From Pseudomonas sp. 8O (lineage in GTDB: Bacteria > Pseudomonadota > Gammaproteobacteria > Pseudomonadales > Pseudomonadaceae), in assembly GCF_902506495.1 (NCBI RefSeq), contig NZ_LR733264.1, positions 496,001-560,000 of the forward strand: 64,000 bases of DNA, in the 5' to 3' direction. Within the stretch, counting starts at the first letter, position 1. Each line of letters starts with the position of its first letter. The position numbers and the translations under genes are program-made. The notes beneath the pieces are model-generated. The model was not told the origin of the DNA. It saw only the letters and a list, made by a program, of their open reading frames with translations, and did not search any database. Positions 1 to 64,000 of this stretch are shown here, in pieces.

Positions 1-1144
1 CCGCGGCAATCACCACCGCGGCCAGCGCACTGGTGGGCAGGTGCTGCATCAGATCCGGGGCCAGCACCAGCAGCAGGGCGACGCTCAGGGCGCCGACGAT
101 ACCGGCGACCTGGGTCATCGCGCCTGCAGCTTCGGCGACCGGCGTGCGTGACGAGCTGCTGCTGATGGGAAAACCCTGAAACAAACCACCGGCCAGGTTC
201 GCCGCGCCGAGACCGATGAGCTCCTGATTGGGGTCTACTGGGCGTCCGGTACGGGCTGCGTAGGTGCGCGACAGCACGCTGGTGTCGGCGAATGCGACCA
301 GGGCGACAGCGAGGCCGCCCAGCACCACGCTGGCCAGATCGACGCCGCTCAGCCAGGGCAGGGTGAAACTGGGCAGCCCCTGTGGCAGTTCACCTAGTAC
401 CTGTACGCCCTGGGTATCGAGGTCGAACAGTGCGACCGCCACGGTTGCCAGAGTCACGGCGATGAGGATGCCGGGCAACTGCCTGAAGCGGCTCAGCAGC
501 AGGATCAAGGCCAGTGTGCCGGTGCCGACGAGCAGGCTGTAGAGGTGGACCTGTCCCTCGATCAGCGCGCTGGCGATTGCCCGGAGGTCGCTGAGCGGAC
601 CCTGGCTGTCGATGGAAAAACCGAACAACTTGGGCGTCTGGCTGATCAGCACACTCAGCGCGATACCGTTCATGTAGCCATAGCGGATGGGTTTGGACAG
701 CAATTCGGTGATGAACCCCAGACGCAGCAGCCCGGCAATCAGGCAAGTCAGGCCGGCCACCACGGCCATCATGCTGGCCAGGGTCACCGCACGCATCGGG
801 TCGCCGCCTGAGAGCGGCAGCACCACGGCGAGAATCAGCGCCGCCAGGGCCGAGTCCGGGCCGAGCACGAGAATACGGCTGGGGCCGAACAGGGCGTAGG
901 CCAGCAGCGGCACGATGGTCGCGTACAGACCATAGATGCCTGGCACGCCGGAGGCCTCGGCATAGGCGATGCCCACCGGCACCAGCATGGTGGTCAGCAC
1001 CAGGCCGGCCGCAATGTCCTTCGGCAGCCAGGCCAGGTGATAGCCCCTGAGCGTTTGCAGGCCCGGAAGCCAGCGTAGCCAGCCGCGCTGTTGCGAAATG
1101 GCAGGAAGCGGCGTGTGTGGCTTGCGTGCAGGCGCTGGTGGCAT
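1..1144 (-). CDS. SulP family anion permease (partial, C-terminus off window)
   Basis: Integral inner-membrane transporter of the SulP/SLC26 family, which moves sulfate, bicarbonate or related anions. The reverse-strand frame reads 381 codons from an ATG at 1144. It contains the N-terminal SulP signature (WLPKDIAAGLVLTTMLVPVG), followed by YAEASGVPGIYGLYATIVPL and FGPSRILVLGPDS. A later segment, GLGAANLAGGLFQGFPISSS, resembles the family's conserved TM8-9 motif. The cytoplasmic STAS domain expected at the C-terminus lies beyond the window. The start is chosen because a stop codon lies about 20 codons upstream and no other ATG intervenes; the ribosome-binding site is weak. It is transcribed divergently from the GMC oxidoreductase. 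The substrate cannot be told from sequence alone. Confidence 0.9.
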   Translation of the reverse strand, partial: MPPAPARKPHTPLPAISQQRGWLRWLPGLQTLRGYHLAWLPKDIAAGLVLTTMLVPVGIAYAEASGVPGIYGLYATIVPLLAYALFGPSRILVLGPDSALAALILAVVLPLSGGDPMRAVTLASMMAVVAGLTCLIAGLLRLGFITELLSKPIRYGYMNGIALSVLISQTPKLFGFSIDSQGPLSDLRAIASALIEGQVHLYSLLVGTGTLALILLLSRFRQLPGILIAVTLATVAVALFDLDTQGVQVLGELPQGLPSFTLPWLSGVDLASVVLGGLAVALVAFADTSVLSRTYAARTGRPVDPNQELIGLGAANLAGGLFQGFPISSSSSRTPVAEAAGAMTQVAGIVGALSVALLLVLAPDLMQHLPTSALAAVVIAA

Positions 1145-1323
1145 CGCGGACGGGCTCGAGCAGGAATGCCTACAAGTAAAGCGCAGAGCACGGGTGCTTC
1201 ACCATAGCTGCCAGTCGATGGGCGCACATTCAGCCGCTGCCTCAGACCAAAAGATCATTCATCCCCGCACCCGGCTTGTTCTAGGCTGTTGGCCAACGAC
1301 AAGAACGACACGCGAGGATGCTT

Positions 1324-2985
1324 ATGTCGCAACTGCCACTGGATGCATACGACTATCTGATCGTCGGCGCCGGCCCTGCCGGCTGTCTGCTGGCCAATCG
1401 GCTTTCCGCCGACCCTGGCGTCAGCGTGCTGCTGATCGAGGCGGGCGGGCGCGACAACTATCCCTGGATTCATATCCCGGTCGGCTACCTCTACTGCATC
1501 GGTAACCCGCGTACCGACTGGTGCTACGACACCGAGGCCGATCCCGGCCTGCATGGCCGCTCGCTGAAATACCCGCGTGGCCGTGTGCTCGGTGGCAGCT
1601 CCTCGATCAACGGCATGATCTACATGCGTGGCCAGGCGGCGGACTACGATGGCTGGGCTGCGGCGGGCAATCCCGGTTGGACCTGGCGTGATGTGTTGCC
1701 GCTGTTCAAACGGTCGGAGAAACATTTTGCTGGCACCAGCGAATGGCACGGCGGCGATGGCGAGTGGCGGGTCGAGCGCCAGCGTCTGTCCTGGGCGATT
1801 CTCGAGGCCTTCCGTGATGCAGCGGCGCAGAGCGGTATCGCCAGCGTCGATGACTTCAACGGCGGTGACAACGAAGGCTGCAGCTATTTTCAGGTCAACC
1901 AGAAACGCGGTGTGCGCTGGAATGCCTCCAAGGCCTTTCTGCGCGATATTCGCCAGCGCCCCAATCTGCAGGTGCTTACCGGCGCCGAAGCTGAACGGCT
2001 GGAGCTGGAGGGCGGTCGCGCCCGTGCGCTGCATCTGCGTTGTCAGGGGCGGGCGCTGCGCATTGCGGCTCGCCGCGAGATCATCCTGTGTGCTGGCGCC
2101 ATCGGTTCGCCGGCCTTGCTGCAGCGTTCCGGCATCGGCCCACGGCCGCTGCTCGAACGCCTGGGCATCGGCGTGCACCATGAGCTACCAGGCGTCGGTG
2201 AGAACCTGCAGGATCACCTGCAACTGCGTTTGATCTATCGAGTCGAGGGCGTGAAGACGCTCAACCGCATCGTGGCTACGCCCTGGGGCAAGCTGGGCAT
2301 GGGCCTGGAGTACCTGCTCAAGCGTAGCGGCCCCTTGTCCATGGCGCCCAGCCAGCTCGGCGCTTTCGCCAAATCCGACCCCGGCCAGGTGCGCGCCAAC
2401 CTGCAGTATCACGTGCAGCCATTGTCGCTGGAACGCTTTGGCGAGCCCTTGCACGATTTCCCGGCCTTCACCGCCTCGGTATGCAACCTGCGCCCGCACA
2501 GCCGCGGCAGCGTCCAGATCGCCTCGGTCGATGCCAGCGTCGCCCCGCTGATTCGCCCCAATTACCTCAGTGACGAGCGGGATCTGCAGGTGGCGGCCGA
2601 CGCCATTCGCCTGACCCGGCGCATCGTCGCCGCGCCCGCCCTGGCCGGCTACCGGCCCGAGGAATACAAGCCGGGGCCGCAGTACCAGAGCGAGGAAGAC
2701 CTGCAGCGCGCAGCGGGCGAGATCGGCACCACCATTTTCCATCCGGTCGGCACTTGCGCCATGGGGCAGGGGCGCGATGCCGTAGTGGACGCCCGCCTGC
2801 GCGTGCACGGTATCGCCGGTTTGCGCGTGGTCGACGCGTCGATCATGCCGAGCATCACCTCGGGCAATACCTGCTCGCCGGTACTGATGATCGCGGAAAA
2901 GGCCGCGCAGATGATCGCCGCCGATGCGCGAGCGGCGATAAGCATGCTGCCGCAGCGCGAGCCTGGTTGCGCGGTGAGCGCGTGA
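1324..2985 (+). CDS. GMC-family FAD-dependent oxidoreductase (choline/alcohol dehydrogenase-like)
   Basis: A 553-residue flavoenzyme of the glucose-methanol-choline family that oxidises an alcohol to an aldehyde. The N-terminal FAD-binding Rossmann motif GAGPAGCLLA lies at residues 15-24 and the GMC signature GGSSSINGM at about 90-98. A second GMC motif, GAIGSPALLQRSGIGP, lies mid-protein. The C-terminal active-site pair is His473 (in FHPVGTCAMG) and Asn515 (in SGNTCSP). The second ATG is preferred because GAGG lies six bases upstream of it; the ATG two codons earlier has no such site. No betB, betI or transporter lies alongside, so a true choline dehydrogenase is not supported. The substrate is unknown. 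Confidence 0.9.
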   Translation: MSQLPLDAYDYLIVGAGPAGCLLANRLSADPGVSVLLIEAGGRDNYPWIHIPVGYLYCIGNPRTDWCYDTEADPGLHGRSLKYPRGRVLGGSSSINGMIYMRGQAADYDGWAAAGNPGWTWRDVLPLFKRSEKHFAGTSEWHGGDGEWRVERQRLSWAILEAFRDAAAQSGIASVDDFNGGDNEGCSYFQVNQKRGVRWNASKAFLRDIRQRPNLQVLTGAEAERLELEGGRARALHLRCQGRALRIAARREIILCAGAIGSPALLQRSGIGPRPLLERLGIGVHHELPGVGENLQDHLQLRLIYRVEGVKTLNRIVATPWGKLGMGLEYLLKRSGPLSMAPSQLGAFAKSDPGQVRANLQYHVQPLSLERFGEPLHDFPAFTASVCNLRPHSRGSVQIASVDASVAPLIRPNYLSDERDLQVAADAIRLTRRIVAAPALAGYRPEEYKPGPQYQSEEDLQRAAGEIGTTIFHPVGTCAMGQGRDAVVDARLRVHGIAGLRVVDASIMPSITSGNTCSPVLMIAEKAAQMIAADARAAISMLPQREPGCAVSA

Positions 2986-3065
2986 CCGCTCGATCCGAAG
3001 TGCCCTGGCGGGCGAGGCTGACGGTGTGCTCTGGTAGCATTGGGCGTTGATGAATGGAGGCGAAC

Positions 3066-4001
3066 ATGGCTCTGCGTGTAGCGCTGATCGGGTTGGGCTT
3101 GCTTCAGGTCGCCATGAGCGTTGTAGCTGGCGATCTGGCGTTGGACCAGCGCGCCTTGCTCCTGGAGGACAGCCGGTTGCCGCGTGAGGCGGCCCTGGAT
3201 CGTCTGCAGCAGGTGCGCTTCGCCTTTCGCGAGGCGTCGCCTGAGGCCGGCGAGTGGCCGCTGTGGTCGCGCACCTATGGCATCCAGGGGAGCTGGGACG
3301 ACGCCGGCCTCGAGCGCCGCGGCGAGGGGCTGCTGATGGGGATGGATCGTGCGCTGGGTGGACAGTGGATCGGCAGTGTACTGGGTGGCGTGACGCGTGC
3401 CCGGCTGGATCATGATCAGGGTCATGGCCGCACCGATAGTCGTTACCTTGGGGTCTACGCCGCGACCCGGGTATACAACCAGTTGGGGTTTCGGCTCGGG
3501 TTGCTGCACGGCTGGCATGAGCTGGATCGGCGTGATAACGCGCGCAGTTGGCAGCTGTTTGGCGAAAGCAGTTACGCCATGGACTATCGCGATTTCACCT
3601 TGGAGCCATTTGCCGGCCTGGCGTTAGTGCATCTGGATGCCGACGCCCGGCGTTTCGACGGACTGCGCCTGGCCTCGGCGCACGAGCAGGGTAGTTACCT
3701 GACGCTTGGCTGGCGCCTGGCCGCGCCCTGGTACTGGCAACAGCGCAAGTGGGTAGGGCGTGCCAGTCTGGCGCTGCGGCAGAACCTGGGCAGCGACCGC
3801 TTGCGTGACGAGGCGGTCGACGGCCAGGGCGCACTCCAGCAGATGCACAGTCGTGAGTTCGAGCGCAGCAGCCTGCGTCTTGACCTGAGCCTGGATCATG
3901 AACTCAGCCGCAGTCTCTACCTGGGCCTGACCTATGCGGGCCATTACGCCGAAGACGCGCGCGACAACGCCTTGGCAGCGCGCCTGAGCCTGAAGTTCTG
4001 A
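3066..4001 (+). CDS. Secreted autotransporter-type beta-domain protein
   Basis: A 311-residue protein with a hydrophobic signal sequence (MALRVALIGLGLLQVAMSVV, cleaved near Ala-Gly). A short linker is followed by about 230 residues of alternating short amphipathic strands (for example GSVLGGVTRARLDHD, RYLGVYAATRVYNQLGFRL) ending in a terminal aromatic residue, ...ARLSLKF. This pattern is typical of an autotransporter beta-barrel inserted in the outer membrane. There is no long passenger domain, so it may act as a small barrel rather than export a large domain. The start is set by GGAGG five bases upstream; an ATG 12 bases earlier overlaps that site. Family assignment rests on the strand pattern and C-terminal Phe. 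Confidence 0.7.
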   Translation: MALRVALIGLGLLQVAMSVVAGDLALDQRALLLEDSRLPREAALDRLQQVRFAFREASPEAGEWPLWSRTYGIQGSWDDAGLERRGEGLLMGMDRALGGQWIGSVLGGVTRARLDHDQGHGRTDSRYLGVYAATRVYNQLGFRLGLLHGWHELDRRDNARSWQLFGESSYAMDYRDFTLEPFAGLALVHLDADARRFDGLRLASAHEQGSYLTLGWRLAAPWYWQQRKWVGRASLALRQNLGSDRLRDEAVDGQGALQQMHSREFERSSLRLDLSLDHELSRSLYLGLTYAGHYAEDARDNALAARLSLKF

Positions 4002-4179
4002 GCGCGCCCCGCCGGTCAGTCAGCGGGCTGCCAGGGGGCTTCGAGTCGGGTATACTCGCCGGCTTTTCAGAAACTTTGCGGTCACGGCTCTTGTCGTGCT
4101 CGGCCAGGGCAGCGCATTAGCCGCTCGGGCGAGCCGGATTGAGCCTTTTCGCGTCTTTTGCCCGAGAGCGCCGACTACC

Positions 4180-5275
4180 ATGGAAATCAATCCGATCCTC
4201 AACGCCATCAAGGACCTGTCCGAGCGAACCCAGTCAATTCGGGGGTATCTTTGACTACGATCACAAGCATGATCGTCTGGTCGAAGTAAACCGCGAGCTG
4301 GAAGACGCCAGCGTCTGGAACAAGCCCGAGTACGCGCAAGCCCTGGGCCGCGAGCGCGCCATGCTGGCTCAGATCGTCGAAACCATCGACGACCTCACCG
4401 GCAGCCTGACTGATTCCAAAGATCTGCTGGAAATGGCCGCTGAAGAAAACGACGAAGGCGCCGTGAACGACATCGCCGCCGAAGTCGAGCGCCTGCGCGA
4501 AATCCTCGAGAAGCTGGAATTCCGCCGCATGTTCAGCGGCGAGATGGACCCGAACAACTGCTATCTGGACATCCAGGCCGGTTCCGGCGGCACCGAGGCC
4601 CAGGACTGGGCCAACATCCTGCTGCGCATGTACCTGCGCTGGGCCGACAAGCGCGGCTTCGACGCCACCATCATCGAGCTGTCCGAGGGTGAAGTCGCCG
4701 GCATCAAGGGCGCCACCGTGCACATCAAGGGCGAGTATGCCTTCGGCTGGCTGCGCACCGAGATCGGCGTGCACCGCCTGGTGCGCAAGAGCCCGTTCGA
4801 CTCCGGCGCCCGTCGCCACACCTCGTTCTCGGCGGTGTTCGTATCGCCCGAGATCGATGACAAGGTCGAGATCGACATCAACCCGTCCGATCTGCGCATC
4901 GACACCTACCGCTCCTCCGGTGCCGGTGGTCAGCACGTCAACACCACCGACTCGGCGGTGCGTATCACCCACGTGCCGACCAACACCGTGGTGGCTTGCC
5001 AGAACGAACGTTCCCAGCACGCCAACAAGGACACCGCCATGAAGATGCTGCGGGCCAAGTTGTACGAGCTGGAAATGCAAAAGCGCAACGCTGCTTCGCA
5101 GGCGCTGGAGGACAGCAAGTCCGATATCGGCTGGGGTCATCAGATCCGTTCCTACGTGCTCGATGACTCGCGCATCAAGGACCTGCGTACCGGCGTCGAG
5201 CGTAGCGACTGCCAGAAAGTCCTCGATGGCGACCTCGACGGCTACCTCGAGGCCAGCCTCAAGCAGGGCCTCTAA
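4180..5275 (+). CDS. prfB: Peptide chain release factor 2 (programmed +1 frameshift)
   Basis: Release factor 2 recognises UGA and UAA in the ribosomal A site and triggers peptidyl-tRNA hydrolysis. The gene is read in two frames: codons 1-24 from ATG 4180 end at an in-frame TGA (4252-4254), and a +1 shift at CTT-T continues from 4253 to 5275, giving 364 residues. The SPF anticodon-like tripeptide is at 204-206, and the catalytic GGQ at 249-251 lies in a [14 protein letters not shown] motif. Both fit E. coli RF2 numbering closely. An ORF call from 4139 would carry a wrong N-terminus. lysS follows 80 bases downstream, the usual proteobacterial arrangement, and the pair may be cotranscribed. Confidence 0.97.
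4243..4256 (+). promoter_or_regulatory. prfB autoregulatory +1 frameshift site
   Basis: The sequence GGGGGTATCTTTGAC contains the internal Shine-Dalgarno-like G run, the slippery CTT and the early TGA stop, as in E. coli prfB. Low RF2 slows termination at the TGA, so ribosomes slip forward and complete RF2. The first G of the run belongs to the preceding CGG codon, where E. coli has AGG. Confidence 0.93.
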
Positions 5276-5355
5276 GCCCAGCAACCCATCCGTGGGCGCC
5301 GGCTAGCCGGCGCCTGCTCAAATCTTGTACGACACGCCAGGCAGATAAAGCGACC

Positions 5356-6858
5356 ATGAGCGACCAACAACTCGACCAGAACGAACTGCAACAGGAAGAA
5401 AACAAGCTGATTGCCCAGCGCAAGGAAAAGCTTGCTGCCGTCCGTGAGCAGGGCATTGCCTTCCCCAACGATTTCCGCCGCGACCGCCTGTGCGCCGACC
5501 TGCAGAAACAGTACGAGGGCAAGAGCAAGGAAGAGCTGGAAGCCGCAGCCATCCCGGTCAAGGTGGCCGGGCGCATCATGCTCAACCGTGGCGCCTTCAT
5601 GGTCATCCAGGATACGTCCGGGCGCCTGCAGGTCTACGTCAACCGCAAGACCCTGCCGGCCGAGCAGCTGGAAGCGGTCAAGCACTTCGACCTGGGCGAC
5701 ATCATCGCTGCCGAGGGTACCCTGGCCCGCTCGGGCAAGGGCGACCTGTACGTCGACATGCAGAACGTGCGCCTGCTGACCAAGTCGCTGCGCCCGCTGC
5801 CAGACAAGCACCATGGCCTGACCGACACCGAGCAGCGCTACCGCCAGCGCTACGTCGACCTGATCGTCAACGAGGAAGTACGCCACACCTTCCGTGTGCG
5901 CTCGCAGGTGATCGCGCACATCCGTCGCTTCCTCAACGAGCGCGGTTTCCTCGAAGTGGAAACCCCGATGCTGCAGACCATCCCCGGCGGCGCCGCGGCC
6001 AAGCCGTTCGAGACCCACCACAATGCGCTGGACATGGCCATGTTCCTGCGTATCGCCCCGGAGCTGTACCTCAAGCGTCTGGTGGTTGGTGGTTTTGAAA
6101 AGGTCTTCGAGATCAACCGCAACTTCCGTAACGAAGGCGTTTCGACCCGGCACAACCCCGAGTTCACCATGCTCGAGTTCTACCAGGCCTACGCCGATTA
6201 TCGCGACAACATGGACCTCACCGAGGAGCTGTTCCGCGAGCTGGCCCTGGCCGTGCTGGGCAGCACCGACGTGCCGTATGGCGACAAGGTGTTCCACTTC
6301 GGCGAGCCGTTCGTGCGCCTGTCGGTGTACGACTCCATCCTCAAGTACAACCCGGAGATCACCGAGGCTGACCTGGGCGACGTCGAGAAGGCCCGCGCCA
6401 TCGCCAAGAAGGCCGGCGCCAAGGTGCTTGGCCACGAAGGCCTGGGCAAGCTGCAGGTGATGATTTTCGAAGAGCTGGTGGAGAGCAAGCTGGAGCAGCC
6501 GCACTTCATCACCGAGTATCCGTTCGAAGTGTCGCCACTGGCGCGTCGCAACGACGACAATCCCAACGTCACCGACCGCTTCGAGCTGTTCATCGGTGGT
6601 CGTGAGATCGCCAACGCATACTCCGAGCTCAATGACGCCGAAGATCAGGCCGAGCGCTTCCTCGCCCAGGTGGCCGAGAAGGACGCCGGTGACGATGAAG
6701 CCATGCACTACGACGCCGACTTCGTCCGCGCCCTGGAGTACGGCATGCCGCCGACGGCCGGTGAAGGCATCGGCATCGACCGCCTGGTGATGCTGCTGAC
6801 CAACTCACCGTCGATCCGCGACGTCATCCTGTTCCCGCACATGCGTCCGCAGGCTTGA
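5356..6858 (+). CDS. lysS: Lysyl-tRNA synthetase, class II
   Basis: Charges tRNA-Lys with lysine using ATP; cytosolic and essential. The 500-residue length matches the bacterial class II enzyme. An N-terminal OB-fold anticodon-binding domain (about residues 60-170, for example [15 protein letters not shown]) precedes the catalytic core. Class II motif 2 is [19 protein letters not shown] and motif 3 is [13 protein letters not shown], followed by the conserved end ILFPHMRPQ. It lies downstream of prfB and is followed within about 10 bases by an intrinsic terminator. Nothing is unusual in the sequence. Confidence 0.98.
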
Positions 6859-6868
6859 TGCCAGACAG

Positions 6869-6892
6869 AAAGCCGCCTTCGGGCGGCTTTTT
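6869..6892 (+). terminator. Rho-independent terminator after lysS
   Basis: A seven-base GC-rich stem (AGCCGCC / GGCGGCT) with a stable TTCG tetraloop is followed by a run of five T. It starts 10 bases after the lysS stop and separates the prfB-lysS unit from the TetR gene. Confidence 0.93.
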
Positions 6893-7023
6893 GCTACTTG
6901 CCTTTGCACTTTTCACGGCGATTTCACCGGTCGCCCGGGCTGTAAGCGAAACGGAGCCTTTTGCTTGCCTGTCCAAGCCATTACTCTCCCTGTCATAACC
7001 AGAACCCAGAGGGTCGACCCACC

Positions 7024-7737
7024 TTGAGCCCCGTGCCCGCGTCCCCGAATGCCACCCAGGCAGCCAATGCCGTCGCCGAAAGCGTCCAGTACCAGGGCCG
7101 CAAGGCCAGTCGCCAGGGCAGTGAGCAGCGCCGCCAGGCGATTCTCGATGCCGCCATGCGCATCATCGTGCGCGATGGCGTGCGCGCCGTGCGCCATCGT
7201 GCGGTGGCGGCCGAGGCGCAGGTACCCTTGTCGGCCACGACCTACTATTTCAAGGACATCGATGACCTGATCACCGATACCTTCGCCCAGTTCGTCGAGC
7301 GCAGCGCTGCGCAGATGGCGGCCTTCTGGGCCAGTACCCAGGGTGCGCTGGAGGAGATGGTCGGGCGCCTGGATGGCAGCGAGCAGGCGCGTCGGCAACT
7401 GGCCGACGAGATCGCCGCTCTGGCGGTGCAGTACGTGCAGCGCCAGTTGCGTGAGCGTCGTGATCACCTGATCGCCGAGCAGGCGTTCCAGCAGGAAGCC
7501 CTGCTCAACCCACGCCTGCGCGAGCTGGTGCGAGCCCACCGGCAGATCCTGCAGCAGGGTGTCACCCACTTCTTCGAGGTGCTGGGCTCGCGCCAGCCCG
7601 AACAGGATGCCGTGCTGTTGACGGCCACCATCGTGCGGATGGAGTATCAGGGCCTGCTAGACGGTGTAGAGCGCCTGGACAGCCAAGGAATGCTGGCCAT
7701 CCTTAAACGCTACATGAATCTGGTTCTGGGGTTGTAA
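7024..7737 (+). CDS. TetR/AcrR family transcriptional regulator
   Basis: A DNA-binding repressor-type protein of about 237 residues. The N-terminal TetR helix-turn-helix spans roughly residues 35-85 (RRQAILDAAMRIIVRDGVRA, then VPLSATTYYFKDIDDLI), and the rest is an all-helical ligand/dimerisation domain. The start is uncertain. I chose TTG at 7024, preceded by AGAGGG at a slightly long distance; a GTG lies at 7033, and the frame is open further upstream to 6961. It sits between lysS and a lipoprotein gene in the same direction, an order I recall in other pseudomonads. Its ligand and targets are unknown. Confidence 0.88.
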   Translation: MSPVPASPNATQAANAVAESVQYQGRKASRQGSEQRRQAILDAAMRIIVRDGVRAVRHRAVAAEAQVPLSATTYYFKDIDDLITDTFAQFVERSAAQMAAFWASTQGALEEMVGRLDGSEQARRQLADEIAALAVQYVQRQLRERRDHLIAEQAFQQEALLNPRLRELVRAHRQILQQGVTHFFEVLGSRQPEQDAVLLTATIVRMEYQGLLDGVERLDSQGMLAILKRYMNLVLGL

Positions 7738-7780
7738 ACCGTCGATCATCGGGTCGAACGGCCTTCACAAGGAGAGCGAA

Positions 7781-8332
7781 ATGAAAGCCTGGCGCGCATT
7801 GGTCGCCCTGTCCTTCCTGCTGTTGAGTGGTTGCCTGGTCACCTTCAAGGACCCGATTCCGGCCAACGAGGCTGCGCCCATACCACTGCTGGGCGAATGG
7901 ACCCGGCAGGACGAGTGGGGCGACCAGCTGTTTCTGGAGATCACCCGTGCCGGCTCCAACCTCTACCTGGCGCGTATCTATGAAGGCAGCGCGGACAACG
8001 AAAGCAGCTTCGAGGAGTTCGGTTTCACCGTCGCTCATCATGGCCGCCGCTGGTACCTCTCGGCGGGCTTGCCGAAGAGCCTGGGCGCCAACTTCGCCAT
8101 CGCCGGTTTCGAGTTGACCAGGGACAACGAGCTGGTGCTGTACAACCTCGACACCGACCGCATTCTCCAGGACATGGAAAAGGGCCTGCTGGAAGGGCAG
8201 ACCGTCTCCATGCCCGAAGCTGACGGTGCATTGATCACCAGCCCGCTGGACAAGGTGTTCGCCTACCTCGACGACCCGGCCAATGCCGACCTGTTCGTCG
8301 AGGTGGCGCGCTATCAGCGGGCCGCCGAGTAG
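7781..8332 (+). CDS. Putative lipoprotein of unknown function
   Basis: A 183-residue protein with a clear type II signal peptide: a short charged start, a hydrophobic stretch and a lipobox LLSGC with the lipidated cysteine at residue 18. The residue after Cys is Leu rather than Asp, so export to the outer membrane is expected. The mature part has alternating strand-like segments (GEWTRQDEWGDQLFLEI, FGFTVAHHGRRWYLSAG) suggesting a small lipocalin- or barrel-like domain, but I do not recognise a family. A good AAGGAGAG ribosome-binding site precedes it. It ends eight bases before the QEGLA-motif gene, so the two are probably cotranscribed. Confidence 0.85.
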   Translation: MKAWRALVALSFLLLSGCLVTFKDPIPANEAAPIPLLGEWTRQDEWGDQLFLEITRAGSNLYLARIYEGSADNESSFEEFGFTVAHHGRRWYLSAGLPKSLGANFAIAGFELTRDNELVLYNLDTDRILQDMEKGLLEGQTVSMPEADGALITSPLDKVFAYLDDPANADLFVEVARYQRAAE

Positions 8333-8340
8333 GAACTGCA

Positions 8341-9630
8341 ATGAACAGCCAGCAAAAACTGGACGACTACCAACTCTGTATTCGTGCCCTCAGTGACCGC
8401 ATCGTCGACGCGCAAACGCCCATCCGCATACTCGATGCGGTGAAGTGGGACGACGGCATCCGTGACGGCTTTCTCAAGGCCAAGGGCAAGCAGCTGCCAG
8501 CCGTGGATCGCGACTACTACCTGAGTCGGCCGCTGGCCTTCGATGCCACCGCGAAGAAGCAGGAATTTCAGAACATCGAGCGCGATATCACCCGCCAGCT
8601 CGGCCAGTTCAACCCGGTCGGGCAGATCATGCGACGCATGTGCAAGGAATACCGCATGGTCATCCGCATGCTCGAGGCGCGTGGCACCGAGGACTTCGGC
8701 CTGATCAGCCAGGAACTGTATGGCGCTGCCTCCGACGCCTTCCATGCTGGCGATCCGACCTTGGCCGACCTGGGTCTGATGCTTTCGGACTACCTCAACA
8801 ACATCGCCGCGCGTGGTGATCTGGAAGACGAGGCCAAGACCCTCGGGGCCAGTGATGCGGTGAATATTCTGCAGCAGCGCCTGGCCGGGGTGTTCGGCGA
8901 CGACACCATTCGCGTGTTCGAGTCCGACGGTATCCTTGCCGATGCTGCCGCCGGCGCCGACTACATCAAGATCCGCAGCGATGCGCGTTTCAACGAACGT
9001 GACGTCAAGGCGCTGGAGGTGCACGAAGGGCTGGTGCACGTCGGCACTACGCTCAACGGCCTCAACCAGCCGATCTGCACCTTCCTGGCCAAGGGCCCGC
9101 CCTCATCGACGGTGACCCAGGAGGGCCTGGCAATTCTCATGGAGGTGATCGCCTTCGCCTCCTACCCCACGCGTTTGCGCAAGCTGACCAACCGCACCCG
9201 CGCCATCCACATGGCCGAGGAGGGCGCAGATTTTCTCGAGGTGTTCGAGTTCTTCCGCGAGCAGGGTTATGGCCTGGAAGGCGGCTACAGCAATGCCAGC
9301 CGGGTGTTTCGCGGCTCGCTGCCGACGGGGCTGCCGTTCACCAAGGATCTGTCCTACCTGAAGGGCTTCATCCTCATCTACAACTACATCCAGCTGGCGG
9401 TGCGCAAAGGCAAGCTGGAGCAGATTCCGCTGCTGTTCTGCGGCAAGACCACCCTGGAAGACATGCGCACCCTGCGCAAACTGGTGGACGAGGGCCTGGT
9501 GCAGCCGCCCAAGTACCTGCCACCGCAGTTCCAGGACATGAACGCACTATCGGCCTGGATGTGCTTCTCCAACTTCCTCAACCATTTGAGCCTGGATCGC
9601 ATCGAAGCGGACTACGCCAACATCCTCTGA
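8341..9630 (+). CDS. DUF1704 / QEGLA-motif protein, putative zinc metallopeptidase (MATCAP-like)
   Basis: A 429-residue protein of the family annotated as flavohemoglobin expression-modulating QEGLA-motif protein (DUF1704). The family name does not establish function. The sequence shows HEGLVH at residues 228-233 followed by TQEGLA at 259-264. This is the HExxxH-plus-downstream-Glu (Glu261) arrangement of the eukaryotic MATCAP tubulin tyrosine carboxypeptidases, which share DUF1704. It is therefore probably a zinc peptidase rather than a regulator; the bacterial substrate is unknown. It lacks a signal peptide and is predicted cytosolic. It lies eight bases downstream of the lipoprotein gene. 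Confidence 0.85.
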   Translation: MNSQQKLDDYQLCIRALSDRIVDAQTPIRILDAVKWDDGIRDGFLKAKGKQLPAVDRDYYLSRPLAFDATAKKQEFQNIERDITRQLGQFNPVGQIMRRMCKEYRMVIRMLEARGTEDFGLISQELYGAASDAFHAGDPTLADLGLMLSDYLNNIAARGDLEDEAKTLGASDAVNILQQRLAGVFGDDTIRVFESDGILADAAAGADYIKIRSDARFNERDVKALEVHEGLVHVGTTLNGLNQPICTFLAKGPPSSTVTQEGLAILMEVIAFASYPTRLRKLTNRTRAIHMAEEGADFLEVFEFFREQGYGLEGGYSNASRVFRGSLPTGLPFTKDLSYLKGFILIYNYIQLAVRKGKLEQIPLLFCGKTTLEDMRTLRKLVDEGLVQPPKYLPPQFQDMNALSAWMCFSNFLNHLSLDRIEADYANIL

Positions 9631-9720
9631 ATCACACCGTACCTAGGGTGCGCCGCGCGCACCGCTGCCGCAGCGCATCGTCAGGTTTACAACGTCGTGG
9701 CCCACCCCGGAGACCCGCAA

Positions 9721-10467
9721 GTGCCCAGCCATCAACTCGAATACGAAATCCTCGGCGCTTCGGCGCAATCGGTGGAGATCATCCTCGACCCTGGCGAGAC
9801 GGTAATTGCCGAGGCCGGTGCGATGAACTACATGACCGACGGCGTGCGCTTCGAAACACGCATGGGTGACGGTTCGTCCAGCGGTCTGCTGGGCAAGCTG
9901 TGGAGCGTCGGCAAGCGCATGCTCACCGGCGAGTCGCTTTTCATGACCCACTTCAGCAATGGCGGGAAAACCCAGGCGCGGGTCGCCTTCGCCGCGCCGT
10001 ATCCGGGCACTGTGGTGCCCATCGACCTGGCGAAGGTCGGCGGCCGGCTGATTTGCCAGAAGGACGCTTTCCTCTGTGCCGCACATGGCACCCGCATCGG
10101 TATCAGCTTCGCCAAGCGCCTGGGTGCCGGCTTCTTCGGTGGCGAGGGCTTCATCCTGCAGAAGCTCGAAGGCGATGGCCTGGCCTTCGTGCATGCCGGC
10201 GGTACGGTGATTCGCAAGGAGTTGAACAACGAAACGCTGCGTCTGGATACCGGCTGCCTGGTGGCCTTCAGTAGCGGTATCGACTACGACATCGCCCTGG
10301 CCGGCGGCCTCAAGAGCATGCTGTTCGGCGGCGAAGGCATCTTGCTGACCACCCTCAAGGGCACCGGCACGGTGTGGATCCAGAGTCTGCCGTTCTCGCG
10401 TCTGGCCGAACGTGTCTATGCCGCGACCGTTCAGGCGCGCGAAGAGGTACGCGCGGGTGGCAAGTAG
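9721..10467 (+). CDS. AIM24/TIGR00266 family protein
   Basis: A 248-residue protein of the AIM24 (DUF124) family, a double beta-helix fold named after a yeast mitochondrial protein; its bacterial role is not established. Typical glycine-rich repeats are visible: [36 protein letters not shown] and [19 protein letters not shown]. The start is GTG at 9721, with CGGAG seven bases upstream; another GTG at 9697 has a poorer site. The 3' end overlaps the next gene, pointing to a three-gene unit with the lipoprotein hydrolase and the small membrane protein. Confidence 0.85.
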
Positions 10468-11350
10468 CCTGCGAGCACTGGCCTTGCTGCTGGCCAGCCT
10501 GTGCTTGGCCGGTTGCAGCGGCCTGTTGTTCTACCCGGAACCTGGCCTGCCCATCACTCCGGCTCGCGCCGGCCTGGAATACCGCGATATCGAATTGCGC
10601 GCCGCCGATGGCACGCGCCTGCATGTCTGGTGGCTGCCGGCCAAGGCCGGAGTGAAGGTCAAGGGCACGGTGCTGCATCTGCATGGCAATGGCGGCAATC
10701 TGGCCTGGCACCTGGGCGGCGTTCACTGGCTGCCGGAACAGGGTTATCAGGTGCTGATGCTGGATTATCGCGGTTACGGTCTGTCCGAAGGCAAGCCGCG
10801 ACTGCCGGAGGTCTATCAGGATATCGATGCGGCCTTCGCCTGGCTCGAACAGGCGCCGCAGGTGCAGGGCTTGCCGCTGTTGGTGTTGGGGCAGAGCCTC
10901 GGTGGCGCGTTGGCCGTGCACTACCTGGCCGAGCATCCCGAGCGTCGCTCAGGCGTGCAGGCTATGGCGCTCGATGGTGTGCCAGCCAGTTATCGCGACG
11001 TGGCCCGCCATGCCCTGAGCACGTCCTGGCTGACCTGGCCGCTGCAGGTGCCGCTGTCCTGGTTGGTGCCGGATGGTGACAGCGCGATTCACAGCATCGA
11101 TCGACTCGAAGGCTTGCCGCTGCTGATCTATCACAGCATTGACGATACGATCGTGCCGCTTTCCAATGGCCAGCGTTTGTATCAAGCTGCGCGCCCGCCA
11201 CGCGTCTTTCAGGCGACCCGTGGCCTGCACGTGCAAACCTTTGCCGAGCCCGCCTGGCGCCAGTCGCTGCTGGCGTTCTTCAGCGCGCCGCAGGCTTTTG
11301 TCGAACGCCAGGGGCCGGCTACCGAATCCGCAACAGAGAGTCCGCAATGA
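10457..11350 (+). CDS. Alpha/beta hydrolase lipoprotein
   Basis: A 297-residue alpha/beta-hydrolase anchored as a lipoprotein: the signal peptide ends in lipobox LAGC with Ser-Gly after Cys. Fold landmarks are the oxyanion segment LHGNGGN, the nucleophile elbow GQSLGG (Ser147), an acidic residue in the IDDTIVP turn (Asp229/230) and a C-terminal GLH (His258). The family includes serine esterases and peptidases; the substrate is unknown. The start is GTG 10457, overlapping the AIM24 stop by 11 bases, with GAAGAGG nine bases upstream. An ATG at 10412 lies inside the previous gene and would put 15 charged residues before the signal. Its stop overlaps the next ATG. Confidence 0.87.
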
Positions 11351-11670
11351 CCGAACGTAATCCCATTCCCCTCATCTTCACGGGTGTCGCCAGCATCGTC
11401 GGCACCATCGGCGTGCTCTGGTACTACGGCTACGTGCATTTCGCCAAGCCGGAAGATGCGCTGCTGCTGTCCGATTTCACCATGCTCAAGACCGTACCGG
11501 GTGAGGATTACAAGGTCTCGCTGAAACCGGCCAACCAGGTGGCGCAGTGCATCGACGGCGTGCTGGTGTTGTTCGATCTGCAGCAGAAGGGGCTGACCGG
11601 TGTGCTGGTGGACAACAAGAAGCAGGCTGTGCGCTGCATGGGCCAGGAAACCCCGGGGCTGGAGCAGTAA
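11347..11670 (+). CDS. Small membrane-anchored protein of unknown function
   Basis: A 107-residue protein with one N-terminal transmembrane segment (IPLIFTGVASIVGTIGVLWYY) and a soluble region containing two cysteines (AQCIDG, VRCMGQ) that could form a disulfide if exported. I do not recognise the family. Its start overlaps the hydrolase stop in an ATGA arrangement, so translational coupling with the AIM24-hydrolase unit is likely. Confidence 0.78.
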   Translation: MTERNPIPLIFTGVASIVGTIGVLWYYGYVHFAKPEDALLLSDFTMLKTVPGEDYKVSLKPANQVAQCIDGVLVLFDLQQKGLTGVLVDNKKQAVRCMGQETPGLEQ

Positions 11671-12126
11671 GGTCCGGCGCTGAAAAGAAGGTTCTTCGCA
11701 TAGTTTGGGTAACGTCCGGGTTGACACCGGACTGGCAAGTTTGTGTGCGTATTGCTGACGGGCTTAGCACTATCCATTACCGAGTCCACTGAGCATTTGG
11801 GTTGCGCCCCTTACGGGCGCCACACCTTTCTTGCTTGCCCAAGAAAGGTGTGCCAAAGAAGGGCACCCCGACATCCGGGTTTCGCTACGCGAAACTTGAT
11901 TCGCTTTGCTCACCCTTCGGGCCAGCCTGCGGCTGTTACTTCGCTTCGCTGCGTTTCCTCATTCCGGCGCTGCTCCGGGGGCCGGCTTACAAGGGCCATC
12001 CCTGGCCCTTTAAGCGGGGCCGCCATCGGTATTTCGCCGCATCCATGCGGCTCGCTCCCCTACGCAACACCTCCACTCGGCCTCCTGAAGGGGACCGGGC
12101 CGCGAGCTCGCGAAATCTCCGGAAGA
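11671..12126. repeat. Intergenic repeat-like element without a convincing gene
   Basis: This 456-base gap has open frames but none with a gene-like start or recognisable product. It holds a perfect 12-base inverted repeat (11821-11832 with 11841-11852, core CACACCTTTCTT) and a second 8-base hairpin (11991-11998 with 12003-12010, AAGGGCCA / TGGCCCTT). The overall text (runs such as cgaaacttgattcgctttgctcaccc split by short palindromes, and agctcgcgaaatctccgg) resembles, from memory, an intergenic repeat family common in pseudomonads. It immediately abuts the shortened 3' end of mnmC. Copy number in this genome cannot be judged here. Confidence 0.6.
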
Positions 12127-12897
12127 TCAAAGTCGGTGGCGTTTGGCTTTTGCTCTTGAAAACCAGGGTTTGCCTTCGTTTTGCGGGTTGCCGATGAAGT
12201 GCCCTTTGAGCACTTCCCATTTCTTGCCCAGGCCGGGCACGCGGCGCATCTGGAAACCGGCCTCGTTCAGCGCCCGGCGCACCACGCCGGCGCTGCTGAA
12301 GGTGCCCAGGGTCGCGTTCGCTGCAGACAGCCGGGCCAGTTCGGCGAACAGTCCGGGCGTCCACATCTCAGGGTTTTTCGCCGGGTTGAAACCGTCGAGA
12401 AACCAGGCGTCGATGCGCGCATCCAACAGCGGTAATTGCTCCCTCGCGTCGCCGATCAACAGGGTCAGCATCACCCGACCACCGGCCAACAGAAGGCGCT
12501 GGAATCCGGGGTGAATGGCGCGGTATTGAGTCAGCAGTTCTGCGCTGAATGGCGCCAGCTCCGGCCATAGGGCCAGGGCGCGCTGCAGGTCGTCGTGACG
12601 CAACGGGTACTTCTCCACGCTGACGAAGTGCAGGCGGGCACCGGCAGGCGCCTGTTGCTCGAACAACTGCCAGGCGCAGAGAAAATTCAGCCCGGTGCCG
12701 AAACCGGTCTCTCCGATATTCAGGCATTCGCCATCGGTGAGAGCGGCGAAGCGCGCCGCCAGATCGTTGTTGGCGAGGAAGACATAGCGCGTCTCTTCCA
12801 GGCCGTTTTCCTGGGAGAAATAGACGTCGCCGTAGCTGCGCGACAGAGGCTGGCCGCGCTCGTCCCAGTCGAGCTGGGCGTGATGGGTGTCTGGCAT
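12127..12897 (-). CDS. mnmC: tRNA mnm5s2U34 methyltransferase domain only (MnmC N-terminal half / MnmD-like)
   Basis: SAM-dependent methyltransferase that makes the last methylation of mnm5s2U at the tRNA wobble position. The 256 residues match the N-terminal MnmC2 domain: LDWDERGQPLSRSYGDVYFS, the SAM loop IGETGFGTGLNFL (about 60-72) and the acidic WFLDGFNPAKNPEMW motif. Pseudomonas MnmC is normally bifunctional at about 650 residues, with a C-terminal FAD oxidase. Here the frame ends soon after GKPWFSR, in a basic tail RAKAKRHRL, where the repeat-like intergenic DNA begins. No oxidase domain is encoded downstream. It may be a truncated but functional methyltransferase or a decaying gene. 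Confidence 0.87.
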   Translation of the reverse strand: MPDTHHAQLDWDERGQPLSRSYGDVYFSQENGLEETRYVFLANNDLAARFAALTDGECLNIGETGFGTGLNFLCAWQLFEQQAPAGARLHFVSVEKYPLRHDDLQRALALWPELAPFSAELLTQYRAIHPGFQRLLLAGGRVMLTLLIGDAREQLPLLDARIDAWFLDGFNPAKNPEMWTPGLFAELARLSAANATLGTFSSAGVVRRALNEAGFQMRRVPGLGKKWEVLKGHFIGNPQNEGKPWFSRAKAKRHRL

Positions 12898-13032
12898 GGG
12901 AGAGGTCCGCTGGATCGTGATGCGATTCTACCGTGCTCGGGTACCTCGGCGCTGGGACAAGGCGCCGCGGCTGCAGGCAAAAGCGGGCTTCATCCGTTAC
13001 TCTGTGAGGATCGTTTCCAGGGAGGTTGCCGC

Positions 13033-14520
13033 ATGTTCGAATCCGCCGAAATCGGCCGCAGCATTGATAAAGCCGTGTTCGAGGCCGAAGAGCCGGCGCT
13101 GCGCGAAGCGCTGTTGGAGGCACAGTATGAGTTGAAGCAGCAGGCGCGTTTTCCGGTGATCGTACTGATCAACGGCGTCGAAGGTGCCGGCAAGGGCGAG
13201 ACGGTGAAACTGCTCAACGAGTGGATGGACCCGCGGCTGATCCAGGTCAGCACCTTCGATATACAGACCGACGAAGAGCTGGCGCGGCCGCCGGCCTGGC
13301 GCTACTGGCGGCAGCTCCCGCCCAAGGGGCGCATGGGCGTGTTCTTCGGCAATTGGTACAGCCAGATGTTGCAGGGGCGGGTGCACGGCAAGTTCAAGGA
13401 CGCGGTGCTGGACCAGGCCATCGACGGTGCCGAGCGCCTTGAGCGCATGCTCTGCGACGAGGGTGCGCTGATCTTCAAGTTCTGGTTTCACCTGTCCAAG
13501 AAGCACATGAAGGCGCGCCTCGAAGCGCTCAAGGAAGACCCGCTGCACAGCTGGCGCATCAGCCCGCTGGACTGGCAGCAATCGAAGACCTACGACAAGT
13601 TCGTGCGCTACGGCGAGCGTGTGCTGCGCCGCACCAGCCGCGACTATGCGCCCTGGTATGTGGTCGAGGGCGTCGATCACTATTACCGCAGCCTCACCGT
13701 CGGGCGCATTCTGCTCGAAGGCTTGCAGGCGGCGTTGGCCAATCCGCAGCGCACCCAGCTGCAACCGCATGCCGCGCCGCTGGTTTCCAGTCTGGACAAT
13801 CGCGGTTTGCTGGCCAGCCTGGACATGACCCAGGCACTGAGCAAGGACGAGTACAAGGAGCAACTGGCCACCGAGCAGGCGCGTCTGTCTGGCCTGATGC
13901 GCGACAAGCGCATGCGCAAGCACGCTCTGATCGCGGCATTCGAGGGCAACGATGCCGCTGGCAAGGGTGGCGCCATCCGCCGTGTGACCGGTGCGCTCGA
14001 CCCGCGCCAATACCGCATCGTGCCGGTGGCGGCGCCGACCGAGGAAGAACGTGCCCAGCCCTATCTGTGGCGTTTCTGGCGGCACATCCCGGCGCGCGGC
14101 AAGTTCACCATCTTCGACCGCAGCTGGTATGGCCGCGTGCTGGTGGAGCGGGTCGAGGGCTTCTGCAGCCAGGCCGACTGGCTGCGCGCCTACGGCGAGA
14201 TCAACGACTTCGAGGAGCAACTGGCCAATGCCGGCGTGATCCTGGTGAAGTTCTGGCTGGCCATCGACCAGCAAACACAACTCGAGCGCTTCAAGGAGCG
14301 CGAGCAGATCCCTTTCAAACGCTTCAAGATCACCGAAGAGGATTGGCGCAACCGCGACAAGTGGGATGAGTACGGCGATGCGGTGGGTGACATGGTCGAC
14401 CGCACCAGCACCGAGATCGCGCCCTGGACCTTGATCGAGGCTAACGACAAGCGCTTCGCCCGAGTCAAGGTGCTGCGCACCATCAACGAGGCCATCGAGG
14501 CGGCGTTCGCCAGGGATTGA
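13033..14520 (+). CDS. pap: Polyphosphate:AMP phosphotransferase (class II PPK2, double domain)
   Basis: Transfers phosphate from polyphosphate to AMP, making ADP. The 495 residues form two fused PPK2 domains. The first has a Walker-A-like GVEGAGKGE at 48-56 and the second GNDAAGKGG at 305-313; the C-terminal copy carries the fuller catalytic set, including FDRSWYGRVLVERVEGF. The start is ATG 13033 with GGAGG seven bases upstream. The open frame extends far upstream to 12595, but that part only overlaps mnmC on the opposite strand. It is divergent from mnmC with about 135 bases between. The protein is cytosolic. Confidence 0.95.
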   Translation: MFESAEIGRSIDKAVFEAEEPALREALLEAQYELKQQARFPVIVLINGVEGAGKGETVKLLNEWMDPRLIQVSTFDIQTDEELARPPAWRYWRQLPPKGRMGVFFGNWYSQMLQGRVHGKFKDAVLDQAIDGAERLERMLCDEGALIFKFWFHLSKKHMKARLEALKEDPLHSWRISPLDWQQSKTYDKFVRYGERVLRRTSRDYAPWYVVEGVDHYYRSLTVGRILLEGLQAALANPQRTQLQPHAAPLVSSLDNRGLLASLDMTQALSKDEYKEQLATEQARLSGLMRDKRMRKHALIAAFEGNDAAGKGGAIRRVTGALDPRQYRIVPVAAPTEEERAQPYLWRFWRHIPARGKFTIFDRSWYGRVLVERVEGFCSQADWLRAYGEINDFEEQLANAGVILVKFWLAIDQQTQLERFKEREQIPFKRFKITEEDWRNRDKWDEYGDAVGDMVDRTSTEIAPWTLIEANDKRFARVKVLRTINEAIEAAFARD

Positions 14521-14526
14521 AGCGGT

Positions 14527-14592
14527 AATCGCGGCTAAAGCCGCTCCTACGGTATTCACTGCACTGTGGGAGCGGCTTCAGCCGCGATTTTT
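14527..14592. repeat. REP-type inverted repeat pair downstream of pap
   Basis: Two arms of about 22 bases (starting AATCGCGGCTAAAGCCGC and ending GCGGCTTCAGCCGCGATT) form an imperfect inverted repeat, ending in a short T-rich tract. This is a Pseudomonas REP/BIME-like element and may also terminate pap transcription. A short second palindrome, CCCGGATTACATCCGGG, follows at about 14609-14625. Confidence 0.8.
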
Positions 14593-14733
14593 GTGTCGAT
14601 CCCAAAGCCCCGGATTACATCCGGGCTACGTCCCTGCATCGCCTCGTATACGCCAGATCAATGATGGTCGCGCCCTGGGATCGGCTGGATTTATCTTCAC
14701 GCCATTCGCCATCCAATAACAACGAGGTGCGTC

Positions 14734-15921
14734 ATGCGTGAAGTGGTGATCGTCGACAGCGTCCGGACCGGCCTGGCCAAGTCCTTCCGCGGCAAGTTCA
14801 ACATGACCCGGCCGGACGACATGGCCGCCCATTGCGTCGATGCGCTGCTGGTGCGCAACGGCATCGACCCGAAACTGGTCGATGACTGCATCGTCGGCGC
14901 CGGTTCCAACGAGGGGGCGCAGGGCATGAACATCGGCCGCAACGTCGCCGTGCTCTCGCGCCTGGGTAATCCGGTGGCGGGCATGACCCTCAATCGCTTC
15001 TGCTCCTCGGGCCTGCAGGCTATCGCCATCGCCGCCAACCAGGTGGCGTCCGGCTGCAGCGATATCATCGTCGCCGGCGGCGTCGAGTCCATCACCATGA
15101 CCCTGAAAAGCATGAACATGGACAATCTGTTCAACCCGCTGCTGCAACAGGACAACCCCGGCATCTACTACCCCATGGGCAAGACTGCCGAGATCGTCGC
15201 CAATCGCTACGGCATCACCCGCGAAGCCCAGGACGCCTACGCCCTGCAGAGCCAGCAGCGCACCGCACGGGCTCAGGCCGAAGGTCTGTTCGCTGACGAA
15301 ATCGTGCCGATGACGGTGAAGTATCTGGTCGAAGACAAGACCACTGGCGAGAAGAAGATCGTCGACGGCGTGGTCGAGGCGGACGACTGCAACCGCCCGG
15401 ATACCACCCTGCAATCCCTGGCCAAGCTGCAACCGGCGTTCGACCCGGCTGGCAGCGTCACCGCCGGCAATGCTTCGCAATTGTCCGATGGCGCCTCGAT
15501 GACCCTGGTGATGAGCCTGGAAAAGGCGCTGGAACTGGGCCTGACGCCCAAGGCCTACTTCCGCGGCTTCACCGTTGCCGGTTGCGAGCCGGACGAGATG
15601 GGCATCGGCCCGGTGTTCTCGGTGCCCAAGCTGCTCAAGAGCAAGGGCCTGAGCGTGGCCGACATCGACCTGTGGGAGCTCAACGAAGCCTTCGCCTCGC
15701 AGTGCCTGTACTGCCGCGACACGCTCGAGATCGACAACGAGAAATACAACGTCAATGGCGGCTCCATTTCCATCGGCCATCCATTCGGCATGACCGGCTC
15801 GCGCCAGGTCGGGCATCTGGTACGCGAGCTGCAACGCCGCGAATTGCGTTACGGCATCGTCACCATGTGCGTGGGCGGTGGCATGGGTGCCACCGGGCTG
15901 TTCGAGGCGTATCACGGCTAA
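14734..15921 (+). CDS. Acetyl-CoA C-acyltransferase (thiolase)
   Basis: Thiolase that condenses or cleaves acyl-CoA thioesters, in beta-oxidation or related pathways. The 395 residues carry the complete catalytic set: nucleophile Cys90 in NRFCSSGLQ, His349 in GHPFGMTG and Cys379 in CVGGGMGA. GHPFG replaces the commoner GHP(I/L)G. No partner FadB-type gene is adjacent, so its pathway is not defined here. A ribosome-binding AACGAGGTG precedes ATG 14734. The last 24 codons are duplicated immediately downstream (see the tandem repeat). Confidence 0.94.
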   Translation: MREVVIVDSVRTGLAKSFRGKFNMTRPDDMAAHCVDALLVRNGIDPKLVDDCIVGAGSNEGAQGMNIGRNVAVLSRLGNPVAGMTLNRFCSSGLQAIAIAANQVASGCSDIIVAGGVESITMTLKSMNMDNLFNPLLQQDNPGIYYPMGKTAEIVANRYGITREAQDAYALQSQQRTARAQAEGLFADEIVPMTVKYLVEDKTTGEKKIVDGVVEADDCNRPDTTLQSLAKLQPAFDPAGSVTAGNASQLSDGASMTLVMSLEKALELGLTPKAYFRGFTVAGCEPDEMGIGPVFSVPKLLKSKGLSVADIDLWELNEAFASQCLYCRDTLEIDNEKYNVNGGSISIGHPFGMTGSRQVGHLVRELQRRELRYGIVTMCVGGGMGATGLFEAYHG

Positions 15922-16132
15922 ACGTAGGGTGCGCCGTGCGCACCGGGTGGTTTTCCGTTGGTTGGCGGTGCGCACGGCGCACCCTACGGGTCTACGGCAT
16001 CGTCACAATGTGCGTGGGCGGTGGCATGGGCGCCACCGGGCTGTTCGAGGCGTATCGCGGCTAAACGTAGGGTGCGCTGTGCGCACCGGGTGGTTTTCCG
16101 GTTGTTGGCGGTGCGCGCGGCGCACCCTACGG
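15850..16132 (+). repeat. 143-bp tandem duplication of the thiolase 3' end
   Basis: Copy 1 (15850-15992) covers the last 24 codons of the thiolase, its stop and the following inverted repeat. Copy 2 (15993-16132) repeats the same text with a few substitutions, including a second frozen C-terminus ending EAYRG and a TAA exactly 143 bases after the first. Each copy includes a 22-base inverted repeat beginning cgtagggtgcgc (perfect in copy 1, 15922-15943 with 15967-15988; imperfect in copy 2). The second copy has no start codon in context and is not a gene. Confidence 0.95.
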
Positions 16133-16188
16133 TTTGAACGATGCGCTGTTTATACTCGCGCTCTGCCCTGTTGACGGAGCGCCTGCCG

Positions 16189-16809
16189 ATGCCATTTGCC
16201 GAAAACCTGATCGCCTTCACTCTGGCGGCCACGCTGCTGACCCTGACGCCAGGGATCGACACTGCGCTGGTGCTACGCACTGCCGCAGTCGAGGGCCGGC
16301 AGCAGGCGTTTCGCGCAGCGCTGGGCATCAATGCCGGCTGCTTGCTTTGGGGCGCGGCGGTGGCCTTCGGACTCGGTGCGCTGCTGGCGGTTTCCGAGTT
16401 CGGCTACAACCTGCTCAAGTATTGCGGTGCGGCTTATCTGGCCTGGCTCGGGCTGAACATGCTGCTGCGCCCGCGTACCTCGCTGGCACCCGCACAATCG
16501 AGCGGCACTCCCGATGCCAACTGGTTCCTGCGCGGTCTGCTGGGCAACGTGCTCAATCCCAAGGTGGGGATTTTCTACGTCTCCTTCCTGCCGCAGTTCA
16601 TTCCGCAGGGGCAGCCGCTGATCACCTGGACATTCGCCTTGGTGGGTATCCATGTCGCGCTCAGCCTGGTCTGGGCGCTGCTGCTGATCGGTGCCACCCA
16701 GCCACTCGGCCACTGGCTGCGGCGCGAGGCGGTGATCAAGTGGATGGATCGCAGCACCGGGCTGATCTTTGTCCTGTTCGCTGCGCGTCTGGCCTTGAGT
16801 CGGCGCTGA
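16189..16809 (+). CDS. LysE/RhtB family amino-acid or metabolite exporter
   Basis: A 206-residue inner-membrane protein with about six transmembrane helices. It shows the LysE family signature near the N-terminus (LLTLTPGIDTALVLRTAAVEG) and the LLGNVLNPKVGIFYVSFLPQFIP loop. Such proteins export amino acids or small metabolites by proton antiport. The start is ATG 16189 with GGAG nine bases upstream; an ATG 16 codons earlier would add a charged, unlikely N-terminus. The gene directly follows the duplicated thiolase tail. Two LysR genes follow, one of which might regulate it. Confidence 0.9.
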   Translation: MPFAENLIAFTLAATLLTLTPGIDTALVLRTAAVEGRQQAFRAALGINAGCLLWGAAVAFGLGALLAVSEFGYNLLKYCGAAYLAWLGLNMLLRPRTSLAPAQSSGTPDANWFLRGLLGNVLNPKVGIFYVSFLPQFIPQGQPLITWTFALVGIHVALSLVWALLLIGATQPLGHWLRREAVIKWMDRSTGLIFVLFAARLALSRR

Positions 16810-16872
16810 TTCTGGACGCGGCCTCTTCATGAGGTACGCTGCGTCGATGCAACAGAAAACCAGGCGGTGACG

Positions 16873-17796
16873 ATGGATCGGTTTCAGGAAATGAGGGTGC
16901 TGCTGGCAGTGACCGAGGCCGAGAGCTTCGCCGGTGGCGCCAAGCTGCTGGGCATTTCGCCGCCCAGCGTGACCCGCGCCGTCGCGGCGCTGGAGGCACG
17001 TCTCGGCACGCTGTTGCTGGCCCGCAGCACGCGCAGCCTGCGTCTGACCGAAGCCGGCCAGCGTTATGTCGAGGACTGCCGACGTATCCTGCTGGAGCTG
17101 GAAGAGGCCGAGGAGCTGGCCGCCGGAGGCAGTGTACGACCACGCGGGCGGCTCACCGTGACGGCGCCGGTAATGTTCGGCGAGTTGTTTCTGATTCCGC
17201 GCATCGCCCAGTACCTCGACACCCACCCGGACGTGGAGGTCAACGCGCTGCTGGTCGATCGTGTGGTGAACATGATGGAGGAGGGCATCGACGTTGCCGT
17301 GCGCATCGGCTCGTTGCCCGAGGGCGATCATCCGGCGTTGCAGGTCGGGCAGATCCGCTCGGTGGTGTGCGCCTCGCCAGCCTTTCTCGACCGCGTCGGG
17401 CGCCCGCGTCACCCGGATGAGTTGCGCGACGCTCCCATCGTCATGTCCAGTGCCAGCACCCTGCTGTCGCACTGGCAGTTCGTCGGCGCGGACGGCCCGT
17501 TCGGCTTCATGCCGCAGGCACGCTTCACTGTCAGCTCCAACCAGGCGGCAATCAGCGTGGCGCGCCTGGGCTGGGGCTATACCCGCGTGCTGTCCTACCA
17601 GGTGGCCGCCGCAGTGGCGCGCGGCGAGATCGAGCTGGTGCTCGAGGCGTTCGAACCGCCGGCTTTGCCGGTGCACATCATTCACCAGGGCGGTCGCCAG
17701 GTCTCGGCCAAGGTGCGCACGTTCGTCGACCACTGCGCTGCCAGTTTTCGTGCCGACCCGGCGTTGCATGCGGCCGGCGCAGCGCCTGTTTCATGA
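16873..17796 (+). CDS. LysR family transcriptional regulator (first of an overlapping pair)
   Basis: A 307-residue LysR regulator. The winged helix at residues 1-65 (AVTEAESFAGGAKLLGISPP, then LEARLGTLLLARSTRSLRLTEAG) is followed by a substrate-binding domain of the CrgA-like group (RGRLTVTAPVMFGELFLIP; IDVAVRIGSLP). The start is ATG 16873 with AGGCGG five bases upstream; GTG 16867 is an alternative. Its stop overlaps the start of a second LysR gene in ATGA fashion. Targets are unknown; the neighbouring LysE exporter or the GST and oxidoreductase downstream are candidates. Confidence 0.92.
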   Translation: MDRFQEMRVLLAVTEAESFAGGAKLLGISPPSVTRAVAALEARLGTLLLARSTRSLRLTEAGQRYVEDCRRILLELEEAEELAAGGSVRPRGRLTVTAPVMFGELFLIPRIAQYLDTHPDVEVNALLVDRVVNMMEEGIDVAVRIGSLPEGDHPALQVGQIRSVVCASPAFLDRVGRPRHPDELRDAPIVMSSASTLLSHWQFVGADGPFGFMPQARFTVSSNQAAISVARLGWGYTRVLSYQVAAAVARGEIELVLEAFEPPALPVHIIHQGGRQVSAKVRTFVDHCAASFRADPALHAAGAAPVS

Positions 17797-18683
17797 ACGC
17801 TCACCGCGAGATGCAGGTGTTTCTCGTCGTGGCCCAGGCGGGCAGCCTGGCGGCTGCTGCTCGGCAGTTGCAGCTGTCGCAGGCCACGGTGATGCGGACC
17901 GTGGCAGCGCTGGAGAGCCGTCTGGACAGCACCCTGCTGCTGCGCGGGCCACGCGGTGTGAGCCTGAGCCCGGCGGGTGCGGCTTTCGCCGATAGCTGCC
18001 AGCGCATCCTGCTGCGGGTGGAGGAGGCCGAACGTTCCGTGACGGGCCTGCATGCCAACCCCGTCGGACAACTGACCCTGGCCCTGCCGCTATTGATGAC
18101 GCATCAGGTGCTGACCCCCATCGCGGTCGACTACCTGGCGGAATTTCCCGAGGTGAGCCTGACCACCCTGGCGCGCGAAGAGTCGCCCAGGTTGCTGGAG
18201 GATGGCATCGATCTGGCCGTGGTGGTCGGCCATCTGCCCAGTTCGTCCGGTTTCGCCGTGCCGTTGGGATGGGCGCGACCGCTAGTATGTGCGGCACCTG
18301 CGTATCTGCAGCGCTGGGGCTGGCCCGCCAACCCGCAGGCTTTGCATGCGCACCGCACCATCGCTCGTTCTTCGACCGGCCATGCGGGGGAATGGCGCTT
18401 TGTGAACGGCGCGGTGAAGCTCGCGCCACGGTTGACCTGCAGCACGCCGCAGGCCGCGATCCGCGCTGCGCTCGCCGGTTTTGGCCTGACCCGCTGCCTG
18501 AGCTACGAGGCCTATCAGGAGTTGCAGAGTGGGCAGTTGCAGGCGGTGCTGGAAAACTTTGCCGCAGCGCCCGTGCCGGTGCAGCTGTACTACCGCGAAG
18601 GGCGCCGGGCTGCAGCGCGGGTACGCAGCTTCCTCGACTTCGCCGTGCCACGTCTGCGCGTCCATCCGGCGTTTCAGGCCTGA
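17793..18683 (+). CDS. LysR family transcriptional regulator (second of an overlapping pair)
   Basis: A 296-residue LysR protein with the HTH at about residues 3-62 (VVAQAGSLAAAARQLQLSQA, RGPRGVSLSPAG) and a substrate-binding domain (VGQLTLALPLLMTHQVLTPI, LEDGIDLAVVVGHLP). It is clearly paralogous to the preceding regulator, sharing the overall scaffold, but is diverged. It starts on ATG 17793, four bases before the upstream stop. Translationally coupled tandem LysR genes are uncommon and suggest an ancient local duplication. Confidence 0.92.
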   Translation: MNAHREMQVFLVVAQAGSLAAAARQLQLSQATVMRTVAALESRLDSTLLLRGPRGVSLSPAGAAFADSCQRILLRVEEAERSVTGLHANPVGQLTLALPLLMTHQVLTPIAVDYLAEFPEVSLTTLAREESPRLLEDGIDLAVVVGHLPSSSGFAVPLGWARPLVCAAPAYLQRWGWPANPQALHAHRTIARSSTGHAGEWRFVNGAVKLAPRLTCSTPQAAIRAALAGFGLTRCLSYEAYQELQSGQLQAVLENFAAAPVPVQLYYREGRRAAARVRSFLDFAVPRLRVHPAFQA

Positions 18684-18830
18684 AATGAGGTAATTGCAGA
18701 AAGTGAAATAGTGGATTGTCCTTTGTGGTGATTCTTATCGGGACTGGATGAGGCGAACATGGCCCCATCGTCGCGAAGGCCAGTCGTCTCGCGGTGACCT
18801 TATCCAATCACGCTCGAAGGAGTCATCGCC

Positions 18831-19457
18831 ATGTCCCGTCCCGCCATCAAGCTCTACAACTTTCCTCGCTCCGGCCACGCCCACCGCGCCGAGCTGATGC
18901 TGTCGCTGCTGCAATTGCCCACCGAGCTGATCTTCGTCGATCTGGCCAAGGGCGAGCACAAGACGCCGGAGTTCCTGGCCATCAACCCCTTCGGCCAGGT
19001 ACCGGCGATTGATGACGGCGGCACCATCATCAGCGATTCCAACTCCATCCTCGTCTACCTGGCCAAGCGCTACGGTAATGATGACTGGCTGCCGCAGGAG
19101 CCCGCCGCCGCCGCTCGCGTACAGCGCTGGTTGTCCGTGGCCGCTGGGCCGGTGGCTTTCGGCCCTGCCGCCGCGCGCCTGGTTACCGTATTCGGCTACT
19201 CGTTCAACACCGAAGAAGTGATCAACCGCGCTCATGCGCTGTTCACCGTGATGGAAGGCGAGTTGGGCGAAACCCCGTTTCTAACCGGTGACAAGCCGAG
19301 CATCGCCGACGTCGCCAACTACTCCTACATCGCTCATGCGCCGGAGGGCAACGTCTCGCTGGAGCCCTACCCGAACATCCGCGCCTGGCTGGCCCGCATC
19401 GAGGCGCTGCCAGGTTTCGTGCCGATGCCGCGTACAGCCGCCGGTCTGCAAGCCTGA
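18831..19457 (+). CDS. Glutathione S-transferase family protein
   Basis: A 208-residue GST. The thioredoxin-like N-domain ([31 protein letters not shown] with the conserved cis-Pro; [16 protein letters not shown]) is followed by the helical C-domain with the N-capping motif ([15 protein letters not shown]). The active-site position is in SGHAHRAE, where Ser10 would be the candidate catalytic residue. It conjugates or reduces electrophilic compounds in the cytosol. AAGGAG lies about nine bases upstream. The PNPOx-FNR-ferredoxin fusion starts 51 bases downstream, so the two are probably cotranscribed as a detoxification unit. Confidence 0.92.
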
Positions 19458-19508
19458 TACACAGCCGCTGCCGGGTACCCCGGCAGCACCTCTGAAGGAG
19501 GGCGCAGC

Positions 19509-21554
19509 ATGCAACAGCTCCCCAGCCATCGGCACTCGCCCTGGCATGCCGGTGAAAAGCAACTGCAGGAAAAGGTCGGCGTCGGCGAACGCATGGAAGT
19601 GCTCGGACAGAAGGTGATCCGCGACTACATGCCGGATCAGCATCGTGAGTTCTACCAGCAGCTGCCGTTCATGATCGCCGCTTCGGTGGATGGCAGCGGC
19701 CAGCCCTGGGCCACTTTGATCGAAGGCGAAGAAGGGTTCGTCACCTCGCCCGATCCCCGTCACCTGTCGTTCGACCTCGCCGCCATGGCGCTCGACCCGC
19801 TCGATCCGGCCACGCCCGGTCTGGGCAGCGGCGAGGCCATCGGCCTGCTTGGCATCGAGCTGCATTCGCGGCGGCGCAATCGCATCAACGGGCATATTCA
19901 TCAGGCGTCGGCACAGCGTCTGGACATCACCGTGGAGCATTCCTTCGGCAACTGCCCGCAGTACATCCAGCTGCGTCATTACCGCCGCGTACCCGAGCGG
20001 GGCGTCGAACGCCTGGAGGCGACCGAACTGGATGCGCGCACTGCCGAGATGATCCGTAGCGCCGACACCTTCTTCGTCGCCAGTTACGTCGAGCATGCCG
20101 ATGGCCGCCGCTCGGTGGATGTCTCGCACCGGGGCGGGCGCGCCGGCTTCGTGCGGGTAGAGGGCAATCGCCTGACCATCCCCGACTACGCCGGCAACCT
20201 GTTCTTCAACACCTTGGGCAACCTTAGCGTCAATCCGCGCGCTGGCCTGCTGTTCGTCGACTTCGCCACGGGCGACGTTCTGCAACTGGGCGGACGCGCC
20301 GAAATACTCCTCGACAGTCCGCTGATAAACGTCTTCGAGGGGGCCGAACGGCTATGGACACTCGACGTCGAGCAGGTGGTACTGCGCCCGGCGGCGGCCT
20401 CGCTACGTTGGGCCTTCGAGGAATATGCACCGACCAGCCTGATGACCGGCACCTGGGCGGAAACGGAGGTGCGCCTGCGCGAACGCGAGCAGCGCAATCA
20501 GTGGCAGCGCTGGCGCGTGCAGCGCCAGCAGCAGGAGAGCACCGATATCCGCTCGTTCGTGCTGGCGCCGGAGCAGGGCGCTGCACCGCGCTTCGCCGCC
20601 GGTCAGCACCTGCCGATTCGCATCACCACCGCCACGGGCGACACCCTGCTGCGCACCTACAGCCTTTCCAGCGCGCCGTCGGATGGCCAACTGCGTATCA
20701 GCGTCAAGGCGCAGGGCCTGGTCTCGCGGCACCTGCACGAGCAGATCCAGGTTGGCGATGTGCTGGAAGTACGTCCGCCGCTGGGCAGCTTCACCCTTAA
20801 TAGCGACACCAACCGGCCGCTGGTACTGATCGGTGCCGGTGTCGGCATCACGCCGTTGCTGTCGATGCTGCGCGAGCAGGTGGCGCTGAGGCAGGGCAAG
20901 CGCATCCACTTCTTCCAGGGCGCACGGAGGCTCGCTGACCTGCCGTTCCAGGCCGAGCTGCGTGAGCTGGTGCAACGTGCCGATGGCCTGCTGCACGTTC
21001 ACCGTGCAGTCAGTGCGCCGGAGCAGGACGCAGTACTCGGGCGCGACTACGAGCAGCACGGGCGCATCGAGCTGGCGCAGATCAAGGCGGCACTGTCGTT
21101 CGACGATTACGACTTCTACCTGTGCGGCCCGGCCGCCTTTACCCAGGCGATTTACGACGGCCTGCGCGATCTGAACGTTGCCGACGCGCGCATCCATGCC
21201 GAGGCGTTCGGCCCCTCGACGCTGACGCGTCGCACGGATGGGCAGGTGACGACCTTCATGCAGCCGCCAGCGGCAACCGAGCCAGTGCCGGTGTATTTCA
21301 CCACCTCGAGCAAGGAAGCGCGTTGGACGCCGGATAGTGGCAGCCTGCTGGAACTGGCGGAAAGTCGTGGCCTGACCCCCGAATTCAGCTGCCGTGGCGG
21401 TTCCTGCGGCACCTGCAAGACGCGCCTGGTCAGCGGCCAGGTGCATTACCCGAACCCGCCAGCCGAGCTGCCGGAAGGCGATAGTGTGCTGATCTGCTGC
21501 GCGGTGCCGGCACAGGGTGAGGATGGCGTGCAACCCCTCGTGCTCGATCTGTGA
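19509..21554 (+). CDS. PNPOx-like / ferredoxin-NADP reductase / [2Fe-2S] ferredoxin fusion oxidoreductase
   Basis: A 681-residue three-part flavo-iron-sulfur protein. Residues 1 to about 320 are a pyridoxamine-phosphate-oxidase-like FMN domain (FYQQLPFMIAASVDGSGQPW; GNLFFNTLGNLSVNPRAGLL). Residues about 335-560 are a ferredoxin-reductase-type FAD/NAD(P)H domain (LRTYSLSSAP; LIGAGVGITPLLSML; FYLCGPAAF). Residues about 590-681 are a plant-type [2Fe-2S] ferredoxin with Cys628, 633 and 636 plus Cys663 or 664. Electrons would run from NAD(P)H via FAD and Fe-S to a substrate near the FMN-like domain; the substrate is unknown. Pairing with a GST suggests detoxification of electrophiles or nitro compounds, which is inference. 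Confidence 0.9.
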   Translation: MQQLPSHRHSPWHAGEKQLQEKVGVGERMEVLGQKVIRDYMPDQHREFYQQLPFMIAASVDGSGQPWATLIEGEEGFVTSPDPRHLSFDLAAMALDPLDPATPGLGSGEAIGLLGIELHSRRRNRINGHIHQASAQRLDITVEHSFGNCPQYIQLRHYRRVPERGVERLEATELDARTAEMIRSADTFFVASYVEHADGRRSVDVSHRGGRAGFVRVEGNRLTIPDYAGNLFFNTLGNLSVNPRAGLLFVDFATGDVLQLGGRAEILLDSPLINVFEGAERLWTLDVEQVVLRPAAASLRWAFEEYAPTSLMTGTWAETEVRLREREQRNQWQRWRVQRQQQESTDIRSFVLAPEQGAAPRFAAGQHLPIRITTATGDTLLRTYSLSSAPSDGQLRISVKAQGLVSRHLHEQIQVGDVLEVRPPLGSFTLNSDTNRPLVLIGAGVGITPLLSMLREQVALRQGKRIHFFQGARRLADLPFQAELRELVQRADGLLHVHRAVSAPEQDAVLGRDYEQHGRIELAQIKAALSFDDYDFYLCGPAAFTQAIYDGLRDLNVADARIHAEAFGPSTLTRRTDGQVTTFMQPPAATEPVPVYFTTSSKEARWTPDSGSLLELAESRGLTPEFSCRGGSCGTCKTRLVSGQVHYPNPPAELPEGDSVLICCAVPAQGEDGVQPLVLDL

Positions 21555-21865
21555 GAGGGCCGAGTCGATGAGCATTCGATCTGAACGTCGTGATATCTGG
21601 CCAGATCTTGAAACAGGCGATGCGCGCGGCTCGCCAGGAAGTCATGAGCACTGCGAAATGGAGGTCGGCTATCTGGCATCGCAGTTGTTACTGCCGCGCG
21701 AGTTGCCCAGGTATGCCCCTGGCCGCTCGAGGTTCTGGCTGCATATGGTGCGGTGCCTGCGCTATTGGCCGTCGAGGGATTGTCGGGGCTTGCGGGTTGC
21801 TGGCGGGGATGCTTCGGTGGCTCGGTTGGGGGCGCAGTGTGCGCTGGGCTGAGTGCTCGTCTGAA

Positions 21866-21897
21866 GCTGTTGCCGTTTCGCTCGAAACGGCAACAGC
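21866..21897. repeat. 14-bp perfect hairpin, possible terminator
   Basis: GCTGTTGCCGTTTC and its reverse complement flank a four-base loop. It lies just beyond the stop of the 57-codon gene on the minus strand. There is no T run on either strand, so factor-independent termination is doubtful. The stretch from 21555 to 21865 before it holds no convincing gene. Confidence 0.6.
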
Positions 21898-21903
21898 CTC
21901 TGC

Positions 21904-22077
21904 TTAGCCTTGCAGCTGCGCGCTTTCCAGCGTTTTGCGGTAGGCATCGGCTTCGTCCTGCGACGGGAAGATACCCACCAGCTCTCCATTCTGAATCACA
22001 TCCCAGACCACCATCCCCATGGCACGGGCTTCACGGGAAAGATGTTCGTTGTCACGCTCATGCACGATCACGTTCAT
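21904..22077 (-). CDS. Small conserved-looking hypothetical protein (57 residues)
   Basis: A 57-codon gene running from ATG 22077 to TAA 21904. GAGGAG lies about six bases upstream, a strong ribosome-binding site. The product is charged and compact: it starts MNVIVHERDNEHLSREARAM, continues VVWDVIQNGELVGIFPS and ends in a helix DEADAYRKTLESAQLQG. The pattern of a short strand-turn-strand followed by QDEADAY-type helix resembles small DUF2188-like stress proteins, but I cannot confirm a family. Coding is supported by the ribosome-binding site, GC-rich third positions and absence of a competing frame. Confidence 0.72.
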   Translation of the reverse strand: MNVIVHERDNEHLSREARAMGMVVWDVIQNGELVGIFPSQDEADAYRKTLESAQLQG

Positions 22078-22290
22078 GCTTGTCTCCTCGAAATACGAAT
22101 GCGGCGATATGTCGCAGTTCGTTTATACGCCTCGTTAGCAAGCTAATTAAACCGGGGATTTGGCAAAGGACTGTTGCATCTGCGCAACGAGCGAAACGGC
22201 GTTTCGGTTGTCCGCGGGTTCGGCACCACGTGCCAAGCAGCGGCGAGGTCGCCGCCCAGAGACTGTCGAATCACGAGATCGGTGGGGGGA

Positions 22291-23526
22291 TTAGCGCGCT
22301 GCGCGCCGCGCCATCCGACGCCGATATTGGCGAGTGCGGAAGAGGTCTTTCACCTGCTGCGTCACCAGCGCCCACAAGGGGGATACGCCGGGCTGGGAGT
22401 CCCGGCCTTGGCTGAGCTGGTGCAGCTGATACTTCACCACTGCCATGTTCGCCAGCGAGGCCAGCACCTTGTTGTTCCAGGTAATCGGCGGCAGCTGGGG
22501 AGCGCTGCCGAGGCCGAGCTGCCAGTCACGCGGCAGGTTCGGGTCGATGGCCAGGGCTGTGCCGATGCCGACCATCTCGATACCGCTGTCCACCACTTCC
22601 TGTGCAACGGGGGCACGGCGGATACCGCCAGTGACCATGATCGGCATGTTCGCCACTGCACGAATCTCACGGGCGAACTCCAGGAAGTAGGCTTCGCGCG
22701 CCAGGGTGCGGCCATCACGGGCCTGGCCCTGCATGGCCGGCACCTCGTAACTGCCGCCGGACAGCTCGACCAGATCCACATTCAGTCCATTAAGTAGGCG
22801 CACCACCTGCTGCGCGTCCTCGGCGCTGAAACCGCCGCGCTGGAAGTCCGCCGAGTTGAGCTTGACCGCCACGGCGAAGCCCGGCGACACCACGGTGCGC
22901 ACCTCCTTGACGATCTCCAGCAGCAGGCGCGCGCGGTTTTGCAGCGAGCCGCCCCATTGGTCGTTGCGCTGGTTGGTCAGTGGCGACAGGAACTGGCTGA
23001 GCAGGTAGCCGTGCGCCGCATGGATTTGCACGCCCGTGAAGCCGGCCTGCTCGCCCAATTGTGCGGTGCGGGTGAAGCGCTCGATCACGTCCTGAATCAC
23101 CGCCGGGGGCATTTCCTGCGGTGTGGCGAAACGCTTGGACAGGTTGCCCAGCTCCAGCGCTACGGCCGAAGGCGCCCAGGTTGGCTGGCCCAGGTTGGAC
23201 TGCATCTGCCGGCCGGGATGATTGATCTGCAACCAGAATTGCGCCCCTTTGGCGCGGCCGATACGGGCCCAGCGTTCGAATCGCGCCAGCTGTTCGTCGT
23301 CTTCCAGCACCACGCCACCTGGCCCGGTCATGGCGCGGCTGTCGACCATCACGTTACCGGAGATGAGCAGGCCGGTGCCGCCCTCGGCCCAGGCCTGATA
23401 GAGGCGCATCAGGTGCTCGGACGGTGCGTGGTTGGCGTCTGCCATGTTCTCTTCCATCGCCGCTTTGGCGATGCGGTTGGGCAGGGTCGAACCATTGGGC
23501 AGGACAAGGGGATCGAACAGGGTCAT
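22291..23526 (-). CDS. NADH:flavin oxidoreductase (Old Yellow Enzyme family)
   Basis: A 411-residue FMN-dependent TIM-barrel oxidoreductase that reduces activated C=C bonds or nitro groups using NAD(P)H. Landmarks are the N-terminal NRIAKAAMEENMAD, the substrate-binding HAAHGYLLSQFLSP (His-x-x-His), LKLNSADFQ-like AVKLNSADF and the phosphate-binding MVTGGIRRAP and IGTALAIDP. The start is ATG 23526 with GAGGAA upstream; the longer frame to 23574 runs into the promoter. The promoter has the stretched 19-base spacer and palindrome of a MerR-controlled gene, and a MerR gene lies just upstream, so induction by electrophiles or metals is likely. Confidence 0.93.
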   Translation of the reverse strand: MTLFDPLVLPNGSTLPNRIAKAAMEENMADANHAPSEHLMRLYQAWAEGGTGLLISGNVMVDSRAMTGPGGVVLEDDEQLARFERWARIGRAKGAQFWLQINHPGRQMQSNLGQPTWAPSAVALELGNLSKRFATPQEMPPAVIQDVIERFTRTAQLGEQAGFTGVQIHAAHGYLLSQFLSPLTNQRNDQWGGSLQNRARLLLEIVKEVRTVVSPGFAVAVKLNSADFQRGGFSAEDAQQVVRLLNGLNVDLVELSGGSYEVPAMQGQARDGRTLAREAYFLEFAREIRAVANMPIMVTGGIRRAPVAQEVVDSGIEMVGIGTALAIDPNLPRDWQLGLGSAPQLPPITWNNKVLASLANMAVVKYQLHQLSQGRDSQPGVSPLWALVTQQVKDLFRTRQYRRRMARRAAR

Positions 23527-23554
23527 GGGCGCTTCCTCGGTTGAGCCAGCGCTG

Positions 23555-23585
23555 ACCTTAACTTTAAAGTTCACTTTAATGTCAA
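23555..23585 (-). promoter_or_regulatory. MerR-type promoter and operator of the OYE gene
   Basis: On the minus strand, TTGACA (23585-23580) and TAAGGT (23560-23555) are separated by 19 bases, the overlong spacer typical of MerR-family activation. The perfect palindrome AACTTTAAAGTT (23560-23571) overlaps the spacer. The core TTAACTTTAA recurs upstream of the neighbouring merR gene. Confidence 0.75.
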
Positions 23586-23634
23586 TGGGTTTCGCACGCG
23601 ACGTCGAAGCGTTGCCGCGCCGCCAACGTTTTTC

Positions 23635-23699
23635 GTAGGAGCCGGCTTGCCGGCGATGCTTTGTGCTTTCAAGCAGATCGCCGGCAAGCCGGCTCCTAC
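23635..23699. repeat. Perfect 23-bp inverted repeat (REP-like)
   Basis: Arms 23635-23657 and 23677-23699 are perfect reverse complements (starting GTAGGAGCCGGCTTGCCGG), with a 19-base loop. It lies between the merR stop and the OYE promoter, so it may end merR transcription or protect the mRNA 3' end. Confidence 0.85.
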
Positions 23700-23718
23700 A
23701 GATGTAGCGAGCACTCGC

Positions 23719-24156
23719 TTATTTCTTCGCGCGCTTGGGCGTCTCGCTCGGCTCGCTCAGGTTCATCTTCGACAGCACCCGCTTGGCGTTGCTGGCGCAG
23801 TCGATATCATCGGGTTTGCTTTCGATCTCGTCGATCAGCGCCAGCAGGTGCGTCTTGCTCTGTGCCAGACGCTGCTCCAGCGCTTCGATGTCCTTCACTT
23901 TTGCCTGCAGGGTATCGAGCAGCTTGCCGTGTTCCCACTGCGACAGATCCTGCGGCAGCAGGGTGCGCAACTCGTCCAGGCTGAAGCCGGCCTGCTGTGC
24001 GGTGGTGATCAGGTTGAGCACCAGCACGGCCTGTTCCGGGTAACTGCGATAGCCGTTGGCTTGGCGCTCCACCAGCTTGAGCAGGCCGATGCTTTCGTAG
24101 AAGCGAATGCGCGAGGCCGCAAGGCCTGTGCGTTGCGCCAGTTCGCCGATCTTCAT
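23719..24156 (-). CDS. MerR family transcriptional regulator
   Basis: A 145-residue MerR regulator. The N-terminal winged helix starts MKIGELAQRTGLAASRIRFYE and continues IGLLKLVERQANGYRSYPEQ. A long coiled-coil dimerisation helix follows (about 85-120, DTLQAKVKDIEALEQRLAQS). The C-terminus has a single Cys (DIDCAS), so the paired-cysteine metal site of CueR or ZntR is absent and the signal is probably an organic electrophile or redox cue. The start is ATG 24156; the frame extends upstream, but only this start gives the canonical MKIGELA. It is upstream of and codirectional with the OYE gene it probably controls. Confidence 0.93.
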   Translation of the reverse strand: MKIGELAQRTGLAASRIRFYESIGLLKLVERQANGYRSYPEQAVLVLNLITTAQQAGFSLDELRTLLPQDLSQWEHGKLLDTLQAKVKDIEALEQRLAQSKTHLLALIDEIESKPDDIDCASNAKRVLSKMNLSEPSETPKRAKK

Positions 24157-24193
24157 TTGGGTAATATCACCGTGGCAGGAGTGTGGTGAGCTC

Positions 24194-24211
24194 AAGGTTA
24201 ACTTTAACCTT
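24194..24211. promoter_or_regulatory. Palindrome upstream of merR, probable autoregulatory operator
   Basis: AAGGTTAACTTTAACCTT is a perfect 8-base dyad around a CT centre. It shares the decamer TTAACTTTAA with the spacer of the OYE promoter about 640 bases away. Its position 38 bases before the merR start fits autoregulation; it could also act on the divergent binding-protein gene. Confidence 0.65.
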
Positions 24212-24314
24212 CGGCTCTGGCCATGAGGCTGCAACACTGGCAGAGCGTCTATGCTTGCCGAGCCCCCTGATCAGAGCCGCTCTTGAACCGCATCCTCTCC
24301 AGCAGGTACAGCCC

Positions 24315-25064
24315 GTGAAGCACTCGATACTCATCGCCGCGCTGCTCTGCCTGCTGATGGGGGCGCTTGCCAAGGCCGAGACGTATCAGCTCGTCACCGA
24401 GGAATGGGCGCCCTACAACTACCGGGAGAACGAGCACATCACCGGCATGGCCACGGAAGTGGTGCGGGCCATCATGGCGCTGACCGGCGACGACTTCGAG
24501 ATCAGGATGAGACCCAGCATGCGTGCCTCTCGTGTACTGCAGACTCAGCCCAGAACCATCATGTATTCGATGTTTCGCACGTCAGAGCGCGAGTCCTTGT
24601 TCAAGTGGGTCGGGCCCATCGCCGAGGAGTCCATCTACCCTTACCAGTTGGCCGCTGCAGCGCAGCCGATCCACACGCTGGAGCAGTTGTTGCACACCCC
24701 ACGTATAACCACCCGGCACGCCGGACTGGTGCCAACGATGTTGGCGTCGATGGGGTTCGACAACCTCGACACGAGCGCAACGGAGAGTGAGCAGCTCTAC
24801 CGCATGCTGTTGGCCGGTCGTACCGAGGTCATCATCGGCGACACCGACGCCGGCGTGGCCTACTACAGTCGCCAGCTGGGTATCGCCCCGGGCACTCTCA
24901 GGCGAGTGCCCATCGAGCTGTATCGCTCCTCGCTGTATATCGCCTTCAGCCGCGACAGCGACGATGCGCTGGTCGCGGCCTGGGCCGCTGCTCTGGCCAA
25001 GTTGCGCAGCACGGGGGAGCTGACACGTATCCAGCGCCGCTACGAACGTCGCGACGATCAGTGA
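24315..25064 (+). CDS. Periplasmic substrate-binding protein (amino-acid ABC type)
   Basis: A 249-residue secreted protein of the bacterial extracellular solute-binding family 3. After a signal peptide (KHSILIAALLCLLMGALAKA), the mature protein begins ETYQLVTEEWAPYNYRENEH and shows GMATEVVRAIM, IMYSMFRTSERESLFKWVGP and a C-terminal helix TGELTRIQRRYERR. There is no adjacent permease or ATPase gene, so it is an orphan of the type common in pseudomonads. The start is GTG 24315; TTG 24282 is an alternative. Its 3' end overlaps the convergent SDR gene by seven bases. A paralogous orphan lies at 56315. Confidence 0.85.
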   Translation: MKHSILIAALLCLLMGALAKAETYQLVTEEWAPYNYRENEHITGMATEVVRAIMALTGDDFEIRMRPSMRASRVLQTQPRTIMYSMFRTSERESLFKWVGPIAEESIYPYQLAAAAQPIHTLEQLLHTPRITTRHAGLVPTMLASMGFDNLDTSATESEQLYRMLLAGRTEVIIGDTDAGVAYYSRQLGIAPGTLRRVPIELYRSSLYIAFSRDSDDALVAAWAAALAKLRSTGELTRIQRRYERRDDQ

Positions 25065-25831
25065 CCGGCTGAAACGCCCTGATCGATGGCCAGGTCGGCA
25101 CCGGTGATCGACCGCGCCCCAGGCTGGCAGAGGAAGAACGCCAGTTCCGCCACTTCTTCCGGCTGGATGAAACGCGCCTGATCACCCTGTGGATATTTCC
25201 CCAGCAACTCCCGGTAGTAGGCGTCCGGATCGCCATTACCGTAGTGCTCGGCCTGGAACTTGAGCATCGGTGTCTCGATATCGCCAGGCGAGACGGCGTT
25301 GCAACGCACGCCGTAAGGTGCCAGATCCAGCGCCAGTGCCTTGGTGAACATGCTCAGGCCGCCCTTGCTGGCGCTGTAGGCGGCAGCATTGGGGTTGCCC
25401 TGGCGTCCGGCGTCGCTGGAAATATTGACGATGGCGCCTCGCGTCTGGCGCAGGTGAGCAATGGCCGCAGCGCACATGAAGAAGCTGGCCTTGAGGTTGA
25501 CGTCCAATACCAGGTCGAAATCCTCCTCGCTGAAGGCTTCCACCGGCCCTTCGCGCCACACCCCTGCCGCATTGATCAATGCATCCAGTCGGCCAGCTGC
25601 TTCGATCACTGCCGTCACCACTGCATTGCAGTTGGCAGGCTTGCGAATATCCGCCGTCAGGCTGCCGACCAGGGCGTGGCGCTGGCCCAGCTCAGCCAGA
25701 CCGGTAGCGTTGGCGTCGGTGGCGAACACCGCCCAGCCACCGGCCACGAAGCGTGCCACCAGCGCACTGCCCACGCCGCCAGCCGCGCCGGTGATCAGCA
25801 CCACGGGGCTGATTTTGGGCTCGGTACTCAT
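25058..25831 (-). CDS. Short-chain dehydrogenase/reductase (SDR)
   Basis: A 257-residue NAD(P)-dependent SDR. The cofactor motif [10 protein letters not shown] is at about 14-23, the NAG-like motif is INAAGVW, and the catalytic set is Ser (NISSDAG), Tyr and Lys (YSASKGG). The C-terminus is [12 protein letters not shown]. Asp in FATDANATG after strand 2 favours NAD. It overlaps the upstream SDR by four bases (ATGA), so the two are cotranscribed. The substrate is unknown. Confidence 0.92.
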
Positions 25832-26604
25832 GGGGCCTTGTCCTCGATCAGGCAGTTGCCGCCATCGACCACCAGCACCTCGCCGGTGATGTAGCTGGCT
25901 TCAGGGGAGGCGAGGAAGGCCACGGCTGATGCCACTTCCTCGGGGCGGCCGGCACGGCCTATCGGCACATAGGCCGCGGCGCGCTGTTCATGCGGCGTGC
26001 TCGAGCCCGTGGCGATCCAGCCCGGCGCCACGGTGTTGACCGTGATGCCCTGGCGTGCGACCTCCAACGCCAGGCCCATGTTCATGCCCACCATACCGGC
26101 CTTGGCGGCGCTGTAGGCCGCCTCGCCGGGATTGCCGCCACGCGTGCCGGTGGTGGAGCCGATGTTGACGATCCTCCCGTAGCTGCGCGTCTGCATGCCG
26201 GGGAGCAGGGCGCGGGTGAGCAGGAAGGCACTGGTCAGGTTGCGGGCGAGCGAGAGATTCCAGACCTCCAGGCTCATGCTGGAAAGCTCCGCGAACGGCT
26301 CGGGGCTGCCCTGCATCGCCATGCCGGCGTTGTTCACCAGGATATCGACGTGCCCCCACAGCCCTTCGGCCCAGGCGGCGAACGCCTGCACGCCGGCTTC
26401 GTCGGTAAGGTCGACTGCCCGGCCCTCGGCTGCGAAGCCTTCGGCGCGCAATTCGGCGACGCGCTCGGCGATGCGCGCACTGCTGGCGGTGACGATCAGC
26501 TTCGCCCCTGCCGCGCCCAAGCGCCTGGCGATGGCCATGCCGATGCCGTGTTCGCTGCCGGCACCGCTGATCAGTGCAACCTGGTCGTTCCAGTCCTGTT
26601 TCAT
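25828..26604 (-). CDS. Short-chain dehydrogenase/reductase (SDR)
   Basis: A 258-residue SDR with cofactor loop [25 protein letters not shown], catalytic NIGSTTG, and YSAAKAG. The C-terminus [13 protein letters not shown] is the classical end. The start is ATG 26604; the longer frame to 26691 lacks a ribosome-binding site. It is the upstream gene of a two-SDR unit, like the FabG/oxidoreductase pairs of catabolic operons. No acyl carrier protein or CoA ligase is adjacent, so the substrate is not defined. Confidence 0.92.
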
Positions 26605-26762
26605 GCAAGGCTCCCATCGGGTTGTCGATGGCTGGAAACTAGAGGGAATGAGCTGATAAAGAAAGACGACAGTCATCAGGTAAATTGACAACGATCATGA
26701 TTTGGAGCTGATGCGTCAGCGCATGGCTGGACAACCGTCGCGTGGCTAGGGCGCGCGGATAT

Positions 26763-26791
26763 CGCTGCGACCGGGTTGTCCGGTCGCAGCG
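26763..26791. repeat. 12-bp hairpin downstream of the third SDR
   Basis: CGCTGCGACCGG and its reverse complement surround the loop GTTGT. It begins seven bases after the SDR stop in the direction of transcription. No T run follows, so it is a possible terminator or 3' stabiliser only. Confidence 0.6.
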
Positions 26792-26797
26792 GGGCGA

Positions 26798-27553
26798 TCA
26801 GATCGCCTGACCGCCGGATACCTCGATGCGCTGGGCGTTGATCCAGCGATTCTGCTCGCCGAGCAGGCTGGCGATCATCGGGCCGATGTCGTCCGGCACG
26901 CCGACCCGACCCAGCGCCGTCATGTCCGCGAACACCTTGTTCAGGTCCGGCATGTCACGTACGGCTCCACCCAGGAAATCCGTTTCGATGGCGCCGGGCG
27001 CCACGGTGTTGACTGCGATACCCCGGCTGCCCAGCTCCTTGGCCATATACAGGCTCAGCACTTCCACTGCGCCCTTGACCGCCGAGTAGGCGGAGAAACC
27101 GGGATAGGACACGCGGGTCAGCCCGGACGAGATATTGACGATACGACCGCCATCGGCCATCAGTGGCAGCAACGCCTGGGTGAGGAAGAACACTCCTTTG
27201 AAATGCACGTTCACCAGGGCATCGAACTGAGCTTCAGTAGTGTCGGCAATCGACGCCATGTCGCCATGGCCGGCGTTGTTGATCAGGTGGTCGAAACTGT
27301 CGCGTTGCCAGGTCTCGTTAAGTGCCTGGCGCAGGCGTTGTACGAAGGCCGGAAAGGTGCTGACGTCGCCTGCGTCGAGCTGCAGGGCGACCGCCTTGCG
27401 TCCCTGGGCCTGGATGTCGGCAACCACGGCCTGTGCGGTGTCGGCCTGGCTGTGATAGGTGACGACGACATCGATGTCCTGACGCGCGATGTTCAGCGCA
27501 GTGTTGCGGCCGAGGCCACGGCTGGAGCCGGTTACGATGGCGATCTTGGTCAT
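26798..27553 (-). CDS. Short-chain dehydrogenase/reductase (SDR), AraC-linked
   Basis: A 251-residue classical SDR: cofactor TGSSRGLGRN, NNAGHGD, catalytic NISSGLT and YSAVKGA, C-terminus WINAQRIEVSGGQ. The start is ATG 27553; the frame remains open upstream to 27607 without a better site. It is transcribed divergently from an AraC regulator 140 bases away, which probably controls it. This genomic pairing of an SDR with an AraC_N-type regulator is frequent in pseudomonads. Confidence 0.92.
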   Translation of the reverse strand: MTKIAIVTGSSRGLGRNTALNIARQDIDVVVTYHSQADTAQAVVADIQAQGRKAVALQLDAGDVSTFPAFVQRLRQALNETWQRDSFDHLINNAGHGDMASIADTTEAQFDALVNVHFKGVFFLTQALLPLMADGGRIVNISSGLTRVSYPGFSAYSAVKGAVEVLSLYMAKELGSRGIAVNTVAPGAIETDFLGGAVRDMPDLNKVFADMTALGRVGVPDDIGPMIASLLGEQNRWINAQRIEVSGGQAI

Positions 27554-27692
27554 GGTAAAAATCCTCTCATGGGTGAACGGGATTTCATTGTGTGGCTCGT
27601 GGCGCAACCCCGTCGTTACCGAAACCTCGACGCTTTTTGCCTATTTCTCCAAGAGGAAAAGACATGCTCTGGATCAGCATCAGGAGCCTACG

Positions 27693-28565
27693 ATGAGCGC
27701 AGCGCTGCTGGAGGTTGTGCGCGGTTATCTGAATCGACATGGCCAACCCGGCGGGCTTGCCCAAACGCCCATTCCCGGCTTGACCATCATTCGCACGTCA
27801 GAGCCCAGCGGGCTGGATTACGCCATCACCCGGCCTCTGGCCTGCCTGGTGTTGCAGGGCAGCAAGCGCGTCATGATGGGCACCCGGAGCTTCAACTTCA
27901 GCGCCGGTGATTCGCTGTTGATCACCGCCGACGTACCGACGGTCAGCCAGATCATCCAGGCGAGCCACGAGGTCCCGTATATCTCGCTGGTGATCGACCT
28001 CGATCCTGCACTGCTCACCGAATTGATGGAGGAGATGAAGGCGGTGCCGAGTGCGGAGCTGGAGCCCATCCGCATCGAACCGACCGATAGCGAAGTCGCC
28101 GAAGCGGCACTACGCCTGATGCGACTGCTCGAGCGCCCGGCTTCGGCGACGGTGCTGCATGCGTCGCTTGTGCGCGAACTGCATTACTGGTTGCTGGCTG
28201 GCCGGCATGGCCCGGCGATCAGTCGCCTGGGCTGGCCGGACGGCCATGCGCAACGCATCGCTCGGGCGGTGAAGGTGCTGCGCACCGAATTCACCCGGCC
28301 GCTGCCGGTGGAGCATCTGGCGTCCGTGGCCGGTATGAGTCCGTCATCTTTTCATCACCACTTTCGCAACCAGACATCATTGACGCCGCTGCAATTTCAG
28401 AAACAGCTGCGTCTGATCGAGGCGCGTCGCCTGATGACGGGGGAGGGCGCCACCGCCAGCAGTGCGGCGTTCGCGGTGGGTTACGAAAGTGTGTCGCAGT
28501 TCAGCCGGGAGTACCGCCGGCTGTTCGGCCTGCCGCCGGCGAGAGACGCCAGTGTCGCTTGCTGA
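27693..28565 (+). CDS. AraC family transcriptional regulator
   Basis: A 290-residue regulator. The N-terminal cupin-like AraC_N domain (residues about 20-180; ACLVLQGSKRVMMGTRSFNF, GDSLLITADVPTVSQI) precedes the two-HTH AraC domain (about 190-285; LPVEHLASVAGMSPSSFHHH, ASSAAFAVGYESVSQFSREY). The start is ATG 27693 with AGGAG six bases upstream. It is divergent from an SDR gene, its likely target. Confidence 0.93.
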   Translation: MSAALLEVVRGYLNRHGQPGGLAQTPIPGLTIIRTSEPSGLDYAITRPLACLVLQGSKRVMMGTRSFNFSAGDSLLITADVPTVSQIIQASHEVPYISLVIDLDPALLTELMEEMKAVPSAELEPIRIEPTDSEVAEAALRLMRLLERPASATVLHASLVRELHYWLLAGRHGPAISRLGWPDGHAQRIARAVKVLRTEFTRPLPVEHLASVAGMSPSSFHHHFRNQTSLTPLQFQKQLRLIEARRLMTGEGATASSAAFAVGYESVSQFSREYRRLFGLPPARDASVAC

Positions 28566-28583
28566 CACGAGCAACCGCCTTGC

Positions 28584-29264
28584 TCACACCTGTCTCAGGG
28601 GAAAATCCGCAGGTTCGAAGTGTTCTCTTGCGTCCATGCGAATCCCCCGCAGGCTGCGCATCTCCAGATAGGACGCGTACAGGGGCTCGGCGAAGTAGCT
28701 GATCAGGATCGAGCGGCGACGTGTGCCGAGCCGGTTCAGGCTGCCGGCGTGTATCAGGTCCACATCGAACACCAGGATGTCGCCGGCCGCACCCGCAAGC
28801 TGCACTGAGCGGGACTCGTCGTTGAAATCGAAGGGGGGCTCGCCGGCAGGCGGACGGTGGCTGCTCGGGACGATACGGGTGGCGCCGTTGTCTGGGCCGT
28901 AGTCATCGAAGTAGACCATGGCATTGACGATATCACCCGGGCGCTGCGCCGACAGATCGCGATGCAGTTGCTGATGACCGCCACCAGCCAGTGGCTCGCG
29001 GCCCTCCACCTGCGTGAGGAAGAAACGTTCGCCGATCAGCTCGCCGACCACTGCCAGCAAGTGTGGCAGGCGGCACACAGCCTGAATCGTGGCGTCGTCA
29101 TCCAGCAGCGAGTGATGCCAGTCTGCGCCACGCGGTACCGGCCACTGATCCGAGGGGGTAATGCCCGCATCGAACACGGTGCGCAACCCATCCAGCCACC
29201 CTATAGGAACCGCCTGGCGTAGCAACGCATAGCCGTCGTGGTGGAGTTGTTCGCGGTCCGTCAT
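28584..29264 (-). CDS. Phytanoyl-CoA dioxygenase (PhyH) family protein
   Basis: A 226-residue Fe(II)/2-oxoglutarate-dependent oxygenase with the double-stranded beta-helix facial triad visible: His101-x-Asp103 in LHRDLSAQ and distal His172 in LIHAGS. The Arg cluster RRR at 182-184 can bind 2-oxoglutarate. Bacterial members hydroxylate small molecules; the substrate is unknown. The start is ATG 29264 with AGGAG eight bases upstream, rather than the longer frame to 29453, which runs into the next gene's leader. It is convergent with the AraC gene. Confidence 0.88.
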   Translation of the reverse strand: MTDREQLHHDGYALLRQAVPIGWLDGLRTVFDAGITPSDQWPVPRGADWHHSLLDDDATIQAVCRLPHLLAVVGELIGERFFLTQVEGREPLAGGGHQQLHRDLSAQRPGDIVNAMVYFDDYGPDNGATRIVPSSHRPPAGEPPFDFNDESRSVQLAGAAGDILVFDVDLIHAGSLNRLGTRRRSILISYFAEPLYASYLEMRSLRGIRMDAREHFEPADFPLRQV

Positions 29265-29446
29265 GGTCAGGCTCCTGTCATCCATGCATCCCGAAGAAAA
29301 CAGGTGGAAGTCGAAGAGGCAAGCCAGTTCTTCAATGCATGACTCTCCGTCTGCAAATTCAGCCGCAGGCCATGACCAAGACTGAATACAATGGCGCCTG
29401 AACTTTCCGCGCCATGCACATGGCTGTACCGAACGAGGAACGCCCC

Positions 29447-29932
29447 ATGGCATCCGCAGACAAACAGAAGAAGCGCGCCCAACGGGCCAAGACCAAAGCC
29501 AGGCAGAACCGCATGGGCAAGCCCAAGGCGCAGGTCAATGTCGTCCATCCGATTCTCGCCAACCCGTTGATCAACGAGCCGTTCGATGATGTCGAGATCG
29601 ACCTGAGCACCTTCGATTTCAAGGATATCGAGGAGAATGGCTTCGACCCCGCGCATTTCGATGACCTGTTCCAGGCCATGAAAGCCGGCGAAGGCATCAG
29701 CCTGCTCGCCCTGTGCCTGATATTCCTGCAGTACCCGGTGCTGGAGCTGGTGGTCGCCGAGGAGTCGGAAGAGGCCGCGACCGACTTCATGATGGGCCTG
29801 CTGATCGTCTACCGCGGCATCTTCCACGATGAAGACGAAGACGCCGCGATCACCTGGATCGGCAGCGACGCCTTCCAGAGCGCCTATAACGAAGCGTCGC
29901 TGATCCTGCAGAAGAAGAACGCCCGCGCCTGA
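29447..29932 (+). CDS. Hypothetical protein with acidic mid-region
   Basis: A 161-residue cytosolic protein. A basic N-terminus (KQKKRAQRAKTKARQNRMGK) is followed by strongly acidic stretches (FDDVEIDLSTFDFKDIEENG; HDEDEDAA). No transmembrane segment is certain, though ISLLALCLIFLQYPVLELVV is hydrophobic. The family is not recognised. The start is ATG 29447 with GAGGA seven bases upstream. It is divergent from the PhyH gene. Confidence 0.8.
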   Translation: MASADKQKKRAQRAKTKARQNRMGKPKAQVNVVHPILANPLINEPFDDVEIDLSTFDFKDIEENGFDPAHFDDLFQAMKAGEGISLLALCLIFLQYPVLELVVAEESEEAATDFMMGLLIVYRGIFHDEDEDAAITWIGSDAFQSAYNEASLILQKKNARA

Positions 29933-29945
29933 TTCATTTCGGCAG

Positions 29946-30425
29946 TCAGCCCTTCAGCGCCGCCTCGATTCTGGCAATGTCGATCTTGCTCATGGTCATC
30001 ATCGCCTCGAAGGCGCGTTTGGCCGCTGCGCGATCGGGGCTGGCGATGGCGGCGCTGAGGAGGCGCGGGGTGATCTGCCAGGAGACGCCCCATTCGTCCT
30101 TGCACCAGCCACATTCACTGGCCTGGCCGCCGTGGTCGATGATCGCGTGCCACAGGCGATCCGTCTCGGCCTGATCGTCGGTGGCGACCTGAAACGAGAA
30201 CGCCTCGTTGTGCTGGAATGCCGGGCCGCCATTCAGACCCAGGCAGGGAATGCCCATCACGCTGAACTCCACCGTCAACACATCGCCCTGCTGGCCACTG
30301 GGGTAGTCACCGGGCGCATGGTGGACCGCCAGCACGGCGCTGTCGGGAAAGGTCTTGGCGTAGAAGGTCGCAGCCTCCAGCGCGTCGCGGTCGTACCAGA
30401 GGCAGATGGTGTTCTTGCTGGTCAT
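29946..30425 (-). CDS. VOC-fold protein (PhnB / 3-demethylubiquinone methyltransferase-like)
   Basis: A 159-residue protein of the PF06983 group in the vicinal-oxygen-chelate superfamily. Despite the family name it is not a methyltransferase. Typical text is ICLWYDRDALEAATFYAKTF, GIPCLGLNGGPAFQHNEAFS, CGWCKDEWGVSWQITP and a C-terminal RAFEAMMTMSKIDIARIEAA. It probably binds a small ligand or metal. It ends 13 bases from the convergent hypothetical gene. Confidence 0.9.
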   Translation of the reverse strand: MTSKNTICLWYDRDALEAATFYAKTFPDSAVLAVHHAPGDYPSGQQGDVLTVEFSVMGIPCLGLNGGPAFQHNEAFSFQVATDDQAETDRLWHAIIDHGGQASECGWCKDEWGVSWQITPRLLSAAIASPDRAAAKRAFEAMMTMSKIDIARIEAALKG

Positions 30426-30503
30426 CCTGAGTCTCCCGCCATGGGTTGAGACTCAGCAGTCTAGACGGCAGTGACGCGCTGGCTTGTCCTTGCCTGTTCG
30501 TCG

Positions 30504-31304
30504 TTACGGCTGCGGTTCTGTCATCCAGAACATCGGGAACTGATCGAAGGGGTAGTGCTTGCCATCGTAGCGGACGGTGGTACTGACCTTGCGTAGCACG
30601 GGTTCCTGCCAGCCTGCGCGAACCTGAGCGGTTAGCACCAGGTCGGCATAGCCATGGGCTTGCTTCGACCCAAGGCCCAGCGTCAGGTCGGCTCGCTCCG
30701 ATTGGAAGTCACTATCCGTGACACAGGACGTGCCCTTTAGCGTCGTCCACGAATACAGATAGGTGGCAAACACCGGCCTCAGCCGAGGCCCTTGCGGCAC
30801 TACCAGCGTCAGCAGGTCATTGAAGCCTGCATCCGGACAGCTCGCCCCGCGCGCGACACTGCGCACCACTACACCGAACGCGCGAACGCCTGGCGCCAGG
30901 TGATAGCGCGCGGTATCCAGCCACAGGCTACCGGCATCTATTTCCAGTGCGGCATCTTCGCCAAGGTAGTCGTCATAACGTTCGCGCAATTGCCCGCTCT
31001 GCGTGTCCACCTTCGCCACCAGCCAGTTGAGGTTGCGCTCGCCCGCTGGCGTGGCGTCCTCGGCGTCACGGTAAGCCAGGGTCACCACGGACAACGCCGG
31101 ATCATCCGGCCAGGGCTTGCAGGCAGCCGCCACCAACGGCCCGTCGCCGCGCCCGTCAGGGGGCGTCCAGCCTTGTTGTCCCAGTTGGGTCGCCAGTGAG
31201 TCCAGCAAGGAAGCGTCGCAGGGCTGTGGCTGGCGCGTGTCGGCGTGAGCGAGGGAGAGCAGGCAGAGCGCGAAGGCGGAGACGATGCTGCGTAAACGGT
31301 CCAT
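30504..31304 (-). CDS. Secreted hypothetical protein
   Basis: A 266-residue exported protein: signal peptide MDRLRSIVSAFALCLLSLAHA, then a mature region with four or more Cys (QPCDASLL, AACKPWP, ASCPDAG, TSCVTDS), consistent with periplasmic disulfides. Segments such as SVVTLAYRD and LWLDTARYHLAPGVRAFGVV suggest a beta-sandwich or repeat fold. No family is recognised. The start is set by the signal peptide; the frame upstream to 31466 has no ribosome-binding site. Confidence 0.78.
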   Translation of the reverse strand: MDRLRSIVSAFALCLLSLAHADTRQPQPCDASLLDSLATQLGQQGWTPPDGRGDGPLVAAACKPWPDDPALSVVTLAYRDAEDATPAGERNLNWLVAKVDTQSGQLRERYDDYLGEDAALEIDAGSLWLDTARYHLAPGVRAFGVVVRSVARGASCPDAGFNDLLTLVVPQGPRLRPVFATYLYSWTTLKGTSCVTDSDFQSERADLTLGLGSKQAHGYADLVLTAQVRAGWQEPVLRKVSTTVRYDGKHYPFDQFPMFWMTEPQP

Positions 31305-31546
31305 GTTGGTGAGTCCTTGTTCGACCCCATTCGTCTGAGCGGAAACCGCAGGTGTGGGGTGTGGCGACTTTACGCTGAAAGATGGGAGAGGGTGGAGTAG
31401 CTGGACTATGTGGGAGGCTGCTATCGGCCAAAAGCGGTCATTCCGGAGGAGAAATAGTCTCTCCACTTTTCACCGTTGCGCTTGACCCTATTCCCTCCTT
31501 ACGGCTACATGCGCGTACTGATCAAAAAACCAAGGAAGATCCCCAC

Positions 31547-32005
31547 ATGCCCCGCCTGGTCTGGCTGCGCGACCATATGCAACACAGCGACACCCTGGCG
31601 CAGTGGCTGCATCAGCAGTTCGTATACGAGTTTATCGAGCAGCCCTTGGCCGACTGGCAGCGCGAATTCGCGGAAGGCCAGGGCAACGGTGATTGGCAAT
31701 GCCTGATCGCACTAGAGAATGACCAGCTACTTGGCGGTGCTGCACTCGCCGTCAACGATCTGCCCGAGCGCCCGGAGTTGGGTCCCTGGCTCGCCTGCGT
31801 CTTTATCGCTCCGCAGGCAAGGAAGCGAGGCTTGGCGGAACAGTTGATAGAAGGCATCTGCGCCGCCGCAAAGGCCAACGGCACCACACGGCTGTACCTG
31901 CACACCCATGATCGCAGCGACTACTACTCCAAGCGTGGATGGCAGGTGCAGGAATTTTTTCAGGCCTGGGGCAAGGAGCAGCGGTTGATGCTGCTAGATC
32001 TCTGA
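31547..32005 (+). CDS. GNAT family N-acetyltransferase
   Basis: A 152-residue acetyl-CoA-dependent acetyltransferase. The cofactor-binding motif A appears as ACVFIAPQARKRGLAEQLIE and the C-terminal strand as RLYLHTHDRSDYYSKRGWQV. The substrate is unknown. AAGGAAG lies upstream of ATG 31547. It is the last ordinary gene before the small RT/defence locus. Confidence 0.88.
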   Translation: MPRLVWLRDHMQHSDTLAQWLHQQFVYEFIEQPLADWQREFAEGQGNGDWQCLIALENDQLLGGAALAVNDLPERPELGPWLACVFIAPQARKRGLAEQLIEGICAAAKANGTTRLYLHTHDRSDYYSKRGWQVQEFFQAWGKEQRLMLLDL

Positions 32006-32124
32006 ACTCGCCTAGGTTTGAAGAAGAAGGTAGAGAGCAAAAATCTGGGAAAGCGGATGCTCGCAACAGGGATGAACAGGCCAGTAGCTGTTGATGCAGG
32101 AGCATCAATATCGTGGTCTGTCCC

Positions 32125-32182
32125 CAATTGTTTCAGTCCCCAATTGTTTCAATTGTTTCGCAATTGTTTCGCCAATTGTTTC
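32125..32182. repeat. Five irregular copies of CAATTGTTTC
   Basis: The decamer starts at 32125, 32141, 32150, 32161 and 32173, that is at spacings of 16, 9, 11 and 12 bases. It forms the 3' end of the short minus-strand ORF and is preceded by GTGGTCTGTCCCC. The latter text is, from memory, common in repeats near REP-associated transposase genes. Confidence 0.85.
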
Positions 32183-32363
32183 GCTTCGCTTTGCCAATGG
32201 TTTGCCCTTGCTGCTTTGGATCATGTTTAGAAAGACCGGCGGTATTTACTTGAAACTCAATGTCGGCATGGGATGGCTCGCGATAATTGCCATTATTTCC
32301 TGAGTCGTCTACAAGCTGCGCCAATGCATGGACGATCGTATCTGTAAGCGGGATGGTATTCAT
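32133..32363 (-). pseudogene. Short Abi-like N-terminal fragment downstream of the RT gene
   Basis: A 76-codon ORF from ATG 32363. The first about 62 residues look like a real domain (TIVHALAQLVDDSGNNGNYR, EPSHADIEFQ, LSKHDPKQQGQTIGKAKR). From memory, this arrangement resembles the N-terminal AbiJ-NTD3-type region of abortive-infection proteins, but I cannot confirm it. The remaining residues (NNWRNNCETIETIGD) are encoded by the CAATTGTTTC repeats, so the gene seems cut off there. It is codirectional with and 135 bases downstream of the RT-nitrilase gene. It could be a remnant or a small accessory. Confidence 0.5.
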
Positions 32364-32498
32364 AAGCCTCTCACCCTTTCCCTGCGGCTGACTATCCGAG
32401 TGCCAGCGAATGTGGTGCGTTGAACTGATGTGACTCAACAAATCTATCGCGCATCAGCAGTGCAAAGCGTTGTTCTCTATACCTATTCATTTTCTAAT

Positions 32499-35400
32499 TT
32501 ATGCCTTGGGTAATACTTTCCGATCCGCGGCCATATCCTCGCTAAAACCATCTGGTACAGGCTTAAAACCTGAGGCTGGCGAGCGGTGGCTGGACTGGAA
32601 CTGGCGCAGGCTCAATACGTCGATTTCACCTGTAATGCAGTAGTCGTGGTTGCCACCCTTGACGCGCAATATGTCGCGTTTCCAGCGGTCCTTGTATGGG
32701 GCGCGGATACGGCTATCACCGAAGCGGCGGTTGTTGCACTGGATGATGTAGGCATGAATATCTAGGGCGGCAGACTCCACCAGCGCATTGAATGTGTCGG
32801 TGTCGCTGTTCCACTCTGGGACAAACAGCGCATCGACCTGGCCGCGTAGGTCAGCGCGGTAGCGGATATTCGTCAGCTCGCTACAAATCATGATGGCAAA
32901 GCGGAATTCACCATGCTGGATGACCGGAGGCTTTTGCCACTGCTGTTCTTGAGCGGGCTTCAGCTGTAGGCCAGCCAGACGAAAGAGTTCTTGCTCCTCA
33001 TGGAATGCTGGACGTTGTTTATCCTGGCGATAGAGCATCAGCGAAGGGAACCCAAGACCGTCGTGGGTGAGCGAAGCCCAAACCTGGTGGCGTACATACT
33101 TTTTCGGCGCGTGGAGGTACTCGACCCCGGTGATCAAAGATATGCCACGGCCCTTGAGCTTGTCGGCGATACGCATAAACCATTGGGGTGGTAATGCCAC
33201 TTCCGGGAGGATCAAGTAACCGGCGCCGTCAGGCCGAGAGATTAGTTCGTTGATCAGGCGATTGATCCGTTGGTAACGGTGCAGACCGTCCGGGTCGGGC
33301 AATCCCATGATCGCGGCGGTAAAGCTTTCATCTTTGGTTTCCAAGCTCGCTACAGCGATGGTCTGCTTGGCTTTGGGATCTCCGTCGGGGATATACAACA
33401 CCTGCTTTTTGTCGAGGTGCGGCATCTTGTGCTCAGTCAGCTCAAAGCCTCGTAGTGCCTGCACCACCAGCCCCAGGGTCTGGCGGCTGGAGGCAGCAAA
33501 AGGAGTGGGCACTATGAGGTAGAGCTCATTGAGGCTGAACGGTCGAGTGGCAAAGGTAAGTCCAGGCGGTGTACCGCGTTTAAACCTGAGCCAATTCGCC
33601 AGCGTGGCTATGCCGTCGCTCATCTCATCAGGCAGCAATTTCTCTAAGTCAGCAGTTGTGAGGTTTTTACGGAGTGGAATACCGCGCTGGCTGACCATTT
33701 CCTGAGGAAGGCCTGCAAAGCGAAGGGGAATATGGGCAAGGTCGAAGCTGAACATACGAGCTTGAAGCTTCTGTATGTTCTGGCTGGTGATGTTCATTGG
33801 CCTGTCCAGGAAGTTACTCCAGATGATGAAGGCAAGGCTCTCCATATGGCTTGTCATCTGGTTCTTCCAGGCGGTAGCCCCCGACTTGCTTAGGCGGGAA
33901 GGAAAAGCTGAAACGATGCTCTGCGCTGTAACTTCCCAGATAGATCGTTTCCACAAATGTCGGGCTTCGGCTGGCACGTCGGTCACGGTCAGACTTTTGA
34001 TCTCCAGAGTGCAGTCATTTTCAACTTTGTTGATTAGGCCAGTGAGTGCGCTGATGATCTTGTCTAGGTACTCAAAATCTTCACAGGCCGTAGCCATACG
34101 GATGATACGTGGCAGGTATTGAGCCAGCTCGAAGAACTTCGCCGGGGTCAGCAGATGCTCAATGACTGCGGCGAAAAAGGCATGACGGTGTGCTTGCCAG
34201 TCCTCTGGGGGGATATCACGTTCGAAGGCTTCGTAGTTGCGGAGGCTGAGTGCAAAGCCAGCTCGGTGCAGCGTCAGAGCATCAGTTTTGCGTAGGTTGT
34301 CTGCTTGCTCACCGGCCAGGTTGGTAGCTTTGAGCAGATCCGTTGCCACGGTGTTGGGCGAATTCGGCAGGTCCGGTAAAGCGCGCCATTCGCTGGCACG
34401 TTGGTTGATCTGTTCGGAAATGGCGTTGACCAGAGCGGTGCCTGCAGAGCCCCCAAGTATGAACAGCTTGTTTTTGCTGTTTTCAAAAGCGATGCGGTCC
34501 TTTTTGAGATAGTCAGGCTTGAACAGGATGCTGCCTTTATCTTTTTTGAGCAGATCCTTTCCGCCGTCGCGACTAAAAATCCACTCCCAAAACTGCTCGG
34601 TGCTTTTGATGTCGCTGGCGTTTTCCATGACCAGCAGAATGTCATCCACATAACGACCGTAATAAAGCGGTACCACTTGTTGCTCGATGAACTGGTCGAG
34701 CTTGAGTAGCGCGGCGTTTGCGACTACAGCAGACGCAGGCAAACCGACGGGTAAACCTTTTTTCAGCGGTGTTTCTTGTGCCCAGGCCAACAAGGCGGAG
34801 ATGAACAGGCGGTTAAGTTTTGACTGCGATTCGCTCAGCTCAATTTGGGCTAACTTGAGGAAGCTATCATCGAGCATAAAGCCGGGGCTTAGCTCGTGAT
34901 AGAAACTGCTTACATCGGCTGTCAGGGCTAATACTTTTTTCTTCTCGCTCAGGGCAGTGCGCATCGCCTTGATGCCACCGTCGCGCCACTCGCGAAAGGG
35001 CCTGAGGTAAGGTTTGAAGGAGCCAAGTGCCCACGTGTTGATCTCGTCATGCCGGTTACGACGTAGGCGGCTGCCAAAGACGTTGCTGCTGAGCTGCTTG
35101 TCGAAGAGACCGCCGACTTCCATCATCCAGAGCGATGACAGCACGTGAAAGTCGATGCTGCAGCGGGCCATGAGGCGGAATACGGCGGTGGGTTGATTGC
35201 CGGCCTCCGTCGCGCTTAGCCACTCAGCTTCCGGTGAGGCGAAGATCAGGCTTTGATCCTTCTCTGCCTTCTCTGGCCGGATTTCTTTGGGTGCCAGCGT
35301 CCAAGTGCCGAGAAAATCGGGCTCTTTCACCCAATCCTCGCTACTGGCTTCAATCTGTTCTTTCAGACGAGCAAGGTTTTTGCCCAGATCATCTTCATAG

Positions 35401-35510
35401 TCGACGATGTCGAACAGCGAGGGGTTGGTTGAGTAGTAGAGGTCAACCTTGGCCTTGCGGTAGGCAAGGCCAAGGTCGGAAAGCGATACCGATATTTGAG
35501 CGACGTCCAT
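32499..35510 (-). CDS. Reverse transcriptase-nitrilase fusion, type 1 defence-associated RT (DRT1/UG1)
   Basis: A 1003-residue protein. The N-terminal half is a reverse transcriptase with catalytic Asp199 in LTADVSSFYHEL, the GLPVGLPAS motif and the YVDD box (Asp289-Asp290). The C-terminal third is a nitrilase/amidase-like domain with the candidate triad Glu770 (LPEVALP), Lys831 (YRQDKQRP) and Cys876 (MICSELTN). The RT-nitrilase architecture is that of DRT1 (UG1), an experimentally established antiphage RT class. The middle (about 380-690) is helical with no recognised domain. The start has an AAGG site. GC content is lower than in the neighbours, supporting transfer. No integrase is adjacent. 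Confidence 0.93.
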   Translation of the reverse strand: MDVAQISVSLSDLGLAYRKAKVDLYYSTNPSLFDIVDYEDDLGKNLARLKEQIEASSEDWVKEPDFLGTWTLAPKEIRPEKAEKDQSLIFASPEAEWLSATEAGNQPTAVFRLMARCSIDFHVLSSLWMMEVGGLFDKQLSSNVFGSRLRRNRHDEINTWALGSFKPYLRPFREWRDGGIKAMRTALSEKKKVLALTADVSSFYHELSPGFMLDDSFLKLAQIELSESQSKLNRLFISALLAWAQETPLKKGLPVGLPASAVVANAALLKLDQFIEQQVVPLYYGRYVDDILLVMENASDIKSTEQFWEWIFSRDGGKDLLKKDKGSILFKPDYLKKDRIAFENSKNKLFILGGSAGTALVNAISEQINQRASEWRALPDLPNSPNTVATDLLKATNLAGEQADNLRKTDALTLHRAGFALSLRNYEAFERDIPPEDWQAHRHAFFAAVIEHLLTPAKFFELAQYLPRIIRMATACEDFEYLDKIISALTGLINKVENDCTLEIKSLTVTDVPAEARHLWKRSIWEVTAQSIVSAFPSRLSKSGATAWKNQMTSHMESLAFIIWSNFLDRPMNITSQNIQKLQARMFSFDLAHIPLRFAGLPQEMVSQRGIPLRKNLTTADLEKLLPDEMSDGIATLANWLRFKRGTPPGLTFATRPFSLNELYLIVPTPFAASSRQTLGLVVQALRGFELTEHKMPHLDKKQVLYIPDGDPKAKQTIAVASLETKDESFTAAIMGLPDPDGLHRYQRINRLINELISRPDGAGYLILPEVALPPQWFMRIADKLKGRGISLITGVEYLHAPKKYVRHQVWASLTHDGLGFPSLMLYRQDKQRPAFHEEQELFRLAGLQLKPAQEQQWQKPPVIQHGEFRFAIMICSELTNIRYRADLRGQVDALFVPEWNSDTDTFNALVESAALDIHAYIIQCNNRRFGDSRIRAPYKDRWKRDILRVKGGNHDYCITGEIDVLSLRQFQSSHRSPASGFKPVPDGFSEDMAADRKVLPKA

Positions 35511-35794
35511 TTCTTAACCTTCGGCAATCCTGAGATATCCCGGATATTACCGAATGCACGCATGACTGGGCGAAAGTAATGCAAAGTGCTCGATCTCTAC
35601 TAAAAGGTTGTCATGAATAGACTACCGGACTACCCATAGGCAATTTAACGGGCAGCTTTTGGCCGGTAGGCGCCTGTCGTGACAGGCTGTAACTGGCCAG
35701 AGCAGCGAACACTATTTCCGTTTTTAAGCCATGTCTGCGGCGAATACACAAACGCCGCGAGCTACGTGAGGCCGCATTTGAATAATGCGATGAA
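35511..35794. other. 284-bp upstream region of the RT gene with hairpins
   Basis: No gene is seen. A nested fold lies at 35660-35699: outer TGGCC/GGCCA (35660-35664, 35695-35699) around inner GCCTGTC/GACAGGC (35672-35678, 35681-35687). A second hairpin, GCGGCG/CGCCGC, is at 35737-35742 with 35753-35758. The region could carry a promoter, leader or non-coding RNA for the RT; this is inference. Confidence 0.4.
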
Positions 35795-36733
35795 CTACCC
35801 AGCCTGACTATTCGATTCGTTGAACTGGGATGCTCGAGAATCGGCTACGAGAGTGATGAACTCACGCACCCATCTGAAGCCGGCGTGTCCGTCTGACCGC
35901 TCATGCCAGAACATGCCAATCGCAAAACCTTCCACCGGCAATGGCGGGGCTACGCACAGCAACTGCTCGTCGCGACCTTCTACAAGACGTCGTGGCACCA
36001 GGGCCACACAATCCGACTGCGCGACCAACTCCGGTACTGGAAGAAATGACGACGCAGACAGGACTACGTTACGCCGCAGCCCTCGCGCTACCAAGGCGTT
36101 ATCCACCGACGTAGAGAAGCCTCCGCCGCGTAGTGACACCACCACATGTTCCAGCTGCGCGAACTCATCCACCGTCAGGTCCGCGCGCAGGCTTGGATGC
36201 CCACGACGTCCAATCAGCACATAACTCTCATCGTAGAGGTGTTGCGAGTGGAGTGCTGGCGGAGCCCCGTTCATGTTTATCACGGCCAGATCCACTTCGC
36301 CGCGGGTCATCTGCAGCTCCAGCTGTGGTACGTCCAGGATGCGCAGTGCGATACGGACACCCGGCGCTTCGGGTCGCATGGCGACGACGAGATGCTTGAT
36401 CAAGGCCGCCTGCACGTAATCCGTGCAGGCGATTGATACCGTCAGGCTCGCCGTCGCAGGCTCGAAATTCAGGTGAGTAGTGACGGTGGCCCTTACTTGG
36501 TCAAGTGCTTGGCGAAGCGGCACCAGCAGCTCCAAGGCTTTGACGGTGGGGGTCATTCCACGCTGCGCGGGGACCAGAAGAGGGTCATTGAAGACATCGC
36601 GCAGACGGCTCAACTGCGCGCTGACTGCTGGCTGGCTCAAATGCAGACGGGCGGCGGCCCTGGTCACATTCTGCTCGATGAGAAGGGCCTCCAACGTCAC
36701 AAGCAGATTGAGATCAAGGCGTCTGGTATCCAT
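35795..36733 (-). CDS. LysR family transcriptional regulator
   Basis: A 312-residue LysR protein of the NodD/LinR-like group, starting MDTRRLDLNLLVTLEALLIE with HTH text NVTRAAARLHLSQPAVSAQL and the hallmark FNDPLLVPAQRGMTPT. The effector domain runs from about 95. The start is ATG 36733; a GTG at 36769 is possible. It is divergent from a flavodoxin-fold reductase 90 bases away, its probable target. Confidence 0.92.
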   Translation of the reverse strand: MDTRRLDLNLLVTLEALLIEQNVTRAAARLHLSQPAVSAQLSRLRDVFNDPLLVPAQRGMTPTVKALELLVPLRQALDQVRATVTTHLNFEPATASLTVSIACTDYVQAALIKHLVVAMRPEAPGVRIALRILDVPQLELQMTRGEVDLAVINMNGAPPALHSQHLYDESYVLIGRRGHPSLRADLTVDEFAQLEHVVVSLRGGGFSTSVDNALVARGLRRNVVLSASSFLPVPELVAQSDCVALVPRRLVEGRDEQLLCVAPPLPVEGFAIGMFWHERSDGHAGFRWVREFITLVADSRASQFNESNSQAG

Positions 36734-36822
36734 CGAACTTATGCTAGCAGGAAAATTTTGCGATTTCACAGAGGGTCCGAGCCCCGCGACACTCCAGCGA
36801 CATTACAGCGGAGCCGTCCTTC

Positions 36823-37641
36823 ATGTCGAAAAAAGTACTGATCATCTATGCCCATCCCGAGCCTTCGTCGCTAACGCGGCAACTGGTGGATGTCTCTGTT
36901 GAATGCTTGACTGCGCAAGGGCACGAGGTCCTGCAATCCGATCTATACGCCATGGGCTGGAAAGCAACGTTCGACGAGCACGACTTTCCCGATCGAGCGA
37001 ACACTCAGCGGCTATCGTTTGGCGCAGAGTCTGCTCACGCATATCGTCATGGCCGCCAGACCGCCGACGTAGCGGCAGAGCAAGACAAGGTCATTGCGGC
37101 AGATGCCGTGATCTTTCAGTTCCCGCTTTGGTGGTACGGTATGCCGGCCATCATGAAGGGATGGATAGATCGTGTTTGGGCAGCCGGACTTGCCCACAAC
37201 TTCAAGGACGCAGGCAACACCTATCGCTACGGAGATGGGGCCTTCAAGGGCAAGCGGGCCATGTTGTCAGTCGCTGTCGGTGGCCCCGCAGAAGATTACT
37301 CGCCGCGCGGTATCAACGGACCACTTGAGCAATTGCTGTTTCCGATCACGCACGGCTCGCTCTACTTCCCAGGGTTCGATGTGCTGCCTACGTTCGCCGT
37401 ATACGGCACTGGCCACTTGACTGCCGTCGGTGCTGACGCGGCCAAGGAGGCTTGGCGCAGCCGTCTGGAGGGTTTGTTCGAGGACGCGCCGATACCCTTC
37501 CGGCCCCAGAATGGTGGGGACTACACGCCCCGCAACGAGCTTGAACCGCATGTGGCCGTGGGCCAGACGGGGATAACGGCGCATGTTGCTGATGGCGAAA
37601 CAACTCAGCGGCAGCAGCTGGAAACGGAGGGGGCGTTATGA
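36823..37641 (+). CDS. NAD(P)H dehydrogenase (quinone)/flavodoxin-fold oxidoreductase
   Basis: A 272-residue NQO1/KefF-type flavoprotein that reduces quinones by two electrons. Landmarks are the phosphate-binding start KKVLIIYAHPEPSSLTRQLV, the flavin motif FQFPLWWYGMPAIMKGWIDR and VGGPAEDYSPRGINGPLEQL. The C-terminal 40 residues (GGDYTPRNELEP onward) extend beyond the core. It sits divergent to a LysR gene and overlaps a YciI-like gene by four bases, making a two-gene LysR-controlled unit for quinone or electrophile stress. Confidence 0.93.
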   Translation: MSKKVLIIYAHPEPSSLTRQLVDVSVECLTAQGHEVLQSDLYAMGWKATFDEHDFPDRANTQRLSFGAESAHAYRHGRQTADVAAEQDKVIAADAVIFQFPLWWYGMPAIMKGWIDRVWAAGLAHNFKDAGNTYRYGDGAFKGKRAMLSVAVGGPAEDYSPRGINGPLEQLLFPITHGSLYFPGFDVLPTFAVYGTGHLTAVGADAAKEAWRSRLEGLFEDAPIPFRPQNGGDYTPRNELEPHVAVGQTGITAHVADGETTQRQQLETEGAL

Positions 37642-37928
37642 AAACCTTCGTGATTCTGACTCGCCGCGCTGATGGAGCGGCAGATGACTTCAAGCGACTG
37701 GCGAAACCGGAGGTATTGCATGTTTGGCAAGGCTTCGCCGACGGCATTGTTCGCGCGGTCCATGGGCTGGCCGCTGGCCCCGGTGCAGCGTTTGAGCTGG
37801 AGTCCGCCACCTTCGAAGAGGCGCGCGATTACATCGAGGCGCTGCCTTACGTTCAAGAGAATCTGCTACACGTGCAGTATTGCGCGCTCAAGCCTTTCTC
37901 TGACTACGAGAGACTCGTTTCCGCCTGA
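37638..37928 (+). CDS. YciI-like / dimeric alpha-beta barrel protein
   Basis: A 96-residue protein of ferredoxin-like alpha/beta fold: MKTFVILTRRADGAADDFKR, VRAVHGLAAGPGAAFELESA, FEEARDYIEALPYVQENL. It resembles YciI-type or muconolactone-isomerase-like small barrels that bind or isomerise aromatic metabolites; no catalytic residue can be assigned. ATG 37638 overlaps the preceding stop. A 9-base hairpin (37968-37976 with 37989-37997) follows in the otherwise empty 37929-38224. Confidence 0.78.
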   Translation: MKTFVILTRRADGAADDFKRLAKPEVLHVWQGFADGIVRAVHGLAAGPGAAFELESATFEEARDYIEALPYVQENLLHVQYCALKPFSDYERLVSA

Positions 37929-38224
37929 TTAACGATCAGCGCAGATCAACTCCGTTTGCACGGCGCTGCATGCTGCAGCGATTTGCTCGCAGCATGCACG
38001 TTGCGCCAGGCCGGGACTCGTTTGATGTGAGGTGGGCCCGTACTGAGTCAGACGGTGCCCGTACGCTGTGCTCTATCCAATCGATGTGAATCAGTTCCGC
38101 GGAGCAGCCCTTAGGGTCCCTCGATCCCGCCGATAAATCTGCTTTCTGCTGGTATTGTGCAGATCCAACTGCACCTGGGCGGTCAGGCTTAAAAGCATGC
38201 AAGCCAATTTCTGTGGATCAGAGC

Positions 38225-39154
38225 ATGAATAAACTATCTGAGATGCATGCTTTCGTTGCGGTAGTGGACAGCGGGAGTATTTCCGAGGCCGCTCGTCGTT
38301 TGGGCACGGCCAAGTCGATGGTTTCTCAGCGCATTCAGCAACTCGAGAAACGTCTAGGATGCATCCTGCTCGAGCGTGGCCGGCAGACTCGCCTGACTGA
38401 GTCGGGTGAGGTTTTTTACCGTCATTGCACCGGAATTCTCGCTGACATAGAAAATGCCGAGAATGCAGTTCTGACGTCTCAGTCGAGTGTCCGTGGGGAT
38501 TTGCGCATCGCTGCTCCGATGGCTTTCGGCATGAGATATCTGACGCCGATTTTGGCCTCTTTTTCCAAGCAATATCCTGAGTTGTCTCTGGACGTTGAGT
38601 TCGACGACCGGCGCGTCAACTTGCATGAAGAGGGCTTTGATGCGGCGGTGCGTATAGGCGAGTTGCCGGACTCTTCCCTGGTGGCCAAGACCATTACTCC
38701 CAACCGCCATATCATCTGCGCCAGCCCTGACTATCTGAATGCACATGGCACGCCACAGACACCACAAGACCTGGCTCAGCATTTCGCCTTGCTCTATGTC
38801 AATCGCGAACCACATGGCATGTGGACGCTACCGGTGAACGACACATTGGAGTCATTTCGTGTGCGCTGCCGAATGCGCACCAACTGTGGTCATCAGCTCA
38901 TGGAAGCGGCGAAAGCAGGCCTCGGTCTGGCTATATTGCCCACCTTTCTGGCCGCGCAGGCCATCGTGGACGGTGAGCTGATAGAGGTGTTGGAGCCTTA
39001 TGCTCCGCGAGGCGGCAATATTTCTGTGGTCTATCGCCAATCGCAAAAAGGCTCGCACAAGCTTCACGCACTGAGCAGCTTCCTTAGCGAGCAGATCGGC
39101 AACCCGCCAATATGGGACCAGATGCTGGCAACCAGTTCGCAATCCCGGCAGTGA
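38225..39154 (+). CDS. LysR family transcriptional regulator
   Basis: A 309-residue LysR protein of the CrgA/AaeR-like group: MNKLSEMHAFVAVVDSGSIS, AARRLGTAKSMVSQRIQQLE, RGRQTRLTESGEVFY, and effector domain text VRGDLRIAAPMAFGMRYLTP and FDAAVRIGELPDSSL. The start is ATG 38225; a GTG 12 bases earlier is an alternative. No adjacent target is obvious; the nearest gene downstream is 600 bases away. Confidence 0.91.
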   Translation: MNKLSEMHAFVAVVDSGSISEAARRLGTAKSMVSQRIQQLEKRLGCILLERGRQTRLTESGEVFYRHCTGILADIENAENAVLTSQSSVRGDLRIAAPMAFGMRYLTPILASFSKQYPELSLDVEFDDRRVNLHEEGFDAAVRIGELPDSSLVAKTITPNRHIICASPDYLNAHGTPQTPQDLAQHFALLYVNREPHGMWTLPVNDTLESFRVRCRMRTNCGHQLMEAAKAGLGLAILPTFLAAQAIVDGELIEVLEPYAPRGGNISVVYRQSQKGSHKLHALSSFLSEQIGNPPIWDQMLATSSQSRQ

Positions 39155-39749
39155 GTCGTTCGAGAAAAACGAAACACCGATTCGATTTTTCCAGGCTTAT
39201 GGAGAGGGTCTCTCCGACTTATCCTTTTTTCAGCTGAGCGCGCTGTACGCGAAAGGATCAGTGTCAACGTTCCATACCCCTCGCCGTGGCGTGTTTGCCA
39301 GGATGTATTCGGCTAACCCGTGTGGTTTGGTGCGTGGAACCAGGCCTATTGGCAGGCCGGTAAAGGCTTATGGCTAGGCTACCGTTCAGAGCAACGATTA
39401 TGAGATTGCCTGAAATTGCAGGTGCAAGCGTCAGTCACTGCGTTCACCCCGGTCCTCGAGCGGGCATTCACCTGGTAATCGAAGCAATGGGGGAGAGGCT
39501 TCGTGTAGCGCCCGGCTTTCGCTCAATCCAGCGACTTGAGCCGTGGCCGTCTTAGTTGATCAGCCCTTGATCATGGCTCCAGCGCTATCCGTTAACCCTG
39601 CGCCGCCCTGGCGGCTTCTCCGGAGCAGGCCCGCTCTGCGCATCCATACTGACTGGAACCGTGTGATATCACGATCACTCGCTTCGGTCCTCTTATTCGG
39701 TGGCACAGATCCATCAAGCCGCTCAAAACAATAATCGAGGCCTCCTTCA
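39155..39749. other. 595-bp intergenic stretch before the sigma-54 activator
   Basis: Short open frames (for example 39370-39555) lack ribosome-binding sites and family features. A small hairpin GGAGAG/CTCTCC (39201-39206, 39210-39215) with a T-rich stretch 10 bases beyond could end the LysR transcript. No other supported feature is seen. Confidence 0.5.
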
Positions 39750-41462
39750 ATGGCTATCAGCTACAAGCCGGAGCTGCAGTATTCCGGCTTTCAGGACCTA
39801 AGCGATCAGGTTCGCTTCCAAAGCACAGAAGGTAAAATCTGGTTTGGTGAGCAGCGCATGTTGCTGATGCAGGTGTCGGCGATGGCTAGTTTGCGCCGTG
39901 AACTCATCAATACCCTCGGCATCGAGCGCGCAAAAGGGTTCTTCATGCGCCTTGGCTACCAATCCGGGCTCAAGGACGCCGAATTGGCCCGCAAGCTCAG
40001 GCCAAACAGTCCGGAACTGGAGATGTTCCTGGTTGGACCGCATTTGCACTCCTTGAAAGGCATGGTCAATCCGAAACCCATCCAGTTGGAACTGGATCAG
40101 GAGACCGGCCACTTCTATTGCGAGCTTGAATGGGTTGATTCATTCGAGGTCGAGACCTGCCTGACGGAGGTGGGTGTGATGGATGAGCCGGTTTGCTGGT
40201 CCTTGCTGGGCTACGCATGTGCGCACTGCTCTTCGTTCATGAAACGCGAAATCATCATTCAGGAAACGAGCTGCCGCGGGTGTGGTGATGAGCGCTGCAT
40301 CATCATAGGGAAACCCGCTGAGGAATGGGAGAACGCAGCAGAGTTCAGAAAGTACTTTCAAAGCGACCCCATCATCGAGGAGCTGTATGAACTGCAATCG
40401 CAGGTCAGCTCACTGCGCACGAGCCTAGAGAAGCAGGAAGGCCAGTACTACGGTATCGGGCGCTCCCCTGCCTATATGAAGGTCTGCAAGACGATCGACA
40501 AGGCAGCCAAGGGCAAGATTTCGGTCCTGTTGCTCGGAGAAACCGGTGTCGGCAAGGAGGTCATCGCTCGCAGCGTGCATCTTCGCAGCGATCGCGCCGA
40601 GCAAGCCTTTGTCGCGGTGAACTGTGCTGCCATTGCGCAGGACTTGATCGAGGCTGAACTGTTCGGCGTTGAGAAAGGCGCTTATACCGGCGCCAATCAG
40701 ACCCGCCCGGGGCGCTTCGAGCGCGCTAGCGGCGGGACCATCTTTCTGGACGAGGTGGTAGAGCTGACGCCCAGAGCGCAGGCGACCTTATTAAGGGTGC
40801 TGCAAGAGGGGGAACTCGAACGTGTGGGGGGCTCTCGGACCCATAAGGTCGATGTGCGAGTCATTGCGGCCACCAATGAGAGTCTCGCCGATGCGGTCGA
40901 GGCAGGCCGGTTTCGCGCGGATCTTTATTATCGCCTGAACGTTTTTCCGGTTCAGGTCCCCCCTCTGCGTGATCGGCTCGAGGACCTGCCGCTGCTGGTC
41001 GAGCACTTTCTAAGCAAGTTTCATCTGCAGTATCACAAGCGCACGCTAGGTTTGTCGGACAAGGCACTAGAGCTGTGTCTAAGTTACGCGTGGCCTGGAA
41101 ATATCCGCGAATTGGAGAATGTGATTGAACGCGGCGTCATCTTGACTGACAGCAACGAAACCATAGGACAGGACGCGCTCTTTGCGGTTTTCCCGAAGGC
41201 CGGCACTGTGCGTGGTGATCGTCTTAACGCCGATGGCGCGCTGGTTCAGGCTGAGGACACAGCAAGCTCGGCCGATTGGGTCACGCAAATCTTCGAACGA
41301 AACATAAGCCTGGAAGCTGTAGAAGAACAGCTGATGCGACGGGCAATGGACCATGCTCAGCAAAACGTTGCGCAAGCCGCTCGAATCCTGGGATTAACTC
41401 GACCTGCGCTAGCTTATCGTCTTAAGAAAAGCGACATCCTTGATGAGGAGGCAACTGAGTAA
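39750..41462 (+). CDS. Sigma-54-dependent activator of the XylR/DmpR type (XylR_N-V4R-AAA-Fis HTH)
   Basis: A 570-residue enhancer-binding protein. The N-terminal XylR_N effector domain (about 20-115; EGKIWFGEQRMLLMQVSAMA) is followed by V4R (about 140-205; CAHCSSFMKREIIIQETSCR with the Cys cluster). The AAA+ core has Walker A GETGVGKE at 263-270, sigma-54-contacting GAYTGA at 310-315 (GAFTGA variant) and Walker B GGTIFLDEV. The C-terminal Fis-type HTH is NVAQAARILGLTRPALAYRL. Relatives bind aromatic effectors directly. A -24/-12 promoter with two upstream sites lies just downstream, pointing to the SnoaL-like/ALDH genes as targets. Confidence 0.95.
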   Translation: MAISYKPELQYSGFQDLSDQVRFQSTEGKIWFGEQRMLLMQVSAMASLRRELINTLGIERAKGFFMRLGYQSGLKDAELARKLRPNSPELEMFLVGPHLHSLKGMVNPKPIQLELDQETGHFYCELEWVDSFEVETCLTEVGVMDEPVCWSLLGYACAHCSSFMKREIIIQETSCRGCGDERCIIIGKPAEEWENAAEFRKYFQSDPIIEELYELQSQVSSLRTSLEKQEGQYYGIGRSPAYMKVCKTIDKAAKGKISVLLLGETGVGKEVIARSVHLRSDRAEQAFVAVNCAAIAQDLIEAELFGVEKGAYTGANQTRPGRFERASGGTIFLDEVVELTPRAQATLLRVLQEGELERVGGSRTHKVDVRVIAATNESLADAVEAGRFRADLYYRLNVFPVQVPPLRDRLEDLPLLVEHFLSKFHLQYHKRTLGLSDKALELCLSYAWPGNIRELENVIERGVILTDSNETIGQDALFAVFPKAGTVRGDRLNADGALVQAEDTASSADWVTQIFERNISLEAVEEQLMRRAMDHAQQNVAQAARILGLTRPALAYRLKKSDILDEEATE

Positions 41463-41487
41463 TTTCAGTTGCCTTCTCGGACGGATC

Positions 41488-41530
41488 CAATCGATTGCGA
41501 ATTTTTGTGGCATTAACCAATTGATCAATG
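41488..41530 (+). promoter_or_regulatory. Paired upstream activating sites for the sigma-54 activator
   Basis: Two dyads, CAATCGATTG (41488-41497) and CCAATTGATCAATGG (41518-41532, core TTGATCAA), lie about three helical turns apart. XylR/DmpR sites contain TTGATCAA-type dyads arranged in pairs at this spacing. They lie 125-165 bases upstream of the -24/-12 promoter, a usual enhancer distance. A 10-base hairpin overlapping the activator's stop (41449-41474) lies just before. Confidence 0.65.
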
Positions 41531-41655
41531 GGCTGCCATGATTTATCAAATGATGAATTCAACCCTCTTCGATAAACAGTGGATTTGAGCTGAACCCCGC
41601 CAGCTACAAGTCTATCCTGCTGATAAATATAGCTTTTCTCCAAGTTTTGCTGCGA

Positions 41656-41671
41656 TGGCATACCCTTTGCT
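41656..41671 (+). promoter_or_regulatory. Sigma-54 (-24/-12) promoter
   Basis: TGGCATACCCTTTGCT matches the sigma-54 consensus: GG and GC elements are exactly 12 bases apart. It lies about 90 bases upstream of the ATG of the SnoaL-like gene and downstream of a sigma-54 activator with matching enhancer-like dyads. Confidence 0.8.
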
Positions 41672-41761
41672 GTAGTCCTGCCAGTTGCTGGGTATGTACC
41701 CCGTACTTAGCGACGTGTTTGTTCTTACGCATCACAAATGGTAGTTAATCGGAGAAAACCC

Positions 41762-42340
41762 ATGATCACCTCTAAAATTAAATCGCTCGCTGCAGCAATT
41801 ACGCTCGCTGCGTGCATTGTGACTGTTACTCCTGCGGTCGCGCAGTCAACCAGCGAAGCACAGTCTGCGGCTTCACTTTCGGTAGTCATGGAGTTTCTGG
41901 CCAATACTGCGCCCGATAAGGTTGAGGCAGCTGCCGAGAAGCTGGCAGCTCCGGACGCCACTTATGTTTCTCTCAACTTCGATAACCCGGAATTAAGGAA
42001 AATCTTGCCTTGGACTGGCACAAACAAGGGCCCGAAAGCCTTTAGTTCATTATTCCTGCAGGTCCAGGATTACTGGAAAATCGAAGACTTCACCATCAGC
42101 ACTAAAATCTCCTCCGGAGAAGATGTGGCGATTTTCGGTAAGTTCACCTACCGGTCCGTGGCGGTCGACCAGGTATTCACTTCGCCGTTCTCCATCCATG
42201 CCAAGGTGCGTGACGGCAAGATGACCTATTTCCAGTTCATGGAAGATACCTACGCGTCTGCCAGTTCCTTCCGACAGTCTGGCTCCTGGACTGTGAAGAC
42301 CTCTGCGAACGCAGCCCCCTTTGCGGTGGGTGCGGATTAA
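41762..42340 (+). CDS. Secreted SnoaL/NTF2-like protein
   Basis: A 192-residue exported protein: signal peptide MITSKIKSLAAAITLAACIV...TPAVAQS, then an NTF2-like cone fold (SVVMEFLANTAPDKVEAAAE; FDNPELRKILPWTGTNKGPK; HAKVRDGKMTYFQFMEDTYA). Family members are small-molecule isomerases, hydrolases or binding proteins. In sigma-54-controlled catabolic clusters they are often present with unknown roles. The start is ATG 41762, favoured by the signal sequence. Expression by the sigma-54 promoter just upstream is likely. Confidence 0.85.
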   Translation: MITSKIKSLAAAITLAACIVTVTPAVAQSTSEAQSAASLSVVMEFLANTAPDKVEAAAEKLAAPDATYVSLNFDNPELRKILPWTGTNKGPKAFSSLFLQVQDYWKIEDFTISTKISSGEDVAIFGKFTYRSVAVDQVFTSPFSIHAKVRDGKMTYFQFMEDTYASASSFRQSGSWTVKTSANAAPFAVGAD

Positions 42341-42576
42341 CGATTTTGATCGCGAGGACCAAGCCTTGTGTCGGCATCCCAGAGAGTGAAAACACTCCTG
42401 GCGTGCCGGCAGATAGCGCCCAGATGAGGGAGCGCATCATTGCCAAGCTCTCGCTATGCGCCGTTTCCAGAGATGCCGTTGGCGCCAGCCAGGGTGACCT
42501 GATGGTCGCCGAACGGATTGCTGCCATGCGGGGACAGGGCCCGATAATTCACACCAGGCAAACCCAGGAGTTAGCC

Positions 42577-44052
42577 ATGAGTATTCATACCCCGCACACG
42601 TCCAGGCATGCGTTGAATTGGGTCGGCGGCGAGTGGATGGGCTCGGATACGATCCGTGGATCCATCAACCCTGCCACCTATGAGGTCATAGGTACCTATG
42701 CCGAAGGGGGGGTTGAAACCGCTGAAGCGGCCATCGTCGCGGCGAAACGCGCAATGCGCGAGACCGATTGGGTACACGACCGCAAGCTGCGCGCGCGCGT
42801 GCTCGACAATCTTGCAGACGCGTTCGAACGCAATCGGGGCGAACTCATCAAGATCCTCTGCACCGAGAACGGCAAGATTCAACGCGAGGCCAGCTTCGAA
42901 GTCGATCTTTGCGCGTCGTCACTGCGATATTTTGCCGGCATCGTGCGCACTGAGGCCGGACGGGTCGTGGACTCCAAACCGGGCAGAATCGCGATGATGG
43001 TGCGCCAGCCGATGGGCGTGGCGGGAATCATCGTGCCTTGGAATTCCCCGATAATCCTGACGGTACGATCACTCGCCCCTGCATTGGCGGCCGGCTGTGC
43101 GGTAATCGTCAAGGTGCCGGGCAAGAGCGCGCAGATCGCCTCGACCCTGTCCAAGATCTTCAGCAACGTAACGGTACTGCCCCGCGGCGTGATTAATGTC
43201 TTTACCGACGAGACTGGCGATGGAGCCAAGCATCTCGTCACCTCGCCGGAGGTGCCGATCATCAGCTTTACCGGTAGCACTGGGACCGGCAAGGCGATCG
43301 CGCTCAGCGCCGCACCGCACTTCAAGCGAGTTGGACTGGAACTCGGCGGTAAGACGCCATCGATCGTGTTCGACGATACGGATCTCGATCTTGCGCTACC
43401 CATCCTCGAAAAGTCAGTGACAGTGTTTGCGGGCCAGTTCTGTGTGACGGGTCAACGGGTGATTGTGCAGGAAGGGATCGCCGACGAGTTTCGCAAACGC
43501 TTTGCCGAACGCCTGCGCGCGGTAAAGGTCGGGCCTGCGGCAGACCTGTCGAGCGACATGGGCCCGATGATCGACCGCGAGAACGTCGAGCGCGTCGATA
43601 TCCTGGTTGAGCGCGCCATTGCGCAGGGCGCGGAGGTCATTGTGCGAGGTGGTCCGGTGGCCGAAGGCCCGCTGTCGAAAGGCGCATTCTTTCGCCCCGC
43701 GTTTCTGGAGGTGAGCGATCCGACGATGCCAATCGTCCAGGAAGAGACGTTCGGGCCGGTGGTCACCATGCAGAGGTTTGCTACGGAACAGGAGGCCGTT
43801 GCGTTGGCCAACGACAGCATCTATGGCTTGGGAGCGAGCATCTGGACGCGCGATCTCTCCAAGGCGCTGCGGATCGCGCCGCGGATCGAAGCGGGTATGG
43901 TCTGGATCAACGAGTGGGGCGCACTCGGCGAAGACACCGAGGAGGGCGGTTCCAAGCAGTCGGGGCTCGGCCGTCTGAACGGTGTGGCTGCGATCGAGGA
44001 CTTCACCGAGATCAGAACGATCACGCTCAATCCAGGACTGATGGATAACTAA
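42577..44052 (+). CDS. Aldehyde dehydrogenase (NAD(P)-dependent)
   Basis: A 491-residue ALDH that oxidises an aldehyde to a carboxylate. The catalytic residues are Glu255 (LELGGKTP) and Cys289 (GQFCVTGQR), with the cofactor motif FTGSTGTG and PWNSPIILT. The start is ATG 42577 with CAGGAG six bases upstream; the frame is open 77 codons further to 42346, but that stretch shows no ALDH similarity. It lies 236 bases after the SnoaL-like gene and probably belongs to the same sigma-54 regulon. The substrate is unknown; relatives act on aromatic or short-chain aldehydes. Confidence 0.95.
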   Translation: MSIHTPHTSRHALNWVGGEWMGSDTIRGSINPATYEVIGTYAEGGVETAEAAIVAAKRAMRETDWVHDRKLRARVLDNLADAFERNRGELIKILCTENGKIQREASFEVDLCASSLRYFAGIVRTEAGRVVDSKPGRIAMMVRQPMGVAGIIVPWNSPIILTVRSLAPALAAGCAVIVKVPGKSAQIASTLSKIFSNVTVLPRGVINVFTDETGDGAKHLVTSPEVPIISFTGSTGTGKAIALSAAPHFKRVGLELGGKTPSIVFDDTDLDLALPILEKSVTVFAGQFCVTGQRVIVQEGIADEFRKRFAERLRAVKVGPAADLSSDMGPMIDRENVERVDILVERAIAQGAEVIVRGGPVAEGPLSKGAFFRPAFLEVSDPTMPIVQEETFGPVVTMQRFATEQEAVALANDSIYGLGASIWTRDLSKALRIAPRIEAGMVWINEWGALGEDTEEGGSKQSGLGRLNGVAAIEDFTEIRTITLNPGLMDN

Positions 44053-44451
44053 GTGTGGCCTGATGCCGGGGCGCTATAACGTCAGCATCGGGGGCAGATA
44101 TCTCCAACTTCGCCTTCGGCGGTCAAGATGTCGTGCCACAGGGCAATCATAAGCGTCGATTGATTTTGGCTGGCAATAAATGTCACGCATTTGGACCTCC
44201 AGCTCTTCTGACTTCTCCATCCGTGAGGCCATGAAGCGGGATCAAGAAACGGGCGTCAGTTGTAGTAGATATGTGCCGGTCGAGTCAGTTTGTTCCTGCG
44301 AGGGTTTTCGTGAATTTTGGCGGCGCACAAGCATCGGAAATATTTCTCAAATAACTATTATGGTGTCGGTTGTGTTGAGAGCACACCAGTTGACTATCTC
44401 ATAAGTAATACGAAACTCATGAATTAACCACCCGATCTAGGAGCGCGAGCT
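44053..44451. other. 399-bp AT-richer gap, no supported gene
   Basis: A 74-codon frame (44180-44404) has no ribosome-binding site or domain and is not called. Base composition turns noticeably AT-rich towards 44300-44450, where the promoter of the AraC gene would lie (for example TATTATGG text near 44355). Confidence 0.5.
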
Positions 44452-45003
44452 ATGAGCGAAAGTATCGATACGGGTATTATGTTGAGTAACAGTAGCGTCG
44501 GTCGCCCTGACCGTGCAGAACAGGCAAGACGACTGTTGATGTTGCTAATGGAAACGGAAAGAGCAATTTATCGTGATCCTGATATCGCATCGACTTACCT
44601 TAATCAGGCAATTAGCTTGCTGACAGTCACCAGGCATAACAAACACAACCCATACAAGCCTCGCGGAGGGTTGGCGAGCTGGCAGATGTCGCGCGTAGAT
44701 AAATTCATAAATGACAATATCAGTAGCAGTATACGGACAGTCGAACTTGCCTCATTGCTCAGTTTGAGCGCCAGCCATTTTACACATGCCTTCAAACAAA
44801 CGACCGGTATGACCCCTTTGGTATACGTAGCGACTATGCGTGTGAAGGCTGCGCAGCAATTTATGCTTTGCTCCATGCATTCCTTAAGCGACGTTGCGCT
44901 AAGTCACGGCTTCTGTGATCAGGCACACTTTTGCCGTGTATTTAGGCGGGAAACAGGGTTGTCGCCGCAAACGTGGCGAAAGTTATATGCCTCCAACGCC
45001 TGA
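44452..45003 (+). CDS. AraC family regulator, DNA-binding domain only
   Basis: A 183-residue protein. About 75 N-terminal residues without a recognised sensor domain precede a complete AraC double HTH (SSSIRTVELASLLSLSASHF; LSDVALSHGFCDQAHFCRVF, ending TGLSPQTWRKLYAS). The missing cupin domain suggests a stand-alone MarA/SoxS-like activator. The gene is much richer in A and T than its surroundings, indicating horizontal transfer. Target genes are unknown; it follows the aldehyde dehydrogenase. Confidence 0.88.
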   Translation: MSESIDTGIMLSNSSVGRPDRAEQARRLLMLLMETERAIYRDPDIASTYLNQAISLLTVTRHNKHNPYKPRGGLASWQMSRVDKFINDNISSSIRTVELASLLSLSASHFTHAFKQTTGMTPLVYVATMRVKAAQQFMLCSMHSLSDVALSHGFCDQAHFCRVFRRETGLSPQTWRKLYASNA

Positions 45004-45339
45004 CTATCCAATCCGTCATTTGACAAAGGTCACCACTGCATCATGAGTGGGGGAAGTCCGGTTATGTAATGGGATGCTATTTAATATTCTTGAGGTTTCA
45101 CTTGATCGTCCTGCTCGTGGTGTATCTGTTCATGCCCATGGCCACGCGCGTGTTTGCAGGCTGGCTGAGGTCTCACAGTCGGGTGGGCGATCTTGAGGCA
45201 GGAAAAAACTCGGCAGCTTTCAACTACCGGCGGTTTGCGCGGCACCGCCAACCTGGCTCCTTCGGCTGTGCCGATGCCTCGTACTGGTCGCGGCACTTTA
45301 CGAACAGACTAGCCGCCAGGGCACAATGCTGTGTTCGGC
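45004..45339. other. 336-bp gap at a composition boundary
   Basis: The AT-rich accessory DNA ends near 45060 and high-GC text typical of the chromosome resumes. A 127-codon frame (45069-45449) begins with a hydrophobic stretch, LIFLRFHLIVLLVVYLFMPM, but reads into the antisense of the downstream permease, so it is not called. It may be the degraded end of an older gene. Confidence 0.45.
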
Positions 45340-46101
45340 TCAGCTCACCCACCGTTGCCGTGCCCAGCCACTCAAGCCATCCACCGCCAGCACCAGCAGC
45401 AACATGGCCAGGATCACCGTGGCCGCCTGCGCTTCCTGGAACAGGCTGAGCGACACGTAGAGCATCTGCCCCAGGCCGCCGGCGCCGACGAAGCCGAGCA
45501 CGCTGGCCATGCGGATGTTGTTTTCCCAGCGATACAAGGTGTAGGCCACCAGTTGCGGCCAGACGCCGGGCAGGGTGCCGTAGCAGAAGGCGAGCATGCG
45601 TCCGCCGCCGCTTTCGCGGATGGCGTCGGCCGGTTCGCGTGGGGTGTTTTCCAGCGCTTCGGCGAACAGGCGGCCGAGCACGCCTGCGGTGTGCAGGGCC
45701 AGAGCCAGGGTGCCGGCGTTGGGGCCGAGGCCGGCGGCCAGCACCATCAGCGCCGCCCATACCAGCTCGGGGATGGCGCGCAGGGCGTTGAGCAGCAGGC
45801 GTGTGAGGTGCAGGGCGACACCGCCGAAGCGCCCGGCTGCCGGAAGCGCCAGGGCCAGGCCGAGCAGGGCGGCGAGCAGGGTGCCGATGGCGGACATGGC
45901 CAGGGTTTCCAGCGCGCCACGGCCGATGGCCTGCAAGTGTGCACTGGAGAAGTCCGGCTGCAGGAAGCTGCTGGCGTACTTGCCCATCTGCGCCAGGCTG
46001 TCGCCGGCGACCAGGGCGCCGAGGTCGATGCCCAGATAGAGGAACGAGGCAGCCACCGCGCCGAGCATGGCAGCAAGCAGAATCAGGTTGCCGGATCTCA
46101 T
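45340..46101 (-). CDS. phnE: PhnE-type ABC transporter permease (second copy)
   Basis: A 253-residue inner-membrane permease with about six helices and the conserved EAA-type loop (ESGGGRMLAFCYGTLPGVWP) and [20 protein letters not shown]. It starts at ATG 46101, overlapping the upstream permease by four bases; the frame remains open further upstream but overlaps that gene. It is the fourth gene of the C-E-E ABC set with the binding protein first. The substrate class is phosphonate-like or selenate. Confidence 0.9.
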   Translation of the reverse strand: MRSGNLILLAAMLGAVAASFLYLGIDLGALVAGDSLAQMGKYASSFLQPDFSSAHLQAIGRGALETLAMSAIGTLLAALLGLALALPAAGRFGGVALHLTRLLLNALRAIPELVWAALMVLAAGLGPNAGTLALALHTAGVLGRLFAEALENTPREPADAIRESGGGRMLAFCYGTLPGVWPQLVAYTLYRWENNIRMASVLGFVGAGGLGQMLYVSLSLFQEAQAATVILAMLLLVLAVDGLSGWARQRWVS

Positions 46102-46925
46102 GTCAGCCTCACGCGCAGCAGGCGGCTGAACTGGTCGGCCAGCAGTACCAGCAAAAGGAAGGTGAGCAGCATGCTCGCCACTTCGCCGCCGGCGAACATG
46201 CGCAGCGACAGGTCGATCTGCTGGCCCAGCCCACCCGCGCCGACGAAGCCCATCACCACCGAGGCGCGAATGGCGCACTCCCAGCGGTACACGGTGTAGG
46301 AGAGCATCTCTCCCGCAGCGTTGGGCAGCACGCCGTAGGCGAAGGCGGTCAGGCGGCTACTGCCGGCACCCAGTAGCGCGCGCGTGGGGCGGGCGTCGAC
46401 CGACTCGAAGATTTCCGCATACACCTTGCCGAGCATGCCGGCGTAGGTGATGGCGATGGCCAGCACGCCGGCAGTGGGGCCGAGGCCGACGGCGCGCACG
46501 AACAGCAGTGCCCAGACGATCTCCGGCACGCTGCGCAGGAAGATCAGCAGACCGCGCACCGGCCAGCGCGCCAGATTCGCCCACCAGGCCGGGCGGCCAC
46601 CGCGATGCACGGCCGACAACGACAGCGCGCGGCTGGCCAGCAGCGCGGCAGGGACGGCGATCAGCAGGGCCAGGCTCATGCCGGCGGTGGCGATGGCCAG
46701 GGTTTCCAGGGTGGCTCGGCCGAGCAGGGCGAGGAACTCGGCGTCATGTGCAGGCGGCCAGAAACCGGCGAGGAAGTTGCCCATGGCGCGGGTGTTGTCG
46801 CCATCGACCAGCACGCCCAGGTCCAGTTCGCTCAGACTCAGGCCCGGCCACAACAGCAGCAGCGCCAGTACGCTGATCAGCAGGCGCGGCAGGGCGGCGG
46901 GGTCACGTGGGGCGGCGGTCAGCAT
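46098..46925 (-). CDS. phnE: PhnE-type ABC transporter permease (first copy)
   Basis: A 275-residue inner-membrane permease, paralogous to the next one: the same motifs recur ([40 protein letters not shown]). Two homologous PhnE subunits would form a heterodimeric channel. It overlaps the ATPase gene upstream by seven bases, showing tight operon coupling. Confidence 0.9.
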
Positions 46926-47719
46926 CGCGGGATATGCACCGGCTGCGGCTGCACGGGTGAGCTGGGCGTGGCCTGCAACTGCTCGTTGGCGTACAGGGCT
47001 TGCAACTGTTCGGGCTGCACCTGCGCGGCCGGCAGGTCGAAGGCGATGCGCCCGCCGCGAATGCCGATCACCCGGGGGAAGTGCGCCAGGGCCAGGTCTA
47101 CGGCGTGCAGGCTGGCCAGCAGGGTCATGCCGCGCTCGGCGGCCTCGCGATTGAGCACGGCCAGCGTATGACCGGCCAGCACTGGGTCCATGGCCGAGAC
47201 CGGTTCGTCAGCGAGAATCAGCTCTGGCGCCTGGTACAGCACGCGGGCGATGCCGACGCGCTGCAACTGGCCACCGGAGAGCTGGTCGCAGCGCTGGTAG
47301 AGCTGCTCGCTTATATCCAGCCGCGCAAGGGCGGCCTGGGCACCGTTGGCATCCAGCGGATGCAGCAGGTTGATCAGGCCCTTCGCCAATGACCACTGGC
47401 CAAGCTTGCCGGCCAGCACGGCGGTGACCACGCGCTGACGCGGCGGCAGCGGCGGTGCCTGGTGGATCAAGCCGATACGCGCACGCAGGCGTTGGCGTTG
47501 GCGGGCAGCCAGGCGCCAGGGGTTGTGCTGTAGCAAGTCGATCTCGCCGTGCGTGGGTTGCAGGCTGGTGGCCAGCAGGCGCAGCAGGGTGGTCTTGCCG
47601 GCGCCGGAGGGGCCGATGATGGCCACCCGTTCGCCGGGATTTACCTGCAGATCGATGTTTTCCAGCGCCACCTTGCCGTTGGCGTGGGCCAGGCCCACGC
47701 CACGCAGGGCGATGCTCAC
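46919..47719 (-). CDS. phnC: PhnC-type ABC transporter ATP-binding protein
   Basis: A 266-residue ATPase energising the transporter. Walker A is GPSGAGKT, the ABC signature [15 protein letters not shown], Walker B LILADEP, and the H-loop ASLHAVD. The start is GTG 47719, which overlaps the binding-protein stop (GTGA). The frame upstream to 47992 is antisense-like and overlaps the binding-protein gene, so it is excluded. Confidence 0.93.
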
Positions 47720-48567
47720 TTCAAGAGGCCAGCGGCGCGAGCGGCTTCTTCGATGCCTTCGTAGTTTGCAGGCTGGGTCTCGATGAAGCGGCTGGCGGCC
47801 TGCAGGTCGAGAATCGCCTTCTGCTCGGGCTTGGCCGGGTCGAGGGCGAGGAAGGCGCTCTTGATCTTCGCCTGCAGCGCCGCATCGAGGTTGCCGCGCA
47901 CGGTCCAGTTGTAGTCGTAGTAGGTCGGGGTGGTGGCGAAGACCTTGACCTTGTCGGTGTCGACCTTGCCGGCGTCGACCAGCTTCTGCCACACCGAGGC
48001 GTTGAGCACGCCGGCATCGGCCTTGCCGGCCTGCACCCAGGCAGCGGTGGCGTCGTGGGCGCCGGAATAGGCCACGCGGCTGAAGAAGTCTTCCGGCTTG
48101 ATGCCGTCCTGCAGCATGAAATAGCGCGGCATCAGGCTGCCGGAGGTCGAGGACACCGAACCGAAGGCGAAGGTCTTGCCTTTCAGATCCTGCAGGGACT
48201 TCACCGCTGGATCGGAGGTGATGAACTTGCTGGTGAACTCGGCGTCCTGCTCACGCTGTACCAACGGCACGGCGTTGCCGGTCTTAAGGCGCGCCTGGAC
48301 GAAGGTGAAACCGCCCAGCCACGCCATGTCGATACGGTCGGCGGCCAGCGCTTCGACCACGGCGGCGTAGTCGGCCACTGGCACGAACTCCACCTTCATG
48401 CCCAGTTCCTGCTCCAGGTAGGCGCCCAGCGGCTTGAACTTGCGCAGCAGTTCGGTGGGGGCTTCGTCAGGGATGGCCGAGACCTTGAGGACGTCGGCGG
48501 CTTGCGCGAATACAGCAGATACGGACAGGGCGATGCCGGCGGCGAGCGCCAGGGTGTTCTTGAACAT
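47716..48567 (-). CDS. phnD: Periplasmic phosphonate/selenate-type binding protein (PhnD family)
   Basis: A 283-residue exported protein of the PhnD family. The signal peptide ([18 protein letters not shown]) is followed by [40 protein letters not shown] and [14 protein letters not shown]. This text matches, from memory, the subfamily annotated as putative selenate ABC transporter binding proteins as closely as classical phosphonate PhnD. No C-P lyase or phosphonatase genes adjoin, so the substrate is open. It heads a four-gene operon (binding protein, ATPase, two permeases). Confidence 0.9.
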
Positions 48568-48702
48568 GTCGGATTCTCCGGTTCAATAGCGGGGAAGGCG
48601 CGCGGAGTATAGTGGCCTGGCGCTGCCGATGCAGCCCCGGCAGCACACAACTGACTCCGAGGTTAAGATGCGGGTCTGATCTTCATTGCCTGGAGTTGAT
48701 CG

Positions 48703-49593
48703 ATGACTGCAACGCTTCCCGCCCTGGCCTTCGCCGGGATTGGTCTGATGGGCCTGCCGATGACCCGCCGCCTGCTCGCCGCAGGCTACCCGCTGACCCT
48801 CTGGAACCGCACGCCGGACAAATGCGCGTCGCTGTTGGCGCAGGGGGCACATCGCGTGGAGAGTCCCGCCGAGCTGTGTCGCGATGCCAATGTGGTGATG
48901 CTCTGCCTGGCCAACACCGAGGTGGTGCGTGAGGTGGTGTTCGGTCCGGGCGGGATCGTCGAGGGCGCGCGGCCTGGGCAGTTGCTGGTGGACTTTTCCA
49001 GCCTGGAGCCGGCTGCTACCCGTGAGATGGCCGCCGAGCTGGAGGCGCGTACTGGCATGCGCTGGGTGGATGCGCCGGTTTCCGGGGGTACGCCTGGCGC
49101 CGAGGCAGGCACGCTGGCGATCATGGCTGGCGGCCGCGAAGAGGACCTGGAGCGCGTGCGCCCGGTGCTGGCGCATCTGGGCCAGCGCCTGACGCGCATG
49201 GGCGAGGTGGGCGCCGGGCAGGTGACCAAGGTGTGCAACCAGATGATCGTTGCCTGCAATGCGCTGGTGATCGCCGAGGTGGTGGCGCTGGCCGAGCGCT
49301 CCGGCGTCGATACCAGCCTGATCGCCCCGGCACTGGCCGGTGGTTTCGCTGACTCCAAGCCGCTGCAGATTCTCGCGCCGCAGATGGCCGCCAGCCAGTT
49401 CGAGCCGATCAAGTGGCACGTGCGCACGCTGCTCAAGGACCTCGATACGGCGGTCAAACTATCTCGCGAGCAGGGCAGCGCCACGCCCATGAGCGGCTTG
49501 GCCGCACAACTGATGCGCCTGCACGGCAGGCAGGGCAACCTGGAACGCGACCCCGCCACCCTGGTGGAAATGCTGCGGGAGCAATGCCCATGA
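48703..49593 (+). CDS. 3-hydroxyisobutyrate / tartronate semialdehyde-type dehydrogenase
   Basis: A 296-residue beta-hydroxyacid dehydrogenase: N-terminal NAD motif FAGIGLMGLPMTRRLLAAGY, substrate loop DAPVSGGTPGAEAGTLAIM and catalytic-Lys region GAGQVTKVCNQMI. It overlaps by four bases the hydroxypyruvate isomerase gene. This pairing fits glyoxylate metabolism (tartronate semialdehyde reductase, GarR/GlxR-like), though 3-hydroxyisobutyrate is also possible. Confidence 0.92.
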   Translation: MTATLPALAFAGIGLMGLPMTRRLLAAGYPLTLWNRTPDKCASLLAQGAHRVESPAELCRDANVVMLCLANTEVVREVVFGPGGIVEGARPGQLLVDFSSLEPAATREMAAELEARTGMRWVDAPVSGGTPGAEAGTLAIMAGGREEDLERVRPVLAHLGQRLTRMGEVGAGQVTKVCNQMIVACNALVIAEVVALAERSGVDTSLIAPALAGGFADSKPLQILAPQMAASQFEPIKWHVRTLLKDLDTAVKLSREQGSATPMSGLAAQLMRLHGRQGNLERDPATLVEMLREQCP

Positions 49594-50369
49594 AGATCGC
49601 CGCCAACCTGTCCATGCTGTTCACCGAGTTGCCGCTGCGCGAGCGCGTACTGGCGGCGATGACTGCAGGTTTCGAGGGCGTGGAAATTCAATTTCCTTAC
49701 GAACTGCCGGCGGTCGCCCTGAAAGAAGTGCTGGAGTTGACCGCGCTGCCGTTGGTGTTGATCAACGTGCCGGCAGGCGATCTGATGACGGGCGGCCCCG
49801 GCCTGGCCAGCGTGCCGGCGCGACAGGCACAGTTCGATGCCGCGTTGCAGGAGACGCTGACCTACGCCGCCATGGCGCGCCCGGCCTGCATCAACGTGCT
49901 GCCCGGCCGCCTGGCCGAAGGCGTGAGCCGCGAGCAGGCGCTGGATTGTCTGGCCGCGAACCTGCGCAAGAGCGCCGAGGCCTTCGCGACGTTGGGCATT
50001 CGCGTGCTGGTGGAGGCGATCAACCCCATCGACATGCCGGGCTTTCTGATCAATACGCCGGAGCATCTCGATGAGCTGCTGCGCGCAGTGGATCACCCGA
50101 ACCTGGCGGCGCAGTACGACCTCTACCACATGGCGCGCCAGGGGATCGACGTGGCCGCAGGCATGCATCTGCTGGCCGGGCGTATCGGCCACGTGCAGTT
50201 CGCCGATGTGCCGGGGCGCGGTGCGCCGGGTACAGGTGAGTTGGCATTCCCGCCGTTGCTGGGTGCGTTGCGTGACAGCGGTTACAGCGGCTGGCTGGGC
50301 GCCGAGTACAAGCCCGGTGAGGCGGGCACGCAGGCCAGCCTGGGTTGGTTGCAGGCGTTCAGGGCTTGA
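49590..50369 (+). CDS. Hydroxypyruvate isomerase (Hyi-type TIM barrel)
   Basis: A 259-residue xylose-isomerase-like TIM barrel: MKIAANLSMLFTELPLRERV, FEGVEIQFPYELP, LVEAINPIDMPGFLINTPEH, and GHVQFADVPGRGAPGTGEL with YSGWLGAEYKP. It interconverts hydroxypyruvate and tartronate semialdehyde, linking to the upstream dehydrogenase. Metal-binding Glu and His residues are visible (LVEAIN, GHVQFAD). ATG 49590 overlaps the previous stop. No gcl or glycerate kinase is next to them here. Confidence 0.92.
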   Translation: MKIAANLSMLFTELPLRERVLAAMTAGFEGVEIQFPYELPAVALKEVLELTALPLVLINVPAGDLMTGGPGLASVPARQAQFDAALQETLTYAAMARPACINVLPGRLAEGVSREQALDCLAANLRKSAEAFATLGIRVLVEAINPIDMPGFLINTPEHLDELLRAVDHPNLAAQYDLYHMARQGIDVAAGMHLLAGRIGHVQFADVPGRGAPGTGELAFPPLLGALRDSGYSGWLGAEYKPGEAGTQASLGWLQAFRA

Positions 50370-50387
50370 GTGCGTGGCGTGCCTTGG

Positions 50388-50450
50388 TCGCGGCTGAAGC
50401 CCCTCCCACAAGGGCTGCACAGCTGCTTGTAGGAGGCGCTTCAGCGGCGA
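50388..50450. repeat. REP-like imperfect inverted repeat
   Basis: Arms 50388-50408 and 50428-50450 (texts TCGCGGCTGAAGCCCCTCC and AGGAGGCGCTTCAGCGGCGA) form an imperfect hairpin between two convergent genes. It resembles the element at 14527-14592. Confidence 0.75.
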
Positions 50451-50472
50451 GCCTTTGCTCTGGGGCGAAGGC

Positions 50473-52653
50473 TCAAGACCGTGCCGCCACCCGCTCCAGC
50501 GGCCGGTAATGTGGGGGGAAGAGGGTCACGATTTCTTCCAGCGGTATGGGTTTGCTGAACAGATAGCCCTGGACCTGATCGCAGTCGCGCTCCTGCAGGA
50601 ACGCCAGCTGCTCGGTCGTTTCCACGCCCTCGGCGACGACCTTCAAATGCAGGGCGTGGGCCATGGCGATGATGGCGTGGACGATCTCGCGATCCTGATT
50701 GGAGTGGGCCACGTCCTGGATGAAGGAGCGGTCGACCTTCAGGGTATCCAGCGGTAGGCGGCGCAGGTAGGCGAGCGAGGAATAGCCGGTGCCGAAGTCG
50801 TCGATGGACAGGCTGACGCCCAGCGCGCGGATGTTTTCCAGCAAGCCGATGGCGCGGTTGATGTTGCTCAGCAGTGCGCTCTCGGTCACCTCCAGCTCCA
50901 GACAGTGAGCGGGGCAACGGGTCGAGTTCAACAGCTGTTCGATGCGGCCAGGCAACTGGTCGTTGGCCAGGTTCAGCGCCGAACAGTTGACCGCGATCTT
51001 CAGACCCGGATAGCCGAGGCGGTCCAGGCTTTTGAGGTCGAGACAGGCACGGCGCAACACCCAGTTATCGAGCTGATCGATGAAACCGTTTGCTTCGGCG
51101 ATGGCGATGAAGCGCTCCGGTGTGAGCAGGCCGTGCTGTGGGTGATGCCAGCGTACCAGGGCTTCGAGTTTGCTCAGCGCGCCGCTGCGCAGGTCGATGA
51201 TCGGCTGGTAGTAGAGGAGCAGGCCGTTGTCCTGTTGCAGGGCCTGGCGCAGGTCTTCTTCCAGCTGCAGCTCGAACGAGGCTTTCTGCTTCAGATGCGG
51301 GTTGAAGAAATGCACGACGTTGCGCCCGCTGCCCTTGGATTGGTATAGCGCCAGGTCGGCGTGCTTGAGCAGTTCTTCGGCGTTGCTGCCGTCCTGTGGG
51401 AACAGGCTGATGCCGACGCTGGTGGTCATTACGATCTTGCGGCCGGCCAGGCCAATCGGCTCCTTCATGTGCTCCAGCATGCGCGCGGCCAGCGCGCGCG
51501 GGGCGGAGTTGCTGTCGAGGCTGGCGACCACGCAGAACTCGTCGCCACCGAAGCGCGCGATGATGTCGCGCTCACGCAACGCGCTGCGGATGCGCTGTGC
51601 CACCACGCGCAGCAATTCGTCGCCAGCGTCGTGGCCGAGGCTGTCATTGATGCGCTTGAAGTGATCGATATCGAGGAACATCACCGCCAGGCTGCGGCCG
51701 GTGACGGCGTGTTCCTCCAGGGTGGCGGCGAACACCCGGTTGAAGCCGCGGCGGTTGAGCAGCTCGGTCAGGGGGTCGAAATGTGCCACCTGCTCCAGCG
51801 AGGCCTTGGCCTGATCGAGCTGCACCAGCAGGGTATTGACCCGTTGCAGGTCGCGCTCCTTGTCGTCGAGCTTGCGGCCGATCCAGGCCGCGGCCAGGCT
51901 CAGGCTGAGAATCAGCAAGGTGATGGAGGCGACGATCAGCACCAGTTGCACGCTGTTGTCGGCGCTGCGCAACTGCAGCGGCGTGCCGTCCGGTACTACC
52001 AGGTTGAGCGCGGCCATGCCGGTGTAGTGCATCGAGGCGATCGCCGCGCCCATCACCAGCGCTGCCGAGTACCTCATCCAGCGTTGGCGAAGCTGCGAGC
52101 CGTGGCGCACATAACGGTTGAGCAGCAGCGCGGCGAAGCTGGCGCTGACCGCGATGACGATGGACAGGGTGAACAGGCCGCCGTGGTAATAGGCCTGCGC
52201 GTGCGAGCGGATCGCCGCCATCCCGCTGTAGTGCATGGCGCTGATACCCAGGCCGATGATGCTGGCGGCCAGCAACTGGCGGCTCAGGCCGGGACGCGGC
52301 ATGGCCATGTAGTACACGGCGAGGAGTGCGGCGGCCAGGGCCACCAGCAGCGACAGCGCGGTGGTGGCGAGGTCATAGCGAATGGCGACAGGCGCCTGGA
52401 ACGCCAGCATGCCGATGAAGTGCATGGACCAGATGGCGCCGGCCAGGCACAACCCGCCAAGCAAGCCCCAGACCAGGCGCATGCTGCGCCTTTGTACCTG
52501 ATCGAGATGTTTGGCGATGGTCAGCGTGCTGAGGCTGCCGACGCTGGCGATGACGTATGACAGCGCCACCAGCCAGGGATCGTGTTCGCAATCGAGCAGG
52601 AGCTGGCCCTGCTCGGGCAGGTCGGCGAGAAAGCGGATCGATAGTCCTTCCAT
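50473..52653 (-). CDS. MHYT-GGDEF-EAL membrane protein (MucR-like c-di-GMP enzyme)
   Basis: A 726-residue inner-membrane bifunctional c-di-GMP protein. The N-terminal MHYT sensor has three motifs (SMHFIGM about 77-83, AMHYSGM about 139-145, SMHYTGM about 207-213) in seven helices; such domains are proposed to bind copper and sense O2, CO or NO. The GGDEF site RFGGDEF is at 369-373, with the product-inhibition RxxD (RERD) five residues ahead. EAL is at 497-499 with DFGTGYSSLAYL. Both activities look intact. It resembles P. aeruginosa MucR, which promotes alginate synthesis. The start is ATG 52653; GTG 52659 is possible. Confidence 0.94.
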   Translation of the reverse strand: MEGLSIRFLADLPEQGQLLLDCEHDPWLVALSYVIASVGSLSTLTIAKHLDQVQRRSMRLVWGLLGGLCLAGAIWSMHFIGMLAFQAPVAIRYDLATTALSLLVALAAALLAVYYMAMPRPGLSRQLLAASIIGLGISAMHYSGMAAIRSHAQAYYHGGLFTLSIVIAVSASFAALLLNRYVRHGSQLRQRWMRYSAALVMGAAIASMHYTGMAALNLVVPDGTPLQLRSADNSVQLVLIVASITLLILSLSLAAAWIGRKLDDKERDLQRVNTLLVQLDQAKASLEQVAHFDPLTELLNRRGFNRVFAATLEEHAVTGRSLAVMFLDIDHFKRINDSLGHDAGDELLRVVAQRIRSALRERDIIARFGGDEFCVVASLDSNSAPRALAARMLEHMKEPIGLAGRKIVMTTSVGISLFPQDGSNAEELLKHADLALYQSKGSGRNVVHFFNPHLKQKASFELQLEEDLRQALQQDNGLLLYYQPIIDLRSGALSKLEALVRWHHPQHGLLTPERFIAIAEANGFIDQLDNWVLRRACLDLKSLDRLGYPGLKIAVNCSALNLANDQLPGRIEQLLNSTRCPAHCLELEVTESALLSNINRAIGLLENIRALGVSLSIDDFGTGYSSLAYLRRLPLDTLKVDRSFIQDVAHSNQDREIVHAIIAMAHALHLKVVAEGVETTEQLAFLQERDCDQVQGYLFSKPIPLEEIVTLFPPHYRPLERVAARS

Positions 52654-52717
52654 AGTCACCCCGCTTGGCGGCGGCTTGCGTGCCCTGTTCAGTGAAGCAC
52701 AGGCACGCCCGTACCAC

Positions 52718-54889
52718 CTATTTTCCGTAATCGTTGAGCGAGATCACCCGGGTCTTGCCGATGCGGTGGCGATAGATTTCGCGCAGGTACTTGATCGCTT
52801 GTTTGACGCTTTCGCGCGACAGGCGAATGTCGTTGATCGAGACGAACTTCTCGGCGTCGTGGATCAGCTCGCGGTACTTCTTCTCGTACATCGGTTTGAT
52901 CGCGTACCAATTGGTGTCGAGGATCTTCGCCGGGTCTTCGTGCTCGTTGAGCATGGCGTCGAGCTGCGCTTCGTTGAAGCGCTCGGAGACGATGAAGTCG
53001 AGCATGGCGTCGTCCAGGCTGTCGTCGAAGCGGTACTGGTCGCGGGCGAAGCAGCGCTTGATGTAGGCGACGATCAGGGTCAGGAAGTCGTCCGACAGGC
53101 ACGGGCTCTTGACGATCAGGGTGGTCAGCGACAGGTTTGCCGAGGCACCGATCACCAGCGCATAGCGCTTGAGCGTGGTGTTGGGGAAGAGGTTGTTGAG
53201 GTGGGTCTTGAGCCGGTTCAGGTCCATGTAGGACAGCTTGTAGTCCTTGGGCAACGAGACGATGGACACCACCGAGGAGCAGTTCTTGAAGAAGTGCAGG
53301 TCGCTCAGTTGCGTGGCGTCGTAGCCGCTGGATTTGTATTGCTCCAGCGCCTGGCGATAGCGCTTGGACTCGATCGGCAGCAGGCTGATGCCTTCGATGG
53401 CCTGGGTGACCTTGTTGAAGTGCGGCAGGTCGATGGAGCGGAAGAACAGGTCGTCGATGTTCAGGCGGGGTGGGCTTTGTTCCTTGTCCAGCACGCGGAA
53501 TTTTTCCGAGAGCTGGGCATGCTGTTCGGGCACCACGGACTCGGCGTAGGCCACGGCCACCGGGCCGGCCAGGCTCATGAACAGGTCGTTGGCGTCGAGG
53601 CGGATGGTCTCGCCGATGTCGATGCCGGCGCGGCGGAAGTAGTTCTGGTCGTAGTCGCTGGTCACCGCCTGGGCGGTGAGGATGTTGAAGATCTGCTGCG
53701 AGATGTACTGGTTGGCGTGGCGCTCCATGGCGGTCACGTCGATGTTGTGGATGCTGCCGTCACCGCTCTCTTCGGCGTAACGCATGATGTCGTTGGAGAT
53801 CAGCATCATCGCGTTCCACGGGCGGATGCGGCGCATCACGCTTTCGGCGCTGTTCTGCTCGTTGTCGAAGTTGTAGGAGAAGTCCCATTCCTCGGCCAGG
53901 TACTTGCACAGCAGGCGTCCGGCATTGATGTGCAGGGCCTCTGACATCTCGCTGCGCTGGTCGGAAATGTTCGGCAGGATGCAGATGCCGCTGGTGAAGA
54001 TCGGTTCGAATACGAAACCACGTTCGCGCTCGGCCTCGCCATCGTCCGGCGTCTTGCTGTCGAAGGTCTTGCTCATGTAGGCGAACTGTTGTGCCAGGCC
54101 AAACTCCGAGGCCATGCCCGAGCCGGTGCCGCCGCCGGCGCTGAAGATATAGAAGTACAAGCGCGACTGGTTGGCCTTGATCCCGCAGGAGTCGATCAGA
54201 TAGCTGTGGATGAACTTCCAGTCTTCGTTGGAGAAGCGCTGGGTGTCCTTGTTGAGGATGATCTTGGCCAGGTACTGACCGAGGATCGGCGCATTGCCGG
54301 CCCCACCGGCATGCACTTCGGACAGGTCCATGATCTTCATCTTGCTGTAATCGTCGAGAAAACCGCTCATTTCGCCTTTGCGCGAGAAGCGAATGCGTCC
54401 GGCGATGTCCTTGTCCAGGTCGCCGAGCATCACCAGCGGCTCGATCAGGAACACCGGCTTGCTGTTCTTGCGCGGCGCGCGCAACAGGTTGCTGCGTATC
54501 CAGCGGCTGGGGCGCGAGGCCTGCTCGATGGCGGCAGTGGCTTCGCTGTGAAACTCTTCCAGGTAGAACTGGCGTGCGTTGTAGACCAGGGATGCGACGT
54601 CCAGTGCGATGTTCGAGCCGCAGCGGCCAAGGCCGATCAGGCACACCGAGGGAAACTGCTGGATGCGGCTCGACTCGCCCTCGTCCAGCGGCTCGCCCAG
54701 CGGGAACACCATGTTGCGCAGGCCGTCGAGGTTGTCGAGGATGCGTTCGATATCGCGTTCGGTGAAATACAGATACTGCTCGCCGCTAACGCTGTGTCCC
54801 GGCAGTGCGGGCGGCGCCAGCAGGTTGTCGGCGATGTCGGCCAGGGTGGCTTCCTTTGCGGGGGCTACGGCGTCTTTTTTAGTTTTCAT
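52718..54889 (-). CDS. Tubulin/FtsZ-like superfamily protein (Tubulin_2-type)
   Basis: A 723-residue cytosolic protein with the tubulin/FtsZ GTP-binding signature: loop-1-like IGLGRCGSNI (85-94) and the hallmark SAGGGTGSGMAS (250-261). A candidate T7 loop, NIDVTAM (382-388), has Asn and Asp but lacks the last Asp of FtsZ NxDxxD. The other regions (1-75 and about 420-723) are unlike FtsZ. It is neither FtsZ (too long, wrong context) nor a plasmid TubZ. It lies 65 bases upstream of and codirectional with the MHYT-GGDEF-EAL gene. I do not know its function. Confidence 0.85.
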   Translation of the reverse strand: MKTKKDAVAPAKEATLADIADNLLAPPALPGHSVSGEQYLYFTERDIERILDNLDGLRNMVFPLGEPLDEGESSRIQQFPSVCLIGLGRCGSNIALDVASLVYNARQFYLEEFHSEATAAIEQASRPSRWIRSNLLRAPRKNSKPVFLIEPLVMLGDLDKDIAGRIRFSRKGEMSGFLDDYSKMKIMDLSEVHAGGAGNAPILGQYLAKIILNKDTQRFSNEDWKFIHSYLIDSCGIKANQSRLYFYIFSAGGGTGSGMASEFGLAQQFAYMSKTFDSKTPDDGEAERERGFVFEPIFTSGICILPNISDQRSEMSEALHINAGRLLCKYLAEEWDFSYNFDNEQNSAESVMRRIRPWNAMMLISNDIMRYAEESGDGSIHNIDVTAMERHANQYISQQIFNILTAQAVTSDYDQNYFRRAGIDIGETIRLDANDLFMSLAGPVAVAYAESVVPEQHAQLSEKFRVLDKEQSPPRLNIDDLFFRSIDLPHFNKVTQAIEGISLLPIESKRYRQALEQYKSSGYDATQLSDLHFFKNCSSVVSIVSLPKDYKLSYMDLNRLKTHLNNLFPNTTLKRYALVIGASANLSLTTLIVKSPCLSDDFLTLIVAYIKRCFARDQYRFDDSLDDAMLDFIVSERFNEAQLDAMLNEHEDPAKILDTNWYAIKPMYEKKYRELIHDAEKFVSINDIRLSRESVKQAIKYLREIYRHRIGKTRVISLNDYGK

Positions 54890-55190
54890 CGGTGACAGTC
54901 CGGCGAGTCAGTGGGGTATTGGCCATTGGCCATAACATGACCAACCCCATAGGTTCTAGCACGGAAAAAAGTACTTTGCCTTATTCCCCACAGATATGAG
55001 CTGCTTTGGCCGATCAGCCTCATCGCTGCGCATCAGGCAAGCGAATGGCAGTGGCACTACCCGCGAAGGGCGTACTCGCCGCAGGCAGTATGCCGCGAGT
55101 GAGCGGCAGCAGAGATGGCGCCCCCTGGGGCAGGGGCGCCGGGCGTACTTCGGAGGTAGGGTGCGCTGTGCGCACCAATCGCTGTAAGCC
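54890..55190. other. 301-bp gap before the reductase gene
   Basis: No gene with a credible start is seen. It holds the upstream region of the tubulin-like gene (TTGGTCATG... near 54940) and, at 55156-55176, the half-palindrome GTAGGGTGCGCTGTGCGCACC, a single arm of the repeat found twice after the thiolase gene. Confidence 0.55.
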
Positions 55191-56168
55191 TCAGGGCACC
55201 AGCAGAATCTTGCCGTCACGCTCGCCGCTGGCGGCTGCCGCCACGGCGTCCTTGATGTGCTCCAGGTCATAGGTGGCGGCGACGCGGGTCTTCAGTTTGC
55301 CGCTGGCGATCAGTTGCACCAGCTCGCCGAACACCTTCATTTGCTGCGCCGGGCTGGCGTTCTGGAACCACTTGGCTAGCCAGAAGCCGCGCAGTGTCAC
55401 GTCACGGAACACGAAGGAGGCTGGCGAAACCTGGCAAGCCTGGCCGCTCATCATGCCGTAGTTCACCAGCACACCGCCGTTGGCCAGGACCGCTGCGAGG
55501 TTGTCGGTGCTGACGCCGCCGACTGCGTCGATACCCAGGCGCACCTCGGCGCCACCAGTGGCTGCACGCACACGCTTGGCCAGGTCCGGGCCGTCCACCA
55601 GTACCAGATCACCGCCTTCAGCCTCGACGCCGGCAATGGCCGAATCACGGCGTACCACGTTGATGGTCTTGAAGCCGCGCAGCTTGGCCAGTTGGATCAG
55701 GTAGCTGCCGACGCCCGAGTTGGCGGCGTTCTGGATCACCCAGTCGCCCGGCTTGAGGTCGACGAACTCGCTGAGCAGCAGCGAGGCAGTGGGTGGGTTG
55801 ACGGTCAGCATGGCCAGTTGCAGCGGGTCGGCATCCGGCAGCGGGATGAGTTTTTCCGCCGGAGCATTCAGCGCCGTGACCCATGTACCGCAGCCGACCG
55901 GCAGCAGCACGGTCTGGCCGACCTTGAAGTTGCTGACGCCCTCACCGAGCGCCTCGACCTTGCCCACACCTTCGTTGCCGCCCACGGCTGGCAGCGGCGG
56001 CAGCATGCCGTAAGCGCCGGTCAGGGTCAGTACATCGGACGGGTTGATCGGTGCAGCCAGTACCTTGACCCGCACTTGCCCGGCCGTGGGCTCAGGTAGC
56101 TGCAGTGGCACCGCGCTGATCACGTCTTGCGGCACCGGGCCGCGTTGTTGGTATTCGGCTTTGAGCAT
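55191..56168 (-). CDS. Medium-chain reductase, MECR/quinone oxidoreductase-like
   Basis: A 325-residue NADPH-dependent MDR-family reductase: INPSDVLTLTGAYGMLPPLP, AVGGNEGVGKVEALG, NADP-binding NAANSGVGSYLIQLAKLRGF. No catalytic or structural zinc cysteine set is present, consistent with quinone oxidoreductase or trans-2-enoyl thioester reductase (MECR) enzymes. The start is ATG 56168 with AGGAG nine bases upstream. It is divergent from a periplasmic binding-protein gene. Confidence 0.9.
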   Translation of the reverse strand: MLKAEYQQRGPVPQDVISAVPLQLPEPTAGQVRVKVLAAPINPSDVLTLTGAYGMLPPLPAVGGNEGVGKVEALGEGVSNFKVGQTVLLPVGCGTWVTALNAPAEKLIPLPDADPLQLAMLTVNPPTASLLLSEFVDLKPGDWVIQNAANSGVGSYLIQLAKLRGFKTINVVRRDSAIAGVEAEGGDLVLVDGPDLAKRVRAATGGAEVRLGIDAVGGVSTDNLAAVLANGGVLVNYGMMSGQACQVSPASFVFRDVTLRGFWLAKWFQNASPAQQMKVFGELVQLIASGKLKTRVAATYDLEHIKDAVAAAASGERDGKILLVP

Positions 56169-56314
56169 GGTCTTGGTCTCCTGAAGGCAGGCGCAAAATG
56201 CGTGCAGCCAGTCTAGCCGCGATAGGGCAAAGCGGAGTGAATCGGCCGGCATCCATTCTGGTTATGAGGGGCGCATGGGGTCTATGCTCTGGCAGGGTCA
56301 TTGCCGGAGGTGGC

Positions 56315-57040
56315 ATGTATAGATGGTGGATGGTGGTGCTGTTGTCGTGCTGGGCTGTAACGGCGACGGCGCAAGTGCTGCACGTCGGCTTCGGCACGCA
56401 CAAGCCGCCTTATATCTTCGAAGGTGAGCCGCGTGGCCTGGAATATGAACTGGTTGAGCGCGCCGCGCACAACGCGGGTTTCGAAGTGGCCGCCTATTAC
56501 GCGCCGATAGAGCGCCTGCACCTGATGCTGCGCCGCGGCGAGATCGACGCGATTGCCACCACTCATGAGCGCAGTGGCGTGCAGGCCTTCTATTCGGACG
56601 TTTACATTCATTACCAGAACGTAGCGGTGGCGCTAGCCAAGCGCGGATATCGCATCGAGCAGATCGCCGACCTCGGCCAGTATGCCGTCAGCGCCTTCCA
56701 GCGCGCGCGGCTGCTGATGGGGCCGGAGTTCGAGCAGATGGCCATGAACAATCCGCGTTATCGCGAGGAGGCGCTGCAGATCAATCGCAATCGCCTGCTC
56801 TACAGCGGCCGCACCGATGTGGTGGTGGGCGAAAAGCGCATCATCCGCTATCTCGACCGTGAGGTCGCCGATCAGGTCGACATCCATCAGCCACTGGACT
56901 GGTTCGATATTTTCCCGCCGACGCCGTACCGCGTCGGTTTTCGCCGTGACGAACAATGTCGGCGCTTCGATGAGGGGCTGCGTATGCTCAGAGAGTCCGG
57001 CGAATACCGCCGTATCGAGCAGCGCTACCTGACGGACTGA
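56315..57040 (+). CDS. Periplasmic substrate-binding protein (family 3)
   Basis: A 241-residue exported protein: signal peptide MYRWWMVVLLSCWAVTATAQ, mature VLHVGFGTHKPPYIFEGEPR, then GLEYELVERAAHNAGFEVAA and a C-terminal LRESGEYRRIEQRYLTD. The fold matches family-3 solute-binding proteins, but no transporter genes adjoin, as with the orphan at 24315. GGAGG precedes ATG 56315 by four bases; earlier starts in the frame do not give a signal peptide. Confidence 0.86.
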   Translation: MYRWWMVVLLSCWAVTATAQVLHVGFGTHKPPYIFEGEPRGLEYELVERAAHNAGFEVAAYYAPIERLHLMLRRGEIDAIATTHERSGVQAFYSDVYIHYQNVAVALAKRGYRIEQIADLGQYAVSAFQRARLLMGPEFEQMAMNNPRYREEALQINRNRLLYSGRTDVVVGEKRIIRYLDREVADQVDIHQPLDWFDIFPPTPYRVGFRRDEQCRRFDEGLRMLRESGEYRRIEQRYLTD

Positions 57041-57123
57041 AACCTGAGGAAACTTTTGCGGGGCTGCCACGGCTGAGGGGCTGTTGCACTATGGCCGCCT
57101 GTCTGACGCATGGAGACGCCACG

Positions 57124-58269
57124 ATGCCGCGCCTGAAACCCCTCGCCGCCCTCGGTCTGCTCGCCCTGTTCGGTTATCAGTACAGCTTCGCCGAAGACCG
57201 ACAACTGAGCTCCGAACTGGGACCGTTGAACGTTCATACCGTCGCCGAAGGTCTGGCCAACCCCTGGGCCGTTGCCTTTCTGCCGGATGGCCAGGGTTAT
57301 CTGGTCAGCGAGCGGCCAGGTGCCTTGCGCCGGGTAAGCGCTGAGGGTGACGTGTCCGAGCCGCTACGCGGCGTGCCCAAGGTCTTCGCCGTCGGCCAGG
57401 GCGGCTTGCTCGACGTGGTGCTGTCGCCTGACTTCGCCGAAGACCGCCTGGTTTATCTGTCCTACGCCGAGGAAGGCGACGGCGCGGCAGGTACGGCTGT
57501 CGGGCGTGGCAAGCTGTCGGCCGATGCCAGGGCGCTGGAAGGTTTCGAGGTGATCTTCCGCCAGCAACCGAAGCTGTCCAGCGGCACGCACTTTGGCTCG
57601 CGGCTGGTGTTCGACCGCAACGGCCATCTGTTCATCGCCCTGGGCGACAACAACAATCGCCCCACCGCGCAGGACCTCGACAAGCTGCAGGGCAAGCTGG
57701 TGCGCATCTTCCCGGACGGGCGCATACCCGAGGACAACCCCTTCGTCAGCCGTGACGGCGCGCGTGAGGAAATCTGGTCCTACGGCCACCGCAACCAGCA
57801 GGGCGCAGCGCTCAATCCCTGGAGCGGCCGCCTGTGGACCCACGAGCATGGCCCGCGCGGCGGTGACGAAATCAACGTTCCTGAAGCGGGCAAGAACTAC
57901 GGCTGGCCGCTGGCGACGCACGGGGTGAACTATTCGATGCTGGCGATTCCCGAGGCCAAGGGCAAAACCGTGGAGGGCACCGAGCCGCCGCATCACGTCT
58001 GGAAAAAATCACCTGCGATCAGCGGCATGGCCTTCTACGATGCCGAGCGTTTCCCGGCCTGGCAGCACAACCTGTTCATCGGCGCGCTTTCCGGCCAGGC
58101 GCTGATTCGCCTGCAGCTCGATGGCGACAAGATCGTGCATGAGGAACGTTTGCTGGAGTCACTGAACGCACGGGTGCGCGACGTACGGCAAGGACCGGAC
58201 GGCTATATCTACGTGCTGACGGATGCGCCGAAAGGGCAGTTGCTGCGCCTGGGGCTGGCGAGCGAATAA
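57124..58269 (+). CDS. PQQ-dependent aldose sugar dehydrogenase (YliI/Asd-like)
   Basis: A 381-residue periplasmic six-bladed propeller enzyme oxidising sugars with pyrroloquinoline quinone. A signal sequence (LKPLAALGLLALFGYQYSFA) precedes text typical of the soluble GDH/YliI family: LANPWAVAFLPDGQGYLVSE, GQGGLLDVVLSPDF, ALGDNNNRPTAQDLDKLQGK, YGHRNQQGAALNP and HEHGPRGGDEIN. The start is ATG 57124 with GGAGA seven bases upstream. A possible terminator hairpin GGGTGCGC/GCGCACCC (58283-58301) lies after the stop. Confidence 0.93.
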   Translation: MPRLKPLAALGLLALFGYQYSFAEDRQLSSELGPLNVHTVAEGLANPWAVAFLPDGQGYLVSERPGALRRVSAEGDVSEPLRGVPKVFAVGQGGLLDVVLSPDFAEDRLVYLSYAEEGDGAAGTAVGRGKLSADARALEGFEVIFRQQPKLSSGTHFGSRLVFDRNGHLFIALGDNNNRPTAQDLDKLQGKLVRIFPDGRIPEDNPFVSRDGAREEIWSYGHRNQQGAALNPWSGRLWTHEHGPRGGDEINVPEAGKNYGWPLATHGVNYSMLAIPEAKGKTVEGTEPPHHVWKKSPAISGMAFYDAERFPAWQHNLFIGALSGQALIRLQLDGDKIVHEERLLESLNARVRDVRQGPDGYIYVLTDAPKGQLLRLGLASE

Positions 58270-58308
58270 TGAGGGAGGGGCTGGGTGCGCATCGCGCACC
58301 CGAAGCGA

Positions 58309-58500
58309 TCACTTCTTGCTGATGGTGATCTGGCGCGTGCCGCCGTAAGTCTGGCCGCTGACGCCCTTGGCGATCTGCTGGATCTCGCCGCCGCCCTGCA
58401 GGAAGGCAGCAATCTGCGCCTCGATGGACTCGCGGGTTTCCACGGCAGGGGCGGGTTTGCTGACTTTGCTGGAGGAGGACTTCACGCGCAGGGTGGCCAT
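58309..58500 (-). CDS. Small conserved hypothetical protein (63 residues)
   Basis: A 63-residue protein: a basic, Ser-Lys-rich N-terminus (ATLRVKSSSSKVSKP), a helix (ESIEAQIAAFLQGGGEIQQI) and a C-terminal YGGTRQITISKK. I have the impression of similar proteins in other pseudomonads but cannot name a family. The ribosome-binding text AGATCAAGG precedes ATG 58500. It is convergent with the sugar dehydrogenase; the GC-rich hairpin between them could serve both. Confidence 0.75.
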   Translation of the reverse strand: MATLRVKSSSSKVSKPAPAVETRESIEAQIAAFLQGGGEIQQIAKGVSGQTYGGTRQITISKK

Positions 58501-58740
58501 GACCTTGATCTCTTTCAGATGGGCGGCCGATCATTATGCCTGAAGCAGCCCCTTTCTGCTTGGTTAATCGCCGTGATGAATAGCGTAATGCTGCGTCTCA
58601 TCCACTTTTCGCGGCAACTTATGGCTTGTTTCCCAGGCACTTATGCCACCATTCGACCGGCTGTCGTTTTGCCATGCGGCCAGCCCGGTCGCGCGTCAAC
58701 TCGGGTAGAATGGCCGGCTGTTTTGGTGAGGTGAAACGCG

Positions 58741-59583
58741 ATGGCCTTGATTGGGCGGATGAATTCTTTGCAGGTGGTCAAGCACACCGACTTCGGTCTG
58801 TACCTGGACGGTGGTGCGGATGGTGAAATCCTCCTGCCCAAGCGCTACATCCCCAAGGACACGCCGAGCGAAGTCGATGACTGGCTCAACGTGTTCCTCT
58901 ACCTCGACAGCGAAGACAAGCTGATCGCCACCACCCTGAAACCGAAGATCCAGCTCGGTGAGTTCGCCAGCCTCAAGGTGGTGGATATCAACCGCGTCGG
59001 CCTGTTCTTCGACTGGGGCCTGCCCAAGGACCTGCTGCTGCCGCATTCCGAAGAGAAGCGTCCGCTGCAGATCGGCGACTACTGCGTGATCTACCTCTAC
59101 CTGGACAAGCGCACCCGCCGCCTTACCGCCACCGCACGCCTGGACCGCCACCTGGACAAGGTGCCGGCCAACTACCAGGTCGGCCAGGAAGTCGACCTGC
59201 TGGTGGTCGAACGTACCGACCTCGGCTTCAAGGCCATCATCGACGGCAAGCATTGGGGCCTGATCCACAAGAACGAGCTGTTCAAGTTCATCCGCAGCGG
59301 CATGCGCGAGAAGGGCTACATCAAGGAGCTGCGTGCCGACGGCAAGATCAGCCTGAGCCTGCAGCCCATCGGTCACGAAGCCGCCAGTGGCCTGGCCGAG
59401 CAGATCATCGAACGACTGCGCGCACAAGGCGGTGTGCTGGCGCTGGGTGACAAGAGCCCGCCAGAGCTGATCTCCGAGCATTTCCGGGTCAGCAAGGGCA
59501 ACTTCAAGAAGGCCATCGGTGGCCTCTACAAGCAGGGCCTGATCCGCATCCACGACGACCGCATCGAACTGCTTGACAGCTGA
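58741..59583 (+). CDS. CvfB/YitL-type S1 RNA-binding protein
   Basis: A 280-residue cytosolic protein with several S1-like OB domains (about 1-60, 65-130, 140-210; for example TDFGLYLDGGADGEILLPKR, VDINRVGLFFDWGLPKDLLL, LLVVERTDLGFKAIIDGKHW) and a C-terminal winged helix (FRVSKGNFKKAIGGLYKQGL). This is the CvfB architecture, known for RNA-binding virulence regulation in staphylococci. GAGGTGA lies before ATG 58741. The 58501-58740 gap shows a TAGAAT -10-like box near 58706 but nothing else. Confidence 0.92.
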   Translation: MALIGRMNSLQVVKHTDFGLYLDGGADGEILLPKRYIPKDTPSEVDDWLNVFLYLDSEDKLIATTLKPKIQLGEFASLKVVDINRVGLFFDWGLPKDLLLPHSEEKRPLQIGDYCVIYLYLDKRTRRLTATARLDRHLDKVPANYQVGQEVDLLVVERTDLGFKAIIDGKHWGLIHKNELFKFIRSGMREKGYIKELRADGKISLSLQPIGHEAASGLAEQIIERLRAQGGVLALGDKSPPELISEHFRVSKGNFKKAIGGLYKQGLIRIHDDRIELLDS

Positions 59584-59595
59584 CGTCACAGCGAC

Positions 59596-59624
59596 TTGAG
59601 CGCGAGCGTGGCAACTCGCATAAT
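59596..59624 (+). promoter_or_regulatory. Probable sigma-70 promoter of tRNA-Thr
   Basis: TTGAGC (59596-59601) and CATAAT (59619-59624) are separated by exactly 17 bases, and the tRNA begins 15 bases after the -10. The -35 matches the consensus at four of six positions and the -10 at five of six. Confidence 0.65.
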
Positions 59625-59638
59625 GCCGTCGTTTTCCC

Positions 59639-59714
59639 GCCGGTGTAGCTCAGTCGGTAGAGCAGCGCACTCGTAACGCGAAGGTCGTAGGTTCGATTCC
59701 TATCTCCGGCACCA
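59639..59714 (+). tRNA. tRNA-Thr (anticodon CGU)
   Basis: A 76-nt tRNA with encoded CCA. Arms are acceptor GCCGGTG...CTCCGGC, D-arm GCTCAGTCGGTAGAGC, anticodon loop CTCGTAA (CGU, reads ACG) and T-arm GTAGGTTCGATTCCTAT. Two stem positions are unusual: position 67 gives U6-U67 instead of U-A in the acceptor stem, and position 39 gives A31-C39 instead of A-U at the base of the anticodon loop. All the other canonical positions are intact. It is followed by a strong hairpin terminator. It may be a slightly degraded or simply variant gene. Confidence 0.92.
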
Positions 59715-59722
59715 TGTCCAGC

Positions 59723-59748
59723 AAAGGGTCAGCTTCGGCTGACCCTTT
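59723..59748 (+). terminator. Hairpin terminator after tRNA-Thr
   Basis: AAAGGGTCAGC and GCTGACCCTTT flank a TTCG tetraloop, an 11-base perfect stem starting nine bases after the CCA. The T run is only the three T of the stem plus TGT. Confidence 0.75.
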
Positions 59749-59854
59749 GTCGTATCAGCGCTGAAAATTCCCTCGCGCTGCTGTCAAAGCCGGTGTGATG
59801 ATGATTTCGGCTCAGGCGCTTGACGTCTGGCCCTGACTCGCAGGGGAGGTGCTC

Positions 59855-60181
59855 ATGTTCATTCGCTCGCTTGTACTGATTCTGGCTGCGTCGTTCGCCA
59901 GTGCTGCGTTCGCCGATCAGCCGCAGACCATTCGCGTCATTCCCAAGAGCTACGTCAGCCCCGGCGCCAGTGGCAGCGTCTCCGGTTCGTCGAGTTATCA
60001 GCAGCACAATCTCTACGGTGGGCAGCGTCTGCCGCAGGGCAGCGTGCGTCAGGAAAGCCGCTACGGCAGTTACTCCAGCGAAAGCCGTGGCGGCATTCGG
60101 CAGAGCACCGAATACCCGGGCGGGCTGATCATCGAGCGCCAGCCGGGCAGTGGCAGTTATCAGCAGCAGCGTAGCCGCTGA
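59855..60181 (+). CDS. Small secreted Ser/Gln/Gly-rich protein
   Basis: A 108-residue exported protein: signal peptide MFIRSLVLILAASFASAAFA, then a low-complexity mature part rich in Ser, Gly, Gln and Tyr (GSVSGSSSYQQHNLYGGQ; YGSYSSESRGGIRQSTEY). It lacks cysteine and a recognisable domain. The start is ATG 59855 because AGGGGAGG sits five bases upstream; GTG 59849 lies too close. Confidence 0.78.
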   Translation: MFIRSLVLILAASFASAAFADQPQTIRVIPKSYVSPGASGSVSGSSSYQQHNLYGGQRLPQGSVRQESRYGSYSSESRGGIRQSTEYPGGLIIERQPGSGSYQQQRSR

Positions 60182-60185
60182 CGCC

Positions 60186-61232
60186 TCAGTTGCTGGCGGC
60201 AGTCTTGTTCGGGCTGCTCGGGGCATCGGCGATCACCGAGCGATTGCGCCCCTCGCTCTTGGCGCGATACAGGCATTCATCGGCGCGCTGCAGCCAGCTT
60301 TCCCAGTGCTCGCCACTGTGCAGAATGGCGCCGCCGATGGAGACGGTTACCGCGCCGCCCGGGCTTTTCAGCTCCTGTGCGACCCAGCTGAGCAGATTCT
60401 GCGCCGCGACCTGCAGGCCCGCCAGCTCGGTATTGGGCAGCAACAGGAGAAACTCCTCGCCACCAAAGCGGAACAAGCGATCTTCCTTGCGTGAACAGCG
60501 CTTGATCAGCTCGACGAAGGCTACCAGCACCTGGTCGCCAACGTGATGGCCGAAGCGGTCGTTGATCTGCTTGAAGTGATCCAGATCCATTACCAGCAGG
60601 CCGTAGCTGTCGCTGTGGCGGCGATGGCTGGCCATGGCGATCTTCAGTTCTTCGTTCATCGCCCGGCGGTTGCGTGCGCCGGTCAGCGGGTCATGAATGG
60701 CCAGCAGTTGCAACTGGTCGCGTTGGTTGCGGGTGCGGAAGGCGAAGATGAAGCTGAGCACGCTGGCCATCATGCAGGTGACCAGGAACGACACCATCTG
60801 GTAGTGGCTTTCGAACACGCTGTCAGGTACCAGCAGGGCATGGCTGACCAGACTGACCAGCACCAGCGCAGTGGCCAGCAGGGCCTTGCCAGGGGTGACC
60901 ATGAAGAAATTGAAGAGGATCAGCGGGTAGATCCAGAACAGGCCGTTGACCCCCAGGTTGATGGCGATCAGCGTGGCGCCGACAGAGAACACGGCCGCCA
61001 GGTAGATACCGGGTTTGACCGTGTCGCGGGTGACCCAGGCATAAAGCACGGCGAACAGCGTGGACAGAACGATGATGGTGTCGGCAATGCCGACCAGGTA
61101 GTTGCCCTGGAGCAGGCGGTAGACGGCATAAGGCGAGATGCCGATGACGCCGAACAGACCCATCAGGGTGATGATCGACAGCTGGAAATCGTTGCGCAGG
61201 CGCTTCAGCAAACGAGCGGTCTGGGTAGCCAT
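60186..61232 (-). CDS. Membrane diguanylate cyclase (GGDEF)
   Basis: A 348-residue inner-membrane protein making c-di-GMP. About five or six transmembrane helices (residues 15-180) precede the GGDEF domain. The active site is GGEEF, a functional variant, and RKED five residues ahead is the inhibitory RxxD site. Text such as AIHDPLTGARNRRAMNEELK and LVMDLDHFKQINDRFGHHVG confirms the family. The start is ATG 61232; the frame extends to 61289 without a convincing ribosome-binding site. Confidence 0.93.
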   Translation of the reverse strand: MATQTARLLKRLRNDFQLSIITLMGLFGVIGISPYAVYRLLQGNYLVGIADTIIVLSTLFAVLYAWVTRDTVKPGIYLAAVFSVGATLIAINLGVNGLFWIYPLILFNFFMVTPGKALLATALVLVSLVSHALLVPDSVFESHYQMVSFLVTCMMASVLSFIFAFRTRNQRDQLQLLAIHDPLTGARNRRAMNEELKIAMASHRRHSDSYGLLVMDLDHFKQINDRFGHHVGDQVLVAFVELIKRCSRKEDRLFRFGGEEFLLLLPNTELAGLQVAAQNLLSWVAQELKSPGGAVTVSIGGAILHSGEHWESWLQRADECLYRAKSEGRNRSVIADAPSSPNKTAASN

Positions 61233-61340
61233 AGCATTTCTTTTCGTTGTTATGGAACAAGCATGCAGAGCTTTGACCGCGTATGGCAAGGGGCATTCCT
61301 GAGCAAAGTGCCAGTATTTTTGCCCAGGGCGACAGGCTGC

Positions 61341-61751
61341 TCAGTGGATGCGCAGCGAGATTAGCGATTTGGTGCGCTGATAGCGGGTCAGCCGTTCGGC
61401 CAGCTCGGTCGGCAGGCTTTGACAGTCCTCGAAGCCCAGGCGCTGATAGAAGCTGCGCAGCTCGGGATGGCAGAACAGCCAGACGGGTTCGGGATGCAGT
61501 GCCAGGCTGTGGCTGAGCAGCGCAGCCGCCACGCCTTGACGTCGCCGCGCGGGGGCAACGAACAGGCCGGTCAGCCACTGCCCGCCCGCCAGTGGGCGCA
61601 GGCTGAGGGCGGCGACAATCTCGCTGGCGCTTTGCGCCACCCACAGTTCATCCCCTGCCTGGCTGCGCATCGGCGAGCGGTGGTCGCGGTAGAACTTGTC
61701 GACCAGAGGTCGTAGCTGCAGGGGCAGATGGCGAAAGTGCGGTGTAATCAT
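61341..61751 (-). CDS. GNAT family N-acetyltransferase
   Basis: A 136-residue acetyltransferase: LTGLFVAPARRRQGVAAALL carries the acetyl-CoA pyrophosphate motif (RRRQGVA) and FYQRLGFEDC the C-terminal strand-helix. The substrate is unknown. It is transcribed away from the phosphatase gene on the other side. Confidence 0.9.
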   Translation of the reverse strand: MITPHFRHLPLQLRPLVDKFYRDHRSPMRSQAGDELWVAQSASEIVAALSLRPLAGGQWLTGLFVAPARRRQGVAAALLSHSLALHPEPVWLFCHPELRSFYQRLGFEDCQSLPTELAERLTRYQRTKSLISLRIH

Positions 61752-61881
61752 GGATTCAGTGGCGGCTCATTTGACCATCGCATTTTGGTTAACGGTTGCG
61801 CATTTACGACCTGGCGGGCGGTGACAGCTCGTTCGCGTCGCCGCATCATGGACAATCGCATTTTGCTAAAGGATTCGCCGC

Positions 61882-62670
61882 GTGTCTCAGCCTTTCCCCG
61901 TATCCGTGGTGTTCGCTGCGCAGAGCGTTGCCGGCCAGGTACGCACGCACAACGAGGATGCCCTGGCCTGCCGTCCCGATCTGGGGTTGTGGGCGCTGGC
62001 CGATGGCATGGGCGGGCATGAGCGTGGCGAGGTGGCCAGTGCCCTGGCGCTGGAGGAACTGGTGGGCGCCGTGCAGCAGGGCGAGGAGCTGCTTGCAGCG
62101 GTGCATGCCGCCCATCTGGCAATCGTAGCGGCGGCGCAGCCCGTTGCGGACGAGGCTGGCATGGGCAGCACCCTGGTTGCCGTGCGCCTGGACGGGGAGG
62201 AGTTCGAGCTGGCCTGGGTCGGCGACAGCCGCGCCTATCGCGTCGGCAGCGAACATATCGAGCAACTCAGTCACGACCACAGCTGGGTCCAGGCCATGGT
62301 CGACGCCGGCCAGATGAGCGCCGAGGAGGCGCGTGAGCACCCGCGTCGCAACGTGATTCTGCAGTGCCTGGGACAGGTCGGGCAGATGCCTGATGTCGGT
62401 CTGCTGCGCGCCCGGCTGGCGCCGGACGAACTGCTGCTGCTGTGCAGCGACGGGCTGACCAACGAGCTGGACGACGCGGCCATCCAGCACTGTTGCGCCG
62501 AAGCGGCCACGCTGGAAACGATGGTCGAGCAACTGGTGGGGCTGGCTAATAGCCATGGCGGCAGAGACAATATCAGCTGCATCGTCCTGTGCCTTGGCCC
62601 AGCTGCCGAGCACCGCGAAGCGCCGACCCCCGGTCTGCTGCGCAAGCTGTTCAAGTCCCTCCAACCCTGA
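61882..62670 (+). CDS. PP2C-type Ser/Thr protein phosphatase (Stp-like)
   Basis: A 262-residue PPM-family phosphatase. Metal-binding text RTHNEDALACRPDLGLWALA-DGMGGH, the AGMGSTLVA and WVGDSRAYR motifs, the LLCSDGLTNEL box and SHGGRDNISCIVL are all present. It removes phosphate from Ser/Thr and is paired with the kinase gene 16 bases downstream. The start is GTG 61882; a good ribosome-binding site is not obvious. Such pairs occur in type VI secretion loci (Stp1/Stk1, PppA/PpkA), but no T6SS gene is in the window. Confidence 0.93.
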   Translation: MSQPFPVSVVFAAQSVAGQVRTHNEDALACRPDLGLWALADGMGGHERGEVASALALEELVGAVQQGEELLAAVHAAHLAIVAAAQPVADEAGMGSTLVAVRLDGEEFELAWVGDSRAYRVGSEHIEQLSHDHSWVQAMVDAGQMSAEEAREHPRRNVILQCLGQVGQMPDVGLLRARLAPDELLLLCSDGLTNELDDAAIQHCCAEAATLETMVEQLVGLANSHGGRDNISCIVLCLGPAAEHREAPTPGLLRKLFKSLQP

Positions 62671-62686
62671 GCGCCAGTCGAGCCGC

Positions 62687-64000
62687 ATGAGCCAGCCTTC
62701 CATCAGCGTACCCGGTTACAGCATTCATCATCGCCTCGGCAAAGGCGGCATGGCTGAGGTCTATCTGGCGACCGAGCAGGCGTTGCAGCGCCAGGTGGCG
62801 CTCAAGGTGCTGCTGCATCGCGAGGACGCCGCCTTCACCCAGCGCTTCATCAAGGAAGGCCATACCGTCGCCTCCCTGCAGCATCCTTCGATCATCACCA
62901 TCTACCGCATCGACCAACTGGACGACGGCCGCCATTTTCTCGCCATGGAGTACCTGGCTGGCGGCGACCTGGCTCAGTACAAGGGCCAGCGCCTGGAGCC
63001 GGCGCGTGCGCTGCGCATCGCCCGGCAGATCGCCAGCGCCCTGGCGCTGGTACACGACAAGGGCCTGGTGCACCGCGACATCAAGCCCGGCAACATCCTG
63101 TTTCGCGACGATGGCACCGCCGTGCTCAGCGACTTTGGCGTGGCCAAGGACCTGCAGCTCGACAGCGAGCTGACCCAGTCCGGCATCGCCGTTGGCAGCC
63201 CGGCCTACAGCAGCCCCGAGCAGGCGCAGTGTCAGGCACTGGACGCACGCAGCGACATCTACAGCCTCGGCGTGATCCTGCTGGAGATGCTCAGCGGGCA
63301 TAACCCCTTTCGCGGCGGCAACTACACCCAGACCCTGATGAACCAGTTGCAGCTGGAGGCGCCGCCGCTGCCGGAGCCTCTGGGCGAGTTGCAGTGGCTG
63401 CTCGACCGCATGCTGGCCAAGGACCCGGAAGATCGTTTCGCCGACTGCCACGTGCTGCTGGCCAGTCTCGATGAGCTGCAGGATGTCGAGCAGGACCAGA
63501 CCCGTCTGAGCCCGGCCGTCAGCCTGCCGCCTCGTCCATCCCGGCGGCGCTGGCTGCCCTGGGCCGTGCTCGGTCTGTTGTTGCTCGGCATGGGTAGCGC
63601 AGGCGGCTACTACTGGCAGTTGCAGCAGCGCATCGCCGGGTTGCTTGGGCTGGCTGAAACGCGCTTGAGCGAGGGGCACCTGTTGACCCCGGCGCAAGAC
63701 AACGCCGACTACTATTTTCGCCAGACGCTGGCCCTGGATGCAGACAACCGGCAGGCCAGCGACGGCCTGCAGCGCGTACTGCAGGCCCGCATCCAGCAGT
63801 ATCTCGACCTGGCCGAGCAACGCCTGGGCGAGGGCTTGCTGATCCTGCCCGAGGACGACAGCGCGGTGCATTACTTCCGTCAGGTGCTTGGCTGGGAACC
63901 GGACAACCTGCTGGCTCTGGCTGGCATCAATCGCGTGGCGCAGCGGTTCATCGAACAGAGCGAGGCGGCCTATGCGCGGCGTGAATACAACCTGGCGCTG
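62687..64000 (+). CDS. Membrane Ser/Thr protein kinase (partial, C-terminus off window)
   Basis: 438 codons are in the window. A eukaryotic-type kinase domain occupies about residues 10-270: glycine loop GKGGMAEVYLA, Lys in VALKVL, catalytic HRDIKPGNIL, DFGVAK and the activation segment SPEQAQ. A transmembrane helix (WLPWAVLGLLLLGMGSAGGY, about 288-307) follows, and then an extracytoplasmic region of TPR-like text (DNADYYFRQTLALDADNRQA). The architecture resembles PknB/Stk1-type kinases. Partnered with the upstream PP2C gene. The start is ATG 62687, encoding MSQPSISVPGY. Confidence 0.93.
   Translation, partial: MSQPSISVPGYSIHHRLGKGGMAEVYLATEQALQRQVALKVLLHREDAAFTQRFIKEGHTVASLQHPSIITIYRIDQLDDGRHFLAMEYLAGGDLAQYKGQRLEPARALRIARQIASALALVHDKGLVHRDIKPGNILFRDDGTAVLSDFGVAKDLQLDSELTQSGIAVGSPAYSSPEQAQCQALDARSDIYSLGVILLEMLSGHNPFRGGNYTQTLMNQLQLEAPPLPEPLGELQWLLDRMLAKDPEDRFADCHVLLASLDELQDVEQDQTRLSPAVSLPPRPSRRRWLPWAVLGLLLLGMGSAGGYYWQLQQRIAGLLGLAETRLSEGHLLTPAQDNADYYFRQTLALDADNRQASDGLQRVLQARIQQYLDLAEQRLGEGLLILPEDDSAVHYFRQVLGWEPDNLLALAGINRVAQRFIEQSEAAYARREYNLAL

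Follow-up and report, generated by a model that had tools for sequence, protein, structure and literature searches.

The 1003-residue protein encoded in the window, the 64,000-nucleotide stretch of Pseudomonas sp. 8O DNA analysed here, is a UG5-nitrilase, a class 3 UG/Abi reverse transcriptase (RT) and an ordinary member of a known family. We consider it likely, with a probability of roughly 0.7, that it acts as a single-gene defence in a DRT1-like manner, with self-primed, template-free DNA building and restraining a nitrilase that stops or kills the infected cell. The window protein most likely works like DRT1 because its catalytic residues and the lid Lys, Pro and Gly align with those of DRT1, and both UG5 clades and DRT1 conserve them. 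Its family, RT_UG5-nitrilase, is listed by PADLOC among anti-phage defence genes.

An intact reading frame for an RT-nitrilase fusion

The first-pass annotation had described one gene of lower GC content carrying both RT and nitrilase residues, and this description was borne out. The frame is intact, whereas the longest stop-free run after 500 shuffles of its own bases did not exceed 295 codons, and its GC content (0.543) lies below that of the window (0.622). The AlphaFold2 model of the full protein has a mean pLDDT of 87.0 and a pTM of 0.88. Feature coordinates are given in Table 1.

Decay is visible close by and in a relative: the adjacent Abi_C-type gene is broken, and the copy in locus L155 (genome G014) ends prematurely at 194 codons, where a transposase carrying Pfam rve domains adjoins it. 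That the window gene is itself a decaying, functionless remnant is nevertheless very improbable, as its frame is intact, the catalytic residues and lid are present, and it is 99% identical to the intact copy in S. stutzeri (L009).

Table 1. Features of the UG5-nitrilase locus (window positions; residue counts refer to the two UG5 clades and DRT1, in that order)
Feature	Position	Strand	Basis or remark
UG5-nitrilase defence-associated RT gene	32499..35510	-	ORF, 1003 aa, ATG to TAA
RT domain core, residues 139-302	34605..35096	-	Pfam RVT_1 PF00078, 38.8 bits, cut-off 29.6
D199, RT motif A aspartate (DRT1 D212)	34914..34916	-	alignment with DRT1
D289-D290 of YVDD (DRT1 D324-D325)	34641..34646	-	alignment with DRT1
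S373, proposed priming serine (prediction)	34392..34394	-	conservation, model position
Alpha-helical middle region, residues 407-687	33450..34292	-	DSSP of AlphaFold2 model
Nitrilase-fold domain, residues 712-991	32538..33377	-	PADLOC profiles, phmmer, predicted fold
E770, nitrilase catalytic Glu (DRT1 E1017)	33201..33203	-	kept 63/63, 61/61, 117/117
K831, nitrilase catalytic Lys (DRT1 K1077)	33018..33020	-	kept 63/63, 61/61, 116/117
E838, second nitrilase Glu (DRT1 E1084)	32997..32999	-	kept 63/63, 61/61, 117/117
C876, nitrilase nucleophile (DRT1 C1116)	32883..32885	-	phmmer alignment; kept 63/63, 61/61, 117/117
Lid counterpart K983-P-V-P-D-G-F989 (DRT1 K1219-T-Q-P-A-G-F1225)	32544..32564	-	alignment
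Leader hairpin, immediately 5' of the start codon	35517..35557	-	3' arm holds GAAGG ribosome-binding sequence
Left inverted repeat CGGCCAAAAGCGGTC	31425..31439	+	end of segment shared with genome G063
Right inverted repeat CGGCCAAAAGCTGCC	35651..35665	-	5' edge of conserved cassette
Exchangeable segment	31440..35650	.	4.2 kb; 1.36 kb of other content in close relative G063
GNAT acetyltransferase gene inside segment	31541..32005	+	Pfam PF00583, 43.5 bits
76-codon remnant of Abi_C-type gene (broken start)	32133..32363	-	intact relative in L009

The protein belongs to UG5-nitrilase, not DRT1

Conservation was assessed in two UG5 clades (63 and 61 sequences) and in DRT1 (117 sequences). The RT motifs read earlier from the sequence, Asp199 and YVDD (Y287-V288-D289-D290), are present at these positions and align with DRT1. 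D199 is kept in 63/63, 61/61 and 117/117 sequences; D289 is invariant in all three sets, and D290 is found in 62/63, 61/61 and 117/117.

Profile searches with UG/DRT RT and nitrilase models, which the first-pass annotation had proposed as a check, returned PADLOC RT_UG5-nitrilase (PDLC03780) at 1023.9 bits over residues 7-1002, the whole length, with the nitrilase part also seen by PADLOC. The second match was a model of the same name (156.2 bits), and the best match with another name among the best 25 of 73 was RTasNitrilase (147.5 bits). The gene had been labelled UG1/DRT1, a reading in keeping with the shared RT-plus-nitrilase plan, the aligned catalytic residues and three lid residues, and a nitrilase match to the DRT1 entry 9yfd. 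However, a Drt1a profile gave the window protein 88.5 bits, while the DRT1 proteins L044 and L043 reach 1383 and 1890 bits with their best Drt1a models, and DRT1 proteins have about 1230 residues rather than 1003. In the RT tree, whose groups are labelled by the search that retrieved each sequence and which has long outgroup branches and an arbitrary root, the window RT falls with UG5 (support 100/100) and not with DRT1. The UG5 stem measures 4.23 changes per column, placing the UG5 and DRT1 RT domains far apart. The UG1/DRT1 identity is thus refuted by profile score and RT tree, and we give it next to no credence.

The first-pass annotation had named as evidence against itself a clustering of the RT with group II introns or retrons instead of UG1. 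The RT clusters with UG5, and the NCBIfam group II intron and retron models stayed far below their cut-offs (group_II_RT_mat, 22.1 of 300; retron_St85_RT, 40.3 of 235). What survives of the original call is a defence-type RT-nitrilase fusion with both active sites intact; the family assignment does not.

A classification of UG/Abi RTs reportedly comes from Mestre 2022. Class 3, called the least characterized UG/Abi RTs, consists of multidomain proteins that join an RT to a nitrilase or phosphohydrolase domain (PMC13275509). The window protein holds RT and nitrilase in one chain, as seen by PADLOC, Pfam and the fold. It shares with UG5-nitrilase RTs (PDLC03780) the whole-length profile match, the domain order, the active-site residues and the lid motif, and none of the features compared sets it apart from them; it falls in UG5 subclade c1 (about 1000 residues), which is about 30% identical to c2 (about 1064-1080 residues). 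UG5-nitrilase is probably the 'DRT5L' of PMC13275509.

Other classes are less similar. The class 1 Abi polymerases AbiA, AbiK and AbiP2 share the RT domain with the window protein, and the class 2 systems DRT9 and DRT2, which were among the Foldseek matches, have the RT fold in common with it; to our knowledge, none of these carries a nitrilase. Class 1 enzymes are described as performing protein-primed, template-free synthesis, and DRT9 and DRT2 operons as encoding a non-coding RNA (PMC13275509).

Nitrilase active site and C-terminal lid

Pfam did not detect the nitrilase domain in the 1003-residue protein at E values up to 1; PADLOC profiles, phmmer against DRT1 9yfd and the fold search did. 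The phmmer comparison gave a single significant stretch, of 111 nitrilase residues. Neither fold search (entries to 2026-04-08) had 9yfd among its 50 listed matches, which is uninformative on kinship. The Geobacillus pallidus amidase 4kzf, of the nitrilase superfamily, is 12% identical to the window protein and, unlike its RT-fused nitrilase, is a stand-alone enzyme.

The first-pass annotation had offered Glu770, Lys831 and Cys876 as a triad candidate, to be dropped if they failed to align with the nitrilase Glu-Lys-Cys. All three align with their DRT1 counterparts, and E838 completes the set. DRT1 resembles the window protein in its single-chain plan, its RT aspartates, the Glu-Lys-Glu-Cys residues and the lid Lys, Pro and Gly. 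Within the lid, K983, P986 and G988 are each kept in 63/63 and 61/61 UG5 sequences and in 116/117 of DRT1, whereas F989 is kept in 63/63 and 60/61 but in only 49/117 of DRT1. D987 takes the position of DRT1 A1223, where the substitution A1223F destroys defence (PMC13275509). The conserved lid residues suggest that lid control of the nitrilase may be common to UG5 and DRT1.

Alternatively, the UG5 nitrilase could be an oligomerisation scaffold only, with the DNA product as the active agent, as may hold for class 1 Abi polymerases. In the DRT1 tetramer, every contact is made by the nitrilase domain (PMC13275509), and AbiA is among the Foldseek matches of the window protein. A scaffold would, however, have no need of the four nitrilase catalytic residues, which are kept in 63/63, 61/61 and 116-117/117 sequences, and the C1116A mutation abolishes DRT1 immunity (PMC13275509); we regard this alternative as improbable. 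The same mutant leaves partly out of date the earlier remark that the role of the nitrilase is not settled, which still stands as regards the substrate.

S373 as a candidate priming residue

The best candidate for the UG5 primer residue is S373, a prediction that does not equate it with the DRT1 primer S402. Serine occupies this position in 246/247 UG5-nitrilase proteins. In the AlphaFold2 model it follows helix 354-371, in a block (371-380) with a mean pLDDT of 64. Equivalence to S402 was rejected: hhalign of c1 aligns S373 with DRT1 column 397, which lies five residues ahead of S402, and hhalign of c2 places the same serine there. For the S402 column itself, the alignment ends earlier (c1) or places an Arg there (c2). 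S402 is invariant in DRT1 (117/117) and is reported as non-conserved in other class 3 enzymes (PMC13275509); we found no UG5 primer residue in that paper. Because residues 400-401 are missing in 76/117 DRT1 sequences, the DRT1 loop reads E-L-S402 in most of them; when c2 E-L-S-S373 is anchored on it by eye, the serines lie within one residue.

No separate UG5-small gene was found in 229 genomes of the class (E 1e-15) or 299 genomes of the phylum (E 1e-20). Each of these searches gave three matches including the gene itself, all in frames of 954-1078 codons.

Leader hairpin and upstream region

A leader hairpin similar to that of the window occurs in 10/17 distinct loci, which are the 10 closest. 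Five of the 10 were folded against shuffled sequences, giving z values of -2.29 in the window and -1.56 to -3.78 in the other four, with L007 folding weakly (-1.56). About 155 bp upstream are kept in 8 close loci, and 10/17 distinct loci share the last 50 nt; in L007 and L155 the outer sequence is gone while these 50 nt remain. In seven distant loci (L010, L046, L047, L082, L083, L153 and L154), the upstream stretch did not align and the hairpin was absent. By covering the ribosome-binding site, the hairpin may limit translation, although a DNA operator with dyad symmetry would explain it equally well.

The conserved upstream sequence might also point to an RNA-templated, class 2-style system in which a non-coding RNA next to the gene has gone unrecognised. 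However, 31000-36000 contains no Rfam match at E values up to 0.1, the stretch does not extend to the seven distant loci, and class 3 enzymes are reported to synthesize DNA in the presence of RNase A and with no template (PMC13275509), making such a system quite improbable.

Inverted repeats and genomic context

The gene had been described as sitting alone between ordinary genes, without an integrase. No integrase was found among nine scanned neighbouring window ORFs, but the gene is not alone: the inward inverted repeats that flank it also enclose an acetyltransferase gene and what is left of the start of a broken Abi_C-type gene. The latter remnant gave no Pfam match itself; it matches L009 at 98% DNA identity down to 32181, and L009:9166-10011 scores as Abi_C (53.8 bits). 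Comparison of the locus among related Pseudomonas, also proposed earlier, revealed other content between the same repeats in G063, whose left copy has two differences (CGGCCAGGAGCGG). The L079 alignment keeps 26798-31441 and 35648-41113 at 91-95%.

The exact 15-mer CGGCCAAAAGCNGNC has three copies in the 5.22-Mb genome, and its reversed control has one; two of the three mark the segment ends. A 19-base pattern derived from the left copy and allowed 3 mismatches gave 4 matches against 4 for the control and missed the right copy; there is therefore no abundant dispersed repeat in this genome. Related repeats are scattered in several relatives. Among 10 loci of at least 88% identity, the 5' edge falls at the repeat in 8 (the window, L003, L004, L005, L006 in degenerate form, L008, L009 and L084, with L003 and L152 being the same contig, counted once) and not in L007 or L155. 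Four of the 8 (the window, L003, L004 and L084) have an inward copy less than 2 kb downstream. We infer that inverted repeats are the sites at which segments carrying the gene are exchanged; the alternative to exchange caused by the repeats is homologous recombination in the shared flanks.

Among 15 neighbourhoods, with genes picked by eye and none scanned for L004, L007, L082, L083, L084 and L156, 5 had an identified defence gene and 3 an integrase alone. Some relatives lie inside BREX, and some have type I restriction, Abi or integrase genes as neighbours; no conserved partner gene emerged. No match was found among 50,697 phage records at E 1e-3. Of 50 IMG/VR loci, four (L102-L105) contain long relatives at 29-33% identity, and 46 match short RT stretches.

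Proposed mechanism and implications

Purified DRT1, DRT5S and DRT5L make template-free DNA that is covalently linked to the protein, and DRT1 immunity requires both active sites, the priming serine and the lid (PMC13275509). By analogy, the RT of the window protein would make template-free DNA primed on its own polypeptide, possibly at S373, and the short protein-linked DNA would build the oligomer and hold the nitrilase in check. The lid may close the nitrilase until infection; once released, the nitrilase would arrest or kill the cell under phage attack, presumably by acting on a small molecule that the cell needs. We found no antiphage test of a UG5-nitrilase; the immunity tests that we found in PMC13275509 concern DRT1, and DRT5S and DRT5L appear there with DNA synthesis in vitro. 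A fuller scheme, in which a DNA leash on S373, a KPVPDGF lid plugging a neighbouring nitrilase, rationing by the hairpin and inverted-repeat exchange of defence genes in Pseudomonas form one self-contained whole, is tentative and, taken together, rather unlikely.

The window copy reduces the primer and immunity questions of DRT5S and DRT5L to the point mutations S373A, C876A and K983A. The inverted-repeat boundaries offer a lead on single defence genes swapped between chromosomes without an adjacent integrase. If S373 primes, two RT-nitrilase lineages would attach their DNA to distinct residues close to one and the same helix end, and the DNA leash would be a general principle of class 3, not something peculiar to DRT1.

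The window gene encodes a UG5-nitrilase reverse transcriptase

The window gene is a real, intact UG5-nitrilase reverse transcriptase (RT) of defence type, a known kind. In profile searches, the PADLOC RT_UG5-nitrilase model matched residues 7-1002 of its protein at 1023.9 bits, while a second RT_UG5-nitrilase model, RTasNitrilase and Drt1a gave 156.2, 147.5 and 88.5 bits, respectively. Two plasmid-borne DRT1 proteins used as yardsticks (L043 and L044) reached 1890 and 1383 bits, respectively, with the Drt1a model that fitted each best, against 124-128 bits with UG5-nitrilase. An RT-domain tree was built from a 59-sequence sample of the hits, comprising 20 from UG5-nitrilase clade c1 (window protein included), 16 from clade c2, 20 DRT1 and three outgroup sequences on very long branches, the root being arbitrary. 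Here c1 and c2 were joined (100/100) apart from DRT1, each group lying on one side of a branch. Because of these scores and this tree, the UG1/DRT1 name given in the first-pass annotation is wrong; the RT plus nitrilase architecture that it described is right.

A Leptospira plasmid RT protein with a nitrilase part (L048) gave low scores with the two family profiles, 143.7 bits for UG5-nitrilase and 65.9 bits for Drt1a, and may represent a further class 3 lineage. Two other defence-type RTs are present in the same genome as the window gene (see table).

Coordinates of the features discussed
Feature	Location	Strand	Details
UG5-nitrilase RT gene	window 32499-35510	minus	1003 residues
Left inverted repeat	window 31425-31439		CGGCCAAAAGC(G/T)G, facing inward
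Right inverted repeat	window 35651-35665		CGGCCAAAAGC(G/T)G, facing inward
End of the broken Abi_C-type gene	window 32133-32200		run of short repeats, CAATTGTTTC and variants
Leader hairpin predicted to cover the RBS	window 35517-35557		3' arm contains GAAGG
BREX locus stretch holding a UG5-nitrilase gene	L010, 4055-10859
BREX locus stretch holding a UG5-nitrilase gene	L154, 4674-12979
UG5-nitrilase gene near restriction genes	L155, 6090-7522		stops after 194 codons
Leptospira plasmid RT protein	L048:1-3504		1167 residues
Second RT, same genome	L002 (G000:C2, about 232.4 kb)		Drt8, 466 bits
Third RT, same genome	L170:509-1732 (G000:C6, about 1328.3-1329.5 kb)		Drt3a, 474 bits

Both active sites are shared with DRT1

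A Serratia DRT1 protein of 1229 residues (P0268) fits the published DRT1 numbering, with D324-D325, S402, C1116 and the C-terminal K1219 and A1223 all in place. In an alignment of 242 sequences, the window RT residues D199, D289 and D290 correspond to DRT1 D212, D324 and D325, and the nitrilase residues E770, K831, E838 and C876 to E1017, K1077, E1084 and C1116. All seven are invariant in 63 c1, 61 c2 and 117 DRT1 sequences, save D290 (62/63 in c1) and K831 (116/117 in DRT1). The UG5 rows comprised 60 of 118 length-filtered c1 hits, 60 of 120 c2 hits, the window protein and loci L045-L047; the DRT1 rows were all 116 length-filtered hits and L044, with L048 aligned and left out of the counts. 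These hits came from the best 120 of 980 (c1), 1894 (c2) and 565 (DRT1).

The class 3 enzymes DRT1, DRT5S and DRT5L are reported to synthesize DNA without a template and to link the product to protein; DRT1 requires both active sites, forms tetramers and filaments driven by DNA, and is proposed to have its nitrilase locked by a lid (PMC13275509). We read the name DRT5L as probably denoting UG5-nitrilase. Because of the shared residues, the window protein would likewise make protein-linked, template-free DNA, depend on both active sites, form oligomers driven by DNA and carry a lid-locked nitrilase.

A predicted primer residue and a putative C-terminal lid

DNA synthesis by DRT1 is primed on S402, within a stretch (382-478) unresolved in the structure, and the authors note that the remaining class 3 enzymes do not conserve this serine (PMC13275509). 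Among 247 UG5-nitrilase proteins (the window protein, eight fetched loci, and 118 c1 and 120 c2 hits among the matches listed), 246 have serine at the S373 position and the remaining one has threonine; within residues 288-464 of the window protein, S373 is the sole Ser, Thr or Tyr kept in at least 95%. In the predicted structure it follows helix 354-371, at the start of a lower-confidence stretch, and a profile comparison aligned it to DRT1 column 397, not to S402. Weighing its conservation and its position after the helix against this profile placement, we predict S373 as the DNA primer, at somewhat under even odds.

DRT1 ends in K1219-T-Q-P-A-G-F1225 and four further residues, a segment lying over the nitrilase pocket of a second chain; the most damaging substitutions, including K1219A and A1223F, affect conserved lid residues and raise plaquing by up to four orders of magnitude (PMC13275509). 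The window segment K983-P-V-P-D-G-F989 occupies the same alignment columns. K983, P986 and G988 are each kept in 63/63 c1, 61/61 c2 and 116/117 DRT1 sequences drawn from the best 120 hits, whereas the phenylalanine is kept in 63/63, 60/61 and only 49/117. At the A1223 position of DRT1, the window protein has Asp, and the remaining UG5 sequences displayed carry either Asp or Glu. We read this as a common lid with a changed middle residue, and the UG5 lid may work as that of DRT1 does.

Distribution and neighbourhoods of relatives

Full-length copies were found in 7 of 398 sampled genus genomes, the window's own included; one further genome holds the first 192 residues only and one a c2-type gene. 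A DNA match occurred in 2 of 5,426 E. coli genomes, over 32% of the query, and in the one locus opened the annotated neighbours are a type I restriction operon and an integrase beside tRNA-Leu. Sixteen plasmid records matched, with three from S. meliloti (54%) and two from E. coli (30%) covering at least 80% of the protein. The window protein had no match in the phage records searched.

Identified defence genes occurred in 5 of 15 neighbourhoods, in a domain scan that covered neighbours in the nine loci other than L004, L007, L082, L083, L084 and L156. In L010 and L154, the gene sits within a BREX locus, between one frame matching the N-terminal part of PglX and another matching the C-terminal part, and BrxC or PglZ is close by; L154 holds two further ORFs between the PglX pieces. 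In L155, type I restriction genes precede the gene, which is cut short and adjoins a transposase carrying rve domains, and L003 and L009 carry Abi genes. Three more neighbourhoods (L005, L006 and L008) have a tyrosine integrase upstream, and the single scanned neighbour in L153 is a 2OG oxygenase.

Inverted repeats bound an exchanged segment

In the window, a 15-base repeat pattern allowing at most one mismatch matches only the two inward-facing copies; two matches were reached in 1 of 100 shuffles. The whole genome contains three exact copies, these two included. In a close relative, G063, both outer flanks are kept at 91-95%, but 1.36 kb of other content lies between the same two points, including a 346-codon gene with a sub-threshold MORN_2 match; the left copy of the repeat in G063 carries two differences. 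Among 10 loci of at least 88% identity, eight have conserved sequence that starts at the right-hand repeat, about 155-160 bp ahead of the start codon. By eye, the repeats in relatives resemble half of a longer palindrome.

The window repeats also enclose a GNAT gene and a remnant of 76 codons. The intact S. stutzeri relative of this remnant (L009) has an Abi_C domain, and in L003 a gene with AbiJ_NTD3 and Abi_C domains occupies the same side. A domain scan of nine neighbouring ORFs in the window identified an AraC-type regulator, PhyH, a protein with a 3-dmu-9_3-mt domain, GNAT, LysR and a flavodoxin-like protein, with no match for three.

Ten of 17 distinct loci, the closest ones, have similar sequence over the 50 nt that precede the start codon. 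Against shuffles, the leader hairpin gave z values of -2.29 in the window and -3.30, -1.56, -3.78 and -3.43 in four other loci, and it may limit translation of the RT-nitrilase gene. Alternatively, the conserved leader could be a protein-binding dyad.

What makes this gene of interest is its proposed primer and lid, both testable, together with the segment between repeats that carries it.
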